Under the pieces are notes generated by a model that saw only the letters and a list, made by a program, of their open reading frames with translations, was not told the DNA's origin and searched no databases. Positions 1 through 64,000 of a DNA stretch of 64,000 nucleotides are shown here, piece by piece. This stretch comes from Candidatus Stoquefichus sp. SB1 (GTDB lineage Bacteria > Bacillota_I > Bacilli_A > Erysipelotrichales > Coprobacillaceae). Each line of letters starts with the position of its first letter. Positions within the stretch are counted from its first letter, which is position 1. The stretch spans positions 744,001-808,000 of the forward strand of contig NZ_LN852696.1 in the NCBI RefSeq assembly GCF_001244545.1, in the 5' to 3' direction. A program made the translations under genes and the position numbers.

Positions 1-229
1 TTATTATTTTTATCATTATGGTTTAGGAATTGATAGTCTTATTGCTGATATTATTTTATTGTTTGTGGCTATTTTGATAGGGAATAAAGTGATGTTAGTT
101 GCCAATCTTCATCATTGGCAAATTGATGAAAGGCAAGTTATTGTGCTTGTGCTTATCATGATTATTCTTTTTAGCATTTTGACTTTTTTACCACCAGATA
201 TCCCAATTTTTATTGAAAAAAAGCAATGA
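1..229 (+). CDS. C-terminal end of a membrane protein
   Basis: The reading frame is open from base 2 to a TGA at 227-229; the start lies outside the window. About 75 residues are visible. They form two hydrophobic helices separated by a short polar loop rich in His and Gln, and the end is FLPPDIPIFIEKKQ. The layout and the late 'PP-D-P-F' motif recall the small integral membrane family DUF6512, but this is recollection and not a search. The function is unknown. It converges on pepF and shares a bidirectional terminator with it. Confidence 0.55.
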   Translation, partial: YYFYHYGLGIDSLIADIILLFVAILIGNKVMLVANLHHWQIDERQVIVLVLIMIILFSILTFLPPDIPIFIEKKQ

Positions 230-243
230 TCTACATTGCTTTT
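219..243. terminator. Bidirectional intrinsic terminator
   Basis: A perfect 10-bp stem (219-228 with 234-243) encloses a 5-nt loop. A-rich sequence on the left and T-rich sequence on the right would let it act in both directions. It overlaps the stop codons of the upstream membrane protein gene and of pepF, which converge here. Confidence 0.75.
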
Positions 244-2006
244 GTTAAGTCTTCAAATTCATTTAATATTTTTTCAAAATAATGGAAAGCATCATCATAA
301 AGCTGATCTTCTAATGGATCCACTAGAGCATCTTTTAAAAGGTCAACAGGATCTTTGCTACCACCTGATTTTAAGAAGCTAAGATAAGCTTCTTTTTGTT
401 TTTGATCACCATTTAAAATACGAGAAACAATAGCTAATGCTACAGTCATACCTAGTGTGTATTTATAAACATAATAATTATAATAGAAGTGAGGAATATA
501 GAAACAAGAATGTCCAACATATTCATCCATTGTAATATCTGGTCCATAATACTCAGCATTTTTTTGATAGTATAAATCTGTAATCATCTGAGCAGACATT
601 GGTTTGCCTTCTTTAGCCCAAGTGTGTAATATATGTTCAAAATCTGCATAAAGAGGTTGTCTAAAAATTAAACCAACACAGTTTTCTAATAATTCATATA
701 GGAAATAAGCTTTTTCTTCTTTTGAAGATGCATGGTCTAACATGTAATTAATCAATAATGTTTCATTCACTGTAGATGCAACTTCAGCAACAAAAATACG
801 ATAATCACAATTGATAGGCGATTGATAATGACAAGATAAATAAGTATGGGCACTATGTCCCAATTCATGAATCATGGTAGATAATGAGTTATAGTCACCA
901 ATAAAATTCATAAGGATATAAGGATTGGTATCATAACAGCCACTTGAATAAGCACCAATACGTTTACCAGCATGAGGATAATAATCAATCCATCTTTCAT
1001 CACGGGCTTTTTTGATGATATCAACATACTCATCTCCAAAAACCTTAACAACATCTAAAATAATATCAAAGCATTCTTCAATTGTATATTTTTTTGTTTG
1101 GTAGTGTAGTAAAGGAACATTGAGATCGTAATTATACATACAATCTAAATTGAGAATCTTTTTCTTTAAAGCATTGTATCGATGGAATAAAGGTCGATAT
1201 TCCTGATTAGCTTTTTCTAAAATCTTAAAGAATAATGATGTTGGAACATTATCATCAAAAAGACTGGCTTGTAAAGGATCATCAAATTTTTTAACATCAG
1301 CATAAAAAGCATCTTTTTTCATAACACCAGATAATGTGGCTGCAAAAACATTTTCAAATTTTTTATAGACTTTAAAGAAATGATGATAAGCTTCTTGTCT
1401 CACTTTTGGATCTTTATTTTTTAAGAATTCTGTTAATGTTGCACTATTTAAGAATTTTTCTTCACCATCAACATGAACTGGTTCATAGTCTAAACGTAAA
1501 GCATCAAAGACTTGTGATGAAATATCAGCAATTGGTGATGTTTTTGAAATCAATGTTTCCATTTCTTGTGAAAGGACATGTTTCTTTTGACGAAGAATTT
1601 CTGAAATTGAATAACGATAATCAGCAAATTCTTCTCCCTGGATATATTCTTGTACTTTTTCGCTTTCATCAATCATCATGACAGTATAGAAATCTAAAGA
1701 AGATGAGACCTGATCATAAAATGTGAGAATGGCAGAATACATTGTTTGATAATCTTGATTATTAGGTTCTACATCACAATGTAAATGTGCAAAACAATGT
1801 AACTTTTGAATATAACGAGAGAGTAAAAGATAGTCTTCATGAAATTTTAAGAAATTTTCTTTATTTTGTAAAAATAAATCTTTTTGTTGAATTAAATTTT
1901 TTAATAATTCTTTGGCTTTATCAAGGTCTTTATAAAAATCTTGTGAACATTTATAAATAAGAGATAAATCCCAAGTATCTTTTAAATCAATATTTTTTCT
2001 TTCCAT
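231..2006 (-). CDS. pepF: Oligoendopeptidase F (M3 zinc peptidase)
   Basis: The 591-residue product has the length and pattern of M3B oligoendopeptidases, cytosolic zinc enzymes that cleave short peptides. The zinc motif HELGH is at residues 380-384, with a downstream helix EVASTVNE supplying the likely third ligand. The C-terminal half carries the family signature of closely spaced His and Tyr residues (GHSCFYIPHFYYNYY) that forms the substrate-binding wall. The start ATG at 2004-2006 follows AAGGAGGT at good spacing. The gene is transcribed alone. In the family it recycles peptides and may process signal or propeptides; nothing here narrows the substrate. Confidence 0.95.
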   Translation of the reverse strand: MERKNIDLKDTWDLSLIYKCSQDFYKDLDKAKELLKNLIQQKDLFLQNKENFLKFHEDYLLLSRYIQKLHCFAHLHCDVEPNNQDYQTMYSAILTFYDQVSSSLDFYTVMMIDESEKVQEYIQGEEFADYRYSISEILRQKKHVLSQEMETLISKTSPIADISSQVFDALRLDYEPVHVDGEEKFLNSATLTEFLKNKDPKVRQEAYHHFFKVYKKFENVFAATLSGVMKKDAFYADVKKFDDPLQASLFDDNVPTSLFFKILEKANQEYRPLFHRYNALKKKILNLDCMYNYDLNVPLLHYQTKKYTIEECFDIILDVVKVFGDEYVDIIKKARDERWIDYYPHAGKRIGAYSSGCYDTNPYILMNFIGDYNSLSTMIHELGHSAHTYLSCHYQSPINCDYRIFVAEVASTVNETLLINYMLDHASSKEEKAYFLYELLENCVGLIFRQPLYADFEHILHTWAKEGKPMSAQMITDLYYQKNAEYYGPDITMDEYVGHSCFYIPHFYYNYYVYKYTLGMTVALAIVSRILNGDQKQKEAYLSFLKSGGSKDPVDLLKDALVDPLEDQLYDDAFHYFEKILNEFEDLTKAM

Positions 2007-2089
2007 AATTACCTCCTTGGTTTCTTTTATGATATGTCTTTCTTTTCACTTTGTCAATAATGTTTGCATTTGCTTTTGGTAAATAAAAA

Positions 2090-2113
2090 TGAATAAAGAT
2101 ATCTCTTTATTCA
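2090..2113 (-). terminator. Intrinsic terminator after the small membrane gene
   Basis: A perfect 10-bp stem (2090-2099 with 2104-2113) has a 4-nt loop. On the minus strand it is followed by a T-rich run. It ends transcription of the gene at 2118-2489 before pepF. Confidence 0.75.
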
Positions 2114-2117
2114 TAGG

Positions 2118-2489
2118 TTATATTGAATAGATGGTGAACCAAAAGCATAATGAGATGATGAATAAAAGTGGTGCCATGAATTGTTTCTTTTCTGCTGTAT
2201 GTGATTGATAGTTATAAAAGGTAATAACTGTTAGTAAGAAAGCATAAACAATACATAAAATATGTATAATCATATGAGGAAGAGGTAAAGAAATAATATG
2301 ACCTTCATTAAGGATAGTGAAAATAGCTATGATTTGTAAACAAAATGCGAAAATATAACCTTTCTTTAATGGAATGAGAAGATGGGGAATAATAATCATA
2401 AAATCACGTAAAGGATATTCAAGAATATTCATAAATGTAATGACACATACATAAACTAATAAAAAAGCCCCAATCAGACTACAAAGCAT
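2118..2489 (-). CDS. Small four-helix membrane protein, unknown function
   Basis: The 123-residue protein is almost entirely hydrophobic, with about four membrane segments (roughly residues 3-21, 26-57, 67-92 and 104-121). Short basic and polar loops lie between them, including SHTAEKKQ before the last helix. I do not recognise the family. The start ATG follows AAGGAGGG at normal spacing, which supports a real gene. It lies between rpsT and pepF on the same strand, with its own terminator downstream and the rpsT terminator upstream, so it is probably transcribed alone. Confidence 0.7.
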   Translation of the reverse strand: MLCSLIGAFLLVYVCVITFMNILEYPLRDFMIIIPHLLIPLKKGYIFAFCLQIIAIFTILNEGHIISLPLPHMIIHILCIVYAFLLTVITFYNYQSHTAEKKQFMAPLLFIISLCFWFTIYSI

Positions 2490-2544
2490 TTGTATCCCTC
2501 CTTGGTGCTATTTTATCATTATGTTTATATAAAATTTGTCAAAA

Positions 2545-2575
2545 AAACTCTACCACTAATTAAGCGATAGAGTTT
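2545..2575 (-). terminator. rpsT terminator overlapping the end of the gene
   Basis: An 8-bp stem (2545-2552 with 2568-2575) is followed on the minus strand by a run of T. The last codons and stop of rpsT form part of the stem and loop, a compact arrangement common for ribosomal protein genes. Confidence 0.7.
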
Positions 2576-2823
2576 ACTAATTTAGCTAATCTTGATTTTT
2601 GTCTGCTAGCATAGTTCTTATGATGAATTCCTTTGCTTACTGAAGCATCTAATTTAGATGCAACAACATTGTAAGCAGCGATAGCAGCTTCTTTATCTCC
2701 AGCTTCAACTGCAGCTCTTACATTTTTGATTGCTGTTTTTAAAGCACTTTTATAAGAATTGTTGATTGCACGTTTTTTGTTATCATTTTTATAACGTTTG
2801 ATTTGTTGTTTCATGTTTGCCAT
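2560..2823 (-). CDS. rpsT: 30S ribosomal protein S20
   Basis: The 87-residue basic protein starts MANMKQQIKRYKND and carries the S20 pattern of a Lys/Arg-rich first helix, 'NSYKSALKTAIKNV' and a C-terminal 'KGIHHKNYASRQKSRLAKLV'. S20 binds 16S rRNA early in 30S assembly. The start is the ATG at 2821-2823, preceded by a GAGGTGA site; the second ATG three codons in is less likely because the family begins MANI/MANM. It is transcribed away from gpr, the arrangement also seen in many Bacilli and Clostridia. Confidence 0.97.
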   Translation of the reverse strand: MANMKQQIKRYKNDNKKRAINNSYKSALKTAIKNVRAAVEAGDKEAAIAAYNVVASKLDASVSKGIHHKNYASRQKSRLAKLVNSIA

Positions 2824-2858
2824 TGTTCTTTCACCTCGCTTTTGTCTTTCGCCTAGTT

Positions 2859-2887
2859 ATTCTACCAAAAATAGACGATAAATGCAA
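2859..2887 (-). promoter_or_regulatory. Sigma-A-type promoter of rpsT
   Basis: On the minus strand TTGCAT (2882-2887) and TAGAAT (2859-2864) are separated by exactly 17 bases, about 35 nt upstream of the rpsT start. Both boxes match the housekeeping consensus at four or five of six positions. Confidence 0.65.
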
Positions 2888-2946
2888 TGTTTTATTGTGA
2901 AATGATTATTTTTTTTTATTTTGTCAATGCTTAATGTGGTGAGAAA

Positions 2947-3915
2947 ATGAAAAAGTATTATACAAGAAGTGATTTAGCAATTGAATCTTTAGCTCATGCT
3001 ATACAGGATAAAGATTATAAACATGATGAAAAAAAGGATGGAGATATTACAATAGAGACCTTTGAAATATTACAAAAGAGTGATCTCTATCCACATGAAG
3101 TTGGACAATATGTTGAAATAAGTTTCCCGGATTATCAAAATGTTTCAACAATTGCCAAACATTTTGAACAGCAGTTATCTTTATTTATTAAAGAAAAAAC
3201 AAAAAAAATAGATCCAATGATTTTATTTGTAGGTTTAGGTAATGAAACATTAACAAGTGATGCGATTGGACCAAGAACAATCAAACATCTTCGTGCCACT
3301 CATCATTATCCTTTAGATGAAAGACATCATCAGCAATATTATGATAGTTTGTGTATTGCTCCAGGAGTGATGGCTCATACAGGAATGGAAACGGCTGATA
3401 TTATTAGTTGTCTTGTCAGTGAATATCATCCTGATTTAATTATTGCAATTGATGCATTATGTGCACAAAGTTATGAAAAAATTTGTCATGTGATTCAAAT
3501 GAATAATGTTGGTATTTATCCAGGCAGTGGTATTGGAAATCATCGTAAGAGTATTACTGAATCATCAATGGGTGTACCTGTTATTGCAATCGGTATTCCA
3601 ACTGTTATTCATGTATCTAGTTTAGTCAGTGATGTTTATAATTTATTAGAAGGATATTTTAAAGAATCATTAGATCCTTCAACAGCATTGAAAGTAGGCA
3701 AGCGAAAAAGATATGAAGGACGATTAAATGAGGTACAAAGACGACTTATCTTAGGAGAAATAGGGCAACTAGATGAACAAAAACGTGTTCAACTATTAAA
3801 TGAAGTTTTAAATCCAATAGAAAATCAATTTGTGATGAGTGATAAACAAATCGATTTTGATATTGAAATGATATCTAAAATTTTATCAACAAGCATAAAC
3901 AATTTAAGGTACTAA
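2947..3915 (+). CDS. gpr: GPR endopeptidase (spore germination protease)
   Basis: GPR is made in the forespore as a zymogen and degrades small acid-soluble proteins (SASP) during germination. The 322-residue product shows the family landmarks: an N-terminal 'YYTRSDLAIES' resembling the propeptide cleavage region, 'FVGLGNETLTSDAIGPR', 'APGVMAHTGMET', 'IIAIDALCA' and 'PGSGIGNHRKSI...GVPVIAIGIPT'. The aspartates in the SDAIGPR and AIDA segments are those expected of this atypical aspartic protease. The length is slightly below the roughly 370 residues of Bacillus GPR. Its usual downstream partner spoIIP is not adjacent but about 14 kb away, beyond the polysaccharide locus. Confidence 0.95.
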   Translation: MKKYYTRSDLAIESLAHAIQDKDYKHDEKKDGDITIETFEILQKSDLYPHEVGQYVEISFPDYQNVSTIAKHFEQQLSLFIKEKTKKIDPMILFVGLGNETLTSDAIGPRTIKHLRATHHYPLDERHHQQYYDSLCIAPGVMAHTGMETADIISCLVSEYHPDLIIAIDALCAQSYEKICHVIQMNNVGIYPGSGIGNHRKSITESSMGVPVIAIGIPTVIHVSSLVSDVYNLLEGYFKESLDPSTALKVGKRKRYEGRLNEVQRRLILGEIGQLDEQKRVQLLNEVLNPIENQFVMSDKQIDFDIEMISKILSTSINNLRY

Positions 3916-3941
3916 AAAGGTGTTCATGAGTGAACACCTTT
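3916..3941. terminator. Bidirectional terminator between gpr and the switch
   Basis: A perfect 11-bp stem (3916-3926 with 3931-3941) has a 4-nt loop, with an A-run on the left and T-rich bases on both exits. It ends gpr and would also stop transcripts running leftward from the promoter at 3986-4013. Confidence 0.85.
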
Positions 3942-3957
3942 AATTATACAGATTAAT

Positions 3958-4174
3958 TTCGCAGAACTTCTTATTCTGCGAAAAAATTATAACACATATA
4001 GGTTAAAAATCAACCGCAAACGTTATATTTATCATCTAAAACTGTCATAAAAATATCATAATTTGTTTGAAATATGATGATTTTGTCTAAAATCAGGATG
4101 GCTATACTGAGTTTTATTTATTTGAAATACATATTAAATAATCTGTATTTTCTTAGAATAAGAAGTTCTGCGAA
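3958..4174. repeat. Inverted repeats bounding a putative invertible promoter segment
   Basis: The 20 bases at 3958-3977 are the exact reverse complement of 4155-4174. Continuing inward, five of the next seven positions also match, giving arms of about 27 nt with 25 matches. The enclosed stretch of roughly 165-180 bases has no gene. The left arm is also itself palindromic (TTCGCAGAA, 7-nt spacer, TTCTGCGAA). Such arms around a promoter, in front of a polysaccharide operon, are the hallmark of phase-variable DNA inversion. No recombinase gene is visible in this window, so an invertase would have to act from elsewhere. The geometry is seen directly; inversion is inferred. Confidence 0.7.
3986..4013 (-). 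promoter_or_regulatory. Sigma-A-type promoter pointing away from the polysaccharide genes
   Basis: On the minus strand TTGATT (4008-4013) and a perfect TATAAT (3986-3991) are 16 bases apart. Transcription would begin near 3979, in the left repeat arm, and run toward the gpr terminator, where there is no minus-strand gene. If the segment between the repeats were flipped, the boxes would map to about 4119-4124 and 4141-4146 on the plus strand, with a start near 4153, about 45 nt ahead of the first loaP-like gene. No equally good plus-strand promoter is seen in the present orientation; the best is a poor TTGAAA/TATTTT pair at 4122-4151. Confidence 0.65.
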
Positions 4175-4198
4175 GTAAAATACAGGGAGGAATGACAT

Positions 4199-4702
4199 AT
4201 GAATTGGTACATTGTGCATGTCAAGTCAGGAAAATGTCAGGAAATTATTGATTATTTGAATACTGATCAGAATATTTATGCCTTTTTACCAAAAATGGAA
4301 AAATGGTTCTCTAATTCTCATATTAAAGAATTTCAGACTTCCTATATGTATCCTGATTATATTTTTATAAGAACATCTTTAAATCAAGAAGAGTTTAAAA
4401 TGAAGTATGATGATTTCTTTCGCTCAATTCGCCAGATGGCTGATTTATTAGAATATGATGGAATGATTGCATTAACATCAGTTGAACAAATGCTTTTAGA
4501 GAAGATGTTTGATAATCAGGATGTGATTAAACATTCTACAGGACATATTGTTGATTCTCATTTAATGATCAATGAAGGACCTTTAATTGGTTTGGAAAAA
4601 AGAATCAAGAAAATAGATAGGCATAAAAGAGTAGCTATTCTAGATTGCAATATTTTTGGTAGGATCATGAAAGTTCCTTTAGAGGTTATCAGCAAATCAT
4701 GA
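4199..4702 (+). CDS. LoaP/NusG-family transcription antiterminator, first copy
   Basis: The 167-residue protein begins MNWYIVHVKSGKCQEII, the NGN-domain opening of specialised NusG paralogues. It contains 'TSYMYPDYIFIRTSL' (equivalent to the 'P.FPGYIFV' strand) and ends with a KOW-like segment 'GPLIGLEKRIKKIDRHKR' near residues 128-145. In Firmicutes, LoaP proteins of this size bind elongating polymerase and carry it through terminators in long polysaccharide or natural-product operons. The start follows GGGAGG. It is the first gene after the putative promoter switch and overlaps the next gene by four bases (ATGA), so the two are translated together. Confidence 0.85.
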   Translation: MNWYIVHVKSGKCQEIIDYLNTDQNIYAFLPKMEKWFSNSHIKEFQTSYMYPDYIFIRTSLNQEEFKMKYDDFFRSIRQMADLLEYDGMIALTSVEQMLLEKMFDNQDVIKHSTGHIVDSHLMINEGPLIGLEKRIKKIDRHKRVAILDCNIFGRIMKVPLEVISKS

Positions 4703-5205
4703 ATTGGTATGTTTTATATTGTCAAAGTTTAAAAGCAGAGAGATTATGTCAAACCTTTAATAAGAAACAAGATATTTATGCTTTTATACCTCAATATGAA
4801 TATTATCGGAGAGATATAAAGGATTATGCGATTAAACCTATGTTCCCTGGATATATCTTTGTACAGACAAAACGGAATCAGATAGAATTTGATTCCGTCA
4901 TATTACATATGTATGAAGAAAAAGATGGTCTTATTAAACAATTAAGATATGATGGTACAACAGCTTTAAGTCATGAAGAAATTCATATGTTTCATCAATT
5001 ACTAGATGATGAAGGAATCTTAAGAATGTCCCAAGCATTTATAAAAGAGAAAAAAGCAGTTGTTTATAAAGGACCATTAATGAATTTTGAAGAAAATATT
5101 ATTAAAGTAGATAAGCATAACCAGTTTGCCTATTTAGATTTAAAATTCTTAAATCGAAATATAAAAGCAGGATTATGTGTAGACATGCAAAATAATGAAG
5201 TATAG
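4699..5205 (+). CDS. LoaP/NusG-family transcription antiterminator, second copy
   Basis: The 168-residue paralogue of the preceding gene has the same layout: MNWYVLYCQSLKAERL, 'IKPMFPGYIFVQTKRNQ', and a KOW-like 'GPLMNFEENIIKVDKHNQ'. The 'MFPGYIFV' strand is closer to canonical NusG than in the first copy. In the first protein the KOW keeps the usual GLE tripeptide, whereas here it is NFE, so the two may differ in RNA or polymerase contacts. It may act as a heterodimer partner, a second specificity or a decoy; none of these can be decided from sequence. A strong terminator follows directly. Confidence 0.85.
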   Translation: MNWYVLYCQSLKAERLCQTFNKKQDIYAFIPQYEYYRRDIKDYAIKPMFPGYIFVQTKRNQIEFDSVILHMYEEKDGLIKQLRYDGTTALSHEEIHMFHQLLDDEGILRMSQAFIKEKKAVVYKGPLMNFEENIIKVDKHNQFAYLDLKFLNRNIKAGLCVDMQNNEV

Positions 5206-5235
5206 AGTTTGATTTATCACCTATGTGGATTATTT

Positions 5236-5283
5236 GAATATAGTTTCCTTTACTTGGGGTAGGGGAAACTATATTCTTTTTTT
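5236..5283 (+). terminator. Strong terminator between the antiterminator genes and the sugar genes
   Basis: A perfect 13-bp stem (5236-5248 with 5264-5276) has a 15-nt loop and is followed at once by seven T residues (5277-5283). It stands inside the presumed operon, ahead of the aminotransferase. It is the obvious target for processive antitermination by the LoaP-like proteins encoded just upstream. Confidence 0.88.
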
Positions 5284-5305
5284 GTGTTTGAAGGGAGGAA
5301 ATACA

Positions 5306-6439
5306 ATGTCACATATCTTTTTGGCTTCACCACATATGAGTGATGAAGGCTATGAAAAAGAATTTATTCAGGAAGCATTTGATACCAACTGGATTGCTCC
5401 TTTAGGTAAGAATGTCAATGAGTTTGAAAAAGAAATGGTTGAGAAGCTTCATGCTAAAGCGGCAGTCGCCTTGTCCTGTGGAACAGCTGCTATTCATATG
5501 GCTTTAAAAAGTATAGGGATTAAACAGGATGATATCGTTTTTTGTCAGAGTCTGACTTTCAGTGCTTCGGCTAATCCTATCACCTATGAAAAGGCAATTC
5601 CAGTATTCATTGATAGTGATGAATCTTGGAATATGTCTCCAAGAGCATTAAGAAAGGCTTTTGAGAAATATAGGAATCATCTGCCTAAGGCAGTCATTGT
5701 TGTTCATCTTTATGGATTAGCAGCAAAGATAGAAGAAATCAGAGACATATGCAATGAATACAATGTTCCTCTTATTGAGGATGCAGCAGAATCATTAGGA
5801 ACAACAGTCAATGGGAAGTATACAGGTACATTTGGAGATTATGGAATTATTTCCTTCAATGGAAATAAGATCATTACATCATCAGGTGGAGGTATGCTTC
5901 TTTTTAATACAGAGGATGGCAGTGAGAAAGCAGAAAAGGTATTGTTCTGGTCAACACAGGCAAGAGAGAAAGCCAGACATTATGAACATAAGGAGATAGG
6001 CTATAACTATCGCATGAGCAATATTGTCGCAGGAATAGGCAGAGGACAGCTGAAAGTACTGGATAAACGTATAGGCAAGAAAAGAGAAATCTATGAATAC
6101 TATCAGAAGGAACTGTCAGAACTACAAGGTTTAACCCTGATGCCAAGAGATTTATATCAGTCCTATTGTAACTGCTGGCTGACAACAATCCAGCTGGATG
6201 AGAGAAGTCCAGTCAGGCCTTTAGATATCATGATAGCGTTAGAGGAGAATGATATAGAATCAAGACCGGTATGGAAGCCAATGCATATGCAGCCAGTTTT
6301 TAGTGAATGTGATTATATTGATGACAGTCAGACATCACAGTCACTGTTTGAAAAAGGAGTATGTCTGCCAAGTGATACAAAGATGAATGAAGAAGACCTG
6401 CAGAGAATCTGCAAGATTATAAAGGGAATGTGGAAGTGA
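5306..6439 (+). CDS. DegT/DnrJ/EryC1/StrS sugar aminotransferase (PglE-like)
   Basis: The 377-residue PLP enzyme has the DegT family pattern: '[16 protein letters not shown]', '[11 protein letters not shown]', '[14 protein letters not shown]', '[12 protein letters not shown]' and '[14 protein letters not shown]', the Lys of the last being the likely PLP-binding residue. With the two genes that follow, it fits conversion of UDP-4-keto-6-deoxy-GlcNAc to the 4-amino sugar in UDP-bacillosamine synthesis. The ATG at 5306 follows GGGAGG; an in-frame upstream extension would run through the terminator hairpin and is rejected. It overlaps the next gene by one base. Codons here (AGA, ATA, CAG) differ from the surrounding chromosome. 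Confidence 0.88.
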
Positions 6440-7053
6440 TGTATCGAAAGTATATCAAGAGGATCCTTGATTTCATATTATCATTAGCAGCAATCATCAT
6501 ACTGATTCCAGTACTACTGATAGTTGCCATTCTGGTCAGAACAAAACTGGGGACACCTGTTATCTTTAAGCAAGAAAGGCCAGGGCTGAATGAAAGGATA
6601 TTTACATTATATAAGTTCAGGACAATGACAGATGAAAGAGATGAGGAAGGAAATCTACTTCCAGATGAAATACGTCTAACAAAGTTTGGGAAGCTGCTGA
6701 GATCAACAAGTCTAGATGAGCTGCCTGAACTTTTTAATATACTTAAAGGTGATATGTCAATAGTAGGACCTAGACCTTTACTGGTTAGATATCTACCCTT
6801 ATACAACGAACATCAGAAACATCGCCATGATGTGAGACCAGGCTTTACAGGCTATGCACAGGTCAATGGCAGAAACAGTATTACATGGGAGGATAAGTTT
6901 GATCTGGATGTAGAGTATACACAAAGAGTATCACTGCTGATGGATATAGTAATCATCCTGAGAACGATAAAGGTCGTTCTATTGAGAGAAGGGATTTCCA
7001 GTGAGACATCATCAACCATGGAAGAATTCAGAGGGACATACTATGAAGGATAG
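6439..7053 (+). CDS. Initiating phosphoglycosyl transferase (PglC-like)
   Basis: This 204-residue monotopic membrane enzyme transfers a sugar phosphate to undecaprenyl phosphate and so starts the repeat unit. There is one N-terminal re-entrant hydrophobic helix (residues about 8-30), then '[21 protein letters not shown]', '[19 protein letters not shown]', 'VGPRPLL' and '[17 protein letters not shown]', all diagnostic of the bacterial sugar transferase domain. The D-E pair in SLDELPE is the catalytic dyad. The small size matches PglC, not the larger WbaP type. The ATG at 6439 is chosen over in-frame GTGs a few bases upstream because it gives a one-base overlap with the aminotransferase stop. 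Confidence 0.92.
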
Positions 7054-7663
7054 AATCATGATTATAGGAGCAGGTGGCCATGGCAAGGTAGTTGCAGATA
7101 TAGCCAAACAGAATGGATATAAAGAAATACTATTTCTGGATGATGATATTTCCAGAAAGACAAATGGGAGATATCAGGTAGTAGGAACAGGCAATGATAT
7201 TGACAGATATAAAGAGAAATATGATTTTTTTGTTGCAGTAGGCGACAATGACACCAGAGAGAAAATAACAGTGAAGCTATCAGAAATGAACATTGAACAG
7301 CCAATCCTTATACATCCATCAGCAACGGTAGATGAAACAGTGAAGATAGGAGAAGGAGTGGTTATCATGGCAAATGCAGTCATCAATGCAGATTCAAAGA
7401 TAGGCAGAGGATGCATTATTAATACTTCAGCTACTGTTGATCATGACTGCATTATTGATGATTATGTTCATATAAGTCCAGGAGCGCATATTGCAGGAGG
7501 CGTTCAAATTGGTAAAAAGGCATGGATAGGAGTAGGCAGTACAATTATCAATAATGTGAGTATCTGTGAAAAATGCATAGTAGGTGCAGGAAGTGTAGTG
7601 ATAAAGGATATAGCAGAATATGGAACGTATGTAGGTTCACCAATAAGGAAGGTCATAAGATGA
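7043..7663 (+). CDS. PglD/NeuD-type sugar O/N-acetyltransferase
   Basis: The 206-residue protein has an N-terminal Rossmann-like segment '[18 protein letters not shown]' that binds the UDP-sugar. A left-handed beta-helix of hexapeptide repeats follows ('[20 protein letters not shown]', '[20 protein letters not shown]'). The His in '[16 protein letters not shown]' is the catalytic base position in PglD. It probably acetylates the 4-amino group to give UDP-di-N-acetylbacillosamine. The ATG at 7043 lies 7 bases after GAGGG and overlaps the upstream gene by 11 bases. The next gene overlaps it by four. Confidence 0.88.
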
Positions 7664-8781
7664 AGAAAATGTTAATGATAGCATCTGTTCCATCCATGAT
7701 TGGCCAGTTCAACATGAATAACATTCAGATATTAATGAATTTAGGATTTGAAGTAGAAGTGGCATGTGACTGGGGTGACAGAAGTGTATGGACAGATGAA
7801 AAGGTAAATGATTTAAAGGAAAAACTGAATGCTTTAGATGTAATATATCATCAGATAGATTATTCAAGGTCACCATTCAGTATAGGCTGCCATATAAAAT
7901 CCTATAAACAAACATTAAAACTGCTGAGAGAAAACAGTTATGAATTTGTTCATTGTCATACACCCATAGCAAGTGTAATAGCAAGACTAGCATGTAAAAA
8001 GACAAATACAAAAAGCATATATACAGCACATGGCTTTCATTTTTACAAAGGGGCACCAATAAAGAACTGGGTAATCTTTTATCCAATAGAGAAATGGCTA
8101 TCAAAATATACAGATGTTTTAATAACAATTAACAAAGAGGATTACAATCGAGCAAAAGAAAAATTTAAGATGAAACAATTAGAATATGTACCAGGAGTGG
8201 GAATAGATATTTCAAAGTTTCAAATAAAAAATTTCAATAGAGATGAATATAGAAGTAGATTGGGGCTAAAATCTGATGATTTTGTAATATTATCTGTAGG
8301 AGAACTTAATAAAAATAAAAATCATGAAATAGTCATTAATGCAATAGCAAAACTAGGATATTCAAATATTAAATATTTAATAGCAGGACAAGGAGATTTA
8401 GATCGATATCTGATAGAATTGGCAAATCATTTGGGTATAGGAGATAAAGTAAATATATTAGGTTTTCGAAAAGATATACCAGAACTTTTAAACAGCAGTG
8501 ATTTGTATATATTACCATCATTAAGAGAGGGATTAAATGTGTCATTATTGGAAGCAATGGCTTCTGGGTTACCTTGCATTGGGAGTAAGATAAGAGGAAA
8601 TGTTGATTTAAAAAATCTATATTTATTTAAAGTGAATGATGAAGAGGATTTAGTGTCAAAAATCAATAGTGTCTATCAGAGAAGAAAAAGAATATCTAAT
8701 AACAGTGAACTTGAAAAATTTTCTGATAAAACCATAAATAATCAATTATCTAGAATATATGAAAAGTTAATTATTAAATAA
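7660..8781 (+). CDS. Glycosyltransferase family 4, probable second-sugar transferase
   Basis: The 373-residue GT-B enzyme begins [18 protein letters not shown]. It has the N-domain 'VHCHTPIASVIARLA', 'TAHGFHFYKGAP' and 'IEKWLSKYTDVLITIN', and the C-domain donor site 'LREGLNVSLLEAMASGLPCI' with the E-x7-E pair. The ATG overlaps the acetyltransferase stop (ATGA) and is preceded by AGGAAGG. This position, right after a PglC/PglD pair, suggests addition of the second sugar to the bacillosamine-like lipid intermediate; the donor cannot be read from sequence. Base composition changes within the gene: the first third resembles the upstream module and the rest is much more AT-rich, suggesting a recombination boundary. 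Confidence 0.88.
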   Translation: MKKMLMIASVPSMIGQFNMNNIQILMNLGFEVEVACDWGDRSVWTDEKVNDLKEKLNALDVIYHQIDYSRSPFSIGCHIKSYKQTLKLLRENSYEFVHCHTPIASVIARLACKKTNTKSIYTAHGFHFYKGAPIKNWVIFYPIEKWLSKYTDVLITINKEDYNRAKEKFKMKQLEYVPGVGIDISKFQIKNFNRDEYRSRLGLKSDDFVILSVGELNKNKNHEIVINAIAKLGYSNIKYLIAGQGDLDRYLIELANHLGIGDKVNILGFRKDIPELLNSSDLYILPSLREGLNVSLLEAMASGLPCIGSKIRGNVDLKNLYLFKVNDEEDLVSKINSVYQRRKRISNNSELEKFSDKTINNQLSRIYEKLIIK

Positions 8782-8909
8782 CTATTAAGGATAATTGAAA
8801 ATAATTAATAAAGAGAAAAGTGAACAATGACTGTAAGAGCCAAGATAACATAATGTATAAAATGGATTTTAGAAGTAAAGGGTTTAGTGATGTAGAGAAT
8901 ATGGTTTAT

Positions 8910-8945
8910 AAAATATCTGTTTGAATTAGGATATCAGATATTTTT
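8910..8945 (+). terminator. Internal terminator-like hairpin in a 240-base gap
   Basis: A 10-bp AT-rich stem (8910-8919 with 8935-8944) ends in TTTTT. The 8782-9023 gap that holds it has no supported gene, only a 23-codon open stretch without a ribosome site. It may be a further site where LoaP-assisted readthrough is needed, or a remnant of a lost gene. Confidence 0.45.
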
Positions 8946-9023
8946 ATTGATTAGTTAATGAAAAATTGAAGATGAATTATTTGATAGAACGTTATAGAGA
9001 AAGAATACAGAAGAGGTGATAAG

Positions 9024-9752
9024 ATGAATATAGCATTAATTTTTGCGGGTGGAACTGGTAAGAGAATGCATACGAAAGGGAAACCAAAACAGTTTTTAGA
9101 ATTAAATGGAAAACCTATTTTAATTCATACAGTTGAAATATTTGAAACACATGATCAAATTGATTGGATCTATATAGTATGCATTAGTGAGTGGATAGAA
9201 TATTTAAGTGAATTGATAAAAAGATATCAATTAAAAAAGGTAAAACTTATTATTCCTGGTGGAACTACAGGACAAGAGTCAATAAGAAAAGGTATATATG
9301 CAATAAAAGATAATGAGAATATAGATTTAAAAGAAATAACAGTATTAATTCATGACGGTGTAAGACCTTTGATAGATCATGAAACAATCACAAAGAATAT
9401 AGAGTCTGTTGAGAAATATGGGAGTGCAATTACTGTTGCTCCTGCAAATGAAACTATTATAGAAACAAATGAATTAAATTATATTGAAAATGTTTTAGAT
9501 AGAGATATTTGTCGAGTTGCTAGAGCACCTCAGAGCTTTAAATTTAATGATATTTATGAGGTTCATAAAAAAGCTTTGCAAGAAGGTAAAGATACAATGA
9601 TTGATTCAGCAATGTTAATGAAATACTATGGATTTAATTTACATTGTATTAATGGACCTATAGAGAATATAAAAATAACCACACCTTCTGATTTTTATAT
9701 TTTCAGAGCAATACTTGAATCACGTGAAAATTCTCAAATATGGGGGTTATAA
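9024..9752 (+). CDS. IspD/TarI-type cytidylyltransferase
   Basis: The 242-residue enzyme has the IspD/TarI nucleotidyltransferase signature: 'FAGGTGKRMHTKGKPKQF', 'LNGKPILIHTVEIFE', 'HDGVRPLID' and 'ITTPSDFYIFRAI'. These enzymes join CTP to a polyol phosphate (methylerythritol, ribitol or related). Inside a polysaccharide locus and followed by a short-chain dehydrogenase and a LicD protein, a CDP-alditol (for example CDP-ribitol) product is more likely than an isoprenoid role. The start follows GAGGTGAT. It is the first gene of the very AT-rich central part of the locus. Confidence 0.82.
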   Translation: MNIALIFAGGTGKRMHTKGKPKQFLELNGKPILIHTVEIFETHDQIDWIYIVCISEWIEYLSELIKRYQLKKVKLIIPGGTTGQESIRKGIYAIKDNENIDLKEITVLIHDGVRPLIDHETITKNIESVEKYGSAITVAPANETIIETNELNYIENVLDRDICRVARAPQSFKFNDIYEVHKKALQEGKDTMIDSAMLMKYYGFNLHCINGPIENIKITTPSDFYIFRAILESRENSQIWGL

Positions 9753-9754
9753 TA

Positions 9755-10807
9755 ATGAATTTAAATGAAAAAATTCTATATAATGATTTTGATACAATTA
9801 CAATCAATTCTCATTTGAATCTAGAATGCTTAGATAATTCATCAATATTAATTACAGGTGCAACAGGATTGATAGGTTCATTGCTTGTCAAATATTTACT
9901 TTATTATAATTACAAAAATGATAAAAACATAAAAATAATTACTTTAGTAAGAGATATAAAAAAAGCAACAGAAATGTTTGAGAGATATCTCAATAATAAA
10001 TGTTTAACCATCTTACAGAATGATATCCAAAATACTATAAGCTATAATAAGAAAATAGATTATATAATACATTGTGCAAGCATTACTGATTCAAAAACTA
10101 TGTATAAATACCCAAAAAAAACGTGGTTGACATCGTTTATAGGCACAAAAAATGTACTTGATTTCGCTGTTTCAAAAAAAGTGAAGTCATTTATTTATAT
10201 ATCATCTATGGAGATGTATGGTCAAATTAGTTCTAGCAGTAAAGTGAAAGAAAATGAAATTGGATATATAGATATATTATCTCCTAGAAGTAGTTATTCT
10301 GAAGGTAAAAGAGCTTGCGAAAGTCTTAATATTGCATATATGATCGAAGATAATCTGCCGGTTAAAATTATAAGATTATCTCAAGTGTTTGGGGCAGGTG
10401 TAAGTTATAATGACACTAGAATTTATTCTCAATTTGCGAAAAGTATTATAAATCATAAAAATATTGTGCTAAATACTAGTGGCGAGACTGTTGGAAACTA
10501 TTGTTATACTGTTGATGCAATATTAGGAGTTTTATTTGTGCTTCTTTATGGAGAAAATGGTGAAGCATATAATGTTTGTAATGAAGAAAATTCTATGTTA
10601 ATTAAAGATATGGCAAGTTTAGTTGTAGAAAATTTTGGTTCTGGAAAGTTAGAAGTCGAAATTCATAATGATAACGAACAGAAAATATATGCACCAATAA
10701 ATAAGATGTATTTAAGTAGTAAAAAATTGGAGTCTTTAGGATGGTTTCCATCTACAAATTTAAATACTATGTATTTAAGATTGTTTCAATATTGGGGGTA
10801 TAAATAA
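9755..10807 (+). CDS. NAD-dependent epimerase/dehydratase (extended SDR)
   Basis: The 350-residue protein has the Rossmann motif 'ITGATGLIGSLLVKYLL' at about residues 28-44 and the catalytic 'YSEGKRACE' (YxxxK) near residue 180, preceded by 'ISSMEMYG' (Ser). This is the extended SDR fold that modifies nucleotide sugars or polyols. The gene directly follows the cytidylyltransferase (two bases apart, ATG at 9755 behind GGGGGT), so it probably makes or modifies the same activated unit. It does not look like a UDP-GlcNAc 4,6-dehydratase of the PglF type, so it is not an obvious supplier for the aminotransferase upstream. Confidence 0.8.
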   Translation: MNLNEKILYNDFDTITINSHLNLECLDNSSILITGATGLIGSLLVKYLLYYNYKNDKNIKIITLVRDIKKATEMFERYLNNKCLTILQNDIQNTISYNKKIDYIIHCASITDSKTMYKYPKKTWLTSFIGTKNVLDFAVSKKVKSFIYISSMEMYGQISSSSKVKENEIGYIDILSPRSSYSEGKRACESLNIAYMIEDNLPVKIIRLSQVFGAGVSYNDTRIYSQFAKSIINHKNIVLNTSGETVGNYCYTVDAILGVLFVLLYGENGEAYNVCNEENSMLIKDMASLVVENFGSGKLEVEIHNDNEQKIYAPINKMYLSSKKLESLGWFPSTNLNTMYLRLFQYWGYK

Positions 10808-10858
10808 AAAATGAATATAAGTATATTTATTTTATTACTAGGAAGGAATAGAGTTTAA

Positions 10859-11776
10859 ATGAATAGTTTAAATTTAAGAGAAATTTATAGTAATCTTTCT
10901 GTAAAAGAACTATCTGATAAAGAGAAAAAAGAAATAAAAGAAATTTTGCTTCAAATGTTAGAAGATATAGTCAAATTATGTGAGGATAATAATATTAACT
11001 ACACTTTAGGTGGAGGAACAGCATTAGGATGTATACGTCATCATGGCTTCATTCCATGGGATGATGATATAGATATAAATGTATATAGAATGGACTATTT
11101 GAAACTTCTAAAATTAATAGATGAAACGTTTAGTGATAAATATGAAATTAATGCTCCTAATTATAGTTTGCATCCCAAAAATAGATTTGCTAAAATTTAT
11201 AGAAAACACACTACTTATATACAAATTAATGACATAAATAACTTAAATCCTAATGGTGTTTTTATAGATATTTTCCCAATAGAGCATGTTCCTAATAATA
11301 AGCTTTTATATTTATTACATGGTATTTTAAGTACTTTACTAATGTTTATTGCAAGTTCTGTTTATGGACGTAAATATGAAGTGCAAGACATACGTTTGGT
11401 GATCAAGAAAAATAATAAATATTTATATTATTTTCGAAATATTATAGGAGTAGTTTTTTCATTTTTACAACCTGAAAAGTGGTTTTGTATAGTTGATAAA
11501 GTAAATAGTTTAATAAAAAAAAGTGATTATTTGAGTTCACCAACAGGAAGAAAACACTATTTTGGTGAAAAAATACTTTATAGCAATTATTTTCCTGCAG
11601 TAGATGGGAAATTCGAAAATCTAAAAGTTAAATTACCTAATAATTATGATGTTTATTTAAAAAATTTGTTTGGAGATTATCTAACTATACCTAAAAAAGA
11701 AGATAGAGAAAGGCATTTTATCGTTAATTATCAAAATCAAATCAATTTTAAGGAGAACTCTAATGATGGAAAGTAA
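10859..11776 (+). CDS. LicD-family phosphotransferase
   Basis: The 305-residue protein contains the LicD core 'YTLGGGTALGCIRHHGFIPW' followed by 'DDDIDI' at about residues 41-66. The Asp residues there coordinate metal in this nucleotidyltransferase-like fold. LicD proteins attach phosphocholine or alditol phosphates to surface glycans; the family also includes the fukutin/FKRP ribitol-phosphate transferases. With the CTP-using enzyme two genes upstream, transfer of a CDP-activated alditol phosphate to the polymer is a reasonable reading. An AGGAAGG site lies about 12 bases before the ATG. The gene overlaps the next by 14 bases. Confidence 0.85.
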   Translation: MNSLNLREIYSNLSVKELSDKEKKEIKEILLQMLEDIVKLCEDNNINYTLGGGTALGCIRHHGFIPWDDDIDINVYRMDYLKLLKLIDETFSDKYEINAPNYSLHPKNRFAKIYRKHTTYIQINDINNLNPNGVFIDIFPIEHVPNNKLLYLLHGILSTLLMFIASSVYGRKYEVQDIRLVIKKNNKYLYYFRNIIGVVFSFLQPEKWFCIVDKVNSLIKKSDYLSSPTGRKHYFGEKILYSNYFPAVDGKFENLKVKLPNNYDVYLKNLFGDYLTIPKKEDRERHFIVNYQNQINFKENSNDGK

Positions 11777-12911
11777 GATAGCATTTTTTACATTTGAGAG
11801 TAGTGTTGTTCCTGGTGTCTCGAAATCATTAATAAATATAATTGATCATCTATCTATTGACTATAAACCGATTGTTATTTTACATAAAAGTGGTGATATT
11901 GAAACTGAATTACTAAAACGGAATATTACATATTATATTGTGAAGTCATACACATACACAAAGAAAATAAATGAAAATAAATTTCTTTCTATTTGTAAAT
12001 ATATTTATAAACGAATTTATAATTTTTTTCAATTTAATAAAGTAAAAAAAATCATGAATATTGAAGAAATAAAAATAATTCATCTTAATAAAATTACATG
12101 TTCGTTTGGAGCAGAAGTGTCAATAAAATGTAAAATACCTTTCATCACACATATCAGAGAATTTCTAGAAGAGGATCAAAGTAGAGAATTTATAAATAAA
12201 AAATACTGTTATAATCTAGTTAAACATTCATATAAGATATTAGCTATTTCAAATTCAATCAAGAATAAATACGAAAGAATTTTAAATACGCCTATTGAAG
12301 TAATTTACAATGGAGTAGATGTAAATAATTATATTATTCATAATCATGAACTTTTTAAAAAAAATAAAATAAAAATGCTTATTGTAGGAAGAATCACATC
12401 TGAAAAGGGACAATTAGATGCTTTGAAAATCGTAAAGAAAATACTTGAATTAAACTTTCCTGTTAGTTTATGTATTGTTGGAGAAGTACAAGATATATCA
12501 TATTATAATTCATTATTATATTTTATTGATAAACATGCCTTAAATGATAGTGTGAATATTTTACATCATACAAATAATATAAAAGAAATATATAATACAA
12601 ATGATATATGTATTGTATGTTCAAAAAAAGAAGCATTTGGTCGAATTGTTATTGAAGCAATGTTAGCTGGTATGGTTATTGTTGCACATAATCAAGGAGC
12701 TATGAAAGAGTTAATTAATATTAATGAGAATGGATATCTATACAATAATATTGATGAAGCAACTGAAATTATTAAATATATATATCAAAATAATTCAATT
12801 CATAAGCATATGGGAAAAGTTAATGTAAATTATGCAGCACAAAATTTTTCCATCGAAAATACAGTTAATAAAATTGAAAATGTATATTCGCAATTATTGG
12901 GTGAAATATAA
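11763..12911 (+). CDS. Glycosyltransferase family 4
   Basis: The 382-residue GT-B enzyme has an N-terminal 'KIAFFTFESSVVPGVSKSLI' and the C-terminal donor region 'KEAFGRIVIEAMLAGMVIVA' with the E-x7-E pair, then 'NQGAMKELININENGYLY'. It is probably a cytoplasmic transferase extending the lipid-linked repeat unit. The start follows AAGGAGA; a second ATG directly after the first (11766) is equally possible. Very AT-rich codon use (ATA, AAA, AAT) matches its immediate neighbours and contrasts with both ends of the locus. Confidence 0.86.
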   Translation: MMESKIAFFTFESSVVPGVSKSLINIIDHLSIDYKPIVILHKSGDIETELLKRNITYYIVKSYTYTKKINENKFLSICKYIYKRIYNFFQFNKVKKIMNIEEIKIIHLNKITCSFGAEVSIKCKIPFITHIREFLEEDQSREFINKKYCYNLVKHSYKILAISNSIKNKYERILNTPIEVIYNGVDVNNYIIHNHELFKKNKIKMLIVGRITSEKGQLDALKIVKKILELNFPVSLCIVGEVQDISYYNSLLYFIDKHALNDSVNILHHTNNIKEIYNTNDICIVCSKKEAFGRIVIEAMLAGMVIVAHNQGAMKELININENGYLYNNIDEATEIIKYIYQNNSIHKHMGKVNVNYAAQNFSIENTVNKIENVYSQLLGEI

Positions 12912-14035
12912 TGGAAAAGTTATTTATTAATTTATTGGAAACAATAGTATTCGATTTTATACTAATTATTCTTTTTTATTATCTAAATAAATTTGTTTTA
13001 AAAATCAATCAAAAAAAATTTTTAATTGGATATTACATTTTTATAATAATCATTATATTTCTTACAAGTATCAGATTGAATGTTGGTTCTGATTTTCAAA
13101 ATTATGTTAATATATCTAATTTTGTTAGATCTTATTTTAATGATAATAAAGAAATTATTTTGTATTATAATATTCAGTTTGGATTTCCTATTTTAAGCAA
13201 ATTTATGTTTTTTATTTCTGAAAATATGTACTCTTTTTTATGGATAGTATCCATAATTATTTATTGTTTTGAATTTAAGTATATACAAAAGCATTTTAAA
13301 TCAAGTAATGAAAGATTTATCGCTTATATATCATTTGTGGTATTTGGATTTTTTTCAATATCATTAAATATTTTAAAACAAGCTATGGCAATGTCAATTA
13401 TGTTATTTGCATATGATGCATTAATTGAGAAAAAATATTCCAAGTTTTTAATTATTACTTGTATAGCTACAATTTTTCATATTTCTGCTTTAGTAGGAGC
13501 AGTTTTGTACTTAGTATCTTTAAAAATCAAATTTAATAAAAAGAATCTATATTGTTCTGTTTTAATAGGAATAATATTAAATTTTTCTTATAGATTTCTT
13601 ATACCTATTATTGTTAACAATATTTCAATTTTAAGTAGATATACTAAATATATGAATGATTTAGAAAATCTTGAGAGAGTATGGAGGCCTTTATCAGTAC
13701 TTTCTTATGTAGTATTGTTTTTTTTATTGCTTAGATTAATTATGAATGATAAAAAAACTTGCATAAGTAATTATCAAGTTTTATCTTTGTTAATGCTAGG
13801 GATACCTATAAGTATAATGTCTATAGATAATTGGGTAATTAATAGAATTGCTTTATATGCTTATCAATTTATTATTATAATATTTCCTATATATGTTAAA
13901 AACAACTTTAATAAAAAGAAATTGTTATTAGTAGGAACCGTCTTATTTATATGGTATTGTCAATTTAATATTATTGGAGGCAACAATAATACTCACTCAT
14001 ATGACACATATATAACAAATGAAAAAAATAATTAA
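12911..14035 (+). CDS. EpsG-family membrane protein, probable polysaccharide polymerase (Wzy role)
   Basis: The 374-residue protein has about nine to ten hydrophobic segments and few soluble loops. The early 'TSIRLNVGSDFQNYVNIS' matches the EpsG/Wzy-like motif (R-x-G-x-D-x-x-x-Y) placed after the second helix. Such proteins join repeat units outside the membrane. No other polymerase candidate is present in the locus, which supports this role. It overlaps the upstream transferase by one base (TAATG). Composition is extremely AT-rich even for this window, as is usual for the variable part of capsule loci. Confidence 0.75.
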   Translation: MEKLFINLLETIVFDFILIILFYYLNKFVLKINQKKFLIGYYIFIIIIIFLTSIRLNVGSDFQNYVNISNFVRSYFNDNKEIILYYNIQFGFPILSKFMFFISENMYSFLWIVSIIIYCFEFKYIQKHFKSSNERFIAYISFVVFGFFSISLNILKQAMAMSIMLFAYDALIEKKYSKFLIITCIATIFHISALVGAVLYLVSLKIKFNKKNLYCSVLIGIILNFSYRFLIPIIVNNISILSRYTKYMNDLENLERVWRPLSVLSYVVLFFLLLRLIMNDKKTCISNYQVLSLLMLGIPISIMSIDNWVINRIALYAYQFIIIIFPIYVKNNFNKKKLLLVGTVLFIWYCQFNIIGGNNNTHSYDTYITNEKNN

Positions 14036-14050
14036 CTGGAGGAAGTATTA

Positions 14051-15217
14051 ATGAAAATAGCAGTCGCAGGAACAGGTTATGTAGGATTAAGTATCGCTAC
14101 ATTATTGGCACAGCATCATGATGTTGTTGCTTTAGATATTATCAGGGAAAAGGTGGATATGATCAATAATCATATCTCACCTATTCAGGATAAAGAAATT
14201 GAAGATTATTTAAAAAATAAAGATTTAACACTAAAAGCAACTCTTGATAAAGATGTTGCTTTTAAAAATGCAAAGTTTATTGTCATCAGTACACCTACTA
14301 ACTATGATGAATCAAAGAACTACTTTGATACTTCTAGTGTAGAGGAAACCATTGAATCTGTATTAGAGATTAATCCAGAGGCTATCATGATTATCAAGTC
14401 AACTATACCTGTTGGATTTACGAAACAGATGAAAGAGAAGTATGGAATAGAGAATCTGATCTTCTCACCTGAATTCCTAAGAGAAGGAAAGGCATTATAT
14501 GATAATCTCTATCCTTCAAGAATTGTTGTGGGAGAAAAGTCAGAAAGAGCAAGAGAGTTTGCTAATCTACTGGCAGAAGGAGCCATCAAGAAGGATATAC
14601 CAGTACTGTTTACAGACAGTACAGAAGCAGAAGCAATCAAGCTGTTTGCCAATACATATCTGGCATTAAGAGTCTCATACTTCAATGAACTTGATACCTA
14701 TGCAGAGATGAAAGGCCTAAATACAAAAGATATCATAGAAGGAGTATGTCTTGATCCAAGAATAGGAAGTCATTACAACAATCCATCATTTGGATATGGA
14801 GGATACTGTCTGCCAAAGGATACAAAGCAATTAAAGGCAAACTATCAGGATGTACCAGAGAACCTCATCAGTGCAATAGTGGAAAGCAACAGAACAAGAA
14901 AAGATCACATAGCACAGGAAATCATTGATAGAGGGCCTAAGGTAGTAGGAATCTATAGACTGACAATGAAGAGTGGGTCGGATAACTTTAGGGCGAGTGC
15001 AATACAGGGCATCATGAAGAGAATCAAGGCAAAGGGAATAGAGGTTGTTGTATATGAGCCAACACTAAAGGAAGAAGAATTCTATAAGAGCAGAGTAATT
15101 AAAGATTTAGAGGAATTCAAGAAGATAAGCGATGTGATAGTTGTTAACCGAGTGACAGAAGAGATAAGAGATGTAGAAGATAAAATCTATACAAGGGATT
15201 TATTTAAGAGAGATTAA
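14051..15217 (+). CDS. ugd: UDP-glucose 6-dehydrogenase
   Basis: The 388-residue enzyme oxidises UDP-glucose to UDP-glucuronate (or a similar UDP-hexose to its uronate) with two NAD. It has the N-terminal Rossmann motif '[18 protein letters not shown]', '[10 protein letters not shown]', '[20 protein letters not shown]' with the binding Glu and Arg, and the catalytic Cys in '[16 protein letters not shown]' near residue 258. It therefore supplies a uronic acid for the polymer. The ATG follows GGAGGAAG. From here to the Rpn gene the composition is again richer in G+C than the central genes. Confidence 0.93.
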
Positions 15218-15287
15218 AAAAGTAATAAAATCAATCTATCAGTAAAGACTTGAGATATTTTCAGGGAAGAGAAGGAGGTGATGTGCT

Positions 15288-16691
15288 ATCAGTAGTGTAA
15301 AGAAGAATTTTATTTATAATGCAATGTATAATGTCTTGGCTCTCATTATCCCACTGATTACAACTCCCTACATCTCAAGGGTCATGGGTGCAGAGAATAT
15401 AGGAATATACTCATATGCCTATTCTATTGCTTCCTATTTTGGTCTGTTTATACTTCTGGGGCTGAAAAACTATGGGAATAGAACAATTGCAGGGGTTAGG
15501 GATGATAGACAGAAGCTATCTCAGACATTCTGCAGTATATATGCAATGCAGCTGATCATGGGAGTTATTGTGATTCTCATATATACTGCATATATCATTC
15601 TGTTTGCTCAGAATAGAATAATGGCACTTGTACTCATGATTTATCTTGTTTCTGTAATGCTGGATATCAACTGGTTCTACTTTGGGCTGGAAGAGTTTAA
15701 GCTGACAGTGACAAGAAATACAGTTATCAAGATTGCCAATACAATCTTATTATTTGTCTTTGTCAGATCGGCTGATGATATCTATATCTATGCACTGCTG
15801 CTGGTTATGGGTATGATAGTCAGTCAGGTCATCCTGTGGGGACTGCTGAAGAGATACATATTCTTCATAAGACCAAGTCTATCTGACATAGTGAAGCATA
15901 TTAAACCCAATCTTGTCTTGTTTATACCAGTTATCGCCATCAGCATCTATAATACAATGGATAAGATCATGCTTGGAATGATGAGCAGCATGACAGAGGT
16001 AGGATATTATGAAAGCTCGTTTAAATTAACAACCATACCAGTGATGGCAGTAACCTCACTTGGAACGGTCATGCTTCCAAGGATGAGCAATCTGATAGCC
16101 AATGGGAATCATGCAGAGGCTAAAAGATATATACAGAAGTCACTGATTGTCTCTCTGTTTCTATCAGCCCCTATGGCGCTGGGATTAAGTGCAGTTGTCA
16201 ATGAATTTGTACCTGTATTCTATGGACAGGGGTATGAAGCCTGCAAAGCAATTATTCCAGTGCTGGTTATGTCATCCATATTTGTTGCATGGGCTAATGT
16301 GATTAGAACACAGTACCTGATTCCAAATAAGCAGGATAGGATATATATTATATCAGTATTTTTGGGAGCTATTGTCAATGTAGTTATTAATTATCTGTTG
16401 ATACCTAGATATCAGGCATTCGGGGCAGGAATAGGAACATTGGCTGCAGAAATGACAGTCTGTCTGTATCAGACATTCATGGTAAGAAAGAGTATAAAGG
16501 TAACAAAATATTTCATACAGTCTCTGTCGTTTGTTGTATTTGCAGCTGTCATGTATTTCATACTGATGTTGATACCAGATATGTATAGCCCTTTAATGAT
16601 GCTATGTGCAAAAGTAGTCATTGGAGGAGTTGTGTATATGTCATTATCCTACATATACTACAAAGCAATTCTGATAAGAGTTTTTAAATGA
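15288..16691 (+). CDS. Oligosaccharide flippase (Wzx/MATE-like), unusual start codon
   Basis: This multi-helix protein (about 12 segments) of the polysaccharide transporter family moves lipid-linked repeat units across the membrane. 'MYNVLALIIPLITTPYISRV' and 'GIYSYAYSIASYFG' match flippase N-termini. Homologous proteins normally begin about 12 residues before the first ATG at 15324, with a basic '-SSVKKNFIYN-' stretch that is present here in frame. An ideal ribosome site (GGAGGTGAT, 15274-15282) lies just ahead, but the codon at proper distance is ATC (15288), and no in-frame ATG, GTG or TTG exists before 15324. I therefore place the start at 15288 with reserve; it gives 467 residues. If only the ATG at 15324 works, the product is 455 residues and has no ribosome site. 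Confidence 0.8.
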   Translation: MSSVKKNFIYNAMYNVLALIIPLITTPYISRVMGAENIGIYSYAYSIASYFGLFILLGLKNYGNRTIAGVRDDRQKLSQTFCSIYAMQLIMGVIVILIYTAYIILFAQNRIMALVLMIYLVSVMLDINWFYFGLEEFKLTVTRNTVIKIANTILLFVFVRSADDIYIYALLLVMGMIVSQVILWGLLKRYIFFIRPSLSDIVKHIKPNLVLFIPVIAISIYNTMDKIMLGMMSSMTEVGYYESSFKLTTIPVMAVTSLGTVMLPRMSNLIANGNHAEAKRYIQKSLIVSLFLSAPMALGLSAVVNEFVPVFYGQGYEACKAIIPVLVMSSIFVAWANVIRTQYLIPNKQDRIYIISVFLGAIVNVVINYLLIPRYQAFGAGIGTLAAEMTVCLYQTFMVRKSIKVTKYFIQSLSFVVFAAVMYFILMLIPDMYSPLMMLCAKVVIGGVVYMSLSYIYYKAILIRVFK

Positions 16692-16710
16692 TAGAATCTA
16701 TTCTAAAACT

Positions 16711-16736
16711 TTTATTATCCATTAATGGATAATAAA
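16711..16736. repeat. 26-bp perfect palindrome after the flippase
   Basis: Positions 16711-16736 read identically on both strands with no central spacer. It lies 20 bases past the flippase stop and upstream of a separate terminator. No T-run follows it, so it is not itself a standard terminator. It could be an RNA-stabilising hairpin, a protein-binding site or a recombination site at the end of the locus. Confidence 0.6.
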
Positions 16737-16762
16737 TATAAGAATTATCAAAAATGATACTC

Positions 16763-16785
16763 AAGTACCTTTCGAGGTACTTTTT
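16763..16785 (+). terminator. Terminator of the polysaccharide operon
   Basis: An 8-bp perfect stem (16763-16770 with 16775-16782) is closed by a stable TTCG tetraloop and followed by T residues. It marks the end of the operon that begins with the loaP-like genes. Confidence 0.8.
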
Positions 16786-16793
16786 CTTCATGT

Positions 16794-16822
16794 TTGACAA
16801 TTGCTTTATGCAATTATATAAT
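16794..16822 (+). promoter_or_regulatory. Perfect-consensus sigma-A promoter
   Basis: TTGACA (16794-16799), a 17-base spacer and TATAAT (16817-16822) match the housekeeping consensus exactly. It lies about 75 bases upstream of the Rpn-family gene and just after the polysaccharide terminator. Such an exact match is rare in this window. Confidence 0.85.
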
Positions 16823-16897
16823 AAAGTTGTAAAATGTTTCCATTATAAAAAGAAATTCCTCCTTTTTTTGCGTATATATATAATAGGAGGGTAAATA

Positions 16898-17791
16898 ATG
16901 GAAGCAGATAAATTAGCACTTGATTATAAGGAAGACCTGTTTTTTAAGTACTACTGTGGCAGTGAGCATCTGGATGCCTTTAGATTCAGAAAGTTCCTGA
17001 TAGAGAATATCACTCATCTGGATATGACGGATGCAAGAATCAGCAATACCGAACTGACAACTCTGTCCAAGACTGACAAGAGAATCATCATGGATACCTT
17101 AATCACAAAGGATGGCTATCAGGTAGATATGGAGATGCAGAATACAATATTGAATTCCTTTCTCAGCAAAAGGTTTCAGTACTATGCATGTAAGAGCATT
17201 GTGATACAGCTGGCAGATGGAGAAAAAGACTATGGTAAGCTTAAGGAGTTCTATCTGATTATCTTTATCAATGAAGATAATGTTCATCTCATCAATCATG
17301 GAACCCTGAGATATGAGGATGGAAAGCAGATGAGAGACTGTGTGATACATATCTACTATGTGAATCTCAAAGCGATAAACAAAATAGCAGGACAAAGGAA
17401 ACTAAGCGAGTTTGAGGCAGTGATCTATCTTATGGCAAACAATACAGTAGAAAACATTGAATATGAAGAAAAGGAAGGGATGGTCCAATATATGGAAAGA
17501 AGCTATGAAATGTTTAAAGCAGATGGAGCGTTAATTAGAGAGTTGCTGGAGGAAAGAGAAAAAGAGTTCTTTCATGCGATGGAACTTAATGAAACAAGAC
17601 AAGAAGGTGAAGAAAAAGGGAAAAGATATGGCATGGTTAATTTATTAAGTCGAATGATCATGAAGAAATATCATAAAGATGCAACAGATTATCTAAAGCA
17701 ATGTAATGAAGATGAATTAGAAAGAATAAGTGATTTAATGAATGATAATGTACCTTATGAAAAATTGGTTGAACAGTATATAAAAGAATAA
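16898..17791 (+). CDS. Rpn-family PD-(D/E)XK nuclease / putative transposase
   Basis: The 297-residue protein matches the Rpn/YhgA family of recombination-promoting nucleases. The catalytic core is visible as 'KRIIMDTLITKDGYQVDMEM' with the Q-N after it (residues about 64-85), giving the D...(D/E)xx pattern; the C-terminal half is a charged helical region with many Glu and Lys. Purified relatives (RpnA) are DNA endonucleases that increase RecA-independent recombination. The first two thirds share the higher-G+C codon style of the flippase and ugd, and the last third reverts to host-like AT-rich usage. It stands at the edge of the polysaccharide locus with its own promoter and terminator. The start follows AGGAGGG. 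Confidence 0.85.
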   Translation: MEADKLALDYKEDLFFKYYCGSEHLDAFRFRKFLIENITHLDMTDARISNTELTTLSKTDKRIIMDTLITKDGYQVDMEMQNTILNSFLSKRFQYYACKSIVIQLADGEKDYGKLKEFYLIIFINEDNVHLINHGTLRYEDGKQMRDCVIHIYYVNLKAINKIAGQRKLSEFEAVIYLMANNTVENIEYEEKEGMVQYMERSYEMFKADGALIRELLEEREKEFFHAMELNETRQEGEEKGKRYGMVNLLSRMIMKKYHKDATDYLKQCNEDELERISDLMNDNVPYEKLVEQYIKE

Positions 17792-17795
17792 AGTG

Positions 17796-17843
17796 AAAGA
17801 CTATAGACTTCAAAAAAGCATAATGAAGTGTATAGTCTTTTTT
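17796..17843 (+). terminator. Terminator of the Rpn gene
   Basis: A perfect 10-bp stem (17796-17805 with 17831-17840) and a T-run follow the Rpn stop codon. The 25-nt loop is long but can pair further. Confidence 0.7.
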
Positions 17844-17910
17844 GATTTAAAGTACTAAATCTAACCTTTTTTGCATATGTTAAGTTGTATAGTTATAGGA
17901 GGAAGAGATA

Positions 17911-18621
17911 GTGAATAATAATGCTAAGATTGTTATGAAAGTGATTATAGTGATCGTGATATTGTTGAATCTTCCTTTTCAAAAGGTTTATAGCGAGAAT
18001 ATTGAAAATGTTGTCTCATCACTTACAACAACGGATGTTAAGAAACAGTCTAATGGAAAATCAATTTATATCTATAACACACATCAAGGAGAAAAATATG
18101 CAACAAATTCAGTTAAAGAAGGGAGTCGATATTTAATGCAATTATTACAAAATAGAGGATATCAAGTTGATTATGAAACAACTGATTTTGAACTATATAA
18201 AACAAAAAATCATATTAATTATGCTTATTCTTATACTGTTTCTAAAAAATATTTAAACAATGCCTTAAAGGAACATGGAAATTATGATCTTGTTATTGAT
18301 TTTCATCGTGATTCAGTCAAAAAATCTTTAACAACCATTACCGTAGACAATAAAGATTATGCGAAATTAATGTTTGTTGTGGGAAAAGGAAGCGATAATT
18401 ATCCATCTGTCAATAAATGCTGTGAAAAAATGTCAAGTATGCTTAATGAGAAAATACCTAAAATATCACGAGGTGTCATGTTAAAACAAAGTCATTATAA
18501 TCAAGGTGTCACAAAAAATATGGTCTTGATTGAAGTTGGAGCCAATGAAAACACATATGAAGAGATTCAAAATTCTTTAAATATATTAGCTTTAGTTATA
18601 GATGAGTATTTAAGTGCATGA
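17911..18621 (+). CDS. spoIIP: Stage II sporulation protein P
   Basis: SpoIIP is a membrane-anchored peptidoglycan amidase/endopeptidase that works with SpoIID to thin septal wall before engulfment. The 236-residue product has an N-terminal membrane anchor (residues about 7-24) and then the catalytic domain with 'IYIYNTHQGEKYAT' (His and Glu zinc ligands), 'DLVIDFHRDSVK' (His) and 'MVLIEVGANENTYEEI' (catalytic Glu). It is short for the family because the linker between anchor and domain is reduced. The start is GTG at 17911, eight bases after AGGAGG. In many spore formers it follows gpr directly; here it is separated from gpr by the polysaccharide locus. Confidence 0.9.
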   Translation: MNNNAKIVMKVIIVIVILLNLPFQKVYSENIENVVSSLTTTDVKKQSNGKSIYIYNTHQGEKYATNSVKEGSRYLMQLLQNRGYQVDYETTDFELYKTKNHINYAYSYTVSKKYLNNALKEHGNYDLVIDFHRDSVKKSLTTITVDNKDYAKLMFVVGKGSDNYPSVNKCCEKMSSMLNEKIPKISRGVMLKQSHYNQGVTKNMVLIEVGANENTYEEIQNSLNILALVIDEYLSA

Positions 18622-18920
18622 AACAATTTATGACAGATTTATGTTTGGTCTTATTAGTCATATGTGTTTTAGCTTTATTTTTTGATGATAACAAAGTATC
18701 ACAAACAATGTTTCAAAGATCAATTGATAATTTTGAAGAAACATTATCATCAGGAGAAGTTGCCCAAAATCAATATGTCACAATTCAGGATTCATCAGAT
18801 AATCAAGTATCTTCTTTATTAAAAACAATCAGCCAAGGATGTATTCATATTATTGAATTCATAGCAACTATTTTTTCTAATTTTGTAAGTTTGATTCTAA
18901 CTGATATTTTTTATTTATAA
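18618..18920 (+). CDS. Small membrane protein coupled to spoIIP
   Basis: The 100-residue protein has two hydrophobic segments (about residues 5-22 and 75-98) around an acidic/polar middle. It begins at an ATG overlapping the spoIIP stop by four bases (ATGA), so translation is coupled and co-expression with spoIIP is very likely. No family is recognised. A terminator follows directly, making a two-gene operon. A sporulation role is inferred only from this arrangement. Confidence 0.65.
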   Translation: MKQFMTDLCLVLLVICVLALFFDDNKVSQTMFQRSIDNFEETLSSGEVAQNQYVTIQDSSDNQVSSLLKTISQGCIHIIEFIATIFSNFVSLILTDIFYL

Positions 18921-18957
18921 AATGTTAATGAGAATTCACATACATTAACATTTTTTT
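18920..18957 (+). terminator. Terminator of the spoIIP operon
   Basis: A perfect 11-bp stem (18920-18930 with 18943-18953) is followed by a run of T. It closes the spoIIP operon before fmt. Confidence 0.8.
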
Positions 18958-19119
18958 GCTTATCAGTGAAAACATACTATAAAAATAAAAAAATTCATAT
19001 ATTGTTTTTCATTATAATGGTAATACTCATGAAATAGGCGGAATCAATGAAAAGACTTGTCATCAATCTTGTTTTAACGTAAAATGAGGAAGAAGATAAG
19101 AAGAAAGTGAGTGGTATAA

Positions 19120-20073
19120 ATGAGTCAAGAAAGAATTGTTTTTATGGGAACAGCTTCTTTTTCATTAGCAGTTTTAAAAATGTTATTGAAAGAAAAATAT
19201 AATGTTGTAGGTGTTGTTACACAACCTGATCGTTATGTTGGAAGAAAAAAAGTTTTAACGATGCCAGATGTCAAGATAGAAGCATTAAAATATGATATTC
19301 CCATTATTCAGCCTCATAAAATTAAAGAAGATTATCAAGCGGTTTTAGATTTAAAACCTGATTTGATTATTACAGCGGCCTATGGTCAAATCATTCCTCA
19401 AATCATTTTAGATGCACCAAAACTTGGCTGTATCAACGTTCATGCGTCATTATTACCATTATATCGAGGGGGAGCTCCTGTTCATCAATGTATTATTGAT
19501 GGACAAGAAAAGACGGGTGTGACAATTATGTATATGGTCAAAAAAATGGATGCAGGGCATATTATTAGCCAAAAGGAAACAGCTATTTTAGATGATGATA
19601 CAGTTGGTATTTTATATGATCGTTTAAGTGAGGTTGGAGCTTTACTGTTAAAAGAAACATTACCATCTATAATAGAAGGAACAAATAAAAGTTATCCTCA
19701 AGATGAAAGTCTGGTGACATATGCTCCTACCTTATCAAGAGAGGATGAACGGATTGATTGGAATTTAACTGCTAAACAAATTTATAATAAAGTCAGAGGC
19801 ACAAATCCCTGGCCAGGTAGTTATACGACATATCTTGGAAAAGTTGTTAAAGTTTGGGCAGGAAAAATTCATCAATGTGACAATGCAATCAAACATCATG
19901 CTCATCAGGATAATGGAACAATTGTTAAAGTTTTTAAAGATGCTATTGGGGTCAAGGTTGATGATGGTGTTTATCTGATTACTGAATTCCAATTAGAAGG
20001 AAAAAAGAAAATGGCTGTCAAAGATTATTTAAATGGTCATAATATTTTTGAAGTGAATACAAAGTTTGAATAA
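19120..20073 (+). CDS. fmt: Methionyl-tRNA formyltransferase
   Basis: The 317-residue enzyme formylates initiator Met-tRNA using 10-formyl-tetrahydrofolate. The catalytic set is visible: 'INVHASLLPLYRGGAPV' (Asn, His and the SLLP loop) and 'MDAGHII' (Asp). 'WPGSYTTYLGK' and the C-terminal OB-like domain 'VDDGVYLITEFQLEGKKKM' complete the family architecture. The usual partner def is not beside it. The upstream stretch 18958-19119 holds no recognisable gene; the start at 19120 has only a weak GTGAGTGG site, so the initiation signal is less clear than elsewhere. Confidence 0.95.
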   Translation: MSQERIVFMGTASFSLAVLKMLLKEKYNVVGVVTQPDRYVGRKKVLTMPDVKIEALKYDIPIIQPHKIKEDYQAVLDLKPDLIITAAYGQIIPQIILDAPKLGCINVHASLLPLYRGGAPVHQCIIDGQEKTGVTIMYMVKKMDAGHIISQKETAILDDDTVGILYDRLSEVGALLLKETLPSIIEGTNKSYPQDESLVTYAPTLSREDERIDWNLTAKQIYNKVRGTNPWPGSYTTYLGKVVKVWAGKIHQCDNAIKHHAHQDNGTIVKVFKDAIGVKVDDGVYLITEFQLEGKKKMAVKDYLNGHNIFEVNTKFE

Positions 20074-20100
20074 GATAGTTATTTTCACATGACTATCTTT
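20072..20100 (+). terminator. Terminator after fmt
   Basis: An 8-bp stem (20072-20079 with 20092-20099) with a 12-nt loop runs into a T-rich stretch. It begins at the fmt stop codon. Confidence 0.6.
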
Positions 20101-20140
20101 TCTTTTCATTGTATAATAAGAGTTACGAGGAGTGATAAAA

Positions 20141-21442
20141 ATGCGAATGGTTGATTTGATTCAAAAAACAAGAGATGGCATAGAATTAACTGATGAAGAA
20201 ATTCATTTTATCATTGATGGCTATGTGAAAGAAGACATTCCCGATTATCAAATGAGTGCATGGATGATGGCTATCTGTTTTCAGGGATTAAGTAAGAAAG
20301 AAACAGCAACTCTTACAAAAGAAATGATGCATAGTGGTGATGTCATTGATTTGAGTGCCATTCAAGGTATTAAAGTAGATAAACATAGTACTGGTGGTGT
20401 TGGCGATAAAACATCATTAGTGTTAGGACCAATTGTCGCAGCTTGTGGTGTTCCAGTTGCCAAAATGAGTGGGCGAGGATTAGGGCATACGGGAGGAACT
20501 TTAGATAAATTAGAGTCCATTCCTGGGCTGCATATCATGATAGATGAAGATGATTTTGTCAAACAAGTGAATGACTGTCATTTGGCGATTATTGGGCAAA
20601 GTGCTCATTTAGATCCAGCAGATAAAAAAATGTATGCATTACGTGATGTTACAGCAACGGTTTCTTGTATTCCTTTAATAGCATCTTCCATTATGTCTAA
20701 GAAGCTAGCAGCTGGCAGTGATGCAATATTATTAGATGTCAAATATGGTGATGGGGCCTTTATGAAAACGATTGAAGATGCAAAAATTTTAGCCCGTACC
20801 ATGATTGAAATTGGCGATTCATTAGGTAAAGATACACGTGCAACGATATCTAATATGTCTCAACCTTTAGGAAATGCGATTGGTAATAGTTTAGAGGTAA
20901 GAGAAGCCATTGATACCTTAAATGGGCATGGGCCACATGATTTACTAGAACTCTGTTTACAAGCTGGTAGTCATATGCTGATTCAAGCGAAAAAAACTGA
21001 TTCTTTAATCACGGCTAGAAAAATGTTAGAAGATACAATTCATAGTAAATCAGCTTTACGAGCATTATGTGCCATGGTGAAAGCTCAAGGTGGTGATGAT
21101 GAATATATTCGTCATCCTGAAATGTTCGAAAAAGCCAAAGAAGTGATTGCTGTTCGTAGTATTAAAGAAGGCTATGTCAAAGAATTAGAAGCTATGGCTT
21201 TAGGACTTGTCAGCATGAAACTAGGTGGAGGACGCCAAACAACAGAAGATGAAATTGATCATAGTGTAGGTCTCATTCTTAATAAGAAAATTGGTGATTA
21301 TGTTAAAAAAGATGAAGTATTGGTTTATGTTCATACCAACACAGGATTATCTTCTGCTTTAAAAGATGAGATATTAAATGCTTATCATTTGACTGATGAA
21401 TTTGTCGCAAAACCAGAATTAATTGATGAAATCTTATCATAG
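20141..21442 (+). CDS. pdp: Pyrimidine-nucleoside phosphorylase
   Basis: The 433-residue enzyme of the thymidine/pyrimidine phosphorylase family cleaves pyrimidine nucleosides with phosphate. Family landmarks include 'DKHSTGGVGDKTSLVLGPIV' (phosphate-binding), 'KMSGRGLGHTGGTLDKLES' and 'ALRDVTATV' followed by 'IMSKKLAAGSD'. The C-terminal 'EAMALGLVSMKLGGGRQT' domain is also typical. The ATG at 20141 follows GAGGAGTG; a GTG nine bases upstream lies in the ribosome site and is less likely. It is not next to the deoxyribose or nucleoside transport genes usually seen with it. Confidence 0.95.
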   Translation: MRMVDLIQKTRDGIELTDEEIHFIIDGYVKEDIPDYQMSAWMMAICFQGLSKKETATLTKEMMHSGDVIDLSAIQGIKVDKHSTGGVGDKTSLVLGPIVAACGVPVAKMSGRGLGHTGGTLDKLESIPGLHIMIDEDDFVKQVNDCHLAIIGQSAHLDPADKKMYALRDVTATVSCIPLIASSIMSKKLAAGSDAILLDVKYGDGAFMKTIEDAKILARTMIEIGDSLGKDTRATISNMSQPLGNAIGNSLEVREAIDTLNGHGPHDLLELCLQAGSHMLIQAKKTDSLITARKMLEDTIHSKSALRALCAMVKAQGGDDEYIRHPEMFEKAKEVIAVRSIKEGYVKELEAMALGLVSMKLGGGRQTTEDEIDHSVGLILNKKIGDYVKKDEVLVYVHTNTGLSSALKDEILNAYHLTDEFVAKPELIDEILS

Positions 21443-21443
21443 G

Positions 21444-21471
21444 AGTCATTGTCTTTAAGACAGTGACTTTT
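21444..21471 (+). terminator. Terminator after the phosphorylase
   Basis: A 10-bp stem (21444-21453 with 21459-21468) contains one G-U pair, has a 5-nt loop and ends in T residues, just past the stop codon. Confidence 0.75.
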
Positions 21472-21543
21472 ATTTTCATTTTCTGTCGTTTTTCTTTTCA
21501 TTATTGATAAGATTTTGTATAATAATTCAAGGTGGTGAATTAT

Positions 21544-22389
21544 ATGGGGAAGTTTTTATTTTATGATATTGATGGGACATTAATGGGAAAATCAAAACAA
21601 ATCACTGAAAAAACAAAATGGGCCATTGAACAAGCGCAAAGAAATGGTCATAAAGCTTTTTTATGCACTGGAAGAGCACCAACATCTATTTCAGATGATT
21701 TAAAAGAAATTCCTTTTGATGGTATTGTTTGTAGTGCTGGTGGTTTTGTAATTGTGAATAATGAATTTATTTTCGAAAATTTTATGAATCAATATGTTTT
21801 ATCAGAAGTCATGACATTATTTATTAATAATCATATTCTTTTTACTTTAGAATCAAAGGATGCATTATATCAAACACCAGGTGTTAATGAATTTTTTATG
21901 CAAAGACAACAATTAGATTTTAAAAACAATTTAGAGTTAGCTAGATTTTTTGAAATCAGACGTGCTAATGAAAACAGAAAACCAATTAAAGACTTTAATA
22001 TTTTAAAAACAGGAATTACAAAAGTATGTTTTATTGCACCTGCAAAACAAGACTTTCAACGCTGTGTTCCTTTTTTAGAAGAATTCTTCAATATTGTCAT
22101 ATTTTCAAAAGCAGAAGATGATTTTATCAATGGTGAAATTATTTTAAAACATTGTACAAAAGCAGATGGCATTATTAAAGTTGTCAATCATTTCCATGGA
22201 CAAATGAAAGATACGATTGGATTTGGTGATAGTATGAATGATTATCAAATGTTAGAAGAAGTCAATATTGGTGTGGTTTATGAAAATGCACCACAACATT
22301 TAAAAGATTTAGGTCAATATTATTTTACTGATCCTGATCAGGATGGAATTTATAAAGTCATGAAAGAAATGCAACTTATTAGCGATTGA
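21544..22389 (+). CDS. HAD-IIB (Cof-type) phosphatase
   Basis: The 281-residue protein has HAD motif I 'FYDIDGTLMG' (nucleophile Asp), motif II near 'AFLCTGRAP', and motif III/IV 'DTIGFGDSMNDYQMLEE'. The type IIB cap lies between about residues 85 and 190. Such proteins dephosphorylate sugar phosphates or flavin and pyridoxal phosphates; the substrate is not predictable. The start ATG at 21544 follows AAGGTGG. It stands alone, between two terminators, ahead of the PTS IIB gene. Confidence 0.88.
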   Translation: MGKFLFYDIDGTLMGKSKQITEKTKWAIEQAQRNGHKAFLCTGRAPTSISDDLKEIPFDGIVCSAGGFVIVNNEFIFENFMNQYVLSEVMTLFINNHILFTLESKDALYQTPGVNEFFMQRQQLDFKNNLELARFFEIRRANENRKPIKDFNILKTGITKVCFIAPAKQDFQRCVPFLEEFFNIVIFSKAEDDFINGEIILKHCTKADGIIKVVNHFHGQMKDTIGFGDSMNDYQMLEEVNIGVVYENAPQHLKDLGQYYFTDPDQDGIYKVMKEMQLISD

Positions 22390-22412
22390 AAATAATTTTT
22401 CAATCGTTTTTT
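22383..22412 (+). terminator. Terminator after the first HAD gene
   Basis: A 10-bp stem (22383-22392 with 22397-22406) overlaps the stop codon and is followed by six T residues. Confidence 0.8.
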
Positions 22413-22510
22413 ATTTTCTATTCATATTTTGAAAAAGCTTTTTCAAATTCTTTAAACGCCCTTTCTTACTCATAAATACATGTTAAGATAGTCATGAAAG
22501 GAAGGTTTAT

Positions 22511-22810
22511 ATGAAAATATTACTTGTATGTAACGCTGGAATGTCAACCAGTATGCTTGTTTCACGTATGCAAAAAGCAGCTGAGAAAGAAAAATTGGAA
22601 GTTGAAATTAATGCAGTTCCTATTATGCAGGCTGAAAATATGTTGTCAGAATGGGATATTGTGATGCTTGGACCTCAAGTCCGACATCAGTTAAGCTATT
22701 TACAAAAGAAAGCCGATCATCAGACACCAATCTGTGTGATTGATATGCGTGATTATGGAATGATGAATGGTGAAAAAGTTTTAGCTGCTGCGTTAAAGGC
22801 CATTGGATAA
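22511..22810 (+). CDS. PTS system lactose/cellobiose-family IIB component
   Basis: The 99-residue cytosolic phosphocarrier begins MKILLVCNAGMSTSMLVSRM, where Cys8 is the phosphorylation site in the family P-loop 'C-x-x-G-M-S-T-S'. It passes phosphate from IIA to a beta-glucoside or chitobiose-type sugar entering through IIC. It is not next to a IIC or IIA gene; a IIC gene of the same family is 6.7 kb downstream (29471). It converges on an RpiR regulator. Confidence 0.92.
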   Translation: MKILLVCNAGMSTSMLVSRMQKAAEKEKLEVEINAVPIMQAENMLSEWDIVMLGPQVRHQLSYLQKKADHQTPICVIDMRDYGMMNGEKVLAAALKAIG

Positions 22811-22824
22811 TCCAATGACCTTTT
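22795..22824. terminator. Convergent terminator of the IIB and RpiR genes
   Basis: A 13-bp stem with one mismatch (22795-22807 with 22811-22823) has A-rich and T-rich flanks suitable for both directions. It overlaps both convergent stop codons. Confidence 0.65.
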
Positions 22825-23659
22825 AATCAATATAGTTTTTTAATCGGTAAGATAGGAATTTATCATAATCACGATTAAAATAACACGCATATATACAATC
22901 TAATAAATATTGCAAAGAAGCTCTTGAAGAAAATGAAGCAATTTTCTCCTCTGAATCTTCATAAGAACAAAAATATAAATGATAATCAGCATATTGAGAG
23001 AGTTGATTTTCATGAGTTGAAGAAATGAGAATAACTTTTGCAGGAGTGGATTTTAAATCATACATGACATCCATTAGCCAAGGAGAACGATTGGCATAAG
23101 AAATAATCAATGCGACATCTCCTTGTTGACATGATGTAGCAGCCCAATGCTGATAGTATGACTGATTGTATAATTCAACACGTTGACCAATTTCCATCAT
23201 ATTTTGCTGAAAACTTTCAGCCATAAAGATGTTACCAACAGTGGGAAAAAGTAAAATATGTTGTGCCTGATAAAGCAGCTGAACAACTTTTAAAAATACA
23301 TCTAAATCAATTAAATTAAAAGTCGATGTAAGTGTTTGTTCATAAAGTGATAACATCTGACTCATGATTTGATGATGTGTTGCATCTTTTTGAAAAGGAT
23401 AATTATAATCTGTTTCTCTTTTTTCCTTTAAAAAAGCTTCATGTTGACTGGAAATAAACATTTTGAGTTGAGCTAATCCTGATAATTCAAGTTTTTCAAT
23501 CACACGATATATGGTTGAAACAGAGACAAAACTTTTTTTAGCAAGTTGTTTAACATTACAGTCCATAACTTCTTGAGGATAATTGATGATGAAATTCACA
23601 AAAGTTTGTTCAGTTTCTGTAAAATCTGTAATTTGATTCATTTTTGTATATATATTCAT
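22823..23659 (-). CDS. RpiR-family regulator (HTH plus SIS)
   Basis: The 278-residue protein has an N-terminal RpiR helix-turn-helix, 'FVSVSTIYRVIEKLELSG' near residues 43-60. A C-terminal sugar isomerase (SIS) domain follows, with 'ILLFPTVGNIFMAESFQQN' and 'VALIISYANRSPWL', which senses a phosphosugar. The SIS loop reads YANRS where many relatives have S-x-S-G, so ligand contacts may differ. The start follows AAGGATG. It is divergent from the HAD gene at 23794 and convergent with the IIB gene, both possible targets. Confidence 0.88.
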   Translation of the reverse strand: MNIYTKMNQITDFTETEQTFVNFIINYPQEVMDCNVKQLAKKSFVSVSTIYRVIEKLELSGLAQLKMFISSQHEAFLKEKRETDYNYPFQKDATHHQIMSQMLSLYEQTLTSTFNLIDLDVFLKVVQLLYQAQHILLFPTVGNIFMAESFQQNMMEIGQRVELYNQSYYQHWAATSCQQGDVALIISYANRSPWLMDVMYDLKSTPAKVILISSTHENQLSQYADYHLYFCSYEDSEEKIASFSSRASLQYLLDCIYACYFNRDYDKFLSYRLKNYID

Positions 23660-23793
23660 AATGACACATCCTTACTTTTTCATTATAACAATCTTTTTCA
23701 CTTTCTGATATAGAAAAAAATATCTTAATGAGAAAAATATCCATATGATGTTAAAAAGAAAGTTATAATAAATATAAATAAGGGAGGAAGATT

Positions 23794-24621
23794 ATGAAGT
23801 ATCGTTTAATTGCATGTGATTTAGATGAAACACTGTTAAATAGTGATCATCATGTTTGTCAAAGAAATGTTGAATTGATTCAAAAAGCTAAACAGCAAGG
23901 AGTAAAGTTTGTACCTGCAACAGGTAGATTATATCATTCTGTACAATCTACTTTAAAAGAGTTAGGTTTATATGACTTAGAAAATGAATATGTTTTATCA
24001 GCTAATGGTGCTGTTTTAACTGAAAATAAAAATAATCGTATTTTACAGTTTAAAGGTTTAACTTTTGATAAAACAAAAGAGATTTTTGAATTTGGTAAAA
24101 ATAAAGATGTATGTATTGCTATTTATACATTACAGAATATTTATGTTTATCATTTAAATGAAAATGAAAAACAAAGAATGATGAATCAGGGAATTGATTA
24201 TCAACTCATTGATGATCAGTCATTTGAAGATATTCAAAATGATGATATTGTAAAAGTTCTTTTTGAAACATTGGATATGGCTTATTTACAATCATTAGAA
24301 CCAATGATGAAAGATATTATTGAAGGTGAAGTTGCTTTGAGTTATTCATCAGGAAGATATATGGAATTAAATCTATTAGGTGTTGATAAAGGACAGGGGT
24401 TAAGAGATTTGGCTCAATTATTAGATATTCCCCTTGTTCAAACGATAGCTGTAGGGGATAATTATAATGATCAGGATATGTTAGAAGCAGCAGGATTATC
24501 TGTAGCTGCTGGTAATGCTGTAGATGAAATAAAGAAAATTTGTGATTATACAACACAAGCTGATTGTAATAGTGGAGTTGTGGCTGAATTGATTGAAAAA
24601 TTTATTTTATCTAAGGAATGA
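23794..24621 (+). CDS. HAD-IIB (Cof-type) phosphatase
   Basis: The 275-residue protein has motif I 'IACDLDETLLNSDHH', motif II 'VPATGRLYHS', and the C-terminal motif 'IAVGDNYNDQDMLEAAG' with the metal-binding Asp residues. 'LGVDKGQGLRDLAQLLDI' supplies the conserved Lys. It is probably a sugar-phosphate phosphatase. The ATG follows GGGAGG. RpiR regulators stand on both sides, divergent upstream and co-directional downstream (74 bases), which suggests a phosphosugar-linked role. Confidence 0.9.
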   Translation: MKYRLIACDLDETLLNSDHHVCQRNVELIQKAKQQGVKFVPATGRLYHSVQSTLKELGLYDLENEYVLSANGAVLTENKNNRILQFKGLTFDKTKEIFEFGKNKDVCIAIYTLQNIYVYHLNENEKQRMMNQGIDYQLIDDQSFEDIQNDDIVKVLFETLDMAYLQSLEPMMKDIIEGEVALSYSSGRYMELNLLGVDKGQGLRDLAQLLDIPLVQTIAVGDNYNDQDMLEAAGLSVAAGNAVDEIKKICDYTTQADCNSGVVAELIEKFILSKE

Positions 24622-24694
24622 GTGTTGTAAAAAGAATTTTTGATTGATTTATGGTATGATAAGAATAGAAATGATGGAATGGGAGGAAATGAGT

Positions 24695-25447
24695 ATGGAT
24701 ATTGTTTTATCAAGAATCTTAAAGTATTTAAATGGCTGTTTAGATAATGATCATATGTATAAGGTTGGATTATTTGTTGTTCATCATTATGTTGAAATGG
24801 AAGATTACTCATTAGATAAAATGTTACAGGTGGGTCATTTTACAAAAGCAGAAGTTTTAGATTTTTGTCAGCACTTAGGTTTTTCAACATATGAAGAATT
24901 TCAAGATGAATTGATAGCTGATTATATGTTACGTGTTTCTCAAATTCGTGCTCGTATGCTTGGGATTTCATCAGAACAACTCTTAGAACAGTTGGATTCG
25001 TCTTATTCAAAAGAAGAATTAGTGAAAGAACTGGAACAGATTTGTGAGTTGATTTTTAAGAATAAACGTGTCATTCTTATTGGTGCATTATATCCAATGA
25101 GTATAGCTGTTGAATTTCAGACAGATTTTATTACTTTTGGAAAAGAAGTTATTCAATATCATCATTTTATTGATGATTTCCAATTTCAAAAAGATGATGT
25201 TGTCATTTTTGTCAGTGCGACAGGAAGAACCTTACATGATTATTTAAAAGAAAGTGCTAATCAAAATATATCTGATGCACAAATTGTTTTAATGACACAA
25301 AATATTAAATATAAGAAAAAGAATGATTTAGGTGCAAATTATGTTATTCAGGTTCCTGGACGTTTTGATGGTATTCAATTTAATTATCAGATTATGATGA
25401 TGTTTGATATTTTAAGAATTCGTTATTATCAGAAATATTATATTTAA
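24695..25447 (+). CDS. RpiR-like regulator (HTH plus SIS)
   Basis: The 250-residue protein has a divergent N-terminal HTH ('SLDKMLQVGHFTKAEVLDFC' followed by 'QHLGFSTYEEFQDEL') and a SIS domain with 'RVILIGALYPMSIAVEFQTD' and 'DVVIFVSATGRTLHDYL'. The start is placed at the ATG at 24695, eight bases after GGAGG; an ATG at 24689 would be too close to that site. It lacks the usual Ser-rich recognition helix, so it is a divergent member. It follows a HAD phosphatase on the same strand. Confidence 0.8.
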   Translation: MDIVLSRILKYLNGCLDNDHMYKVGLFVVHHYVEMEDYSLDKMLQVGHFTKAEVLDFCQHLGFSTYEEFQDELIADYMLRVSQIRARMLGISSEQLLEQLDSSYSKEELVKELEQICELIFKNKRVILIGALYPMSIAVEFQTDFITFGKEVIQYHHFIDDFQFQKDDVVIFVSATGRTLHDYLKESANQNISDAQIVLMTQNIKYKKKNDLGANYVIQVPGRFDGIQFNYQIMMMFDILRIRYYQKYYI

Positions 25448-25480
25448 AGACTTTAATGATTTCATTGAAGTCTTTTTTCT
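25446..25480 (+). terminator. Terminator after the RpiR-like gene
   Basis: A 14-bp stem with one G-U pair (25446-25459 with 25462-25475) runs into T residues immediately before mgsA. The two central unpaired bases mean the loop opens by a pair or two. Confidence 0.75.
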
Positions 25481-25507
25481 TGTATAATGAAGATAGGGGT
25501 GAAAGAT

Positions 25508-25873
25508 ATGAATATAGCGCTGATTGCTCATGATCAAAAAAAGGCTGAAATGATTGAATTTGTAAAAACATATGAAGATGTTTTGAAAAATCATCATTTG
25601 TATACGACTGGTACAACTGGTTTAAGAATTATGGAAAATACAAATTTAAAAGTTCAACGTTTTTTATCTGGTCCTTATGGTGGTGATCAACAAATAGGTG
25701 CTTATGTAGCAGAAGGCAAAATCGATTGGGTCATTTTCTTTAGAGATCCTTTAACAGCACAACCACATGAGCCAGATGTTAGTGCGCTTATGAGACTTTG
25801 TGATGTCCATCAAGTTCCACTCGCTTCTAATCAGGCTGCTGCTCAGTTAATGATGAAAGGTCTTATGAAATGA
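25508..25873 (+). CDS. mgsA: Methylglyoxal synthase
   Basis: The 121-residue enzyme converts dihydroxyacetone phosphate to methylglyoxal, bypassing lower glycolysis when phosphate is short. It matches the family closely: '[16 protein letters not shown]', '[11 protein letters not shown]', '[15 protein letters not shown]', '[20 protein letters not shown]' and the following '[12 protein letters not shown]'. The Asp in 'PYGGDQ' is the catalytic residue. The ATG at 25508 follows AGGGGTG; an upstream ATG would add seven unusual residues. It overlaps the next small gene by four bases. Confidence 0.95.
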
Positions 25874-26094
25874 TTTGTCCATATTGTCATCAAACGATGC
25901 AAATAGGATTTATACAAAGTGAAAAAGATTTGGTTTGGACACCACAAGGAGAAGTCGCAAATGTGTTTGTGAATAGGTTTAAAAAATATCAGATCCCACT
26001 GGTAAGAAGACATTTACTGAAAATGAGTCGTCTAAAAGTCTATCGATGTCAGAAATGTCAAATAGAAATAATTGATGAAAATGATTTAAAATGA
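25870..26094 (+). CDS. Small zinc-ribbon protein (DUF6487-like)
   Basis: The 74-residue protein has two Cys pairs, CPYC near residues 3-6 and CQKC near residues 59-62. Between them is '[19 protein letters not shown]', typical of the short PF20097/DUF6487 zinc-ribbon family. The function is unknown. The ATG overlaps the mgsA stop (ATGA), so it is translated with mgsA. The AIM24-like gene begins 13 bases after its stop. Confidence 0.75.
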
Positions 26095-26107
26095 GGAGGA
26101 AATCAAT

Positions 26108-26785
26108 ATGGAATATGAAATTATAGGAACACCACTTCCAGCTGTCGTGTGTTATTTAAAAAAAGGAGAGGTCATGTTAAGTGATAGTGGGGCAATGGCC
26201 TGGATGGATCCTTGTATGGAAATGGGAACAACAAGTAATGGAGGTATTGGAAAAGCATTTGGCAGAATGTTTTCTGGCGAAACGATGTTTTTAAATACTT
26301 ACAGTGCCAAAGCAGATGGTAAAATTGCTTTTGCATCATCATTCCCAGGTGAAATTAGAAAATATGATATTGCACCAGGAAAAGAAATCGTTATCCAAAA
26401 ATCATCTTTTTTGGCAAGTGAGCCAACTGTTGAAAGAAGTATTTTCTTTAATAAAAAAGCAATGACAGGTATTTTTGGTGGCGAAGGATTTATTATGAAT
26501 AAATTATCTGGACAAGGTACAGTTTTTGTTGAAATTGATGGATCAACAGTGGAATATGACCTAGCACCAGGGCAACAGATTGTTGTTGATACAGGATATG
26601 TTGCAGTGATGGATGCAACATGTACAATGACAACACAATCAGTTCCAGGACTCAAGAATAAAATGTTTGGTGGCGAAGGTTTCTTTAATACAGTTGTGAC
26701 TGGACCAGGACGTGTCGTTTTACAGACAATGCCAATTTCAGCCATTGCTGGAAGCTTAGCTCAGTTCTTCCCATCAGGTAAATAA
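26108..26785 (+). CDS. AIM24 / TIGR00266-family protein
   Basis: The 225-residue protein is built from repeated beta segments rich in Gly, with 'VMLSDSGAMAWMDPCMEMGT', 'GETMFLNTYSAKADGKIAFA', two 'FGGEGF' motifs and 'VVTGPGRVVLQTMPISA'. This is the TRAP-like beta-sandwich of the AIM24 family (bacterial TIGR00266), whose molecular role is not established. A strong AGGAGG precedes the ATG. It is probably the last gene of an operon with mgsA and the zinc-ribbon gene. Confidence 0.88.
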   Translation: MEYEIIGTPLPAVVCYLKKGEVMLSDSGAMAWMDPCMEMGTTSNGGIGKAFGRMFSGETMFLNTYSAKADGKIAFASSFPGEIRKYDIAPGKEIVIQKSSFLASEPTVERSIFFNKKAMTGIFGGEGFIMNKLSGQGTVFVEIDGSTVEYDLAPGQQIVVDTGYVAVMDATCTMTTQSVPGLKNKMFGGEGFFNTVVTGPGRVVLQTMPISAIAGSLAQFFPSGK

Positions 26786-26809
26786 GTCATACATATGTAT
26801 GGCTTTTTC
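26785..26809 (+). terminator. Terminator after the AIM24-like gene
   Basis: A 9-bp stem with one G-U pair (26785-26793 with 26796-26804) and five T residues begin at the stop codon. Confidence 0.65.
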
Positions 26810-26833
26810 TGACTCATAAAGGAGGTTTGTTTG

Positions 26834-27763
26834 ATGATTATTAATGCAAGTGCAAGAACAGATATTCCAGCCTATTATAGTGAGTGGTTTATGCATCGTT
26901 TAAAAGATGGGTATGTCTATGTCAGAAACCCTTATTATCCCACTCAAATCACTAAGTATTTATTAAATTCCGAAGTTGTTGATAGTATCATATTTTGTAG
27001 TAAAAATCCTCGTCCTATTTTATCCAAATTACAAGAATTAAAACCATATCACCCTTATTTTTTTGTGACTATAACACCTTATGGAAAAGAAATTGAACCA
27101 CAGGTTCCACCTTATCAAGAAGTCATCAAAGATATTTGTCAAATATCTAAACAATTAGGAAGTCATTGTGTTTGTTTTCGATATGATCCCATTTTTCTCA
27201 ATCAATATTATACAATTGAAAAACATATTGAAATCTTTGATGAAATGACAACCCAATTACAAGGATATGTGCATGATTGTGTAATCAGTTTTATTGATTT
27301 ATATGCCAAAACAAAGAAAAATTTTCCAGGGATACAAGAAGTCACAATAGAAGATCAAAAAAGATTAGCAGCTGCCTTTGCAAAAATTGCCACTGATAAA
27401 GGAATTCATATCAAAACTTGTGCTGAAAGTTTTGATTTAAGTGAATATGGAATAACCCATGAAGGGTGTATCAATAGACAACTTTTAAAAGAAGTCACTG
27501 GATGTACGATGAAGGAATTGAAATCTCAGCCTTTAAGAAAAGAATGTCATTGTTATCCAAGTCGTGATATTGGTGAATATAATACTTGTATGCATGGTTG
27601 TTTATATTGTTATGCAAATGAAAATAAAAAGCAAGTGATTGAAAATTATCAGCGCCATGATCCCTTATCACCACTTTTAATTGGTCATGTTCATGATGAT
27701 GACATCATCAAAGTCGCAAAACAAGAAAGTTATATAGAAAGGCAGTTATCATTAGATATATGA
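26834..27763 (+). CDS. DUF1848 family protein, possible Fe-S enzyme
   Basis: The 309-residue protein begins MIINASARTDIPAYYSEW, the standard DUF1848 opening. It carries a C-terminal Cys cluster: 'CHCYPSRDIGEYNTC' and 'HGCLYCYA', reminiscent of radical-SAM-type or Fe-S binding, though not the classical CxxxCxxC. The function is uncharacterised. The start is the ATG at 26834, eight bases after GGAGG; an in-frame TTG directly upstream is not needed. It overlaps the following cupin gene by four bases, which in turn overlaps a PLP lyase gene, making a tightly coupled trio. Confidence 0.85.
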   Translation: MIINASARTDIPAYYSEWFMHRLKDGYVYVRNPYYPTQITKYLLNSEVVDSIIFCSKNPRPILSKLQELKPYHPYFFVTITPYGKEIEPQVPPYQEVIKDICQISKQLGSHCVCFRYDPIFLNQYYTIEKHIEIFDEMTTQLQGYVHDCVISFIDLYAKTKKNFPGIQEVTIEDQKRLAAAFAKIATDKGIHIKTCAESFDLSEYGITHEGCINRQLLKEVTGCTMKELKSQPLRKECHCYPSRDIGEYNTCMHGCLYCYANENKKQVIENYQRHDPLSPLLIGHVHDDDIIKVAKQESYIERQLSLDI

Positions 27764-28176
27764 AAAAACAATGTGAAATACAGAGATTAAATGATGCTAT
27801 TGAAGTTGATAAAGGAGATGGAACACATGTCTACTATCATATTTTTCCTGAGTATGAAATCCACCTTAATGAGATAATGCCTCATACGCTTCAGCAATGG
27901 CATTATCATTCTCAAATAGAAGAAGTGATTTTAGTTAATGAGGGACAATTAACATGTTATGAAGATAATCAGGGAGTCAAGAAACATATACTTTTCAAAG
28001 GAGATGTCATTTGTGTTCATCAATCTATCCATACTTTTGCAAATGAAACAGATCAGGTTGTTCAAATGACAGTTTTGAGATGTGTACCACAAGGCAAAGA
28101 TCAAAGACAAATTATGAAAAATGATAAGACGCCTGTTACCAATAATAATCAAGATAAGAAAGGAATTAAAGAATGA
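27760..28176 (+). CDS. Cupin-domain protein
   Basis: The 138-residue protein has a single cupin barrel: 'QQWHYHSQIEEVILVNEGQL' (motif 1 with His, His and Glu metal ligands) and 'GDVICVHQSIHTFANET' (motif 2 His). The C-terminal 25 residues are polar and probably flexible. The ligand is unknown. It overlaps the DUF1848 gene upstream and the lyase gene downstream by four bases each (ATGA), so the three are translated together. Confidence 0.85.
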   Translation: MKKQCEIQRLNDAIEVDKGDGTHVYYHIFPEYEIHLNEIMPHTLQQWHYHSQIEEVILVNEGQLTCYEDNQGVKKHILFKGDVICVHQSIHTFANETDQVVQMTVLRCVPQGKDQRQIMKNDKTPVTNNNQDKKGIKE

Positions 28177-29345
28177 AAGATTTAGAAAATATTTGTTTAT
28201 CAGTTGAACATGATTTTGAAGGAAAATATCAGTCAGTTGCACCGGAAATTGTTCAAACATCATCATTTCAATTTCAAAACTTTGCACACTATGTGCAGGT
28301 GAATACTGCTCATGAGTTTGCTTATACTTATACAAGAGGAGACAATCCAACGCTTGAAATATTAGAAAAGAAAATAGCTCAATTAGAAGGGGCAGAGTGT
28401 GGAAGAAGTTTTGCCTCAGGAATGGGAGCCATTTCTGGAACGATTTTAAGTTTAGTTCAAAAAGGTGATCATATTATTATTGTCAACACGGTCTATGGCT
28501 CAAGTGTAAAACTCATTCAACAACTTCAAAAGTTTGGTGTGGAAAGCACCAAAATAGATGTGCAAGATACAAAAGAGATCTTTACATATATCAAACCTGA
28601 GACAAAGATGATTTACTTTGAAAGTCCTTCTTCACAAAGATTTGAAATGTTGGATTTAGAATTGATAGCTAATGTTGCTAAAGAAAAAAATATCTATACA
28701 GTGATAGATAACACATGGGCAACACCGTTATTACAAAATCCATTAAAACATGGCATTGATGTTGTTATTCATTCTTGTTCAAAATATATTGGTGGTCATA
28801 GTGATATTGTTGGAGGAATCGTTTTATGCCGCCAGGAGATTATGCAATATATAGATGATTTTGCACATATTTTATTAGGGGCAACGATGTCTCCTATGAA
28901 TGCATGGCTAGCTATTCGAGGATTAAGAACTTTACCAGTTCGTTTGAAAGCACAAGAAAAGTCAGTATTAGAAGTCATTGATTTTTTAAAACAAGATATA
29001 AGAATAGAAAGAATTTTTCATCCTACTTGTAATGGTGAAAAGCAACAAGCTCTAGCAAACCGTTATTTAAAAGGATATGGCAGCTTGTTAGGGGTTGTTT
29101 TAAAAGATGCTTCTCCTGATGTCATTGAAAGATTTGTAGATGCTTTACATCATTTTACATTAGCTTATAGCTGGGGTGGTTTTGAAAGTTTGATTTTACC
29201 TGTCTTTAAAGGAAATAATCAGGCAGAATTGAAACAACGTGGTTTGGCTATGGGGCAATTAAGAATGTATATTGGTCTTGAAGAAACTGAGATTCTCATT
29301 GATGATTTAAAACAAGCATTGGATTATGCTTACAATAAAGATTAA
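28173..29345 (+). CDS. Cys/Met metabolism PLP enzyme (methionine gamma-lyase / cystathionine gamma-synthase type)
   Basis: The 390-residue PLP enzyme has 'TYTRGDNPTLEILEKKIAQL', 'SFASGMGAISGTILSLV', 'TVIDNTWATPLLQNPL' and the PLP lysine in 'VIHSCSKYIGGHSDIVGG' near residue 205. The early 'YTYTRGDNPT' fits aggregate-prone gamma-lyases and sulfhydrylases alike, so the exact reaction is open. No met or cys biosynthesis gene is adjacent. It ends the DUF1848-cupin-lyase set; no hairpin is clear after it. Confidence 0.88.
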   Translation: MKDLENICLSVEHDFEGKYQSVAPEIVQTSSFQFQNFAHYVQVNTAHEFAYTYTRGDNPTLEILEKKIAQLEGAECGRSFASGMGAISGTILSLVQKGDHIIIVNTVYGSSVKLIQQLQKFGVESTKIDVQDTKEIFTYIKPETKMIYFESPSSQRFEMLDLELIANVAKEKNIYTVIDNTWATPLLQNPLKHGIDVVIHSCSKYIGGHSDIVGGIVLCRQEIMQYIDDFAHILLGATMSPMNAWLAIRGLRTLPVRLKAQEKSVLEVIDFLKQDIRIERIFHPTCNGEKQQALANRYLKGYGSLLGVVLKDASPDVIERFVDALHHFTLAYSWGGFESLILPVFKGNNQAELKQRGLAMGQLRMYIGLEETEILIDDLKQALDYAYNKD

Positions 29346-29470
29346 ATTATTCATAATTTTTTCATGATATTGTGACAATAATGAATAGAGTAACCATTCA
29401 ATTGATATCCAATTGTATCTATTTCTAAATCCCTTAAAATGAAAGTATATTCAAAAAGGGAGGAAAGAAT

Positions 29471-30871
29471 ATGGATGTTTTTGCTGATAAGCTTGGACGT
29501 GTTGGAGCTTGGTGTGGCCAAAATAAATATTTGACTGCTATCAAAAATGCGTTCCAAAATTTTATGCCTGCAACAATTGCAGGTGCGATTGGTGTTCTTT
29601 GGACAAATGTTCTAGTGAACGATAATGTTGTCGAAGGAAATGCTCAAGGTTTAGGCGGAATATTTAGTCCTATTATGGCACTAGAACCAATCAATACTGT
29701 ATTTTCTGCAATTCAATTTTGTACAATTTCTTGCATATCAATCGGGATTGTTATGTTAGTTGCTCAAGAAATTGGTGAAGCAAATGGGGAAAGTGGACCA
29801 TTTCCATCAGTTTTAGGATTTATGGCATGGGCGGTGGTTACACCAACAACTTATGTAGCAACTGAGTTAGTTAGTGGTTTAAGTGATGCTGCTGGTCAAT
29901 CTTTAACAATTGGAAATATTGTTGAGAATGCTGGAGGAAAACTAGCAGACGTGGGAACATTTTCAGGATTTAGCGCTGATTATATTGGAGCAACCGGTTT
30001 ATTTACAGCCTTGATCATTGGAATTGGTGCACTTGAGATTTATGGACTTTTTAGAAAAATGGATGCTTTAAAAATCAAAATGCCTGATCAAGTTCCACCA
30101 GGAGTTGCCCGTGCTTTTGAAATTTTAATTCCAACATTTTTAACATTGCTGTGTGTTGGTATAATAGGATGGGCTGTTCAGCTAATTACAGGACAATATC
30201 TTAATGATATCATTAAAACTGCAATACAAGAGCCACTTATTAATATTGTTGGTGAAAATGTTATTGGTATATGTTTAATGTATACAATTGCTCAATTATT
30301 TTGGTTGGTTGGTATTCATGGTCAAAATATGATTTCAGCTGTTAAAGAATCTATTTTTAGACCAATGTTAATTGCTAATACTTTAGCATTCTCATCTGGT
30401 CAAAAAATCCCTCATATGTTTACATTAACTTCTTTACAGATGTTTGGTGAATTTGGGGGTTCAGGATGTACGATTGGTTTAATTGTGGCTATCTTCATTT
30501 TTAGTAAGCGAGAAGATAATCGTGCTATAGCAACATTATCCATCGTTCCAGGATTATTTAATATCAATGAAACAGTTGTTTTTGGTATTCCAATGGTCTT
30601 AAATCCAATATTAGGAATTCCATTCTTGTTAGTACCAGCAGTGGGATTAGCAGTAGGGTGGTTCTTAACATCAATTGGATTTTGTCCAAGGGTTGTTTTG
30701 GAAGTTCCATGGACAATGCCACCATTGTTATTAGGTTTCTTAGCTACTGGTGGAAATATTATGGGAGCAGTTTCTCAGCTTATTGTGATTGCTGTTGCAA
30801 TCGTTATTTATATTCCATTTTTGTTGGCATATGAAAAATATCAAAATAAACAAATGAATATGGCAGAATAA
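29471..30871 (+). CDS. PTS system lactose/cellobiose-family IIC permease
   Basis: The 466-residue membrane protein with about ten helices has the family marks 'FMPATIAGAIGVLWTN', 'FWLVGIHGQNMISAVKES' (substrate-binding His) and 'GLFNINETVVFGIPMVLNP' (the conserved NE-V-FG-P loop). It imports and phosphorylates a beta-glucoside or N-acetylglucosamine disaccharide with IIA and IIB partners that are not adjacent. A strong GGGAGG precedes the ATG. It converges on an RpiR regulator that is the most likely controller. Confidence 0.92.
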   Translation: MDVFADKLGRVGAWCGQNKYLTAIKNAFQNFMPATIAGAIGVLWTNVLVNDNVVEGNAQGLGGIFSPIMALEPINTVFSAIQFCTISCISIGIVMLVAQEIGEANGESGPFPSVLGFMAWAVVTPTTYVATELVSGLSDAAGQSLTIGNIVENAGGKLADVGTFSGFSADYIGATGLFTALIIGIGALEIYGLFRKMDALKIKMPDQVPPGVARAFEILIPTFLTLLCVGIIGWAVQLITGQYLNDIIKTAIQEPLINIVGENVIGICLMYTIAQLFWLVGIHGQNMISAVKESIFRPMLIANTLAFSSGQKIPHMFTLTSLQMFGEFGGSGCTIGLIVAIFIFSKREDNRAIATLSIVPGLFNINETVVFGIPMVLNPILGIPFLLVPAVGLAVGWFLTSIGFCPRVVLEVPWTMPPLLLGFLATGGNIMGAVSQLIVIAVAIVIYIPFLLAYEKYQNKQMNMAE

Positions 30872-30885
30872 ACTTATATAAATAG

Positions 30886-30922
30886 AAAATCCATTATCAA
30901 TTATTATGATAATGGATTTTTA
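30886..30922. terminator. Convergent terminator of IIC and RpiR
   Basis: A perfect 14-bp stem (30886-30899 with 30907-30920) has A-rich and T-rich sides, so it can serve both converging genes. Confidence 0.8.
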
Positions 30923-30953
30923 AATAGACTATATTATATATAAATTAGTGTGG

Positions 30954-31745
30954 TTAGGATTGTCTTTTAGATATTATAAGTGAATATATGAAATTAACAA
31001 GATATTCAGCAGCGAATATAGAGCACATAACATCAATATTTTGATAATCTAAATTTCCAAAAAAGAGGTTTTCTTGACATAATTGAATAAGCTCTGTTTC
31101 AGTTTTAGCAGTAATAGAAATTGTATAAATTCCTTTTTCCTTTAATATTTTAGCAATGTTTAACATTGTTTCATTAGACCCAGTTAAAGAAAAAAGTACA
31201 GAAACATTTGATTGATAATTATTCATATTTTGAATATAGTAATAATTTAAACCATTTTGATAAGAACAATTTGAACAACAGCCTGTAGATTGTAATTTAA
31301 AAGCCATTTGTTCAGCTACATTTCCTGAGATACCAATACCATAAATATCGATTGAAGATGCACTCATTAAGCGATTACTTATTCTTATCATGGTATTTTG
31401 ATCAATAAGTAAATTTGTTTCAATAAGTATTTTTTCATACAATTGAATAACTGTATTTTTTGTATCTTCATAAGAAGCAAATTTTTGAAAAGGCAATCCA
31501 TTTAAAATATCTTCAGCTCTCCTATATTCTTTTTTCTCAATTGCAAGCTTGGTCATAAATTCACGATAGTTATTTAAACCTAGTTTTTTATACAAACGAA
31601 TAACAGTTGATTGTGAAGAATAACTTTTATTTCCAAGTTCAGTACTTGTTAAATTCTCTATATTGTTTTTTTTATCAAGTATATATTCAACAATCTGTTT
31701 TTCAGAATCTGTTAAATATATGTTTCTAAGTTGTTCAATAATCAT
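30954..31745 (-). CDS. RpiR-family regulator beside the PTS IIC gene
   Basis: The 263-residue protein has an RpiR HTH ('GNKSYSSQSTVIRLYKKLGL', residues about 38-57) and a SIS domain with 'SIDIYGIGISGNVAEQMAFK' and 'VSVLFSLTGSNETMLNIAKI'. Unlike some other regulators in the window it keeps a Ser/Gly-rich sugar-phosphate loop (SLTGSNE). The start follows AAGGAGGA. It probably controls the convergent IIC gene and itself; candidate palindromes are listed separately. Confidence 0.9.
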   Translation of the reverse strand: MIIEQLRNIYLTDSEKQIVEYILDKKNNIENLTSTELGNKSYSSQSTVIRLYKKLGLNNYREFMTKLAIEKKEYRRAEDILNGLPFQKFASYEDTKNTVIQLYEKILIETNLLIDQNTMIRISNRLMSASSIDIYGIGISGNVAEQMAFKLQSTGCCSNCSYQNGLNYYYIQNMNNYQSNVSVLFSLTGSNETMLNIAKILKEKGIYTISITAKTETELIQLCQENLFFGNLDYQNIDVMCSIFAAEYLVNFIYSLIISKRQS

Positions 31746-31807
31746 TTCTTATTTCCTCCTTAATTAAATAATATAATGATACATTAACAATGATTTCCAT
31801 ATTTTTA

Positions 31808-31822
31808 TGAATAAACTATTCA
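31808..31822. promoter_or_regulatory. Candidate operator TGAATA-AAC-TATTCA
   Basis: A perfect 6-bp inverted repeat with a 3-base centre lies about 65 bases upstream of the RpiR gene. Half-sites TGAAT and ATTCA recur at 29382-29400 upstream of the IIC gene, but with a 9-base centre. The link to RpiR is only suggestive. The rest of 31746-32206 holds no supported gene; it has a TTGACA/TATAAT-like promoter pair at 31928-31954 (15-base spacer) and AT-rich decayed sequence. Confidence 0.3.
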
Positions 31823-32206
31823 ATCATATCTATCCGACTTGTGATTGAAAGAATTTTTCATTAAAATATAATTGTCAATAGAGGACTTAAGCGAATCTCT
31901 TAAGATATTTTTGACCAAATAACTTTGTTGACAAAGAGAATGGGCATATATAATATGTCTATTTTCTTTTCGTTATTATAACATCATTTTTTATAAGCGT
32001 TATAACGACAAGGTGTATTGAGAAGATTTTTTCAATATTTTTAGTTAATTTATTCTTTTATTGAATGAATTATTTCATATGAAGATATTCAATTGATAAA
32101 ACTATTAAGCTAGTAAAAGCATATGGTCATAAAGTAGGGTCTATAAATGTAATAAAAGAAGTAAAGCAGAAATCTATGATTATTTATGAAATATTGGGCA
32201 GAGGTA

Positions 32207-32606
32207 ATGTTTGGTAAGAATGACAACTATGTTGAAGATCATGATTAAGATGTTATGCATCAGTTGATTATGAAAGAACAGTGCCGTCATGTTGCTGATT
32301 GGTTAAAAGAAGAACATTTAGAATTTTATCTAGAAAGTATTGATGGATTATTTGCAAGTGTAAACTTTGTAAGGGAAGCAGCACCTGTTTTAGAAATGAT
32401 ATTTGATGAGGCGTTGTATTGTGAAGATGTAAATGAGGTTAGTTTCATATAGAAGATATCAAAATCATCTTGAATCTATTAAAGCAATCTTGGATTTAAA
32501 GACAAGAACTTGGGGGGGAGTACGAGCAGTGGAGAATTATATTACTGATGATGTGAATAAAAATGGTTTACATACTATTTTGATTTGTTTTAAACTTATT
32601 TCATAA
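32207..32606 (+). pseudogene. Decayed HAD-IIB phosphatase gene
   Basis: Fragments of a HAD-IIB protein can be read in order. One frame gives 'FGKNDNYVEDHD', an in-frame TAA at 32246-32248, then 'CRHVADWLKEEHLEFYLES', 'GLFASVNF' and 'EDVNEVSFI' to a stop at 32450-32452. A shift of frame then continues with 'RYQNHLESIKAILDLK' and 'TWGG', followed by a corrupted tail ending at 32606. The N-terminal catalytic aspartate region and the metal-binding GDxxND motif are missing. No ribosome site precedes the 65-codon open part at 32255, so it should not be counted as a gene. Confidence 0.7.
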
Positions 32607-32621
32607 TAAATTTGATTGTAA

Positions 32622-32674
32622 ATATGTGACAATGATTTGTTGCTTTTTTACATTTTTTTTCATTTGTCACATAT
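32622..32674. repeat. Inverted repeat upstream of dacF
   Basis: Perfect 10-bp arms (32622-32631 and 32665-32674) can be extended to about 14 with one bulge and enclose a T-rich loop. The right arm overlaps a TATAAT-like box at 32672-32677, about 17 bases before the dacF start. It may be an operator or a terminator remnant of the decayed gene upstream. Confidence 0.45.
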
Positions 32675-32693
32675 AATGACTTGAGGTGTTTCC

Positions 32694-33839
32694 ATGATAA
32701 AAAAAATATTCATATGTTTAAGTGTTATGTTTCTTTGTTTAACAATTCCTCGTGTCCATGCTGAAGAATTAAAATTGGCACCCAATGCGGCTGCTTCCGT
32801 TTTGATGGAAGCATCAACAAAACAAGTCCTTAATTCATCACACGAAAATGATAAGCTGTTTCCTGCATCAACAACCAAAATTATGACAATGATTCTGTTA
32901 TTTGAAGCAATTAATAAAGGGACTTTAAAATGGGATGATGTTTTAACATGTAGTGCTTATGCTGCTAGTATGGGTGGTAGTCAAGTTTATCTTGAAGAAG
33001 GCGAAAAGATGAGTGTTTCAGATCTTTTTAAGGCTATCAGCATTGCTTCAGGAAATGATGCCTGTGTTATGGTTGGAGAAAGAATTGCTGGATCAAATGA
33101 TGGCTTTGTAAAGATGATGAATGAGAAAGCAAAAGAATTAAATTTAGTAAGTACACATTTTATGAATGCAACAGGATTGCATGATGATAATCATTATACT
33201 TGTGCCATTGACTTAGCTATTATGGCTGCCTATTTAATTCAAATTGGTGGTGAAAGATTATTTCAGACAACGTCATTATATGATAGCTATATTCGTGAAA
33301 ATTCTGCCCAGAAATTTTGGTTAGTTAATACGAATAAATTATTAAAATCATATGAAGGAGCCGATGGATTAAAAACAGGTTACACAAAAGAAGCAGGTTA
33401 TTGCATTGTTTCTACAGCCAAAAGAAATGGCTTAAGGCTTATTGCAGTTGTCCTTAAAGAAAGTGATCCAAAAGTACGTAATCAAGAAGTGTCTCAACTT
33501 TTAGATTATGGTTTCTCGCTCTATGAAAATGTCATTCTCTTTAAAAAAGATGATGTAATAGAAAAAGTCAAGATTGAAAATGCCAAAGTTAAAACAGTTG
33601 ATGTGATTTGTAAGGAAGATGTTGTTTATGTCAAAGATAAGAGTTCGACAGATGAAGTGACTTATGAAATCAACTATACAGATTTACTACCACCAATTAA
33701 AAAAGGTGAAACGATTGGGCATATTTTATTAATGAAGAGCGATGTCAATATTGGTTCATTTGAAGTCACAATCAATCAAGATATTGAGGCATTAACATTG
33801 CCAGAGAAAATGTATAATTATTTGAAAGCCTTTATTTAA
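32694..33839 (+). CDS. dacF: D-alanyl-D-alanine carboxypeptidase, DacF type
   Basis: The 381-residue penicillin-binding protein trims the terminal D-Ala from peptidoglycan stem peptides. It has a signal peptide (residues about 1-24, cleavage near VHAEE) and the three active-site motifs: STTK (SxxK) near residue 59, SGND (SxN) near 117 and KTGYT (KTG) near 225. The C-terminal beta-rich domain belongs to the PBP5 family. It stands directly upstream of spoIIAA-spoIIAB-sigF, the position of sporulation dacF in Bacillus, which supports the name, though a terminator separates it from spoIIAA here. Confidence 0.92.
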   Translation: MIKKIFICLSVMFLCLTIPRVHAEELKLAPNAAASVLMEASTKQVLNSSHENDKLFPASTTKIMTMILLFEAINKGTLKWDDVLTCSAYAASMGGSQVYLEEGEKMSVSDLFKAISIASGNDACVMVGERIAGSNDGFVKMMNEKAKELNLVSTHFMNATGLHDDNHYTCAIDLAIMAAYLIQIGGERLFQTTSLYDSYIRENSAQKFWLVNTNKLLKSYEGADGLKTGYTKEAGYCIVSTAKRNGLRLIAVVLKESDPKVRNQEVSQLLDYGFSLYENVILFKKDDVIEKVKIENAKVKTVDVICKEDVVYVKDKSSTDEVTYEINYTDLLPPIKKGETIGHILLMKSDVNIGSFEVTINQDIEALTLPEKMYNYLKAFI

Positions 33840-33840
33840 A

Positions 33841-33868
33841 ACAGGAGAAAAAAATCTCCTGTTTTTTG
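33841..33868 (+). terminator. Terminator between dacF and spoIIAA
   Basis: An 8-bp perfect stem (33841-33848 with 33855-33862) is followed by six T residues. It separates dacF from the spoIIA operon, which must therefore have its own promoter in 33869-33960; a GAAT element at 33931-33936 might belong to a sigma-H promoter but the -35 match is poor. Confidence 0.75.
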
Positions 33869-33967
33869 CAGAATTTTTCTAGTTTTGTTGAATAAATTCT
33901 AGTTTTAGCGAATCGATTAACTTTTATTTTGAATTGGTATATGATAGGCACGAAGGAGGAAAGTACA

Positions 33968-34309
33968 ATGGAAAACAGTATGGAAATTGAAGTTGTTAAT
34001 CATTTAATTATTGTTCATTTTCAGGGTGAAATTGATTGTGTTATGGCCCCGATATATCGTCAGCAATTGAGTGATTTATTAGAAGAAACAAAAGAAGATG
34101 TTGTATTTGATTTTCAAAAAACATCTTTTATAGATAGTTCTGGTATTGGTTTGGTATTAGGACGTTATAATCAATTGAAATTTGACCATAGAACACTTAT
34201 TTTAACTGGTTTAAATCAAGTCGCATATCGTTTATTTGAATTAACTGGGTTATTTCAGATTATGCCTTATTATGAATCGATAGATAATCTAAAGGAGGGT
34301 AGTCTATGA
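33968..34309 (+). CDS. spoIIAA: Anti-sigma F factor antagonist
   Basis: The 113-residue STAS-domain protein releases sigma F when unphosphorylated. The phosphorylation site is the Ser in 'FIDSSGIGLVLGRY' near residue 57. The ATG at 33968 follows GGAGG; an in-frame upstream ATG adds 13 residues containing the ribosome site and is rejected. The gene overlaps spoIIAB by four bases. Confidence 0.96.
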   Translation: MENSMEIEVVNHLIIVHFQGEIDCVMAPIYRQQLSDLLEETKEDVVFDFQKTSFIDSSGIGLVLGRYNQLKFDHRTLILTGLNQVAYRLFELTGLFQIMPYYESIDNLKEGSL

Positions 34310-34737
34310 ATCAGATGGAAATCAGTTTTAGTGCAACTTTGGATAATGAGAATTTTGCCAGAACAGCAGTTGGTGCTTTTTTAACACCACTGAATCCAAC
34401 AATTGATGAAATTATAGAATTTAAGACCATTGTCTCTGAGGGTGTGAGTAATGCGATTATTCATGGTTATGATAATAGTCCTGAATGTCATGTTGTGATG
34501 AAAATGACAATTGAAGATCGGAATATTCAACTTATTATTCAAGATTATGGAAAAGGTATTGAAAATTTAGATCAGGTGAAAACACCTTTTTATACAACTG
34601 CAAAAGACTTAGAACATGCAGGGATGGGCATAACAATCATAGAAACACTAGCAGATTCATTAGAAATAGAAAGTGTTATCAATATAGGAACAAAACTAAT
34701 CATCAAAAAAAGACTCAAAGATAATGGCAAGCTCTAA
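34306..34737 (+). CDS. spoIIAB: Anti-sigma F factor / serine kinase
   Basis: This 143-residue GHKL-fold kinase binds and inhibits sigma F and phosphorylates SpoIIAA. It has the N-box 'VSEGVSNAIIHGYDN', the G1 box 'IQDYGKGIENL' and the G2 region 'HAGMGITIIETLAD'. It is translated from an ATG overlapping the spoIIAA stop and overlaps sigF by 14 bases, so all three are coupled in the classic order. Confidence 0.97.
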   Translation: MNQMEISFSATLDNENFARTAVGAFLTPLNPTIDEIIEFKTIVSEGVSNAIIHGYDNSPECHVVMKMTIEDRNIQLIIQDYGKGIENLDQVKTPFYTTAKDLEHAGMGITIIETLADSLEIESVINIGTKLIIKKRLKDNGKL

Positions 34738-35449
34738 AACTTTAGATCTTCTTAAAAAAGTACGTTCAGGGGATGAACTTGCAAAAGAAGAAGTTGTTAA
34801 AGATAATCTTGGATTGGTATGGTCAATCGTTCATCGATTCAAGAATAGCTATTATGATAAAGAAGATTTATTTCAAATTGGATGTATTGGACTGATGAAA
34901 GCCATCAATCATTTTGATCCTTCATATAATGTTCAGTTTTCAACTTATGCAGTTCCGATTATTATGGGAGAAATCAAACGATATTTCCGTGATGATGGAA
35001 CCATTAAAGTCTCACGTTCTTTAAAAGAACTCAATATTAAGGTGACAAAAGCCAAAGAAGTCTTACAGAATCAAAATAATGAAGAACCAACAGTAGAAGA
35101 AGTGGCAAAATATTTGGATGTTGATGTCCATGATGTTGTTGAAGCTATTGATTCCTCATATTATCCAACATCATTAAATGAACCTATTTATGAAAAAGAT
35201 GGTTCCACCATCAGTGTTGAAGATCGTTTAATTGATAAAAGTGATGATATGTGGTTTGAAAAAATTGCTTTAGAAATGGAAATGGAAAAACTTGATGAAA
35301 AAGAAAAGATGATTATTTATATGCGTTATCAATTAGATTATAATCAGGAAGCTATAGCCAAACGCTTAGGAATATCACAGGTCCAAGTTTCACGTTTAGA
35401 AAAGAAAATTGTCACAAAATTGAGAACACGCTTAAAAGATGGAGAATAA
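34724..35449 (+). CDS. sigF: RNA polymerase sporulation sigma factor F
   Basis: The 241-residue sigma-70-type factor begins forespore gene expression. Region 2 shows 'DLFQIGCIGLMKAINHFDPS' and 'QFSTYAVPIIMGEIKRY', with 'FRDDGTIKVSRSLKEL' leading into region 3. The C-terminal HTH is 'NQEAIAKRLGISQVQVSRLE'. Sequence alone could also allow sigma G, but the position behind spoIIAA-spoIIAB makes sigma F the clear choice. The start at 34724 lies inside the end of spoIIAB. Confidence 0.96.
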   Translation: MASSKTLDLLKKVRSGDELAKEEVVKDNLGLVWSIVHRFKNSYYDKEDLFQIGCIGLMKAINHFDPSYNVQFSTYAVPIIMGEIKRYFRDDGTIKVSRSLKELNIKVTKAKEVLQNQNNEEPTVEEVAKYLDVDVHDVVEAIDSSYYPTSLNEPIYEKDGSTISVEDRLIDKSDDMWFEKIALEMEMEKLDEKEKMIIYMRYQLDYNQEAIAKRLGISQVQVSRLEKKIVTKLRTRLKDGE

Positions 35450-35477
35450 TGTGCTATAATAACGTAGGGTGTTGAAA

Positions 35478-35978
35478 ATGGATAAAGAAGAAGTGAAGAA
35501 ATCTTTACTTGAATATATAAAGGTGATTATTATTACGGTGGTTTTAACTTTGGGTGTTTTGTATTTTATACAAATATCTAGAGTTATTGGATCGTCAATG
35601 GAGCCAACTTATCATAATGGGAATATTATATTGGTTGATAAGTTCTTTTATAAACGTGGAGTACCAGAATATAATGATATTGTTGTGATTAAATATCATG
35701 TGAGTGCTGGTGAAGATCAGATTATTAAAAGAGTTATGGGATTGCCAGGCGATCATCTTGAAATGAAGAATAATCAGCTTTATCGTAATGGAGAGTTATT
35801 AGAAGAAGAATATATTAATGAAACAATGACTGGAAATGAAGATTTTTCTTATGATATACCAGAAGGAAAAATCTTTGTTATGGGAGATAACCGTAATAAC
35901 AGTATTGATTCTAGGATGATTGGATATATTGATTTTGATGATCAGGTTGTTGGTCGTGTGTTTTTTAAGGTCTTTTGA
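35478..35978 (+). CDS. lepB: Signal peptidase I
   Basis: This 166-residue membrane serine protease removes secretory signal peptides. It has one N-terminal membrane helix (about residues 13-31), then the catalytic Ser in 'IGSSMEPTYHNGNII', the catalytic Lys in 'IIKRVMGLPGDHLE', and the conserved box 'VMGDNRNNSIDSR'. The size is that of Gram-positive type I enzymes. The ATG at 35478 follows AGGGTG. It begins 28 bases after sigF and may be transcribed with the spoIIA operon. Confidence 0.95.
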   Translation: MDKEEVKKSLLEYIKVIIITVVLTLGVLYFIQISRVIGSSMEPTYHNGNIILVDKFFYKRGVPEYNDIVVIKYHVSAGEDQIIKRVMGLPGDHLEMKNNQLYRNGELLEEEYINETMTGNEDFSYDIPEGKIFVMGDNRNNSIDSRMIGYIDFDDQVVGRVFFKVF

Positions 35979-35991
35979 TAAGACCTTTTTA
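35967..35991 (+). terminator. Terminator at the end of lepB
   Basis: An 8-bp stem (35967-35974 with 35980-35987) overlaps the last codons and stop of lepB and ends in T residues. Confidence 0.75.
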
Positions 35992-36005
35992 TTTTGGAGG
36001 GTAAA

Positions 36006-36506
36006 ATGAGAAAAAAAATAAGATATGATCGATTAATGATTGTAGGGCTTGTTTGTATTTTGGTGATATCTATTTTTATTTATATGTTAACGCAAAGAAA
36101 ACAGGAACATGTTTATAGTGGAAATATTGAAACATATATAGGAACATATCGTCAAAATGATAAAGTTTATACATTTGATTTAAAAGCTTTTATAGAAAAT
36201 GATCAATATTATATTTCTTTAAATGATATGTATAATATGATGATTATTTTAGATGAGAAATCAAAAGTCTTTATTAATCAAAATAAGCATGTTTTGACTT
36301 ATCAATTGAGTCAAATTGATTATCATTTTGACTATGGTCATGATAAGATTGTATACAATAATGATTGTATTGACTTAAATAAGAAAAATGACCACATTTA
36401 TATTTATCATAAAAATGTCTATATTTCTGTATATTATATAGAAAAATTACTATTGAATAATGAAAAAAAGATAAAATTTGAAAATAAAAACGCTATCATT
36501 GCATAA
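36006..36506 (+). CDS. Membrane-anchored extracytoplasmic protein, unknown
   Basis: The 166-residue protein has a basic N-terminus (MRKKIRYDR), one hydrophobic helix (residues about 10-28) and an external beta-rich domain with many Tyr, Asn and Lys. Segments such as 'YYISLNDMYNMMIILD' and 'NVYISVYYIEKLL' loosely resemble the repeating unit of copper-amine-oxidase-N-like wall domains, but no family is certain. The start follows GGAGGG. It lies between lepB and the large P-loop gene, separated from both by non-coding DNA with a terminator upstream. Confidence 0.65.
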   Translation: MRKKIRYDRLMIVGLVCILVISIFIYMLTQRKQEHVYSGNIETYIGTYRQNDKVYTFDLKAFIENDQYYISLNDMYNMMIILDEKSKVFINQNKHVLTYQLSQIDYHFDYGHDKIVYNNDCIDLNKKNDHIYIYHKNVYISVYYIEKLLLNNEKKIKFENKNAIIA

Positions 36507-36602
36507 ATTTTGTATTTTTAGTAGTCAAGGACAAATTTTTTTGATAGAATGTATGATAATCAAAAGAGATATACAGAGTATATCTAAAGAAAGGGTGGAA
36601 TT

Positions 36603-38357
36603 ATGGCGTATAAATTTAATATGACAAGAGGAAATGCAATCTTAAATTTCTCTGAAGAGTTTTGTCAAAGTCGTTGTCAATTGATTGAAAGTGAATCTTT
36701 TGCAAAGGTTTTAGAAAAATATATAAAAAACATTAAAAGAAAAGATACAACTATTTATGTTTATCTTCATAGTATTCAAGAAGATGATGTTGATTTATTA
36801 GATAACTTGAGAGGAATTTTCAAATTATTGTTAGTTATGTCTGTTGATGAAATTTGTGTGATTCGTCCAGAAGTTAAACCTTATTTTAAAGATAGAGATA
36901 TGTTTATTGCTTTGGTTGAAGATATTTATTTATTCTGGAGACGTCTTCAAAGATATGCAGTTGTTTTCAATGAAACAAAGAGAGCTGGATATCAAAATGT
37001 TCAATTCGCAGATGCTCAAAATGAATTTGAAGAATTGGTTTTAGAAGTTTATCGTACAATTGAAGGAGCACTTGGTAAAAAAGATAAAGTTATGCGTCAA
37101 ATTACAGCTGGGGTCAATGCTGGTTTAACTGTGACACATATGCGACCATTTTTACCATATGAGTATCGTAATTTAGATGAAATTCCTTTCATTGAATCAG
37201 TGGTTATTCATCCACCATTTATTGCTTATTCAAAACGTAATAAACGTGATGGTGTTTTCCCTGAAATGAAAACAAATCCAATTGAAGATAAGAAATTTGA
37301 TGCAGACTCATGGTTCTGTTATCCTGCCAAAGTAGGAGATTTATTATGCTTTATTTATTTCAATGTTAAATTTATGGCACAAGGGGTTACACTTTGTAAC
37401 TTGTTTGATTTAGCAGATGAATCAGAATATAGAAATAGAAAACCAGATTTAGTTTATGTCTATGGATATGAAGATGGTAAAGAAAATCAATCATTCTATC
37501 AAGATGAAGCTAACGATATGATTGTTGCTTTATTATCAGCAAATGATAATTTTGATTATTTTGGATATATGAAGAAAATGGTTTTAACTTTACACAATGT
37601 ACAAAAGATTAATCATCGTGAATTACCAATTCATGGTGCAATGGTTAAAATGACACTTCATAATGGTGAAACAAAGAATATTGTTGTTATGGGGGATAGT
37701 GGCGCTGGTAAGAGTGAAACAATTGAACAGATTAAAGTCATCGGAGCTGCTTATGTTACTGATTTGAAGACAATTTATGATGATATGGGTGTCTTGTCAT
37801 TAGGTGAAAAAGGAAAAGTGAAAACATCTGGAACTGAAATTGGTGCCTTTGTACGTTTGGATGACTTAGATGCTGGATATAGTTTTAAAGAATTAGATAG
37901 ATCAGTCTTTATGAATCCAGATAAAGTGAATGCACGTATTGTTATTCCGATTACAGATTATAAAGATGTTGTTGCAAAACATGATATTGATATGTTCTTA
38001 TATGCAAACAATTATGATGAAGGTGGAGAATCTTTAAGTTTCTTTGAAACACCTGAAGAAGCTTTAGAGGTCTTTAGAGCTGGAGCACGTATGGCAAAAG
38101 GAACAACAACTGAAATGGGAATTGTTGAAAGTTATTTTGCAAATCCATTTGGTCCTGTTCAAAGAAAAGAACAAACAGAACCAATCTTACAAGATTACTT
38201 TAAGAGAATGTTTAAACAAGGTGTGAAAGTTGGACAATTACGTACAAGACTTGGAATTAAAGGTAATGAACATAAAGGTCCAAAAGAAGCTGCTGAAGCA
38301 ATCTTAAAATATGTGACAGGTGAAGAAGAATTAAAAGAATTACCTGCAGAAGAATAA
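36603..38357 (+). CDS. Large P-loop protein with HPr-kinase/PEPCK-like ATP site, function uncertain
   Basis: The 584-residue protein has a Walker A loop 'VVMGDSGAGKSETIEQIK' near residues 360-377. This is the GDSGAGKSE form known from HPr kinase/phosphorylase and related to PEP carboxykinase. Downstream are 'TDLKTIYDDMGVLSLGEKGK', 'SGTEIGAFVRLDDLDAGYSF' and 'NARIVIPITDYKD'. The N-terminal 340 residues have no motif I recognise. It is much longer than HPr kinase (about 310) and does not carry the standard PEPCK fingerprint, so a substrate cannot be named. Relatives appear widespread in anaerobic Firmicutes as conserved proteins, in my recollection. It has its own ribosome site and terminator. 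Confidence 0.75.
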   Translation: MAYKFNMTRGNAILNFSEEFCQSRCQLIESESFAKVLEKYIKNIKRKDTTIYVYLHSIQEDDVDLLDNLRGIFKLLLVMSVDEICVIRPEVKPYFKDRDMFIALVEDIYLFWRRLQRYAVVFNETKRAGYQNVQFADAQNEFEELVLEVYRTIEGALGKKDKVMRQITAGVNAGLTVTHMRPFLPYEYRNLDEIPFIESVVIHPPFIAYSKRNKRDGVFPEMKTNPIEDKKFDADSWFCYPAKVGDLLCFIYFNVKFMAQGVTLCNLFDLADESEYRNRKPDLVYVYGYEDGKENQSFYQDEANDMIVALLSANDNFDYFGYMKKMVLTLHNVQKINHRELPIHGAMVKMTLHNGETKNIVVMGDSGAGKSETIEQIKVIGAAYVTDLKTIYDDMGVLSLGEKGKVKTSGTEIGAFVRLDDLDAGYSFKELDRSVFMNPDKVNARIVIPITDYKDVVAKHDIDMFLYANNYDEGGESLSFFETPEEALEVFRAGARMAKGTTTEMGIVESYFANPFGPVQRKEQTEPILQDYFKRMFKQGVKVGQLRTRLGIKGNEHKGPKEAAEAILKYVTGEEELKELPAEE

Positions 38358-38361
38358 TCAA

Positions 38362-38396
38362 AAAGCTGTTGATATAGTGTCAACAGCTTTTTTAAA
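38362..38396 (+). terminator. Terminator after the P-loop gene
   Basis: A perfect 11-bp stem (38362-38372 with 38380-38390) with six T residues follows the stop codon. It also overlaps the end of a small minus-strand gene. Confidence 0.85.
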
Positions 38397-38643
38397 GGAA
38401 TAAAATAATTATTTGAATAATAACAATGATTGTTATGATAATAAATTCTTGAAAATAATGATATTTCATAAATAAAAATAAACCATAACAAAACATTGGT
38501 AAACTGAGATAACAGGTTGGATAGATAATGCCAGTCCACCAGGGGAAACTTCCAAAGGTAGTCGCTATACTGATGCATTCAATGATCATGAAACTCATCA
38601 TTAATAAAAATAAGGAATAGAAGATGATTCTATGTTTTTTCAT
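38392..38643 (-). CDS. Small membrane protein, unknown
   Basis: The 83-residue hydrophobic protein has three likely helices (about residues 7-29, 37-58 and 65-83) and a basic N-terminus MKKHR. The ATG has an AGGT element eight bases upstream, a modest ribosome site. No family is recognised. Its frame is open without alternatives on this stretch other than a weaker overlapping frame, so I accept it with caution. It converges on the large P-loop gene. Confidence 0.5.
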   Translation of the reverse strand: MKKHRIIFYSLFLLMMSFMIIECISIATTFGSFPWWTGIIYPTCYLSLPMFCYGLFLFMKYHYFQEFIIITIIVIIQIIILFL

Positions 38644-38738
38644 TTATCATTACCTATAATTTCTGAGAAATATCCTTTCATCTTTATTATTGATGATTTT
38701 ATGATATTTGTCCATAACATTATCAATATATAAGGAAA

Positions 38739-38758
38739 AAAGGTTCATTCGAACCTTT
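38739..38758 (-). terminator. Terminator of gdhA
   Basis: An 8-bp stem (38739-38746 with 38751-38758) has a 4-nt loop and is followed on the minus strand by T residues. It overlaps the gdhA stop codon. Confidence 0.75.
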
Positions 38759-40100
38759 AATAAATTCCTTGAGAAATCATAGCTGCGACAACTTTTTCAA
38801 ATCCAGCAATGTTTGCTCCTTTAATTAAATCATAACCTAAACCGTATTTTTGAGCAGCTGCTACAGAAGATTCATGAATATTAATCATAATTTGATGTAA
38901 TTTTTCATCAACTTCTTCACTTGTCCAACTATAACGCATTGAGTTTTGAGCCATTTCTAAAGCTGAAACAGCAACCCCACCAGCATTAGCTGCTTTAGCA
39001 GGTCCTAATGTTCCACCATTTCCTAGGAAATAAGCAATAGCTTCAGGTGTTGTAGGCATATTGGCACCTTCAATAATATATTTCACACCATTTTCAACAA
39101 GTTGTTTTGCTTCTGCTAAACCAATTTCATTTTGTGTAGCACATGGGAAAGCCATATCTACTTTTAATCCCCAAGGCTTTTCACCTGGATGGAATTCACA
39201 GCCAAATTTTTCTGCATAATCTTTTAATTTTACATCATTGCTACTTCTGATTTGAACCAAGAAATCAATTTTTTCATCAGTTGTAATTCCTTCAGGATCA
39301 TAAATATATCCATCTCTTCCAGAAATAGAAACAACCTTTGCTCCATATTCTCTTGCTTTTAAACAAACACCCCAAGCAACATTTCCATAACCTGAACATG
39401 CAATTGTTTTACCTTCATAAGTATCATTGAAATGTTTTAAAACTTCTTTACCATAATAAACTGCTCCAAATCCAGTTGCTTCTGGTCTAATTAAAGAACC
39501 ACCATATGGTAAAGGTTTTCCTGTTAAGACACCATTTTCAAAAGCGCCTCTAATTCTTTTATACTGTCCATACATATATCCAATTTCTCTAGCACCAGTT
39601 CCAATATCCCCAGCTGGTACATCCACATCTGGTCCAATATGACGATATAATTCAGTCATAAATGATTGACAGAAACGCATAATTTCAGCATCTGATTTTC
39701 CTTGTGGATCAAAATCTGAACCACCTTTACCACCACCAATAGGTAAAGTTGTTAATGAATTTTTAAAAATCTGTTCAAATCCTAAGAACTTAATAATCCC
39801 TAAATTTACAGATGGATGTAATCTTAAACCACCCTTATAAGGTCCAATAGCACTTGAGAATTGCACACGATATCCTCTATTGACATGGACTTTCCCTTGA
39901 TCATCTTGCCAAGGAACTTTAAACATTAAAGTTCTTTCTGGTTCAACCAATCTTTCTAAGATGGCCATATCTTCATACTCTGGATGAGCATTAATGACAG
40001 GTTCTAAACTTTCTAAGACTTCTTCTACAGCCTGAATAAACTCTGGTTGATCAGCATTTTTTGTTTTCACATCTTCCAATACTCTTTCAACATATTTCAT
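38757..40100 (-). CDS. gdhA: NADP-type glutamate dehydrogenase
   Basis: The 447-residue hexameric enzyme interconverts glutamate with 2-oxoglutarate and ammonia. The substrate site is visible as 'SAIGPYKGGLRLHPSVNLG' and 'LPIGGGKGGSDFDPQGKSD' with the catalytic Lys, followed by 'DVPAGDIGTGAREIGYMYG'. The nucleotide domain carries 'ACSGYGNVAWGVC'. The pattern and size match the 450-residue bacterial NADP class. The ATG at 40098-40100 follows AGGAGG; an upstream in-frame extension of 18 hydrophobic residues lacks a site and is rejected. It is transcribed alone. Confidence 0.96.
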   Translation of the reverse strand: MKYVERVLEDVKTKNADQPEFIQAVEEVLESLEPVINAHPEYEDMAILERLVEPERTLMFKVPWQDDQGKVHVNRGYRVQFSSAIGPYKGGLRLHPSVNLGIIKFLGFEQIFKNSLTTLPIGGGKGGSDFDPQGKSDAEIMRFCQSFMTELYRHIGPDVDVPAGDIGTGAREIGYMYGQYKRIRGAFENGVLTGKPLPYGGSLIRPEATGFGAVYYGKEVLKHFNDTYEGKTIACSGYGNVAWGVCLKAREYGAKVVSISGRDGYIYDPEGITTDEKIDFLVQIRSSNDVKLKDYAEKFGCEFHPGEKPWGLKVDMAFPCATQNEIGLAEAKQLVENGVKYIIEGANMPTTPEAIAYFLGNGGTLGPAKAANAGGVAVSALEMAQNSMRYSWTSEEVDEKLHQIMINIHESSVAAAQKYGLGYDLIKGANIAGFEKVVAAMISQGIY

Positions 40101-40279
40101 AGTTTGAATCCTCCTTGCACATATTATATACAAAAATAAATAAAAAACAAACATTTTAATAAAATTTTCTTATTTTTTTCAAAAAAGCATAAAAATAAAT
40201 CAAAAATTAATGAATATCCTGTATTATAATTGTTTTTTGATTGTCAAAAGTATGATAGAATGTGTATGGTGATAAAAAA

Positions 40280-40654
40280 ATGAGTAAAAAATTTAAAGAA
40301 TATAGAATGTTTATTGTCTGTTTGGTTATTTTTATAGCATTTGTAGGATTTGCGATTATGTGTGCTTTCCGAGGTCAAATGATGCAAATGATTGGTGCTT
40401 TGATGTTATCTTTGATTGCTTTGTTTTTATTATTAGCGAGATATAAAATGGCTTTGTTCGATGATGTGATGATGATTTATGAATGGAAAGTTGTGGCTAT
40501 GTTGCCAACAATGATAGAATATCAAAATATCCAATCTATTGAAAAGAAATCTAAACATCATCTCATCATTCATCATACCCATACAAGTCATGTTTATGTT
40601 TTTGATAGTGATTTATTTATTGAAACATACAATCAATTAAAAGGAAAACAATAA
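40280..40654 (+). CDS. Small membrane protein with PH-like C-terminal domain
   Basis: The 124-residue protein has two membrane segments (about residues 12-30 and 36-55). A soluble tail follows ('DDVMMIYEWKVVAMLPTMIE', 'IQSIEKKSKHHLIIHH') whose alternating pattern resembles bacterial PH-type domains. The function is unknown. The ATG at 40280 is preceded by GGTGAT; an upstream GTG is possible. It ends one base before the following RpiR gene, so the two are probably co-transcribed. Confidence 0.6.
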   Translation: MSKKFKEYRMFIVCLVIFIAFVGFAIMCAFRGQMMQMIGALMLSLIALFLLLARYKMALFDDVMMIYEWKVVAMLPTMIEYQNIQSIEKKSKHHLIIHHTHTSHVYVFDSDLFIETYNQLKGKQ

Positions 40655-40655
40655 T

Positions 40656-41432
40656 ATGAATTTAATTCTGATGATGTTGTTAGATTATATGAATAATCCA
40701 CACATATCGATTGTTGACTATACTATAGCAAAGTATATTGTACATCATTATACGCTTATTTTTGATATATCAATTAATGAGTTGGCTGATTTGTTGGAAG
40801 TCTCTATTTCACAAATCAGTCGTTTTGTGCGTCATATTGGTTTTTCATCTTTTCAAGAATTTAAAGAAGCGACGAGATATCATGGTGAAAACCAGAGACA
40901 TTCTATGATTCAAAAAGGCAAAAAACTTGATATGGATATTTATCAAAAATATATTCAAGAAGAAACGCAATATTTCTTCACTTATTTTGATAAATCATCA
41001 TTGAATAATTTAGTTAAGGATTTTCATAAGTTTGATAAAATTGCATTGTTTGGAATTCTCAATAGTGGCAACGCAGCTAGAGAACTTCAATATAATCTAG
41101 CTTTTAGTGGTCAATTATGCATATCTATTACAGAGTTTCAAGCCCAACTTTCTTTTATCAAAAATGCTGATTCACAAACTTTGATTGTCATCTATTCATT
41201 ATCTGGCGAATATGTCCTGGATAATGACTATTCACGATATTATCATACAATCCAAACTTTAAAGAGTAGTCAGTCTAAGATATATGTCATCACGAATCAA
41301 TTAAAGGTCAAGTCTTTATCATATATTGATGACATCATTTATTTACCTGTTAAATATCATTTATATCAATATACATTACAATATTTTAATGATTGTTTGT
41401 TATTGGAATATCAAAAAAGCATAGTTTCCTAA
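40656..41432 (+). CDS. RpiR-like regulator (HTH plus SIS)
   Basis: The 258-residue protein has an RpiR-type HTH, 'LADLLEVSISQISRFVRHIG' (residues about 42-61). A divergent SIS domain follows ('KIALFGILNSGNAARELQYN', 'TLIVIYSLSGEYVLDNDYS'). The ribosome site is AAGGAAA. It follows the small membrane gene and precedes the DUF89 gene by 63 bases, so either may be its target. Confidence 0.82.
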   Translation: MNLILMMLLDYMNNPHISIVDYTIAKYIVHHYTLIFDISINELADLLEVSISQISRFVRHIGFSSFQEFKEATRYHGENQRHSMIQKGKKLDMDIYQKYIQEETQYFFTYFDKSSLNNLVKDFHKFDKIALFGILNSGNAARELQYNLAFSGQLCISITEFQAQLSFIKNADSQTLIVIYSLSGEYVLDNDYSRYYHTIQTLKSSQSKIYVITNQLKVKSLSYIDDIIYLPVKYHLYQYTLQYFNDCLLLEYQKSIVS

Positions 41433-41495
41433 AAATGGAAATATAATAAATGTTATTTATTTTATAATAAAATATGAATAAGGAGTTGATACATA

Positions 41496-42371
41496 ATGAA
41501 AATGCATGATGAATGTTTGCCTTGTTTAGTGAATCAAGTGATTAAAGTGTCTAAAATGTGTCATGTTACACAAAAGGAAGAGTTGTATCATAAAGTATTT
41601 GATTATTTAAGTCATTTAGATTTTTCTTTAACGAATCCTGAAATTATAGGTATGACATTTCAATTAATAAAAGAACATATCAAAAATGATGATCCTTATT
41701 ATGATTTAAGACATTATTATAATCAGCTTTTTTTAGGTCAATTGGATGATTTTCGTCAATTGATTCATCAGACAGATGATCCTTTTTTGCAAGCTGTCAA
41801 ATATGCAATTGTTGGTAATATCATTGATTTTAATCCTATGCATACACATGATAAGGAAGATGTGATGAAATATTTTGAGAATATTGATCAATTAACTTTA
41901 GCGATTCATCATGTTCATGAATTATCTCAAGATATTCAAGAAGCAAAGACAATGCTTTATTTAGGAGACAATTGTGGAGAAATATGTTTGGATCATTTAT
42001 TGATTGAAATGATTCATCAGATGAATCCTTACTTAAAAATATATTTTGCAACAAGAGGGGCTGCAGTTGTGAATGATTCTATTGAAGAGGATGCTTATTT
42101 CGTAGGAATGGATGCCTATGCTCAAATTATAAGCAATGGGGATGATTCGTTAGGAACTATTTTAGGGAGAACGAGCCAGGAATTTAATGAGATATATTCT
42201 CAAGCTGATCTTGTAATAGCAAAAGGACAGGCTAATTATGAAAGTTTAAGTGAAGAGATTTTTAAAAACATTTACTTTTTGTTGATGGTAAAGTGTGATG
42301 TGATTGCGCAAGACATTGGAGTTGCTATAAAATCAATGGTTTGTTTAAGTCAAAAGAAGAGGAATTATTGA
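41496..42371 (+). CDS. DUF89 / ARMT1-like metal-dependent phosphatase
   Basis: The 291-residue protein matches the DUF89 damage-control phosphatase family: an N-terminal 'CLPCLVNQ' Cys pair, 'YLGDNCGEICLDHLLIE' (metal-binding Asp and Asn), 'FATRGAAVVNDSI', 'SNGDDSLGT' and 'DLVIAKGQANYESL'. These Mn- or Fe/Ni-dependent enzymes hydrolyse side-product phosphometabolites such as fructose phosphates or phosphopantetheine. The AF1104-like subgroup with N-terminal Cys residues is the best match. It sits behind an RpiR regulator, consistent with a phosphosugar substrate. Confidence 0.88.
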   Translation: MKMHDECLPCLVNQVIKVSKMCHVTQKEELYHKVFDYLSHLDFSLTNPEIIGMTFQLIKEHIKNDDPYYDLRHYYNQLFLGQLDDFRQLIHQTDDPFLQAVKYAIVGNIIDFNPMHTHDKEDVMKYFENIDQLTLAIHHVHELSQDIQEAKTMLYLGDNCGEICLDHLLIEMIHQMNPYLKIYFATRGAAVVNDSIEEDAYFVGMDAYAQIISNGDDSLGTILGRTSQEFNEIYSQADLVIAKGQANYESLSEEIFKNIYFLLMVKCDVIAQDIGVAIKSMVCLSQKKRNY

Positions 42372-42432
42372 GAAAAGAGAGTGATTTTGATAAACTTCTT
42401 TAATGAATTGATGGAAAAGAGTAAGATTGAAG

Positions 42433-42459
42433 GAACTTTTTACAAAAAGTTCTTTTTTT
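42433..42459 (+). terminator. Terminator after the DUF89 gene
   Basis: A stem of eight to nine pairs (42433-42441 with 42444-42452) runs into seven T residues. Confidence 0.7.
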
Positions 42460-42503
42460 ATTGTTTGATTTGTGCTAAAATGGTAAAAAATGAGGTGGTA
42501 TTT

Positions 42504-42557
42504 ATGAAAAAAACAATTTTAAACGTACAATTTCATCACCATCATTGGAACACGTAG
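42504..42557 (+). CDS. hisL: Histidine operon leader peptide
   Basis: A 17-codon open frame encodes MKKTILNVQFHHHHWNT, with four consecutive His codons at 42534-42545. It has a GAGGTGG ribosome site five bases ahead, and it sits directly upstream of hisZ with a terminator between them. This is the design of amino-acid leader peptides in attenuation: ribosome stalling at His codons when charged tRNA-His is scarce changes downstream RNA folding. The VQF-then-His run resembles the enterobacterial HisL peptide. No T-box signature is found in the region. Confidence 0.85.
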   Translation: MKKTILNVQFHHHHWNT

Positions 42558-42663
42558 GGTTATATCTCAGCATAGATACAACCCATTTTGCATATGTTGA
42601 ATTTGGGTGTATCTAATGACTTAGGGATGAAACAGACGAGTCATTGAGACTCGTCATTTTTTT
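42557..42663 (+). promoter_or_regulatory. His operon attenuator
   Basis: Three competing elements follow the leader peptide. Segment 42557-42567 can pair with 42574-42584 (one mismatch). Segment 42574-42585 can instead pair with 42604-42614 (one bulge). The terminator is an 8-bp stem (42635-42642 with 42648-42655) with seven T residues at 42657-42663. An alternative pairing of 42615-42621 with 42639-42645 would occupy the left arm of the terminator and so act as antiterminator. How the first switch leads to the second is not resolved by eye. The 42372-42503 stretch otherwise contains only the DUF89 terminator and the likely operon promoter region. Confidence 0.75.
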
Positions 42664-42682
42664 ATAAGAAAGGGGAAGAGAT

Positions 42683-43657
42683 ATGGAAGAGTTTAAGTAT
42701 TTAATACCAGAGGAAAGTATTGATGCGATTATGAGTAATGTGAGCTCATTGAGAGAAATTGAAGGACATTTAAGAGAGGTTTTTAATAAACATGATTATT
42801 TAGAAGTATTAATGCCTTCTTTTGAATATGTTGATTTATATAATGATATGGATATTGGCATTGAAGAGGATAAAATGTTTCAATTTATTAACTATGCTGG
42901 TAAACGTGTCGCTTTACGTGCTGATTTTACAGTTCCGCTTGCTAGACTTTATAGTAGTCAAAATGAGGCTGGTGAAAAGCGATATGCTTATTTTGGAAAG
43001 GTTTATCGAAAAGAAAAAAGACATAAAGGCAGAAGTAGTGAATTTTTTCAGGCTGGTATAGAATTATTAGGGAAACCAGGATTTGAAGGTGATTTAGAAT
43101 GTTTAAGTATTATTCAGCAGACTTTACAATATTTAAAGTTAAAAGAGATTAAGATTGAAATGAGTTCGGCTAAATTCTATAAAAGAATATGCGAACTGGT
43201 AGATGATCATTCATTTGTTGATATTCTTAAAAAAAGAGATATTTCAGCAATGCAAGCATTAATCAAAAGAAAAAATATTCAAAGCCCTCTTAAAGAATTA
43301 TTGATTCAGTTACCAGGATGTTTTGGGGATATTACTGTTTTAAAGCAAATGATTGATATGATTCAAGATCAACAACTAAAAGATGCTTTAATTGAATTAA
43401 AAGATTTATATGAAAAATTAGATTCACAAAGCCAGGCATGTTTTAGCTTTGATTTGGCTATGACACCAAGCATGAAATATTATACAGGTATTATGATAAA
43501 AGGCTATTCACCATATTCAGCTGAAACCATTATTAATGGTGGAAGATACGATCAATTAATGAATCACTTCCATAAAAATGTTCCTGCAATTGGTTTTAGT
43601 TATGATTTGAGTCATATATTAAAAGCCCTTGAAAAGGAGGAAGAAGCCAATGCTTAA
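42683..43657 (+). CDS. hisZ: ATP phosphoribosyltransferase regulatory subunit
   Basis: The 324-residue protein is related to class II His-tRNA synthetase but lacks synthetase activity; HisZ activates the short form of HisG. Visible are motif 2-like '[20 protein letters not shown]' and '[11 protein letters not shown]', and motif 3-like '[13 protein letters not shown]' near residue 285. Its presence fits the short hisG that follows. It is the first structural gene after the attenuator, with ribosome site AAAGGGGAAG, and overlaps hisG by eight bases. Confidence 0.93.
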
Positions 43658-44270
43658 GATTGCAATTACAAAAGGCCGTATTGAAAAACAAGTTTGTCAA
43701 TTACTGCAAAAGAATGGTTTTGATATGGATCCAATTATTCATAAAGATCGAGAATTATTAATTGAAACAAGTGATGGTCTTTCAATGATTTTTGCAAAAG
43801 CAAATGATGTTTTAACATTTTTAGAACATGGTATTGTGGATGTTGGATTTGTTGGAAAAGATACTTTAGATGACAGTGATTTTCATGATTATTATGATAT
43901 GCTAGATTTACAGATAGGGAAATGTTATTTTGCGGTTGCTGCTTATCCTGAATATAAAACCAAAGAATTTAAACGTAGAAAACGTATTGCTTCAAAATAT
44001 ACAAGCGTTGCCAAAGCCTATTTTAGTTCTAAACAAGAAGATGTTGAAATTATTAAATTAGAAGGTTCGGTAGAATTAGGACCAGTTGTAGGATTGAGCG
44101 ATGCGATTGTTGATATTGTTGAAACAGGTTCAACACTTAAAGCGAATGGATTAGAAGTGATTGAAAAGATAAGTGATATTTCAACCAAAATGATTGTCAA
44201 TAAAGTGAGTTTGAAATTTAAAAAAGATGAAATATTTAAATTAATGGATGGATTGAAAGGGGAAGAGTAA
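43650..44270 (+). CDS. hisG: ATP phosphoribosyltransferase, short form
   Basis: The 206-residue catalytic subunit commits ATP and PRPP to histidine synthesis. It begins [15 protein letters not shown] and has '[12 protein letters not shown]' and the PRPP-binding '[20 protein letters not shown]'. The absence of the C-terminal regulatory domain places it in the short HisG class that works as a complex with HisZ, encoded just before. The ATG at 43650 follows AAGGAGG; in-frame codons upstream lie in the end of hisZ. Confidence 0.96.
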
Positions 44271-44271
44271 A

Positions 44272-45570
44272 ATGTTAAAAAGATTAGATTTTAAGGGAAA
44301 TTATGAAGAGATAGCAACGAAATTCTCAACACGTAAGGCTGATATTTCTAAACAGGTTAATGATGCTGTGAATGATATTATTGATGATGTTAAGAAAAAT
44401 GGTGATAAGGCTTTAATGAAATATTGTCGTAAGTTTGATGGTTTTATGATTGAAGATCCTAAGGAATTGATTGTTTCAAAACAGGAAATATTAGAAGGTG
44501 TTTCTAGTGTTGGTAAAGATTTTATTCATATTCTAGAACGTACAAAACAACAAATTACTGAATTTCATAAAAATCAAATTGATAAATCATGGTCAATCTA
44601 TAAAGAAAATGGGGTTATGATGGGACAAATTGTCAGAGGTTTAGAGAATGTTGCTTTATATGTTCCAGGGGGAACAGCAACTTATCCTTCAACTGTTATG
44701 ATGAATGCCATCCCAGCTCAACTTGCTGGTGTTAAAAATCTGATAATTATTACACCTGTTAAAAAAGATGGAAAAGTAAACCCAACGATTTTAGCGGCTG
44801 CATATGTGTGTGGGATTGAAAAAATATATAAAGTTGGTGGTGCACAAGGAGTTGCAGCAGTAGCGATTGGAACCAATACGATTCCAAAAGTTGATAAGAT
44901 TGTTGGACCAGGAAATATTTATGTTGCAACAGCAAAAAAGAATTGTTATGGAATGGTTGATATTGATATGGTTGCCGGACCTAGTGAAATCTTGATTATT
45001 GCAGATCAAAATGCAAATCCAAAATATATTGCTGCTGATTTGATGAGTCAGGCAGAACATGATAAATTAGCGAGTGCTATTTTGGTTACAACATCACAGT
45101 CATTAGTTAAAGCCGTTGATGAAGAGCTAAAAAGACAGATGAGTTATTTAAGTAGAACTGAAATTATTCAAGAATCACTGGAAAATTATGGTGGTGCTAT
45201 TGTGGTTGAAAATCTTCAAGAAGCTTTTGATGTATCTAATTATCTGGCACCAGAACATTTAGAAATCTTAGTTGAAAATCCTTTAAATACTTTACCACTT
45301 ATTCATAATGCTGGTTCAATATTTTTAGGAGAATATACACCAGAACCATTAGGTGATTACATGTCAGGAACAAACCATGTTTTACCAACTGGTGGAACTG
45401 CTAAATTTTATAGTGCTTTAGGTGTTTATGATTTTGTTAAATATTCATCTTATAGTTATTATCCAAAACAAGTGTTATCAACATTCCAGGAAGATGTTAT
45501 TCAATTTGCTAAATTAGAAGGTTTAGATGCTCATGCAAATAGTGTTGCTGTAAGGTTTGAGGAGGATTAA
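44272..45570 (+). CDS. hisD: Histidinol dehydrogenase
   Basis: The 432-residue zinc enzyme performs the last two oxidations to histidine. It has 'ALYVPGGTATYPSTVMMNAI', 'VGGAQGVAAVAIGTNTIPKV' and 'DKIVGPGNIYVATAK', then 'DMVAGPSEILIIAD' and 'SQAEHDKLASAIL' (zinc and catalytic residues). The start is one base after the hisG stop, behind GGGGAAG. It is the third gene of the operon. Confidence 0.97.
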   Translation: MLKRLDFKGNYEEIATKFSTRKADISKQVNDAVNDIIDDVKKNGDKALMKYCRKFDGFMIEDPKELIVSKQEILEGVSSVGKDFIHILERTKQQITEFHKNQIDKSWSIYKENGVMMGQIVRGLENVALYVPGGTATYPSTVMMNAIPAQLAGVKNLIIITPVKKDGKVNPTILAAAYVCGIEKIYKVGGAQGVAAVAIGTNTIPKVDKIVGPGNIYVATAKKNCYGMVDIDMVAGPSEILIIADQNANPKYIAADLMSQAEHDKLASAILVTTSQSLVKAVDEELKRQMSYLSRTEIIQESLENYGGAIVVENLQEAFDVSNYLAPEHLEILVENPLNTLPLIHNAGSIFLGEYTPEPLGDYMSGTNHVLPTGGTAKFYSALGVYDFVKYSSYSYYPKQVLSTFQEDVIQFAKLEGLDAHANSVAVRFEED

Positions 45571-45571
45571 T

Positions 45572-46159
45572 ATGCGTATTTCTACAATTGAAAGAAAGAC
45601 TCATGAAACAAAAATAACAATGACTCTTAATCTTGATGGTTCAGGAATTGCTCATATTGATACAGGGGTTGGATTTCTTGATCATATGTTGGAATTGTTA
45701 GCATTTCATAGCCAATTTGATTTAGATGTTCAATGCATTGGAGATTTAAAAGTAGATAGTCATCATACTGTCGAAGATTTAGGAATTGTTTTAGGACAAT
45801 GTCTTTTAGAAGCGTTAGGTGATAAAAAAGGAATTACACGTTATGGTCAAATGAGTATTCCAATGGATGAAACATTAGTCACCACTACATTAGATTTGAG
45901 TGGACGTCCTTATTTAGTTTATCAGGCTGAACTTAAAACTCAGCTTTTAGGAAATTATGAGACTGAAATGACCAAAGAATTTTTTAAAGCTGTCAGTGAT
46001 CATGCTTTAATGACACTACATATTCAGGAATTATATGGTGAAAATACACACCATATTATTGAAGCTATGTTTAAAAGCTTTGCTAGAGCATTAAAACAAG
46101 CAGTAACAATTGATGAAAAGAATAAAAATCTTGTTGTTTCATCTAAAGGAGTTTTATAA
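45572..46159 (+). CDS. hisB: Imidazoleglycerol-phosphate dehydratase
   Basis: This 195-residue monofunctional dehydratase lacks the N-terminal phosphatase domain present in enterobacterial HisB. It shows 'IDTGVGFLDHMLELLAFHSQ', 'DSHHTVEDLGIVLGQCL' and 'ENTHHIIEAMFKSFARALK', the two His-rich metal sites. The ATG at 45572 follows GGAGG within the hisD end. The missing phosphatase activity is probably supplied by the PHP enzyme at 53160. Confidence 0.96.
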   Translation: MRISTIERKTHETKITMTLNLDGSGIAHIDTGVGFLDHMLELLAFHSQFDLDVQCIGDLKVDSHHTVEDLGIVLGQCLLEALGDKKGITRYGQMSIPMDETLVTTTLDLSGRPYLVYQAELKTQLLGNYETEMTKEFFKAVSDHALMTLHIQELYGENTHHIIEAMFKSFARALKQAVTIDEKNKNLVVSSKGVL

Positions 46160-46172
46160 ATGAAAGGGGTGT

Positions 46173-46784
46173 ATGATCTTGGTTGTCATTATTGATTATA
46201 ATGTTGGGAATTTAAAAAGTGTTCAAAATGCTTTTTTAAGAATAGGGGTAGAGACAATTGTTAGTCGTGATCATGATGTGATTCGTCAGGCTCAAGGGAT
46301 TGTTTTGCCAGGTGTTGGGACTTTTCCAGTGGCAATGGAAAATCTTGAAAAATATCAATTAATTGATATTCTTCAGGAAAGAAAAGATGCAGGGATTCCG
46401 ATTTTAGGAATTTGTTTAGGAATGCAGATTCTTTTTGAAAAAGGATTGGAAATTAAAGAAACCAAAGGTCTGGGATTTTTACAGGGTGAAGTGAAGAAAA
46501 TGGAAGTTGATGAAAAGATTCCACATATGGGATGGAATGAATTATGTTTTTGTCAGCAACATCCTTTATTAAAATATATTCATGAAAAAGATTATGTTTA
46601 TTTTGTTCATTCTTTTATGGCTTTTCCTGCTGATGATGAACTTATTGCTTATTGTGATTATGGTGGTCAAAAAGTAACCGCAATTGTTGCTAAGAATAAT
46701 GTCATGGGTTGTCAGTTTCATCCTGAAAAAAGTGGTGAAGTCGGAAAACACATTTTATTGGCATTTAAGGAGATGATATCATGA
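46173..46784 (+). CDS. hisH: Imidazole glycerol phosphate synthase, glutaminase subunit
   Basis: The 203-residue class I glutamine amidotransferase feeds ammonia to HisF. The catalytic Cys is in 'ILGICLGMQILFE' (near residue 80) and the His-Glu pair in 'MGCQFHPEKSGEVG'. The N-terminus is 'VIIDYNVGNLKSVQNAF'. The chosen ATG at 46173 follows AAAGGGGTG. It overlaps hisA by four bases. Confidence 0.96.
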   Translation: MILVVIIDYNVGNLKSVQNAFLRIGVETIVSRDHDVIRQAQGIVLPGVGTFPVAMENLEKYQLIDILQERKDAGIPILGICLGMQILFEKGLEIKETKGLGFLQGEVKKMEVDEKIPHMGWNELCFCQQHPLLKYIHEKDYVYFVHSFMAFPADDELIAYCDYGGQKVTAIVAKNNVMGCQFHPEKSGEVGKHILLAFKEMIS

Positions 46785-47518
46785 TACTTATACCTGCAAT
46801 TGATTTAAAAGATGGTGAAGCTGTTCGTTTATATAAAGGTGATTATCAACAAAAAAGTGTGTATTCTTCTCATCCTGAGGAGATTGCTCTTGCCTTTGAA
46901 AAGATGGGAGCAGATTATTTACATGTTGTTGATTTAGATGGGGCAAAAGATGGCATGACTTCTAATTTAAAAACAATTCAAAAGATTCGACAAGTTCTCT
47001 CTATTCCAATGGAATTAGGTGGCGGTATTAGAGATATGGCAACTGTTGATTTATATTTAAATGAGATAGGAATTGACCGTGTTATTTTAGGAACAGCTGC
47101 TATTGAAAATCCAACTTTTTTAAAAACAGCACTGCAAAAATATGGCCCACAAAGAATTGTTGTTGGCGTTGATGTTAAAGATGGTTTTGTTGCAACATCA
47201 GGCTGGCTTGTGAATACTCAGACACATTATCTTGATTTCTTAAAAGAATTAGAAAAAATTGGTGTAGAATATATTGTTTGTACAGATATTTCTAAAGACG
47301 GGACACTGTCAGGTCCATCATTTGATTTATATGAAGATATTCATCAGAAAAGTTCTATTCAATTTGTGGTATCTGGTGGAATTAAAGATGCACAGGATAT
47401 TTACAAAGTGAATCAAAAGGGGTATTATGGGTGTATCGTTGGAAAAGCCTATTATGAAGGAAAAATTGATCTGAAAGAGGTGATAACATGCTTGCAAAAA
47501 GAATCATTCCCTGTTTAG
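46781..47518 (+). CDS. hisA: ProFAR isomerase
   Basis: This 245-residue (beta/alpha)8 enzyme isomerises the ribosyl intermediate of histidine synthesis. It shows '[20 protein letters not shown]' with the catalytic first Asp, '[14 protein letters not shown]', and '[16 protein letters not shown]' with the second catalytic Asp. It overlaps hisH by four bases and hisF by 31 bases. Confidence 0.97.
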
Positions 47519-48255
47519 ATATTAAAGATGGAAAAGTTGTGAAAGGTGTCAATTTTGTTGGTTTAAAAGACGTTGGTGATCCGATTGAAATTGCTAAGCG
47601 ATATGATGAGCAATGTGCTGATGAAGTGGTTTTTTTGGATATTACTGCGACTTATGAACAACGTGATATTATCAAAGATTTAATTCAAAGAGGTGCAAGT
47701 GAACTTTCCATTCCTTTAACTGTTGGTGGTGGGATTCGTACACTCGATGATTTTCGAATGATTTTATCAAGTGGTGCGGATAAAGTATCAGTGAATTCAG
47801 CTGCAATTAAAAATCCTCAATTAATTAAAGATGCTTCAGATGAATTTGGTGTTCAGTGTGTTGTGGTGGCTGTAGATGCGAAAAAACGTGATGATCAAAG
47901 CGGTTACGATGTTTATATTGCTGGTGGTCGTGAAAATACAGGGTTAGATTTAATTCAATGGGTCAAGCAATGTGAAGCACTAGGGGCTGGAGAAATTTTA
48001 TTGACATCGATGGATCGTGATGGTACGCGTGATGGTTTTGATATTGAGATGTTAAAAGCTGTCATTGATGCTGTCTCTATTCCTGTTATTGCTAGTGGTG
48101 GTTGTGGTGGCATTGAAGATATTGTGGAAGTTTTTAAAGAAACTTCTTGTGATGGTGCTTTAGCTGCCTCATTATTCCACTATGGTGAAGCAACGATTGA
48201 TCAAGTGAAAGAAGAATGTGCAAAACATTCAATACCTGTAAGGAGAAATTTATGA
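47488..48255 (+). CDS. hisF: Imidazole glycerol phosphate synthase, cyclase subunit
   Basis: The 255-residue barrel enzyme uses ammonia from HisH to make imidazole glycerol phosphate and AICAR. It begins [20 protein letters not shown] and has '[20 protein letters not shown]', '[17 protein letters not shown]' and '[16 protein letters not shown]'. The two catalytic Asp residues (in CLDIKDG and MDRDGT) are present. The start at 47488 is inside the end of hisA, an unusually long coupling overlap, but it matches the family N-terminus exactly. Confidence 0.97.
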
Positions 48256-48896
48256 GACCAGATTTTGAAAAAGGAAATGGTTTAGTCCCTGCAATTGTTC
48301 AGGACTATCAAACCAAACAAGTTTTAATGCTTGCTTATGTTAATGAGGAAGCTTATGAAAAAATGTTAGCAACAAAAGAAACATATTATTATTCTCGCTC
48401 ACGTGATGAACTATGGCATAAAGGCGAAACGTCAGGACATTTTCAATATATTAAAGGTATGTATTTAGATTGTGATGAGGATACTTTACTCATCTATGTT
48501 GAACAAGTTGGTGCGGCTTGTCATACTGGCACATACTCATGTTTTTTTAATGAAGTTTTACCTTATCGTTTTTCTCAAAATATTTTTCATGATTTATATG
48601 ATGTGATTGCTGATCGAGCAGTTCATCCTATTGAAAAATCATATACAAATTATTTATTAGATCAGGGTGTTGATAAAATTTGTAAAAAAGTTGGAGAAGA
48701 AGCGAGTGAAACGATTATTGCTGCTAAAAATCATGATAAAGAAGAATTAATAGGAGAAATCGGTGATTTATTTTATCATACTTTTGTATTGATGTATCAA
48801 CAGGGAATAACTGTTGAAGATGTTGAAAATAAATTAGCCCAAAGGCATCAAATTTCAGGAAATAAGAAAGATTTTCACACTCGAGGTGAATATTAA
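48252..48896 (+). CDS. hisIE: Phosphoribosyl-AMP cyclohydrolase / phosphoribosyl-ATP pyrophosphatase
   Basis: The 214-residue fusion protein carries out steps two and three. The HisI part has '[20 protein letters not shown]' and the metal-binding '[20 protein letters not shown]'. The HisE part from about residue 110 has '[19 protein letters not shown]' and '[12 protein letters not shown]'. The ATG at 48252 follows AAGGAGA and overlaps hisF by four bases. No hisC lies in the operon. Confidence 0.96.
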
Positions 48897-49129
48897 TGAA
48901 AAATATTGTCAGTAAATATGTGTTAACATTATTTGGTTTATTGGTTGTCTGTACAATCATTCATTTTTTAGCAATCGCACCCACATTAGAAACATTTATA
49001 TTAGATGATGTTTGTAGTGGGATTTTGCAGATGTTTTCACTATTTATTGCTGAACCAGTGATTTGTGTTATTATTATTGTAGGAATGATTAATCATCAGG
49101 AAAAACAATACTATGATTCAATTTCGTAG
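48896..49129 (+). CDS. Small membrane protein at the his operon end, unknown
   Basis: The 77-residue protein has two hydrophobic segments (about residues 7-29 and 44-65). The ATG overlaps the hisIE stop by one base (TAATG), and the gene overlaps the following acetyltransferase by 17 bases, so it is probably co-transcribed with the his genes. No family is recognised, and a link to histidine is not implied by its sequence. Confidence 0.6.
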   Translation: MKNIVSKYVLTLFGLLVVCTIIHFLAIAPTLETFILDDVCSGILQMFSLFIAEPVICVIIIVGMINHQEKQYYDSIS

Positions 49130-49565
49130 AGCTTCCTTAGATGATCTTGAACTTTTGGTTGGATTACGCTTGCATGATTTACAAATGTTTTCAAATCAGC
49201 CTATCCAACCTCAAATCATTCAAAATATTCGTCAATTTTATCAAGAAAAGCTATCACAGCATAGCTGTGAAACAATATTAGGATATGATCAAGAATATCT
49301 TATTGCATCTGCTTCGCTTTACCAATATCAGGTTTTACCATCTCATCAAAATCCAACTGGTTATGTTGGACAATTGACAAATGTCTGGGTGCATGATGAC
49401 TATCGTCATCAAGGACTAGCTACACAGATGATCGACTATTTTATAAGTCATTATAAGGGTAAAGTAGGGATGATTTGTTTAAATGCTTCTCATGATGGTA
49501 TGCAATTGTATCAAAAACTTGGCTTTATAAAGAAAGAGAATTATTTTGTGATGCATTTAGAATAA
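49113..49565 (+). CDS. GNAT-family acetyltransferase
   Basis: The 150-residue protein has the GNAT acetyl-CoA site 'VWVHDDYRHQGLATQMIDYF' (the R/Q-x-x-G-x-A loop) near residues 89-108. A C-terminal 'LNASHDGMQLYQKLGFIKKE' is typical of family motif B. The substrate is unknown. It overlaps the small membrane gene and may be the last gene transcribed from the his promoter. Confidence 0.88.
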   Translation: MIQFRRASLDDLELLVGLRLHDLQMFSNQPIQPQIIQNIRQFYQEKLSQHSCETILGYDQEYLIASASLYQYQVLPSHQNPTGYVGQLTNVWVHDDYRHQGLATQMIDYFISHYKGKVGMICLNASHDGMQLYQKLGFIKKENYFVMHLE

Positions 49566-49571
49566 TTATCT
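49557..49571. promoter_or_regulatory. Candidate PerR box upstream of rubrerythrin
   Basis: The 15 bases match the Bacillus PerR consensus (TTATAATNATTATAA) at 12 of 14 defined positions. It overlaps the GNAT stop codon and lies 12 bases before a TATACT box at 49583-49588 that could serve rubrerythrin. PerR control of rubrerythrin is known in clostridia, so the placement makes sense, but AT-rich DNA produces near matches by chance. Confidence 0.4.
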
Positions 49572-49617
49572 TTTTTCTCGTTTATACTAAGAATACCTAA
49601 GGAGGTAGAAAATAGGT

Positions 49618-50208
49618 ATGAAATTAGAAGAAAGTCAAACAAAAGAGAATTTAATGCGTGCATTTGCGGGTGAATCACAAGCACGTAATCGTTACACATT
49701 TGCTTCTGGAGAGGCTATCAAACAAGGGTATCATATGATTGGCGATGTGTTCTTATTTACAGCCAATCAAGAAAAAGAACATGCTGAAATTTTTTATAAA
49801 CATCTTGAACCTATGGCTGGAGAAACAATTTTTATTGATGGTGGATATCCAATTGATATTTCTAAAGATATCAAAACTTTATTAGATTATGCCAAACATA
49901 ATGAATATGAAGAATATGGAGATGTTTATCAGCATTTTGCTGAAGTTGCAAAACAGGAAGGATTTTTAAAGATTGCACAGGATTTTAAGAATATTGCTGA
50001 AATTGAAAAAACACATGGTGATCGTTTTGGTCAATTAAGTCAATGGATTGAACAAAATGAACTTTATCATTCTTCTTCAAAGATTCAATGGATGTGTTTA
50101 AATTGTGGTTTTATCTTTGAAGGTACACAAGTTCCTGAAAAATGTCCTGTTTGTGATCATGATCAAGGATATTTTATTCGCTTAAATTATGCTCCATTTA
50201 CAAAATAA
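49618..50208 (+). CDS. rbr: Rubrerythrin
   Basis: The 196-residue di-iron peroxidase protects anaerobes from hydrogen peroxide. The N-terminal ferritin-like four-helix domain has 'NLMRAFAGESQARNRYTFAS' and 'ANQEKEHAEIFYKHL' with the E-x-x-H ligands, and a later 'IAEIEKTHGDRF'. The C-terminal rubredoxin domain has CLNC near residue 160 and CPVC near 177. AAGGAGGT lies 11 bases before the ATG. It has its own terminator and probably its own promoter. Confidence 0.96.
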   Translation: MKLEESQTKENLMRAFAGESQARNRYTFASGEAIKQGYHMIGDVFLFTANQEKEHAEIFYKHLEPMAGETIFIDGGYPIDISKDIKTLLDYAKHNEYEEYGDVYQHFAEVAKQEGFLKIAQDFKNIAEIEKTHGDRFGQLSQWIEQNELYHSSSKIQWMCLNCGFIFEGTQVPEKCPVCDHDQGYFIRLNYAPFTK

Positions 50209-50231
50209 AATGCCAAAAAGGCATTTTTTAT
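50207..50231 (+). terminator. Terminator of rubrerythrin
   Basis: A perfect 8-bp stem (50207-50214 with 50220-50227) has a 5-A loop and a T-run, beginning at the stop codon. Confidence 0.8.
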
Positions 50232-50286
50232 TTTATCATATGATTTTCAACATAATAATGATAAAATAAATACATAGGAGTGATAA

Positions 50287-51141
50287 ATGATGAATATATT
50301 TGCATTATTAAAAATAACAAAAGATTTCACTCATAGTGAAAAAGCCGTTGCTCAATTTATACTAGAACATCCCCAGGAATTTTTAAATATGAATACTAAA
50401 CAAATAAGTGATGAATGTTTTGTTTCCACATCAAGTATTTATCGTTTATGTGATAAACTTAATCTTTCTGGATTGTCTGAACTCAAAGTTAAGATATCTG
50501 GATCTATCGATAATTATTTTAAAGATAACAATGACTTTGATTTTAATTTCCCGATTCGGCAAAATCAGACACATTTTGAAATCATTCATAAATTAAAAGA
50601 AGATTATGAGCAAACTGTTTTATCAACTTCTGAATTATTTCAATTAGATCAACTCAAACATACAGTTCATGCTATGAAAAAAGCCAAAGTCATTGATGTA
50701 TATACATCAGCTGGTAATATTCCATTTGCTTTAAATTTTCAGTTTCAGATGTTAGAAATTGGTATTCGAGTTCATGTTCCTATTGATGAGTATCAACAAC
50801 AGTTAACGGCTGCATCAAGTGATGAAACCCATTTTGCAATTATGATTTCCTTTGAAGGAAGAGGATTATTAGCACATACAATCCCTCTGCTTTTAAATCG
50901 AAATCAAACACCTATTTTATTAATCTCTTCACCAGATTATCCATTAGATGATTTATCATTTCAATATCATTTGTATATGTCTCATCATGAAGATCATTAT
51001 CATAAGATTTCTTCTTATTCAACAAGACTCTCTTTATTATATATTTTAGATGTATTATATACCTGTTATTTTGAATTAGATTATGAAGAGAATCTGTCAA
51101 AAAAACTTCATTATTATCATCATATGACAAGTCATCAGTAA
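50287..51141 (+). CDS. RpiR-family regulator (HTH plus SIS)
   Basis: The 284-residue protein has an N-terminal RpiR domain with 'SDECFVSTSSIYRLCDKLNL' near residues 39-58. The SIS domain includes 'VIDVYTSAGNIPFALNFQF' and 'FAIMISFEGRGLLAHTI'. It closely resembles the regulator at 22823-23659 in layout and length, including a substituted sugar-phosphate loop (SFEGRG). The start follows AGGAGTGAT. A HAD-IIB gene follows 125 bases downstream on the same strand. Confidence 0.88.
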   Translation: MMNIFALLKITKDFTHSEKAVAQFILEHPQEFLNMNTKQISDECFVSTSSIYRLCDKLNLSGLSELKVKISGSIDNYFKDNNDFDFNFPIRQNQTHFEIIHKLKEDYEQTVLSTSELFQLDQLKHTVHAMKKAKVIDVYTSAGNIPFALNFQFQMLEIGIRVHVPIDEYQQQLTAASSDETHFAIMISFEGRGLLAHTIPLLLNRNQTPILLISSPDYPLDDLSFQYHLYMSHHEDHYHKISSYSTRLSLLYILDVLYTCYFELDYEENLSKKLHYYHHMTSHQ

Positions 51142-51266
51142 ATTGGGAAAAAATTATTTTTTTTCATAAAAATAATAGAGAAATTTGAGAAAAAATAACA
51201 TAATAAAATAGATATATTGAGATGTTATTGGGTTTTTATATAATTATTAAAAAGAGGAGGAAAAGT

Positions 51267-52073
51267 ATGGATATTAAAGCAATTATGTGTGATGTGGATG
51301 GAACTTTGTTGACAAGTCAACAAGTTGTTTCACCAATGACAGTGGAAATGATTAAGGCGGCTAGAGAAAAAGGAATTTTATTTGGTTTATCAACTGGTAG
51401 AGATGTGAATAGTGTACGCACTTTATTAAAGACATGGGGTATTGATGGTTTGGTTGATTCAATTGTTGGAACTGGTGGTGCAGAAATTTATGATTATGTA
51501 TTAAATGTTGAAAAATCAAGTTATCCACTAGATGGTGAATTAATCAAAGATATAATTAAGCATTATGAAGATATGGATGTGAATTTTGCAATTCCTTATG
51601 ATGGTATCTTATTTTCACCTAAGGATGATCGTTATATTCAAACTCTTGCAAGAGATGATAAAGTTCCTTATGAAGTTGTAGACTTTAATGAATTTTTAAA
51701 AGAACCAAGACCAAAGTTAATTATTATTTGTGATCCTGAGTATATGGATAAAGTGGTTGAAAGAAGTCAAACATTTTCAAATGATCGTTTTAAATCATCT
51801 TCATTAAAAACAGCCAGTATTTTATATGAATATATGGATCCACGTGTGACAAAAACACATGGATTGGAAGAAGTTATGAAAATGCATGGATTGTCAATGG
51901 AACAGTTATGTACATTTGGTGATGCTGATAATGATTATGATATGACAATGAATGCTGGTGTTGGTGTTGTGATGGCCAATGGTAGTGATAAGACAAAGAG
52001 TGTCGCAGATTTTATTACTGATGATAATGATCATGATGGCATTGGAAAATTTATTCAAGAACATATTTTATAA
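51267..52073 (+). CDS. HAD-IIB (Cof-type) phosphatase
   Basis: The 268-residue protein has motif I 'IMCDVDGTLLTSQQVV', motif II 'FGLSTGRDVNSV', and 'LCTFGDADNDYDMTMNAGVG' (metal Asp residues) followed by the Lys-containing 'KTKSVADFITDDND'. It is a cytosolic sugar-phosphate type phosphatase of unknown substrate. The ATG at 51267 follows GAGGAGG; an upstream in-frame stretch lacks a site. It is downstream of an RpiR gene, as is repeated elsewhere in the window. Confidence 0.9.
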   Translation: MDIKAIMCDVDGTLLTSQQVVSPMTVEMIKAAREKGILFGLSTGRDVNSVRTLLKTWGIDGLVDSIVGTGGAEIYDYVLNVEKSSYPLDGELIKDIIKHYEDMDVNFAIPYDGILFSPKDDRYIQTLARDDKVPYEVVDFNEFLKEPRPKLIIICDPEYMDKVVERSQTFSNDRFKSSSLKTASILYEYMDPRVTKTHGLEEVMKMHGLSMEQLCTFGDADNDYDMTMNAGVGVVMANGSDKTKSVADFITDDNDHDGIGKFIQEHIL

Positions 52074-52079
52074 AGTAAA

Positions 52080-52112
52080 AAAGTTTTGGCTTAGACCAAA
52101 ACTTTCTTTTTC
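52080..52112. terminator. Convergent terminator of the HAD gene and cysK
   Basis: A perfect 10-bp stem (52080-52089 with 52096-52105) is flanked by A- and T-rich runs and lies between two converging genes. Confidence 0.75.
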
Positions 52113-53038
52113 TATATAAACAAATCTGTTGATAAATAACGATCGCCACCATCAGGAAGAATGACAACAATGTTTTTATCTTTATTTTCATCTTTATAGG
52201 CTAACACTTTCCCAATATGCAGTGCGGCACCAGAAGAAATACCAACCAAAATTCCTTCCCTTTTTGCAAGTTCACGAGCCGCTTCAAAAGCATCATCAGT
52301 CGTAATTGTCATGATTTCATCATAGATATCCTGATCTAAAATTTCAGGAATGAAGTTGGCACCAATTCCCTGAATTTGATGTGGTCCCGCTTTTCCTTGT
52401 GTGATAACAGGTGAATCAGCAGGTTCAACAGCGACAACTTTCATATGAGGATGTTTGGACTTTAAGTATTGACCAATCCCACTAATCGTTCCACCCGTTC
52501 CAATTCCAGCAACCAAAATATCAATTTGACCATCCATCTGTTCATCTATTTCTGGACCGGTTGATAAATAGTGCGCTTTAGGATTACTTGGATTGACAAA
52601 CTGGCCTGGAATAAAACTATTTGGGATATCTTTGGCTAATGCTTCTGCTTTGGCAATAGCTCCACTCATTCCTTCATTTCCTGGTGTTAAGATAAGTTGT
52701 GCACCAAAGGCAGTCATTAATTTTTTACGTTCTTCACTCATTGTTTCAGGCATAACAATAATGACTTGAAAACCTAAAGTCGCACCAACAGCACAAAGAC
52801 CAATTCCAGTATTCCCGCTTGTAGGTTCAATAATTGTAGCTCCTGGTTTCAATTGTCCACAATTCATGGCGTCTAAGATCATTTGTTTAGCTACACGATC
52901 TTTAATACTGCCAGCTGGATTATAATATTCTAATTTTGCAAAAAGATGAGCTTTTAAATGATTTTGCTCTTCTATATGATGTAATTGCATGATTGGTGTA
53001 TGACCAACTAAATCATTAAAACTATGATATATATTCAT
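52112..53038 (-). CDS. cysK: Cysteine synthase A
   Basis: The 308-residue PLP enzyme joins sulfide to O-acetylserine. The PLP lysine is in 'NPAGSIKDRVAKQMILDAM' near residue 45. The asparagine loop is 'EPTSGNTGIGLCAVGA', and the glycine loop 'VAGIGTGGTISGIGQYLK' and 'GISSGAALHIGK' are present. The start follows GGAGG, and a good sigma-A promoter is found upstream. It is transcribed alone. Confidence 0.95.
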   Translation of the reverse strand: MNIYHSFNDLVGHTPIMQLHHIEEQNHLKAHLFAKLEYYNPAGSIKDRVAKQMILDAMNCGQLKPGATIIEPTSGNTGIGLCAVGATLGFQVIIVMPETMSEERKKLMTAFGAQLILTPGNEGMSGAIAKAEALAKDIPNSFIPGQFVNPSNPKAHYLSTGPEIDEQMDGQIDILVAGIGTGGTISGIGQYLKSKHPHMKVVAVEPADSPVITQGKAGPHQIQGIGANFIPEILDQDIYDEIMTITTDDAFEAARELAKREGILVGISSGAALHIGKVLAYKDENKDKNIVVILPDGGDRYLSTDLFI

Positions 53039-53064
53039 ATTGATTCCTCCGTTTTGTTATGTTT

Positions 53065-53093
53065 ATTATAGTTTTGAATCTTAGAAAAATCAA
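53065..53093 (-). promoter_or_regulatory. Sigma-A promoter of cysK
   Basis: On the minus strand TTGATT (53088-53093) and TATAAT (53065-53070) are separated by 17 bases, about 27 bases ahead of the cysK start. No T-box or S-box is visible in the short leader. Confidence 0.7.
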
Positions 53094-53159
53094 AGAATTT
53101 GATAATATCTTTTCACAACTGTTAAAAAATGATAAAATAGGGAAAAATGGAGGAGAAGT

Positions 53160-53948
53160 ATGAGAAAAATTGATTATCATATGCATACATGTTTTTCAGC
53201 AGATAGCAATGCCAATCCACGCGAACACATTTTAATGGCAATAGAAAAAGGCTTGGATGAAATATGTTTTACAGATCATAAAGATTTTCAGTATCCAGGT
53301 TGTCCTTTTGATTTAGATGCTGATGCTTATTTTTATACATTAAGACAATTACAAAAAGAATTTGAAGATCAAATCAAAATAAAAATTGGTTTAGAAATGG
53401 GTTTAGATGTTGAATTTATTGAAGACATTAATAGTTTTGTCAATCGTCATGACTATGATTATGTGATTGGATCGATTCATGTCATTCATCAAAGTGAGTT
53501 TTATGATCCTGCTTTGTTTTTTAAAGGAAAAAGCAAAGCAGAAGCTCATCGTGAATTTTTTATGAATACTTTAAAATGTGTACAGACATTTGACTGTTTT
53601 AATTGTTTAGGACACTTGGATTATATTTGTCGCTATGGTCCTTATGATGATAAACATGTTGAGCATGCTCTTTATCAGGATATTATTGATGATATTTTAA
53701 AAACGCTTATTCAAAAAGATAAGGGTATTGAAGTGAATACTTCTGGTTATAGGGATTTAAAAACATGTGGTTTTCCTAATTTTGATATTGTACAAAGATA
53801 TTATGATTTAGGTGGACGTGTAATAACTGTTGGGACAGATTCTCATACAAGTGATCGGGTAGGAGAACATGTTGAAGAGGTTTTAAAAGAGTACCAGCGA
53901 ATTGGTTTTGAAGATGTTTCGACTTTCACAAAAAGGGTTAGAGATTAA
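53160..53948 (+). CDS. hisK: PHP-family histidinol-phosphatase
   Basis: The 262-residue metal-dependent phosphatase of the PHP superfamily has the N-terminal 'DYHMHTCFSADSNANP' (H-x-H metal site), 'EICFTDHKDF', 'YVIGSIHVI', 'CLGHLDYICRYGP' and 'ITVGTDSHTSDRVG'. This set and the length match HisK/HisJ-type histidinol-phosphatases. It would supply the dephosphorylation step missing from the nearby his operon, whose HisB is monofunctional. The start follows GGAGGAG. It is separately transcribed about 4 kb downstream of hisIE. Confidence 0.88.
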   Translation: MRKIDYHMHTCFSADSNANPREHILMAIEKGLDEICFTDHKDFQYPGCPFDLDADAYFYTLRQLQKEFEDQIKIKIGLEMGLDVEFIEDINSFVNRHDYDYVIGSIHVIHQSEFYDPALFFKGKSKAEAHREFFMNTLKCVQTFDCFNCLGHLDYICRYGPYDDKHVEHALYQDIIDDILKTLIQKDKGIEVNTSGYRDLKTCGFPNFDIVQRYYDLGGRVITVGTDSHTSDRVGEHVEEVLKEYQRIGFEDVSTFTKRVRD

Positions 53949-53994
53949 CAATGTTCTATGATATAATAGAAACATGTGATAAGGAGGGACAAAG

Positions 53995-54345
53995 ATGATT
54001 TGTTATCAAAAAGAAGATATAACAGATTTAAAAAATTATGAAGGGCAGTATTGTATGCCTAATGCCTTGTTTGATACAATGCAATATAAATTAGTGCGAT
54101 TAGAAGTGAAATGGGCATATGTGGCATGCTTAAATGTGATGTTAAAGAGTCCATCATTTGATAAAGAGGGGAAAGCCTTTATTAAAGATGATAATCCACA
54201 GATTATAACAATATTGAAAGATTTAGCACATAAGAAAGTTGACCAGGAAAAAATTGATGGTTATTTAGAAGAATTAGAAAATAATGGTTTAGTGGAAAAA
54301 AATGGTCGAGATGTTTATTTAAAAAAGATATGTAATGTTTTCTAG
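53995..54345 (+). CDS. Small soluble protein, unknown
   Basis: The 116-residue protein has no membrane segment and a Lys/Glu-rich C-terminal half. The end 'LEELENNGLVEKNGRDVYLK' resembles the wing of a winged-helix domain, and the middle 'VKWAYVACLNVMLKSPSF' resembles a short helical bundle, but no family is recognised. AAGGAGGG precedes the ATG. A terminator follows, and a CDF transporter gene begins 38 bases later. Confidence 0.65.
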   Translation: MICYQKEDITDLKNYEGQYCMPNALFDTMQYKLVRLEVKWAYVACLNVMLKSPSFDKEGKAFIKDDNPQIITILKDLAHKKVDQEKIDGYLEELENNGLVEKNGRDVYLKKICNVF

Positions 54346-54369
54346 AATAGAGATTTCTCTATTCTTTTT
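54344..54369 (+). terminator. Terminator after the small unknown gene
   Basis: A 10-bp perfect stem (54344-54353 with 54356-54365) runs into T residues. The two-base centre means the innermost pairs open. Confidence 0.7.
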
Positions 54370-54383
54370 GAAAGGAGTTTTTT

Positions 54384-55550
54384 ATGTTTGGATTCATAGT
54401 GAAAAAGTTTATAAAAGATTATCAGGATACACATTTATCTCAAGTCAGAGAAAAATATGGTATTGTTTGTAGTATTTTATCCATTATTTGTAATGGATTT
54501 ATGGTTGTTTTTAAATTAATGTTTGGTTTCTTAACAAAATCAGTTGCTATTCAAGCAGATGGATTTAATAACTTATCTGATATGGGAAGTAATCTTGCAA
54601 CATTATTTGGTTTTAAAATGGCTGGAAAGCATCCTGATTCAGATCATCCCTATGGACATGGACGTTATGAATATATAACAGGATTGGTGATTGCATTTTT
54701 AATTTTATTAGTTGCAGTTTCAGCATTGAAAGAATCTGTTATGAAAGTTTTTCAACCTGAAAAACTTAATTTTCAGATAACTGCAGTTGTTGTTTTGATT
54801 GTCTCTATTCTTATGAAATTATGGATGTCAGCATTTAATAGAAAAGCTGGTGAATTAATTCAATCAACTTCACTTAAAGCAGCTGCTCAAGATAGCTTAA
54901 ATGATGTTATCACAACATTAGCAACACTTATTTCACTATGTTTAAGTTTGATTACGGATTTACCAATTGATGGTATCATTGGAACGATTGTTTCTTTGTT
55001 TGTATTGAAGTCTGGTGTAGATATTTTTAGGGACACTGTTGATCCATTATTAGGACAGGCTCCTGATAAAGAATTGGTTAATCAGATTTATGAGTTCGTC
55101 AAAGGATTTGATAAAGTGATAGGAATTCATGATTTTATGATGCATGATTATGGTCCTGGTAGAAAATATATGACTTTTCATGCTGAAGTAGATAGTCGTG
55201 AAAATATTATGGAAATTCATGATCAGATTGATTTAATTGAAAGAGAACTGTTAGATAAGTTTAACATTTTAACAACAATCCATATGGATCCAATTGATAT
55301 GAATGATGAATTAACACAAGCTTTAAGAAAACAAGTTAAAGAGATTGTTCATCATATGAATGAACAATATAGTATTCATGATTTTAGAATTGTGAGTGGT
55401 CCTACTCATACGAATTTGATTTTTGATGTCTTAATTCCGGCTTCAGATGATATCGCACATCGTGAATTAAAGTCTCGTATTGAAAAAGAAGTTCAGAAAT
55501 TAAATTCATCTTATTTTTGTGTTATTCAAATTGATCACTCTTTTATTTAA
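54384..55550 (+). CDS. Cation diffusion facilitator transporter
   Basis: The 388-residue CDF-family membrane exporter of divalent metals (Zn, Mn, Fe or Co) has about six helices. The metal site is in 'SVAIQADGFNNLSDMGSNLA' (D-x-x-x-D equivalent) and 'HPDSDHPYGHGRYEYI' (the family HPYGHGR motif). A second site 'AAQDSLNDVITTLATL' lies in helix V. The C-terminal cytosolic domain (about 200-290) is followed by an additional 90 residues, longer than in typical 300-residue members. The metal is not predictable by eye. The ribosome site is GAAAGGAG. Confidence 0.92.
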   Translation: MFGFIVKKFIKDYQDTHLSQVREKYGIVCSILSIICNGFMVVFKLMFGFLTKSVAIQADGFNNLSDMGSNLATLFGFKMAGKHPDSDHPYGHGRYEYITGLVIAFLILLVAVSALKESVMKVFQPEKLNFQITAVVVLIVSILMKLWMSAFNRKAGELIQSTSLKAAAQDSLNDVITTLATLISLCLSLITDLPIDGIIGTIVSLFVLKSGVDIFRDTVDPLLGQAPDKELVNQIYEFVKGFDKVIGIHDFMMHDYGPGRKYMTFHAEVDSRENIMEIHDQIDLIERELLDKFNILTTIHMDPIDMNDELTQALRKQVKEIVHHMNEQYSIHDFRIVSGPTHTNLIFDVLIPASDDIAHRELKSRIEKEVQKLNSSYFCVIQIDHSFI

Positions 55551-55567
55551 AAAAAGTGAAAAAATGT

Positions 55568-55596
55568 TTGACAATTCTTTATATAAAGGATAATAT
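55568..55596 (+). promoter_or_regulatory. Sigma-A promoter of the metNIQ operon
   Basis: TTGACA (55568-55573), 17 bases, TAATAT (55591-55596). It lies immediately upstream of the T-box leader, so nearly the whole leader is transcribed. Confidence 0.75.
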
Positions 55597-55599
55597 ATT

Positions 55600-55850
55600 A
55601 TCAACAACAGTGAAGAGAAGAGTAATTTATGGATTCCTTTTTAGAGAGTTCTTGGTTGGTGAAAAAGAACAAGGTTAAATAAATGAAGATGGTCTTGGAG
55701 TTTCATTAGTGAAGTTATTTAGCTAATGGCGGTCGTACCCGTTATAGTACTAGAGTATGTTGGTACTTGAAGAGGTTGTTATAGTGATATAACAATGAAT
55801 AAAGGTGGTAACACGGGTGATGACTCGTCCTTTTGATAGGACGAGTTTTT
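55600..55850 (+). promoter_or_regulatory. T-box riboswitch, probably methionine-specific
   Basis: The leader shows the T-box elements in order: a stem I region with the AGAGTA motif near 55617-55624, the T-box sequence 'AAGGTGGTAACACGGG' at 55802-55817, and a terminator (55823-55830 with 55839-55846 plus five T). The antiterminator bulge TGGT (55806-55809) would pair with an A-C-C-A tRNA end. A methionine codon ATG at 55683-55685 lies where the specifier loop is expected on the 3' side of stem I, consistent with tRNA-Met and the met transporter downstream; the specifier assignment is by eye. Confidence 0.85.
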
Positions 55851-55872
55851 ATATTATATGGAGGATATAGGT

Positions 55873-56892
55873 ATGATTGAATTAAAAAATATAACAAAGA
55901 TATTTCATACTCAAAAAGGTGATATTGAAGCTTGCCGTAATGTGAATTTAACAATTCATGATGGGGAAATCTTTGGTGTCATTGGTTATAGTGGTGCTGG
56001 GAAGTCAACATTGGTCAGAATCATTAATCAGTTGGAAAAACAAACAAGTGGAGATGTTTTGATTGATGGAGAGAGTATTTCTCAGTTAAGTGCTGATAAG
56101 CTTCGTCAAAAGCGTACAAAGATTGGGATGATTTTCCAGCATTTTAACCTTTTATGGTCAAGAACAGTCCAAAAGAATATTGAATTACCATTAGAGATTG
56201 CTGGTCTATCTAAAGAACAAAGACAAAGTAAAGCAGAAGAATTGATTAAACTTGTTGGATTGCAGGGGAGAGAGAATGCATATCCAAGTGAATTATCTGG
56301 TGGACAAAAACAACGTGTAGGGATTGCCAGAGCACTAGCTAATGATCCAACAATTCTTTTATGTGATGAAGCAACCAGTGCGCTTGATCCTGATACAACA
56401 GAACAAATTTTGGAATTGTTAATTCAAATTAATAAACAATTAGGAATTACGATTGTGATGATTACTCACCAGATGGAAGTTGTTCAAAAAATCTGTCATA
56501 GAATTGCTGTAATGAGTGATGGTGAAGTCGTTGAGGAAGCAAGTGTTAAAGATATATTTGAACATCCTCATCATGAAATCACAAAACGTTTTGTAAGAGA
56601 TTTATCAAGTAAAATTGATGATGATAAATTAAATGATAATTTAAAACAAATATATCCTGATGGAATTTTATTAAGATTAACTTTTGATGAAGACATTTCA
56701 AGACTTCCAATTGTTTCAAAAGTCATTAAAGAAACAGATTTAGATTTAAGTATTGTTTCAGGAAACTTAACAAATACAATAGATAGTTCATTTGGTGTCT
56801 TAATTGTTAATGTTCTAGGTGGACATAAGCAGGATTATGAAAATATTATTCAGAAATTTAAAGATTATCAAGTGATTGTGGAGGTGATCTAG
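55873..56892 (+). CDS. metN: Methionine ABC transporter, ATP-binding protein
   Basis: The 339-residue ATPase has Walker A 'GVIGYSGAGKSTLVRIIN', the signature 'SELSGGQKQRVGIARALA', Walker B 'ILLCDEATSALDPDTT' and a switch His in 'VMITHQMEVVQKI'. The C-terminal 90 residues form the NIL/C2 regulatory domain that binds methionine and inhibits transport. The ATG at 55873 is eight bases after GGAGG; an upstream in-frame ATG contains that site. It is the first gene of the T-box operon. Confidence 0.95.
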   Translation: MIELKNITKIFHTQKGDIEACRNVNLTIHDGEIFGVIGYSGAGKSTLVRIINQLEKQTSGDVLIDGESISQLSADKLRQKRTKIGMIFQHFNLLWSRTVQKNIELPLEIAGLSKEQRQSKAEELIKLVGLQGRENAYPSELSGGQKQRVGIARALANDPTILLCDEATSALDPDTTEQILELLIQINKQLGITIVMITHQMEVVQKICHRIAVMSDGEVVEEASVKDIFEHPHHEITKRFVRDLSSKIDDDKLNDNLKQIYPDGILLRLTFDEDISRLPIVSKVIKETDLDLSIVSGNLTNTIDSSFGVLIVNVLGGHKQDYENIIQKFKDYQVIVEVI

Positions 56893-57558
56893 ATGAGTGA
56901 ATTTTTAGGACAAATTGATTGGGATGCTATGATTCTTTCCATTCAGGAAACATTGTTTATGACTTTCTTCTCATTATTGATTGCAGTTGTGTTAGGATTT
57001 GGCTTAGGCATTATTCTTTATGTTACTAAAGATGATGGATTGTATCCTAATAAGGTGATCAATCGTATCTTAGATTTTATTGTGAATTTACTAAGAGCTG
57101 TTCCATTCATCATCTTAATATTTATCTTATTACCAGTTACAACATTTTTAGTCGGAACGATGTTAGGAGCAAAAGCAGCATTACCTGCTCTCATCATATC
57201 CAGTGCTCCTTTCTACGCACGAATGTGTATGATTGCATTAAGTGAAGTAGATAAGGGTACAATTGAAGCAAGTAAAGCAATGGGAGCAAGCAATTTACAG
57301 ATTATTACTAAAATTCTTATTCCTGAATCAAAACCTGCTTTAATATCAAGTATAACAGTGATGGGCATTTCGCTTGTTGGCTATACTGCAATGGCGGGAT
57401 GTATTGGTGCTGGAGGACTTGGAAACTTGGCTTACATGTATGGATTTGTAAGACAAAATATGGCAGTTATGTATACTGCAACATTCTTTGTACTCATTAT
57501 TGTATTTGTGATACAAGGAATTGGCGACTATGTTGTCAAGAAAATTGATAAGCGATGA
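56893..57558 (+). CDS. metI: Methionine ABC transporter, permease
   Basis: The 221-residue permease has about five to six helices (MetI/MetP type). The cytosolic coupling loop 'EASKAMGASNLQIITKILIP' and 'VGYTAMAGCIGAGGLGNLAY' are characteristic of methionine permeases. It begins immediately after the metN stop and overlaps the region of the next gene's ribosome site. Confidence 0.95.
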   Translation: MSEFLGQIDWDAMILSIQETLFMTFFSLLIAVVLGFGLGIILYVTKDDGLYPNKVINRILDFIVNLLRAVPFIILIFILLPVTTFLVGTMLGAKAALPALIISSAPFYARMCMIALSEVDKGTIEASKAMGASNLQIITKILIPESKPALISSITVMGISLVGYTAMAGCIGAGGLGNLAYMYGFVRQNMAVMYTATFFVLIIVFVIQGIGDYVVKKIDKR

Positions 57559-57572
57559 AAGGGGAAAACAAA

Positions 57573-58394
57573 ATGAAAAAATTATTAAAAATCGCATGTG
57601 CATTATTATTAACAGTGGGAATTGTAGGATGTGGAAGTCAAAGTGGAACAAGTAATGAGAAAATATTAACAGTCTCAGCAACTTTAGATCCACATGCAAA
57701 AATCTTAGAACAGGTCAAACCTATCCTAAAAGACAAGTATGATATTGATTTAGAAGTGAAAGTTTTGGATGATTATTATATCTTTAATAAAGCATTAAAT
57801 AGTGGAGAAGTAGACGCTAACTATTTCCAGCATAGACCTTTCTTTAATGAAGATGTAGATAAGAATAACTATGACATTGTTGAAGCAGGAGCTATTCATA
57901 TTGAACCATTTGGTTTCTATTCAAAAACAATTAAATCTAAAGATGATATTAAAGATGGAGCAGAAGTGATTATTTCTAACTCAGTAGCAGATCATGGTAG
58001 AATTTTAGCTATCTTAGCAGATGCTGGATTAATTACAATTAAAGATGGTGTCAAAGTATTGAATGCAACTGTTAAAGATATTGCAACAAATCCTAAAAAT
58101 TTAAAATTTACTGAAATTAAACCTGAATTATTAGCCACTTCTTTTAAAAATGGTGAAGGTGATTTAGTCGCAATCAATGGAAATTATGCATTACAAGCTG
58201 AATTGAATCCTACAAAAGATGCTGTGATTCTTGAATCAGTTGATGCTGATAATCCATATGTTAATATTGTGGCTTGTCAAAAAGGACATGAAAATGATGA
58301 AAAGATCAAAGCCCTAGTTGAAGTTTTAAAATCAGATGAAATCAAATCATTTATTGAAAAAACTTATCAAGGTTCAGTTATTGTTGTTGATTAA
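57573..58394 (+). CDS. metQ: Methionine-binding lipoprotein
   Basis: This 273-residue lipoprotein has a signal peptide and lipobox ending VGIVGC (Cys near residue 20), so it is anchored outside the membrane. The NlpA family domain shows 'TVSATLDPHAKILEQV', 'DYYIFNKALNSGEVDANYFQ' (the family 'D-A-N-x-F-Q' motif) and 'GDLVAINGNYALQAELNP'. It delivers methionine to MetI-MetN. The ATG at 57573 follows AAAGGGG. Confidence 0.95.
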   Translation: MKKLLKIACALLLTVGIVGCGSQSGTSNEKILTVSATLDPHAKILEQVKPILKDKYDIDLEVKVLDDYYIFNKALNSGEVDANYFQHRPFFNEDVDKNNYDIVEAGAIHIEPFGFYSKTIKSKDDIKDGAEVIISNSVADHGRILAILADAGLITIKDGVKVLNATVKDIATNPKNLKFTEIKPELLATSFKNGEGDLVAINGNYALQAELNPTKDAVILESVDADNPYVNIVACQKGHENDEKIKALVEVLKSDEIKSFIEKTYQGSVIVVD

Positions 58395-58408
58395 TATAAT
58401 CATTTGAT

Positions 58409-58442
58409 AAATATGATTCTCTTTAAGGGAATCATATTTTTA
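58409..58442 (+). terminator. Terminator of the metNIQ operon
   Basis: A perfect 11-bp stem (58409-58419 with 58429-58439) with a 9-nt loop runs into T residues. Confidence 0.75.
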
Positions 58443-58486
58443 TTATCTTCAAGTTAAGATTATTTTAAAAATGAGAGAGTTTTGGT

Positions 58487-58514
58487 TTGAGAATAAGCCT
58501 GAATAAGGTATAAT
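58487..58514 (+). promoter_or_regulatory. Sigma-A-like promoter of the HD-GYP gene
   Basis: TTGAGA (58487-58492), 16 bases, TATAAT (58509-58514), about 20 bases before the start of the HD-GYP gene. Confidence 0.6.
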
Positions 58515-58534
58515 AAGCAAAGAGGTGATTTTGT

Positions 58535-59722
58535 GTGAGATTATGTTTTAATAATTTTTTATTCGCTTTTTCATTTGCTTTAGATTGTGTCGAAAAAGAT
58601 TATTTTCATACAGCGAGTTTTCATGGAAAAAGAGTAGCATATCTTTCCATGTTATTGGGTGAATATTTTCAATTAGATAAAAATCAAATGAATGATTTAA
58701 TAGGTTGTGCTATTCTTCATGATAATGGATTAACAGAAAATTATAAATATACTGATAGTGTTACAGAAAATGAATTTTTAAAAATTCATTGTGTTGCTGG
58801 TGAAGAAAACATATCTTATATTCCTTTTTTCAAAAATGCACAAAATATAATTAAATATCACCATGAAATGGCAAATGGTGAAGGACCTTTTGGTTTAATG
58901 ACTTCACAAATACCATTAGGATCACAAATCATTCATGTTACAGATTATGTAGATGTTAATTATCATCTACATAATATGAGTGAAGATGAATTCAATAATA
59001 TGTGTGATGATCTTAAAAAGTTAAAAAACATTCATTTTGATGAAAAAATAATTGATGCATTTTTACAAACAATCACATATCCATATATTCAACAATGTCA
59101 AAATGATTTAAATCAATTACTAAATTATAATATTCACAATATTTATCATGATTTTACCCAATCAGAAATGTTAGCCATATGCCGTTTATTTGCTCGTATT
59201 ATTGATAATAAATCACCCCATACAAAATCTCATTCAATAGGTGTAGCAACAAAAGCTGCACAAATGTCCCTTTATTATGGTTATGATGAAGATTTAATGC
59301 TGGAAATGTTTTTTGCTGGAGCAATGCATGATGTTGGAAAATTGGTTATTGATCGGGATGTGTTAGAAAAACCAGCGAAGTTAACAGATCAAGAATACAC
59401 TTATATGCAAACCCATGCATATTATACGTATAAAATTTTAAATGATATGGATTTAGGTGATATTGTTCATTGGTCATCTTATCATCATGAGAAACTTGAT
59501 GGAAGTGGTTATCCCTTTGGAAAGGTTGCTGATGAATTAGATTTCAATGATCGATTAATGGCATGTTGTGATATTTATCAGGCTCTAACAGAAAATCGAC
59601 CATATAAAGAAGCTCTATCGCATGAAAAGACAATTGAAATTATGCGAAATATGGTGAAAATGAATAAGATTGATGGTCGTATAGTAGAAGATATGAATAA
59701 GGTTTTTAAAGATTTGAAATAA
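58535..59722 (+). CDS. HD-GYP phosphodiesterase with a second, degenerate HD domain
   Basis: The 395-residue protein has a C-terminal HD-GYP domain with 'AGAMHDVGKLVIDRDVLEKP' and 'SSYHHEKLDGSGYPFGKVAD', the metal and GYP motifs expected of cyclic-di-GMP phosphodiesterases. The N-terminal 180 residues hold another HD-like fold where the key motif reads 'GCAILHDNGLTENY' (HDNG instead of HDxGK) and 'IIKYHHEMANGEGPFG', suggesting loss of activity or another ligand. The start is GTG at 58535 behind GAGGTGAT. It is followed by a GGDEF gene, a likely functional pair. Confidence 0.88.
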   Translation: MRLCFNNFLFAFSFALDCVEKDYFHTASFHGKRVAYLSMLLGEYFQLDKNQMNDLIGCAILHDNGLTENYKYTDSVTENEFLKIHCVAGEENISYIPFFKNAQNIIKYHHEMANGEGPFGLMTSQIPLGSQIIHVTDYVDVNYHLHNMSEDEFNNMCDDLKKLKNIHFDEKIIDAFLQTITYPYIQQCQNDLNQLLNYNIHNIYHDFTQSEMLAICRLFARIIDNKSPHTKSHSIGVATKAAQMSLYYGYDEDLMLEMFFAGAMHDVGKLVIDRDVLEKPAKLTDQEYTYMQTHAYYTYKILNDMDLGDIVHWSSYHHEKLDGSGYPFGKVADELDFNDRLMACCDIYQALTENRPYKEALSHEKTIEIMRNMVKMNKIDGRIVEDMNKVFKDLK

Positions 59723-59752
59723 TGATGTTAAGTGGATGAGGGTGAGTAGAAA

Positions 59753-60856
59753 ATGAATTTTACGATACAGATGATAGGTGTTATTGAAATCATATTTATA
59801 AACATGTATATATTTCATAAAAATGTGAAGCGTCGCTATTCATTGTTCTTGACACTCTTTGTGATTTTAATATATACAGTCATATTGATAGGAATTGGTG
59901 TTAACTTGATTCAAGGATTAGGAATGTATGGAAACGGTAATGGTTTATTTACCCTTTTAGGATTCTTTTATTTATTACCTTTTCATTTTTTATACGAAGG
60001 GCAAACAATGAGACATTTTGTAGTGATATGTTCTGCCTGGATTTATACTTTAATTGTATTTTCTATTTCTATGCAGTGTTTACATTTTGATTTTTCTATC
60101 AATCCATACTTAACAGTTGTTATTTGTGAGACGCTTTTATTTCTATGTACATATCATTATGTGGATAAGTTTATTACTCATATTTATATTTATTTACTGG
60201 ATAGTGTTGAAGAAAAGGTTCAAAAATATTTAGAACAAGCAAGCTTGTCATGGTTTTTGTTAGCATTTTTAATTAATTTACATTTTGTATTTGATGATAA
60301 TATCTTTTTAAAAATAGCAACTATGATTGTTATTTCATTGACGGTGATTGCTCATTTTCAATTGATTTTTGATATCTTGCAAAAACGAAGTGAAATAGGT
60401 TCTTTACAAAAACAAGTTGCAAAAGATGCCTTAACTCAACTTGGAAGCCGAATAGAATTTCATAGAAGAATAGATCAGTTGATTGCACAAAAAAAGCCAT
60501 TCTATCTGATTTATCTTGATTTAAATAATTTTAAAGGAATTAATGATCAATTTGGACATTTAGTTGGAGATGAATATCTTATTGTATTTGCTAGAAAATT
60601 GCAATCTATTGCAAATCAGAATCATGTTTTTCGTATTTCTGGTGATGAATTTATTATTTTGGATACAGACTATCATATTGAGCATATTCTAGAAAAACTT
60701 TGTCAAATTGATTTTGTTTTGTCATCACCTTCTGTTTCTTTTAGAGGAGTTAGCTATGGTTGGGTAGAATACCCTCAGGATGCTAAGAAGGCTGATGAAC
60801 TTATACATATTGCTGATCAAAGAATGTATGTAATGAAAGCAAAAGGCGGGAAATAA
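59753..60856 (+). CDS. GGDEF-domain protein with membrane sensor, putative diguanylate cyclase
   Basis: The 367-residue protein has about six N-terminal membrane helices (residues 1-215), then a GGDEF domain with 'DALTQLGSRIEFHRRI', 'LIYLDLNNFKGINDQFGHLV' and the active loop 'RISGDEFIIL' (SGDEF variant of GGDEF). An allosteric RxxD inhibitory site is not seen at the usual place before the loop. The SGDEF form can be active in some proteins. It is 30 bases after the HD-GYP gene, so synthesis and breakdown of the messenger may be coupled. Confidence 0.85.
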   Translation: MNFTIQMIGVIEIIFINMYIFHKNVKRRYSLFLTLFVILIYTVILIGIGVNLIQGLGMYGNGNGLFTLLGFFYLLPFHFLYEGQTMRHFVVICSAWIYTLIVFSISMQCLHFDFSINPYLTVVICETLLFLCTYHYVDKFITHIYIYLLDSVEEKVQKYLEQASLSWFLLAFLINLHFVFDDNIFLKIATMIVISLTVIAHFQLIFDILQKRSEIGSLQKQVAKDALTQLGSRIEFHRRIDQLIAQKKPFYLIYLDLNNFKGINDQFGHLVGDEYLIVFARKLQSIANQNHVFRISGDEFIILDTDYHIEHILEKLCQIDFVLSSPSVSFRGVSYGWVEYPQDAKKADELIHIADQRMYVMKAKGGK

Positions 60857-60867
60857 TTCCCGTTTTT
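60846..60867 (+). terminator. Terminator of the GGDEF gene
   Basis: A 6-bp G+C-rich stem (60846-60851 with 60856-60861) with a 4-nt loop is followed by six T residues and overlaps the stop codon. Confidence 0.75.
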
Positions 60868-60952
60868 TAATAACTTTGTATAAAATTTATTAATGATTTT
60901 GTATTCTATTTTAGAAAGGTTTATAATATGATAAAAGGTGGGAGATGATGAA

Positions 60953-61570
60953 ATGAAAGTTTTATTAGTGAATGGAAGTACGCATCAATTTGGATGTACG
61001 TATACAGCTTTAAAAGAAGTAGCGAAAGCATTGGAAGCAAATGCAATAGAAACAGAGATTTATTGGATAGGAAATCAATCATATAGTGATTGTATAGCTT
61101 GTGGAAAATGCCGAGAAACAGGTGAGTGTGTTTTTCATGATGGTGTCAATATTTTAGTTGATAAAGCAAAACAAAGTGACGGTTTTATTTTTGGAACACC
61201 TGTTTATTATGCACATCCTAGTGGTAGAATTTTAGATGTTTTGAATCGTGCCTTTTATTCTGGCAGTAAGCATTTTGCTCATAAACCAGCGGCTGCAATT
61301 GCAAGTGCAAGACGTGCTGGTACAATTGCTTCAATTGATGTTCTTAATAAATATATGACAATTAATCAAATGCCAATTGTTTCATCAACTTATTGGAATG
61401 AAGTTCATGGAAATAATCCTGAAGAAGTCTTAAAAGATGAAGAAGGAATGCAAACAATGTATAATTTAGGAAATAATATGGCATGGTTACTTAAGTGTAT
61501 AGAATTAGGAAAACAAAATGGAATAGCAGTTCCTGTTAATGAAAAAAAACATACAAATTTTATTCGTTAG
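60953..61570 (+). CDS. Flavodoxin-fold iron-sulfur flavoprotein / NAD(P)H oxidoreductase
   Basis: The 205-residue protein has an N-terminal FMN loop 'VLLVNGSTHQFGCTYTAL' and 'GFIFGTPVYYAHPSGRILDV' (FMN ring contact). A short Cys cluster 'CIACGKCRETGEC' near residues 46-58 is typical of iron-sulfur flavoproteins (Isf-like). The redox partner is unknown. The ATG at 60953 follows AAAGGTGGGAG. Confidence 0.88.
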   Translation: MKVLLVNGSTHQFGCTYTALKEVAKALEANAIETEIYWIGNQSYSDCIACGKCRETGECVFHDGVNILVDKAKQSDGFIFGTPVYYAHPSGRILDVLNRAFYSGSKHFAHKPAAAIASARRAGTIASIDVLNKYMTINQMPIVSSTYWNEVHGNNPEEVLKDEEGMQTMYNLGNNMAWLLKCIELGKQNGIAVPVNEKKHTNFIR

Positions 61571-61571
61571 A

Positions 61572-61600
61572 AAAGTTATCTTGAGGGATAACTTTTTTTC
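61572..61600 (+). terminator. Terminator of the flavoprotein gene
   Basis: A 9-bp perfect stem (61572-61580 with 61587-61595) is followed by a T-run directly after the stop codon. Confidence 0.8.
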
Positions 61601-61675
61601 ACTTGATTTTCATTTTCTTATGCTAAAATAAGATAAACAGATGCCAATTACAAATAATGAGGAAGGAAGAAAGCT

Positions 61676-62341
61676 ATGAAAAGAATACTTGTGGTAGAAG
61701 ATGATGAATTCATTCAAACATCTTTAAAAGATGCATTAGAAATGAAAAATTATGAAATTGTTCAAGCACACTGTGCTAAAGAAGCTTTGACATTATTGAA
61801 TGAAAGTATTGATTTAATTATTTTAGATATTCAACTCCCTGATAATAATGGAATTGTGCTTTGTCAGCAAATTAGACAAACATATTCTTTGCCAATATTA
61901 TTTTTAACTTGTCAAAATAATGAAGATACAATTGTTGAAGCTTTGAATGCTGGTGGAGATGATTATGTCTGTAAGCCTTTTGGAATCAAGGAACTGTATG
62001 CGAGAATTGAATCACTCTTTAGACGTGTTCCTATCCATTGTGATGTCATATATACAGCTGATTTAAAAATCAATACGCAGACATACAAAGTTTATAAAAA
62101 TAATCAAGAAATGGATTTAAGTATTGTTACTTATCAAATCTTACTCTGTCTTGTTCAAAATCAAGGTATTGTTATAACTCGTCAACATTTACTTGAATTA
62201 ATTGAACAACTCACTATGCATTTTGTTGAAGATAATACGCTTTCTGTACATATGAAAAGATTACGAACTAAATTGGGAACTTATCAGGGACAACCTTATA
62301 TTGAAACACTAAGGGGAGTAGGCTATCGATGGATTCAATAA
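61676..62341 (+). CDS. OmpR-family response regulator
   Basis: The 221-residue protein has a receiver domain with the acidic pair in 'ILVVEDDEFIQTSLKD', the phospho-acceptor Asp in 'IDLIILDIQLPDNNG' near residue 52, and the conserved Lys in 'GDDYVCKPFGIKEL'. A winged-helix DNA-binding domain follows, with 'NTLSVHMKRLRTKLG' and 'IETLRGVGYRWI'. It overlaps the sensor kinase gene by 13 bases. The following FtsX-like permease gene suggests control of an ABC exporter of the Bce type. Confidence 0.93.
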   Translation: MKRILVVEDDEFIQTSLKDALEMKNYEIVQAHCAKEALTLLNESIDLIILDIQLPDNNGIVLCQQIRQTYSLPILFLTCQNNEDTIVEALNAGGDDYVCKPFGIKELYARIESLFRRVPIHCDVIYTADLKINTQTYKVYKNNQEMDLSIVTYQILLCLVQNQGIVITRQHLLELIEQLTMHFVEDNTLSVHMKRLRTKLGTYQGQPYIETLRGVGYRWIQ

Positions 62342-63336
62342 AAAAAACACATGTGATTCTTTTGAAAATATATATGATTCTTTATTTTCTTGCATTCATT
62401 GAAATTCTTCTTTATTTACTACAAAAGAATATGGTTTATTTGTATTGTGAATTCATCATTTTATTAGGGTTAGGAATAAGTGGTTATATCCTTAAATATG
62501 ATAATCAAAAAAAACTCAAGTATTTGATTCATTGTAGTGATGCCATACTTGAACAAAAGCCAATTCAAATCATAGATGGTGAAGGTGATCTAAGTTTGCT
62601 TTCACATAAGCTTTATTTACTTCATAAACGCTATTATACATTCATTGATACAATGGAAAAAGAACAGTTAAAATTAAAAGATTATATTGAAGATATATCA
62701 CATCAGTTAAAAACACCCATAACTTCAATGCGTATTAATGAGGAACTATTGTTAGAAACAATGGAAAATAATCAACAAAAAGCAAAAGTACAGTTGATTT
62801 ATCAACAAACACTTAAAATGAATCAGCTTGTTAATGATTTATTAACATTAGCATTATTAGATTCCAATAGTATTCAATTCAAATTTCAGCCAGAAAAAAT
62901 AATCTATTTAATTGAAGACGTTGAAGAAAATCTTGCGTATTTAATGGGGAAACAAGATGTTCAATTTCATCTTTTATGTCATGATGAAACACTCATGTGT
63001 GATCATCATTGGTTTGTAGAAGCTTTAGAAAATATATTGAAAAATTGTATTGAGAAAAAGTCACATAATTGTATTGATATCCTTGTGGAGGAATATGAAA
63101 CAATAATTCACATTATTATTCAAGATCATGGTGAGGGTTTTGATGAAGAAGAAATTGAACATCTTTTTGAACGTTTTTATCGTGGACCAAAAACATCTAC
63201 GACAGGGGTTGGAATTGGTTTATCACTCGCTAAGGAGATTATTGAGAAACATCATGGAATGATTAAAGCTTATAATCAAGATGGGGCAGTTTTTGAAATA
63301 AGCATTCCTAAACTTTTGGCAAAGAAAAAAATATAA
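62329..63336 (+). CDS. Sensor histidine kinase, small membrane (BceS-like) type
   Basis: The 335-residue kinase has two membrane helices in the first 55 residues and almost no external sensing domain, as in intramembrane-sensing kinases that detect antimicrobial peptides through an ABC transporter. The phospho-acceptor His is in 'DISHQLKTPITSMRINEELL' near residue 123. The ATPase part has 'ALENILKNCIEKK' (N box), 'IQDHGEGFDEEEIEHLFERF' and 'GVGIGLSLAKEIIEKHHGMI'. It overlaps the regulator gene. Confidence 0.93.
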   Translation: MDSIKKTHVILLKIYMILYFLAFIEILLYLLQKNMVYLYCEFIILLGLGISGYILKYDNQKKLKYLIHCSDAILEQKPIQIIDGEGDLSLLSHKLYLLHKRYYTFIDTMEKEQLKLKDYIEDISHQLKTPITSMRINEELLLETMENNQQKAKVQLIYQQTLKMNQLVNDLLTLALLDSNSIQFKFQPEKIIYLIEDVEENLAYLMGKQDVQFHLLCHDETLMCDHHWFVEALENILKNCIEKKSHNCIDILVEEYETIIHIIIQDHGEGFDEEEIEHLFERFYRGPKTSTTGVGIGLSLAKEIIEKHHGMIKAYNQDGAVFEISIPKLLAKKKI

Positions 63337-63388
63337 GTCACTTATTTTTAAGATAATGAGAGTATGATCAAGATGAGGAGGGATATTT

Positions 63389-64000
63389 ATGAATAAAGTA
63401 TTATATCGGCTTGCTTATCAAAATATTAAAAAATATAAGAAGCATTTTATAATGATGTGTGTGCTCATCTTAGTAATGACATTATTCTATGATTCTTTTA
63501 TGATAGTGCAAAAGTCAACATTTGATGTTAATCGAAAATATAATGTTCAGCAATATGGTCATTGGTATATTCAAGGTATTATTGAAAATCCTGTTGCTTT
63601 TGATAATATTGCCTATCAATATGTACAAGAGGAAGAACGTTTTCTTTATGGTTATCTCTATGACCAAGGAGAAACAAACGATGGATTAAGCGTAGGCTTT
63701 GTTGATGAAGATTTTTGCGATCTTTGTGCTAATCAGATCATTCAAGGACAGTTACCTAGACAAGCTGAGCAAATTGCTATATCACAAACTGTTTTTGAAG
63801 AAGCGGGATATACACTCCATCAAAAAATCACTTTAGAATTACCAATGAGTGATTTGAGTGAATTTGAAATTGTTGGGGTGGTTCATAATTCGCAAGAAGG
63901 CTATTTTCCTGATATTTATACAGGAATTGATAATCAGTATCAAAAAATCAAGATTTTTAGTGATCGACCATTGCTTGTTGAAAATGGGATAGAAGGATAT
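63389..64000 (+). CDS. FtsX-family ABC transporter permease, N-terminal part
   Basis: The gene begins at an ATG behind GAGGAGG and runs out of the window after 204 codons. The product starts MNKVLYRLAYQNIKKYKKHF and has one membrane helix (about residues 20-38) followed by a large external domain, as in FtsX/BceB/MacB-type permeases. No ATPase gene is seen before it; it may lie downstream. The pairing with a two-component system suggests peptide resistance or signalling. Confidence 0.8.
   Translation, partial: MNKVLYRLAYQNIKKYKKHFIMMCVLILVMTLFYDSFMIVQKSTFDVNRKYNVQQYGHWYIQGIIENPVAFDNIAYQYVQEEERFLYGYLYDQGETNDGLSVGFVDEDFCDLCANQIIQGQLPRQAEQIAISQTVFEEAGYTLHQKITLELPMSDLSEFEIVGVVHNSQEGYFPDIYTGIDNQYQKIKIFSDRPLLVENGIEGY

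Follow-up and report, generated by a model that had tools for sequence, protein, structure and literature searches.

The question raised by this locus is how transcription enters a long surface polysaccharide operon that is preceded by a conspicuous inverted repeat. The DNA analyzed here (the window, 64,000 nt) derives from the gut bacterium Candidatus Stoquefichus sp. SB1 (Bacillota_I; Bacilli_A; Erysipelotrichales; Coprobacillaceae; assembly GCF_001244545.1, contig NZ_LN852696.1, positions 744,001–808,000 of the forward strand). A preliminary description had interpreted the repeat as the boundary of an invertible promoter, sequenced in its OFF state and served by an invertase encoded elsewhere, an interpretation that fits the seven equivalent switches in the genome, the homologues in both orientations, and the recombinase on another contig described below. 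It had overlooked the palindromic nature of the arms with their 7-bp spacer, six further switches in the genome, and a structured RNA plus terminator after the NusG-like genes. We consider it very probable that the segment at 3958–4174 is an invertible promoter, and assign a probability of roughly 0.85 to the explanation as a whole, in which promoter inversion is combined with a second, RNA-level gate.

The repeat bounding the segment comprises 20 perfectly matched bases, or 25 of 27 when extended, exactly as previously described, and the enclosed stretch, given earlier as about 170 bases, measures 167 bp between 25-bp arms. With a limit of 600 bp, no other perfect inverted repeat of ≥20 bp exists in the 64-kb window (0 in 50 shuffles), and the chance expectation for a 25-mer with ≤3 mismatches is 0. 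The left arm (3958–3982, plus strand), with the sequence TTCGCAGAACTTCTTATTCTGCGAA, is identical to the right arm (4150–4174, minus strand) at 23 of 25 positions, and each arm is itself palindromic. In the repeat and site-pattern searches, the left recombination site is composed of the half-sites TTCGCAGAA and TTCTGCGAA flanking the spacer CTTCTTA, and the right site contains the identical spacer in inverted orientation, with two changed bases in its inner half-site. Two inverted half-sites with a short spacer between them are the layout used by tyrosine recombinases, and the arms conform to it with 9-bp half-sites flanking a 7-bp spacer (9 + 7 + 9), within the expected spacer range of 6–8 bp and identical in both sites.

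Between the inverted repeats, as in other invertons, lies a predicted promoter of the sigma-A extended −10 type (TTGATT-16-TGtTATAAT, reading from 4013 to 3986 on the minus strand), which stands against the left arm and faces away from the operon, in agreement with the preliminary description; the end of its −10 box lies 28 nt in from the outer edge of the segment. The promoter is not significant by a scan of 3700–4500 alone (4 found versus 5.2 expected), and its position is kept in the homologous loci. The bidirectional terminator said to lie in its path was likewise recovered, as an intrinsic terminator hairpin between gpr and the switch (3916–3941) that folds on both strands (−14.1 kcal/mol and z −4.3; z −5.7 on the minus strand, where U's follow). 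This hairpin was found by folding, since the terminator scan of 3700–4500 counts its U's as stem and passes over it. Once the segment is flipped, the start point would be about 46 nt ahead of the ATG of the first NusG-like gene, against an earlier estimate of about 45. The ON-form transcript would begin inside the arm, and its 5′ end would fold into a hairpin whose loop is specific to the locus (−10.6 kcal/mol in the window). The idea that this arm hairpin is an antiterminator target was set aside, because it is indistinguishable from the recombination symmetry and because a better RNA candidate is present after the second NusG-like gene.

The further arm copies envisaged earlier exist as a layout and not as an exact sequence: the exact arm core has no other copy anywhere in the genome, but a genome search with CGCAGAA-N7-TTCTGCG retrieved the window pair and additional pairs, from which scripted pairing by spacer gave seven site pairs (the window, L064, L065, L066, L067, L068, and L069). 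Within each of the seven pairs the spacers are identical in inverted orientation, and all seven differ between pairs (CTTCTTA, TAATCTA, TATACTA, CTCAATA, CAATTAA, CTTTATA, and TACAATA). Tyrosine recombinases require spacer identity, and it is therefore to be expected that such private spacers restrict exchange to one locus. Downstream of all seven switches are NusG-like genes and then genes for polysaccharide synthesis, among them homologues of the priming sugar transferase, DegT, and PglD; in L067 the first NusG gene is missing and the second (NusG B) begins after 316 bp. All seven switches are OFF in this assembly. The one additional NusG-like locus detected in the same genome encodes a single true LoaP (L070 7218–7769, C4:592218–592769; 187.7 bits by the NCBI model) and has no invertible segment.

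The comparison was extended to the family, represented by one genome per species. The pattern TCGYAGAA-N7-TTCTRCGA is present in 11 of 43 family genomes, among which the window's own genome was possibly left out, and the reversed-pattern control in 0 of 43; relatives of the first NusG-like protein (NusG A) occur in Candidatus Stoquefichus massiliensis, Beduini massiliensis, Thomasclavelia saccharogumia, T. cocleata, and Longibaculum muris, among others. Many of the family segments are about 1.1 kb long and enclose a tyrosine recombinase of 310–325 aa (named recJ here), and in most segments of the recJ type 28–29 nt separate the outer edge from the end of the −10 box. Among 29 loci with readable promoter direction, 24 are OFF (promoter directed away from the NusG genes) and 5 are ON (L075, L080, L133, L167, and L181), with L133, scored ‘unclear’ by script, being counted as ON by virtue of a TGaTATATT box at the 29-nt position and a reversed recJ remnant. 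The direction of the internal recJ agrees with that of the promoter, being co-directional in 13 OFF loci and reversed in 3 ON loci, although these loci are related and not independent. The most direct record of inversion is provided by L181 and L185, close relatives from different assemblies, whose flanks are 96% identical on the same strand, whereas the intervening 1144 bp, measured arm to arm, align in the opposite orientation (96.2% identity), and the breakpoints coincide with the arms. Segments of this class, carrying promoter and recombinase, therefore flip as a unit. Such a record contradicts, for this class, the notion that the inverted repeat is a mere RNA hairpin or terminator resembling a switch by chance; a single arm can indeed fold as a hairpin, but seven spacer-matched pairs were found against zero in controls, and we regard this notion as scarcely credible.

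For the window copy itself, inversion would follow by homology. Orientation among related genomes bears on the earlier proposal in two ways: homologous loci do occur both ways, but the orthologue in the nearest species, Ca. S. massiliensis (L072), is likewise OFF, and the inverted form of the window locus was not found. In this orthologue, a germination protease gene lies upstream as in the window, NusG A is 80% identical, and the segment is 1213 bp long with recJ inside; the window copy keeps the promoter and end regions only. One might accordingly suppose that the window switch once inverted and is now fixed OFF, the locus having fallen silent through loss of the internal recombinase and decay of a half-site, as the recombinase retained in the orthologue, the two mismatches in the right inner half-site, and the OFF state in both species would suggest. 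However, five other short switches in the genome also have no recombinase in the segment, a mismatch is found at the same half-site place in other loci, including the orthologue, and the arm spacers are still identical, with promoter and NusG genes intact. Moreover, a full-length related recombinase with the same half-site is still encoded in the genome. A permanently locked switch thus seems improbable to us, and a segment still able to invert is preferred.

A segment still able to invert calls for a recombinase, which the window segment itself does not contain; the enzyme therefore probably acts in trans. The search of the full genome for such a gene gave 16 Phage_integrase matches (PF00589). 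The recombinase inside the switch on contig C5 (L068 10690–11640) is intact (316 aa) and is the only one of the genome's recombinases that groups in the tree with the switch-borne recJ enzymes; the L065 switch is adjoined by its own recombinase, of a sister group in the tree. The C5 enzyme displays the residues of its family (R in GLRIGE, HxxR in HSLRH, LGH, and Y in NLYVH), and its own site shares the half-sites of the window. Being the only PF00589 protein of the switch-borne clade in the genome, and having a site with the window half-sites, it is the best trans candidate, comparable to the single global invertase of Bacteroides fragilis (PMC12632263), and we think it likely that it acts on the window switch, judging from sequence relationships. 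The C5 switch (L068 7185–11669) has a 4.5-kb segment in which two genes for IS30-like transposases are accompanied by a truncated copy of the recombinase and one or more N's; it may represent an IS insertion that was duplicated in part when the assembly was joined.

The genes that the inverted promoter would serve begin with two NusG-like genes on the plus strand, NusG A (4199–4702), the first operon gene, and NusG B (4699–5205), both matching Pfam NusG. The designation ‘LoaP-like’ in the preliminary description holds in so far as the LoaP model NF033641 is the best-matching family for both and they are LoaP-related; however, their scores (106.6 and 106.9 bits, respectively) are below the curated NCBI cut-off of 125. 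The first gene does not belong to the UpxY family (NF033644, 38.6 bits versus a cut-off of 100), and the second gene is not an UpxZ-type inhibitor, that position being held by the other NusG-like protein. A DegT/DnrJ/EryC1 aminotransferase gene identified by Pfam follows (5306–6439, plus strand). Its more probable start is the ATG at 5306, which is preceded by GGAGG and lies past a terminator, whereas a reading frame from the listed GTG at 5225 would run through that terminator. The polysaccharide genes then extend over 6430–16691 (plus strand, Pfam) and encode a priming sugar transferase, a PglD-type acetyltransferase, glycosyltransferases, an IspD/TarI-type cytidylyltransferase, an epimerase, LicD, EpsG (polymerase-like), a UDP-sugar dehydrogenase, and a Wzx-type flippase. 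With a terminator-like hairpin at its probable end (16763–16782, plus strand, terminator scan), the operon from 4199 to about 16691 appears to be a complete Wzx/Wzy-type surface polysaccharide locus.

What is new here is a conserved RNA situated after the tandem NusG-like genes, composed of a covarying hairpin and then a hairpin carrying GGGGTAGGGG. Most recJ-type loci bear this two-part element directly 3′ of NusG B, and recB-type loci are without it. In the window, hairpin I (5200–5226, plus strand; covariance model R1, 26.8 bits) overlaps the stop codon of NusG B and is a candidate recognition RNA for the NusG-like proteins. Its lower stem has six pairs and is variable, its upper stem has three, and an asymmetric loop lies between the two. 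In an independent alignment of 14 sequences, 92.1% of the cells are paired, as compared with 37–53% when the partners are slid; with 21 distinct sequences, the alignment of which was fitted to the model and so leans towards it, the values are 94.7% and 39–56%, with 45 double changes versus 14.9 in shuffles. All six pairs of the lower stem show two-sided changes. Hairpin II (5235–5283, plus strand; folding and alignment) contains GGGGTAGGGG or GGGGTAAGGGG as a conserved motif, and the conservation of GGGGTA(A)GGGG goes further than pairing requires. In the window, hairpin II is itself the intrinsic terminator before the polysaccharide genes (5235–5276 and then T7, about −23 kcal/mol), whereas other loci have a separate terminator after the element. 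Across the family genomes, the hairpin I model matches almost solely the ends of NusG genes, including loci outside the training set (L244 and L245), and in 1.1 Mb of loci all matches (25/25) are at NusG ends; the only convincing matches in the window genome are after NusG genes. No Rfam model matches the element. The ops element read by RfaH is GGCGGTAG, of which GGGGTAGGGG is presumably reminiscent. Elsewhere, a lone hairpin I plus GGGTAAGGGG element stands behind an apparently decayed NusG B end (L242 6850–6875; G021:C29:18850).

These observations, together with gene order and LoaP homology, argue for an antitermination gate at 5200–5283, which we hold to be the better-supported interpretation, if with less assurance than the inversion. 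Alternatively, the inversion might be genuine but unaccompanied by a second gate; the hairpins 3′ of NusG B would then be an ordinary terminator or the 3′ end of an mRNA, and NusG A and B would act elsewhere. The terminator could merely separate NusG A and B from the capsule genes, and the RNA is unlike the UNCG-type hairpin known from LoaP targets (PMC12691694), UNCG-type loops being absent from the aligned hairpins, which have UUUA/UAAC/UAAU-like loops. Yet hairpin I is unnecessary for a terminator and strongly covaries, GGGGTA(A)GGGG is kept where pairing does not demand it, and every occurrence of the element in the genome follows a NusG pair. In addition, LoaP acts at just such a hairpin and terminator: that of Bacillus velezensis, in the difficidin operon, needs a leader hairpin and acts on the terminator that follows (PMC12691694). 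An ordinary terminator thus appears unlikely, although it retains appreciable weight, and an antitermination gate is favored.

In the proposed mechanism with two gates, a tyrosine recombinase would join the two palindromic sites and flip the unit between them, the strand exchange resulting in inversion because the 7-bp spacers match in inverted orientation. The enzyme would be supplied in trans, the candidate being the one carried within the C5 sister switch, and a private spacer would keep recombination within each of the seven switches. In the OFF state, as sequenced, the promoter would fire leftward into the bidirectional terminator; in the ON state after inversion, transcription from it would cross the arm and proceed into NusG A and B, and the transcript would reach the hairpin and terminator just past them. 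At this second gate, NusG A and/or B may load at the RNA/DNA element, allowing the polymerase to pass into the capsule-type genes. We propose that most of the seven switches are backed by such an RNA-level gate.

Mpi of Bacteroides fragilis is a serine recombinase, and invertible promoters with NusG-family antiterminators for combinatorial capsule switching are a hallmark of gut Bacteroidales. In B. fragilis, several capsule loci lie behind invertible promoters (7/8 loci invert), with a single global invertase and a NusG-family antiterminator as the first gene (PMC12632263), and invertible promoters adjoin UpxY in Bacteroidota (PMC11892184). The Stoquefichus design strongly resembles this capsule system in operation, with multiple capsule loci behind invertible promoters (seven switches versus 7/8 loci) and a NusG-family first gene, but is not a member of it, lacking the UpxY/UpxZ features: tandem LoaP-like proteins take the place of UpxY plus UpxZ, a tyrosine recombinase often carried inside the flipping segment takes that of Mpi, and locus-specific spacers and a conserved RNA plus terminator after the NusG genes are added. 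With LoaP of B. velezensis it shares a NusG paralogue, a long biosynthetic operon, and an RNA hairpin followed by a terminator (PMC12691694), and differs in the sub-threshold LoaP scores, the non-UNCG loops, the location of the antiterminator genes upstream of the RNA on the same transcript, and the control by DNA inversion. In Eggerthella lenta, DNA inversion also shifts capsule genes relative to a LoaP gene, but by megabase inversions that move whole clusters (PMC13174815), in contrast to the small promoter segment of Stoquefichus. The cps1 inverton of Akkermansia muciniphila, although of another phylum, likewise switches a capsule by an invertible element; the text of that report mentions no NusG-family factor or recombinase (PMC13343947).

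A literature search gave no invertible promoter with LoaP-like genes in Erysipelotrichia, in line with the preliminary description, although such absence is weak evidence. In a survey of invertons across a defined gut community, the median reported for its Bacillus-like Firmicutes was zero (PMC11892184), and such switches may therefore have been missed. On balance, we lean towards the view that Erysipelotrichia independently evolved a regulon for capsule switching that resembles that of Bacteroides and has two gates. At the first, promoters would be inverted by a tyrosine recombinase that often rides in the segment and acts in trans on several switches, which their private 7-bp spacers keep apart. 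At the second, tandem LoaP-like proteins would read an antitermination RNA not described before (covarying hairpin, GGGGTAGGGG hairpin, and terminator), which lies on their own transcript just downstream of their genes. If this is true, Gram-positive Erysipelotrichia of the gut (Stoquefichus, Thomasclavelia, Beduini, and Longibaculum) have arrived at the same two-layer logic with a different set of parts, suggesting strong convergent selection, behind which phages or host immunity may stand. The compact RNA with its covariation support would offer a handle for testing LoaP-like targeting.

The family genomes also contain related arrangements. In a second switch type (L065 5166–7073, L073, and L167), the recombinase lies outside the segment, a single NusG-like gene follows, the promoter is 44–46 nt from the edge, and there is no RNA element; it is OFF in two genomes and ON in the third. 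The recombinase-in-segment module further occurs in other contexts (L155 9074–10247, L156 1244–2413, L158 9394–10574, and L138 7763–9145), namely, polysaccharide genes without NusG genes, a DUF6591/DUF4839 protein, and a position ahead of a 1087-aa protein, with half-sites of the AAGATT type in L155, L156, and L158. Genome G022 contains 16 recJ relatives. Finally, a T-box leader (Rfam RF00230) is located at L130 16166–16395, near the end of a Thomasclavelia saccharogumia contig.
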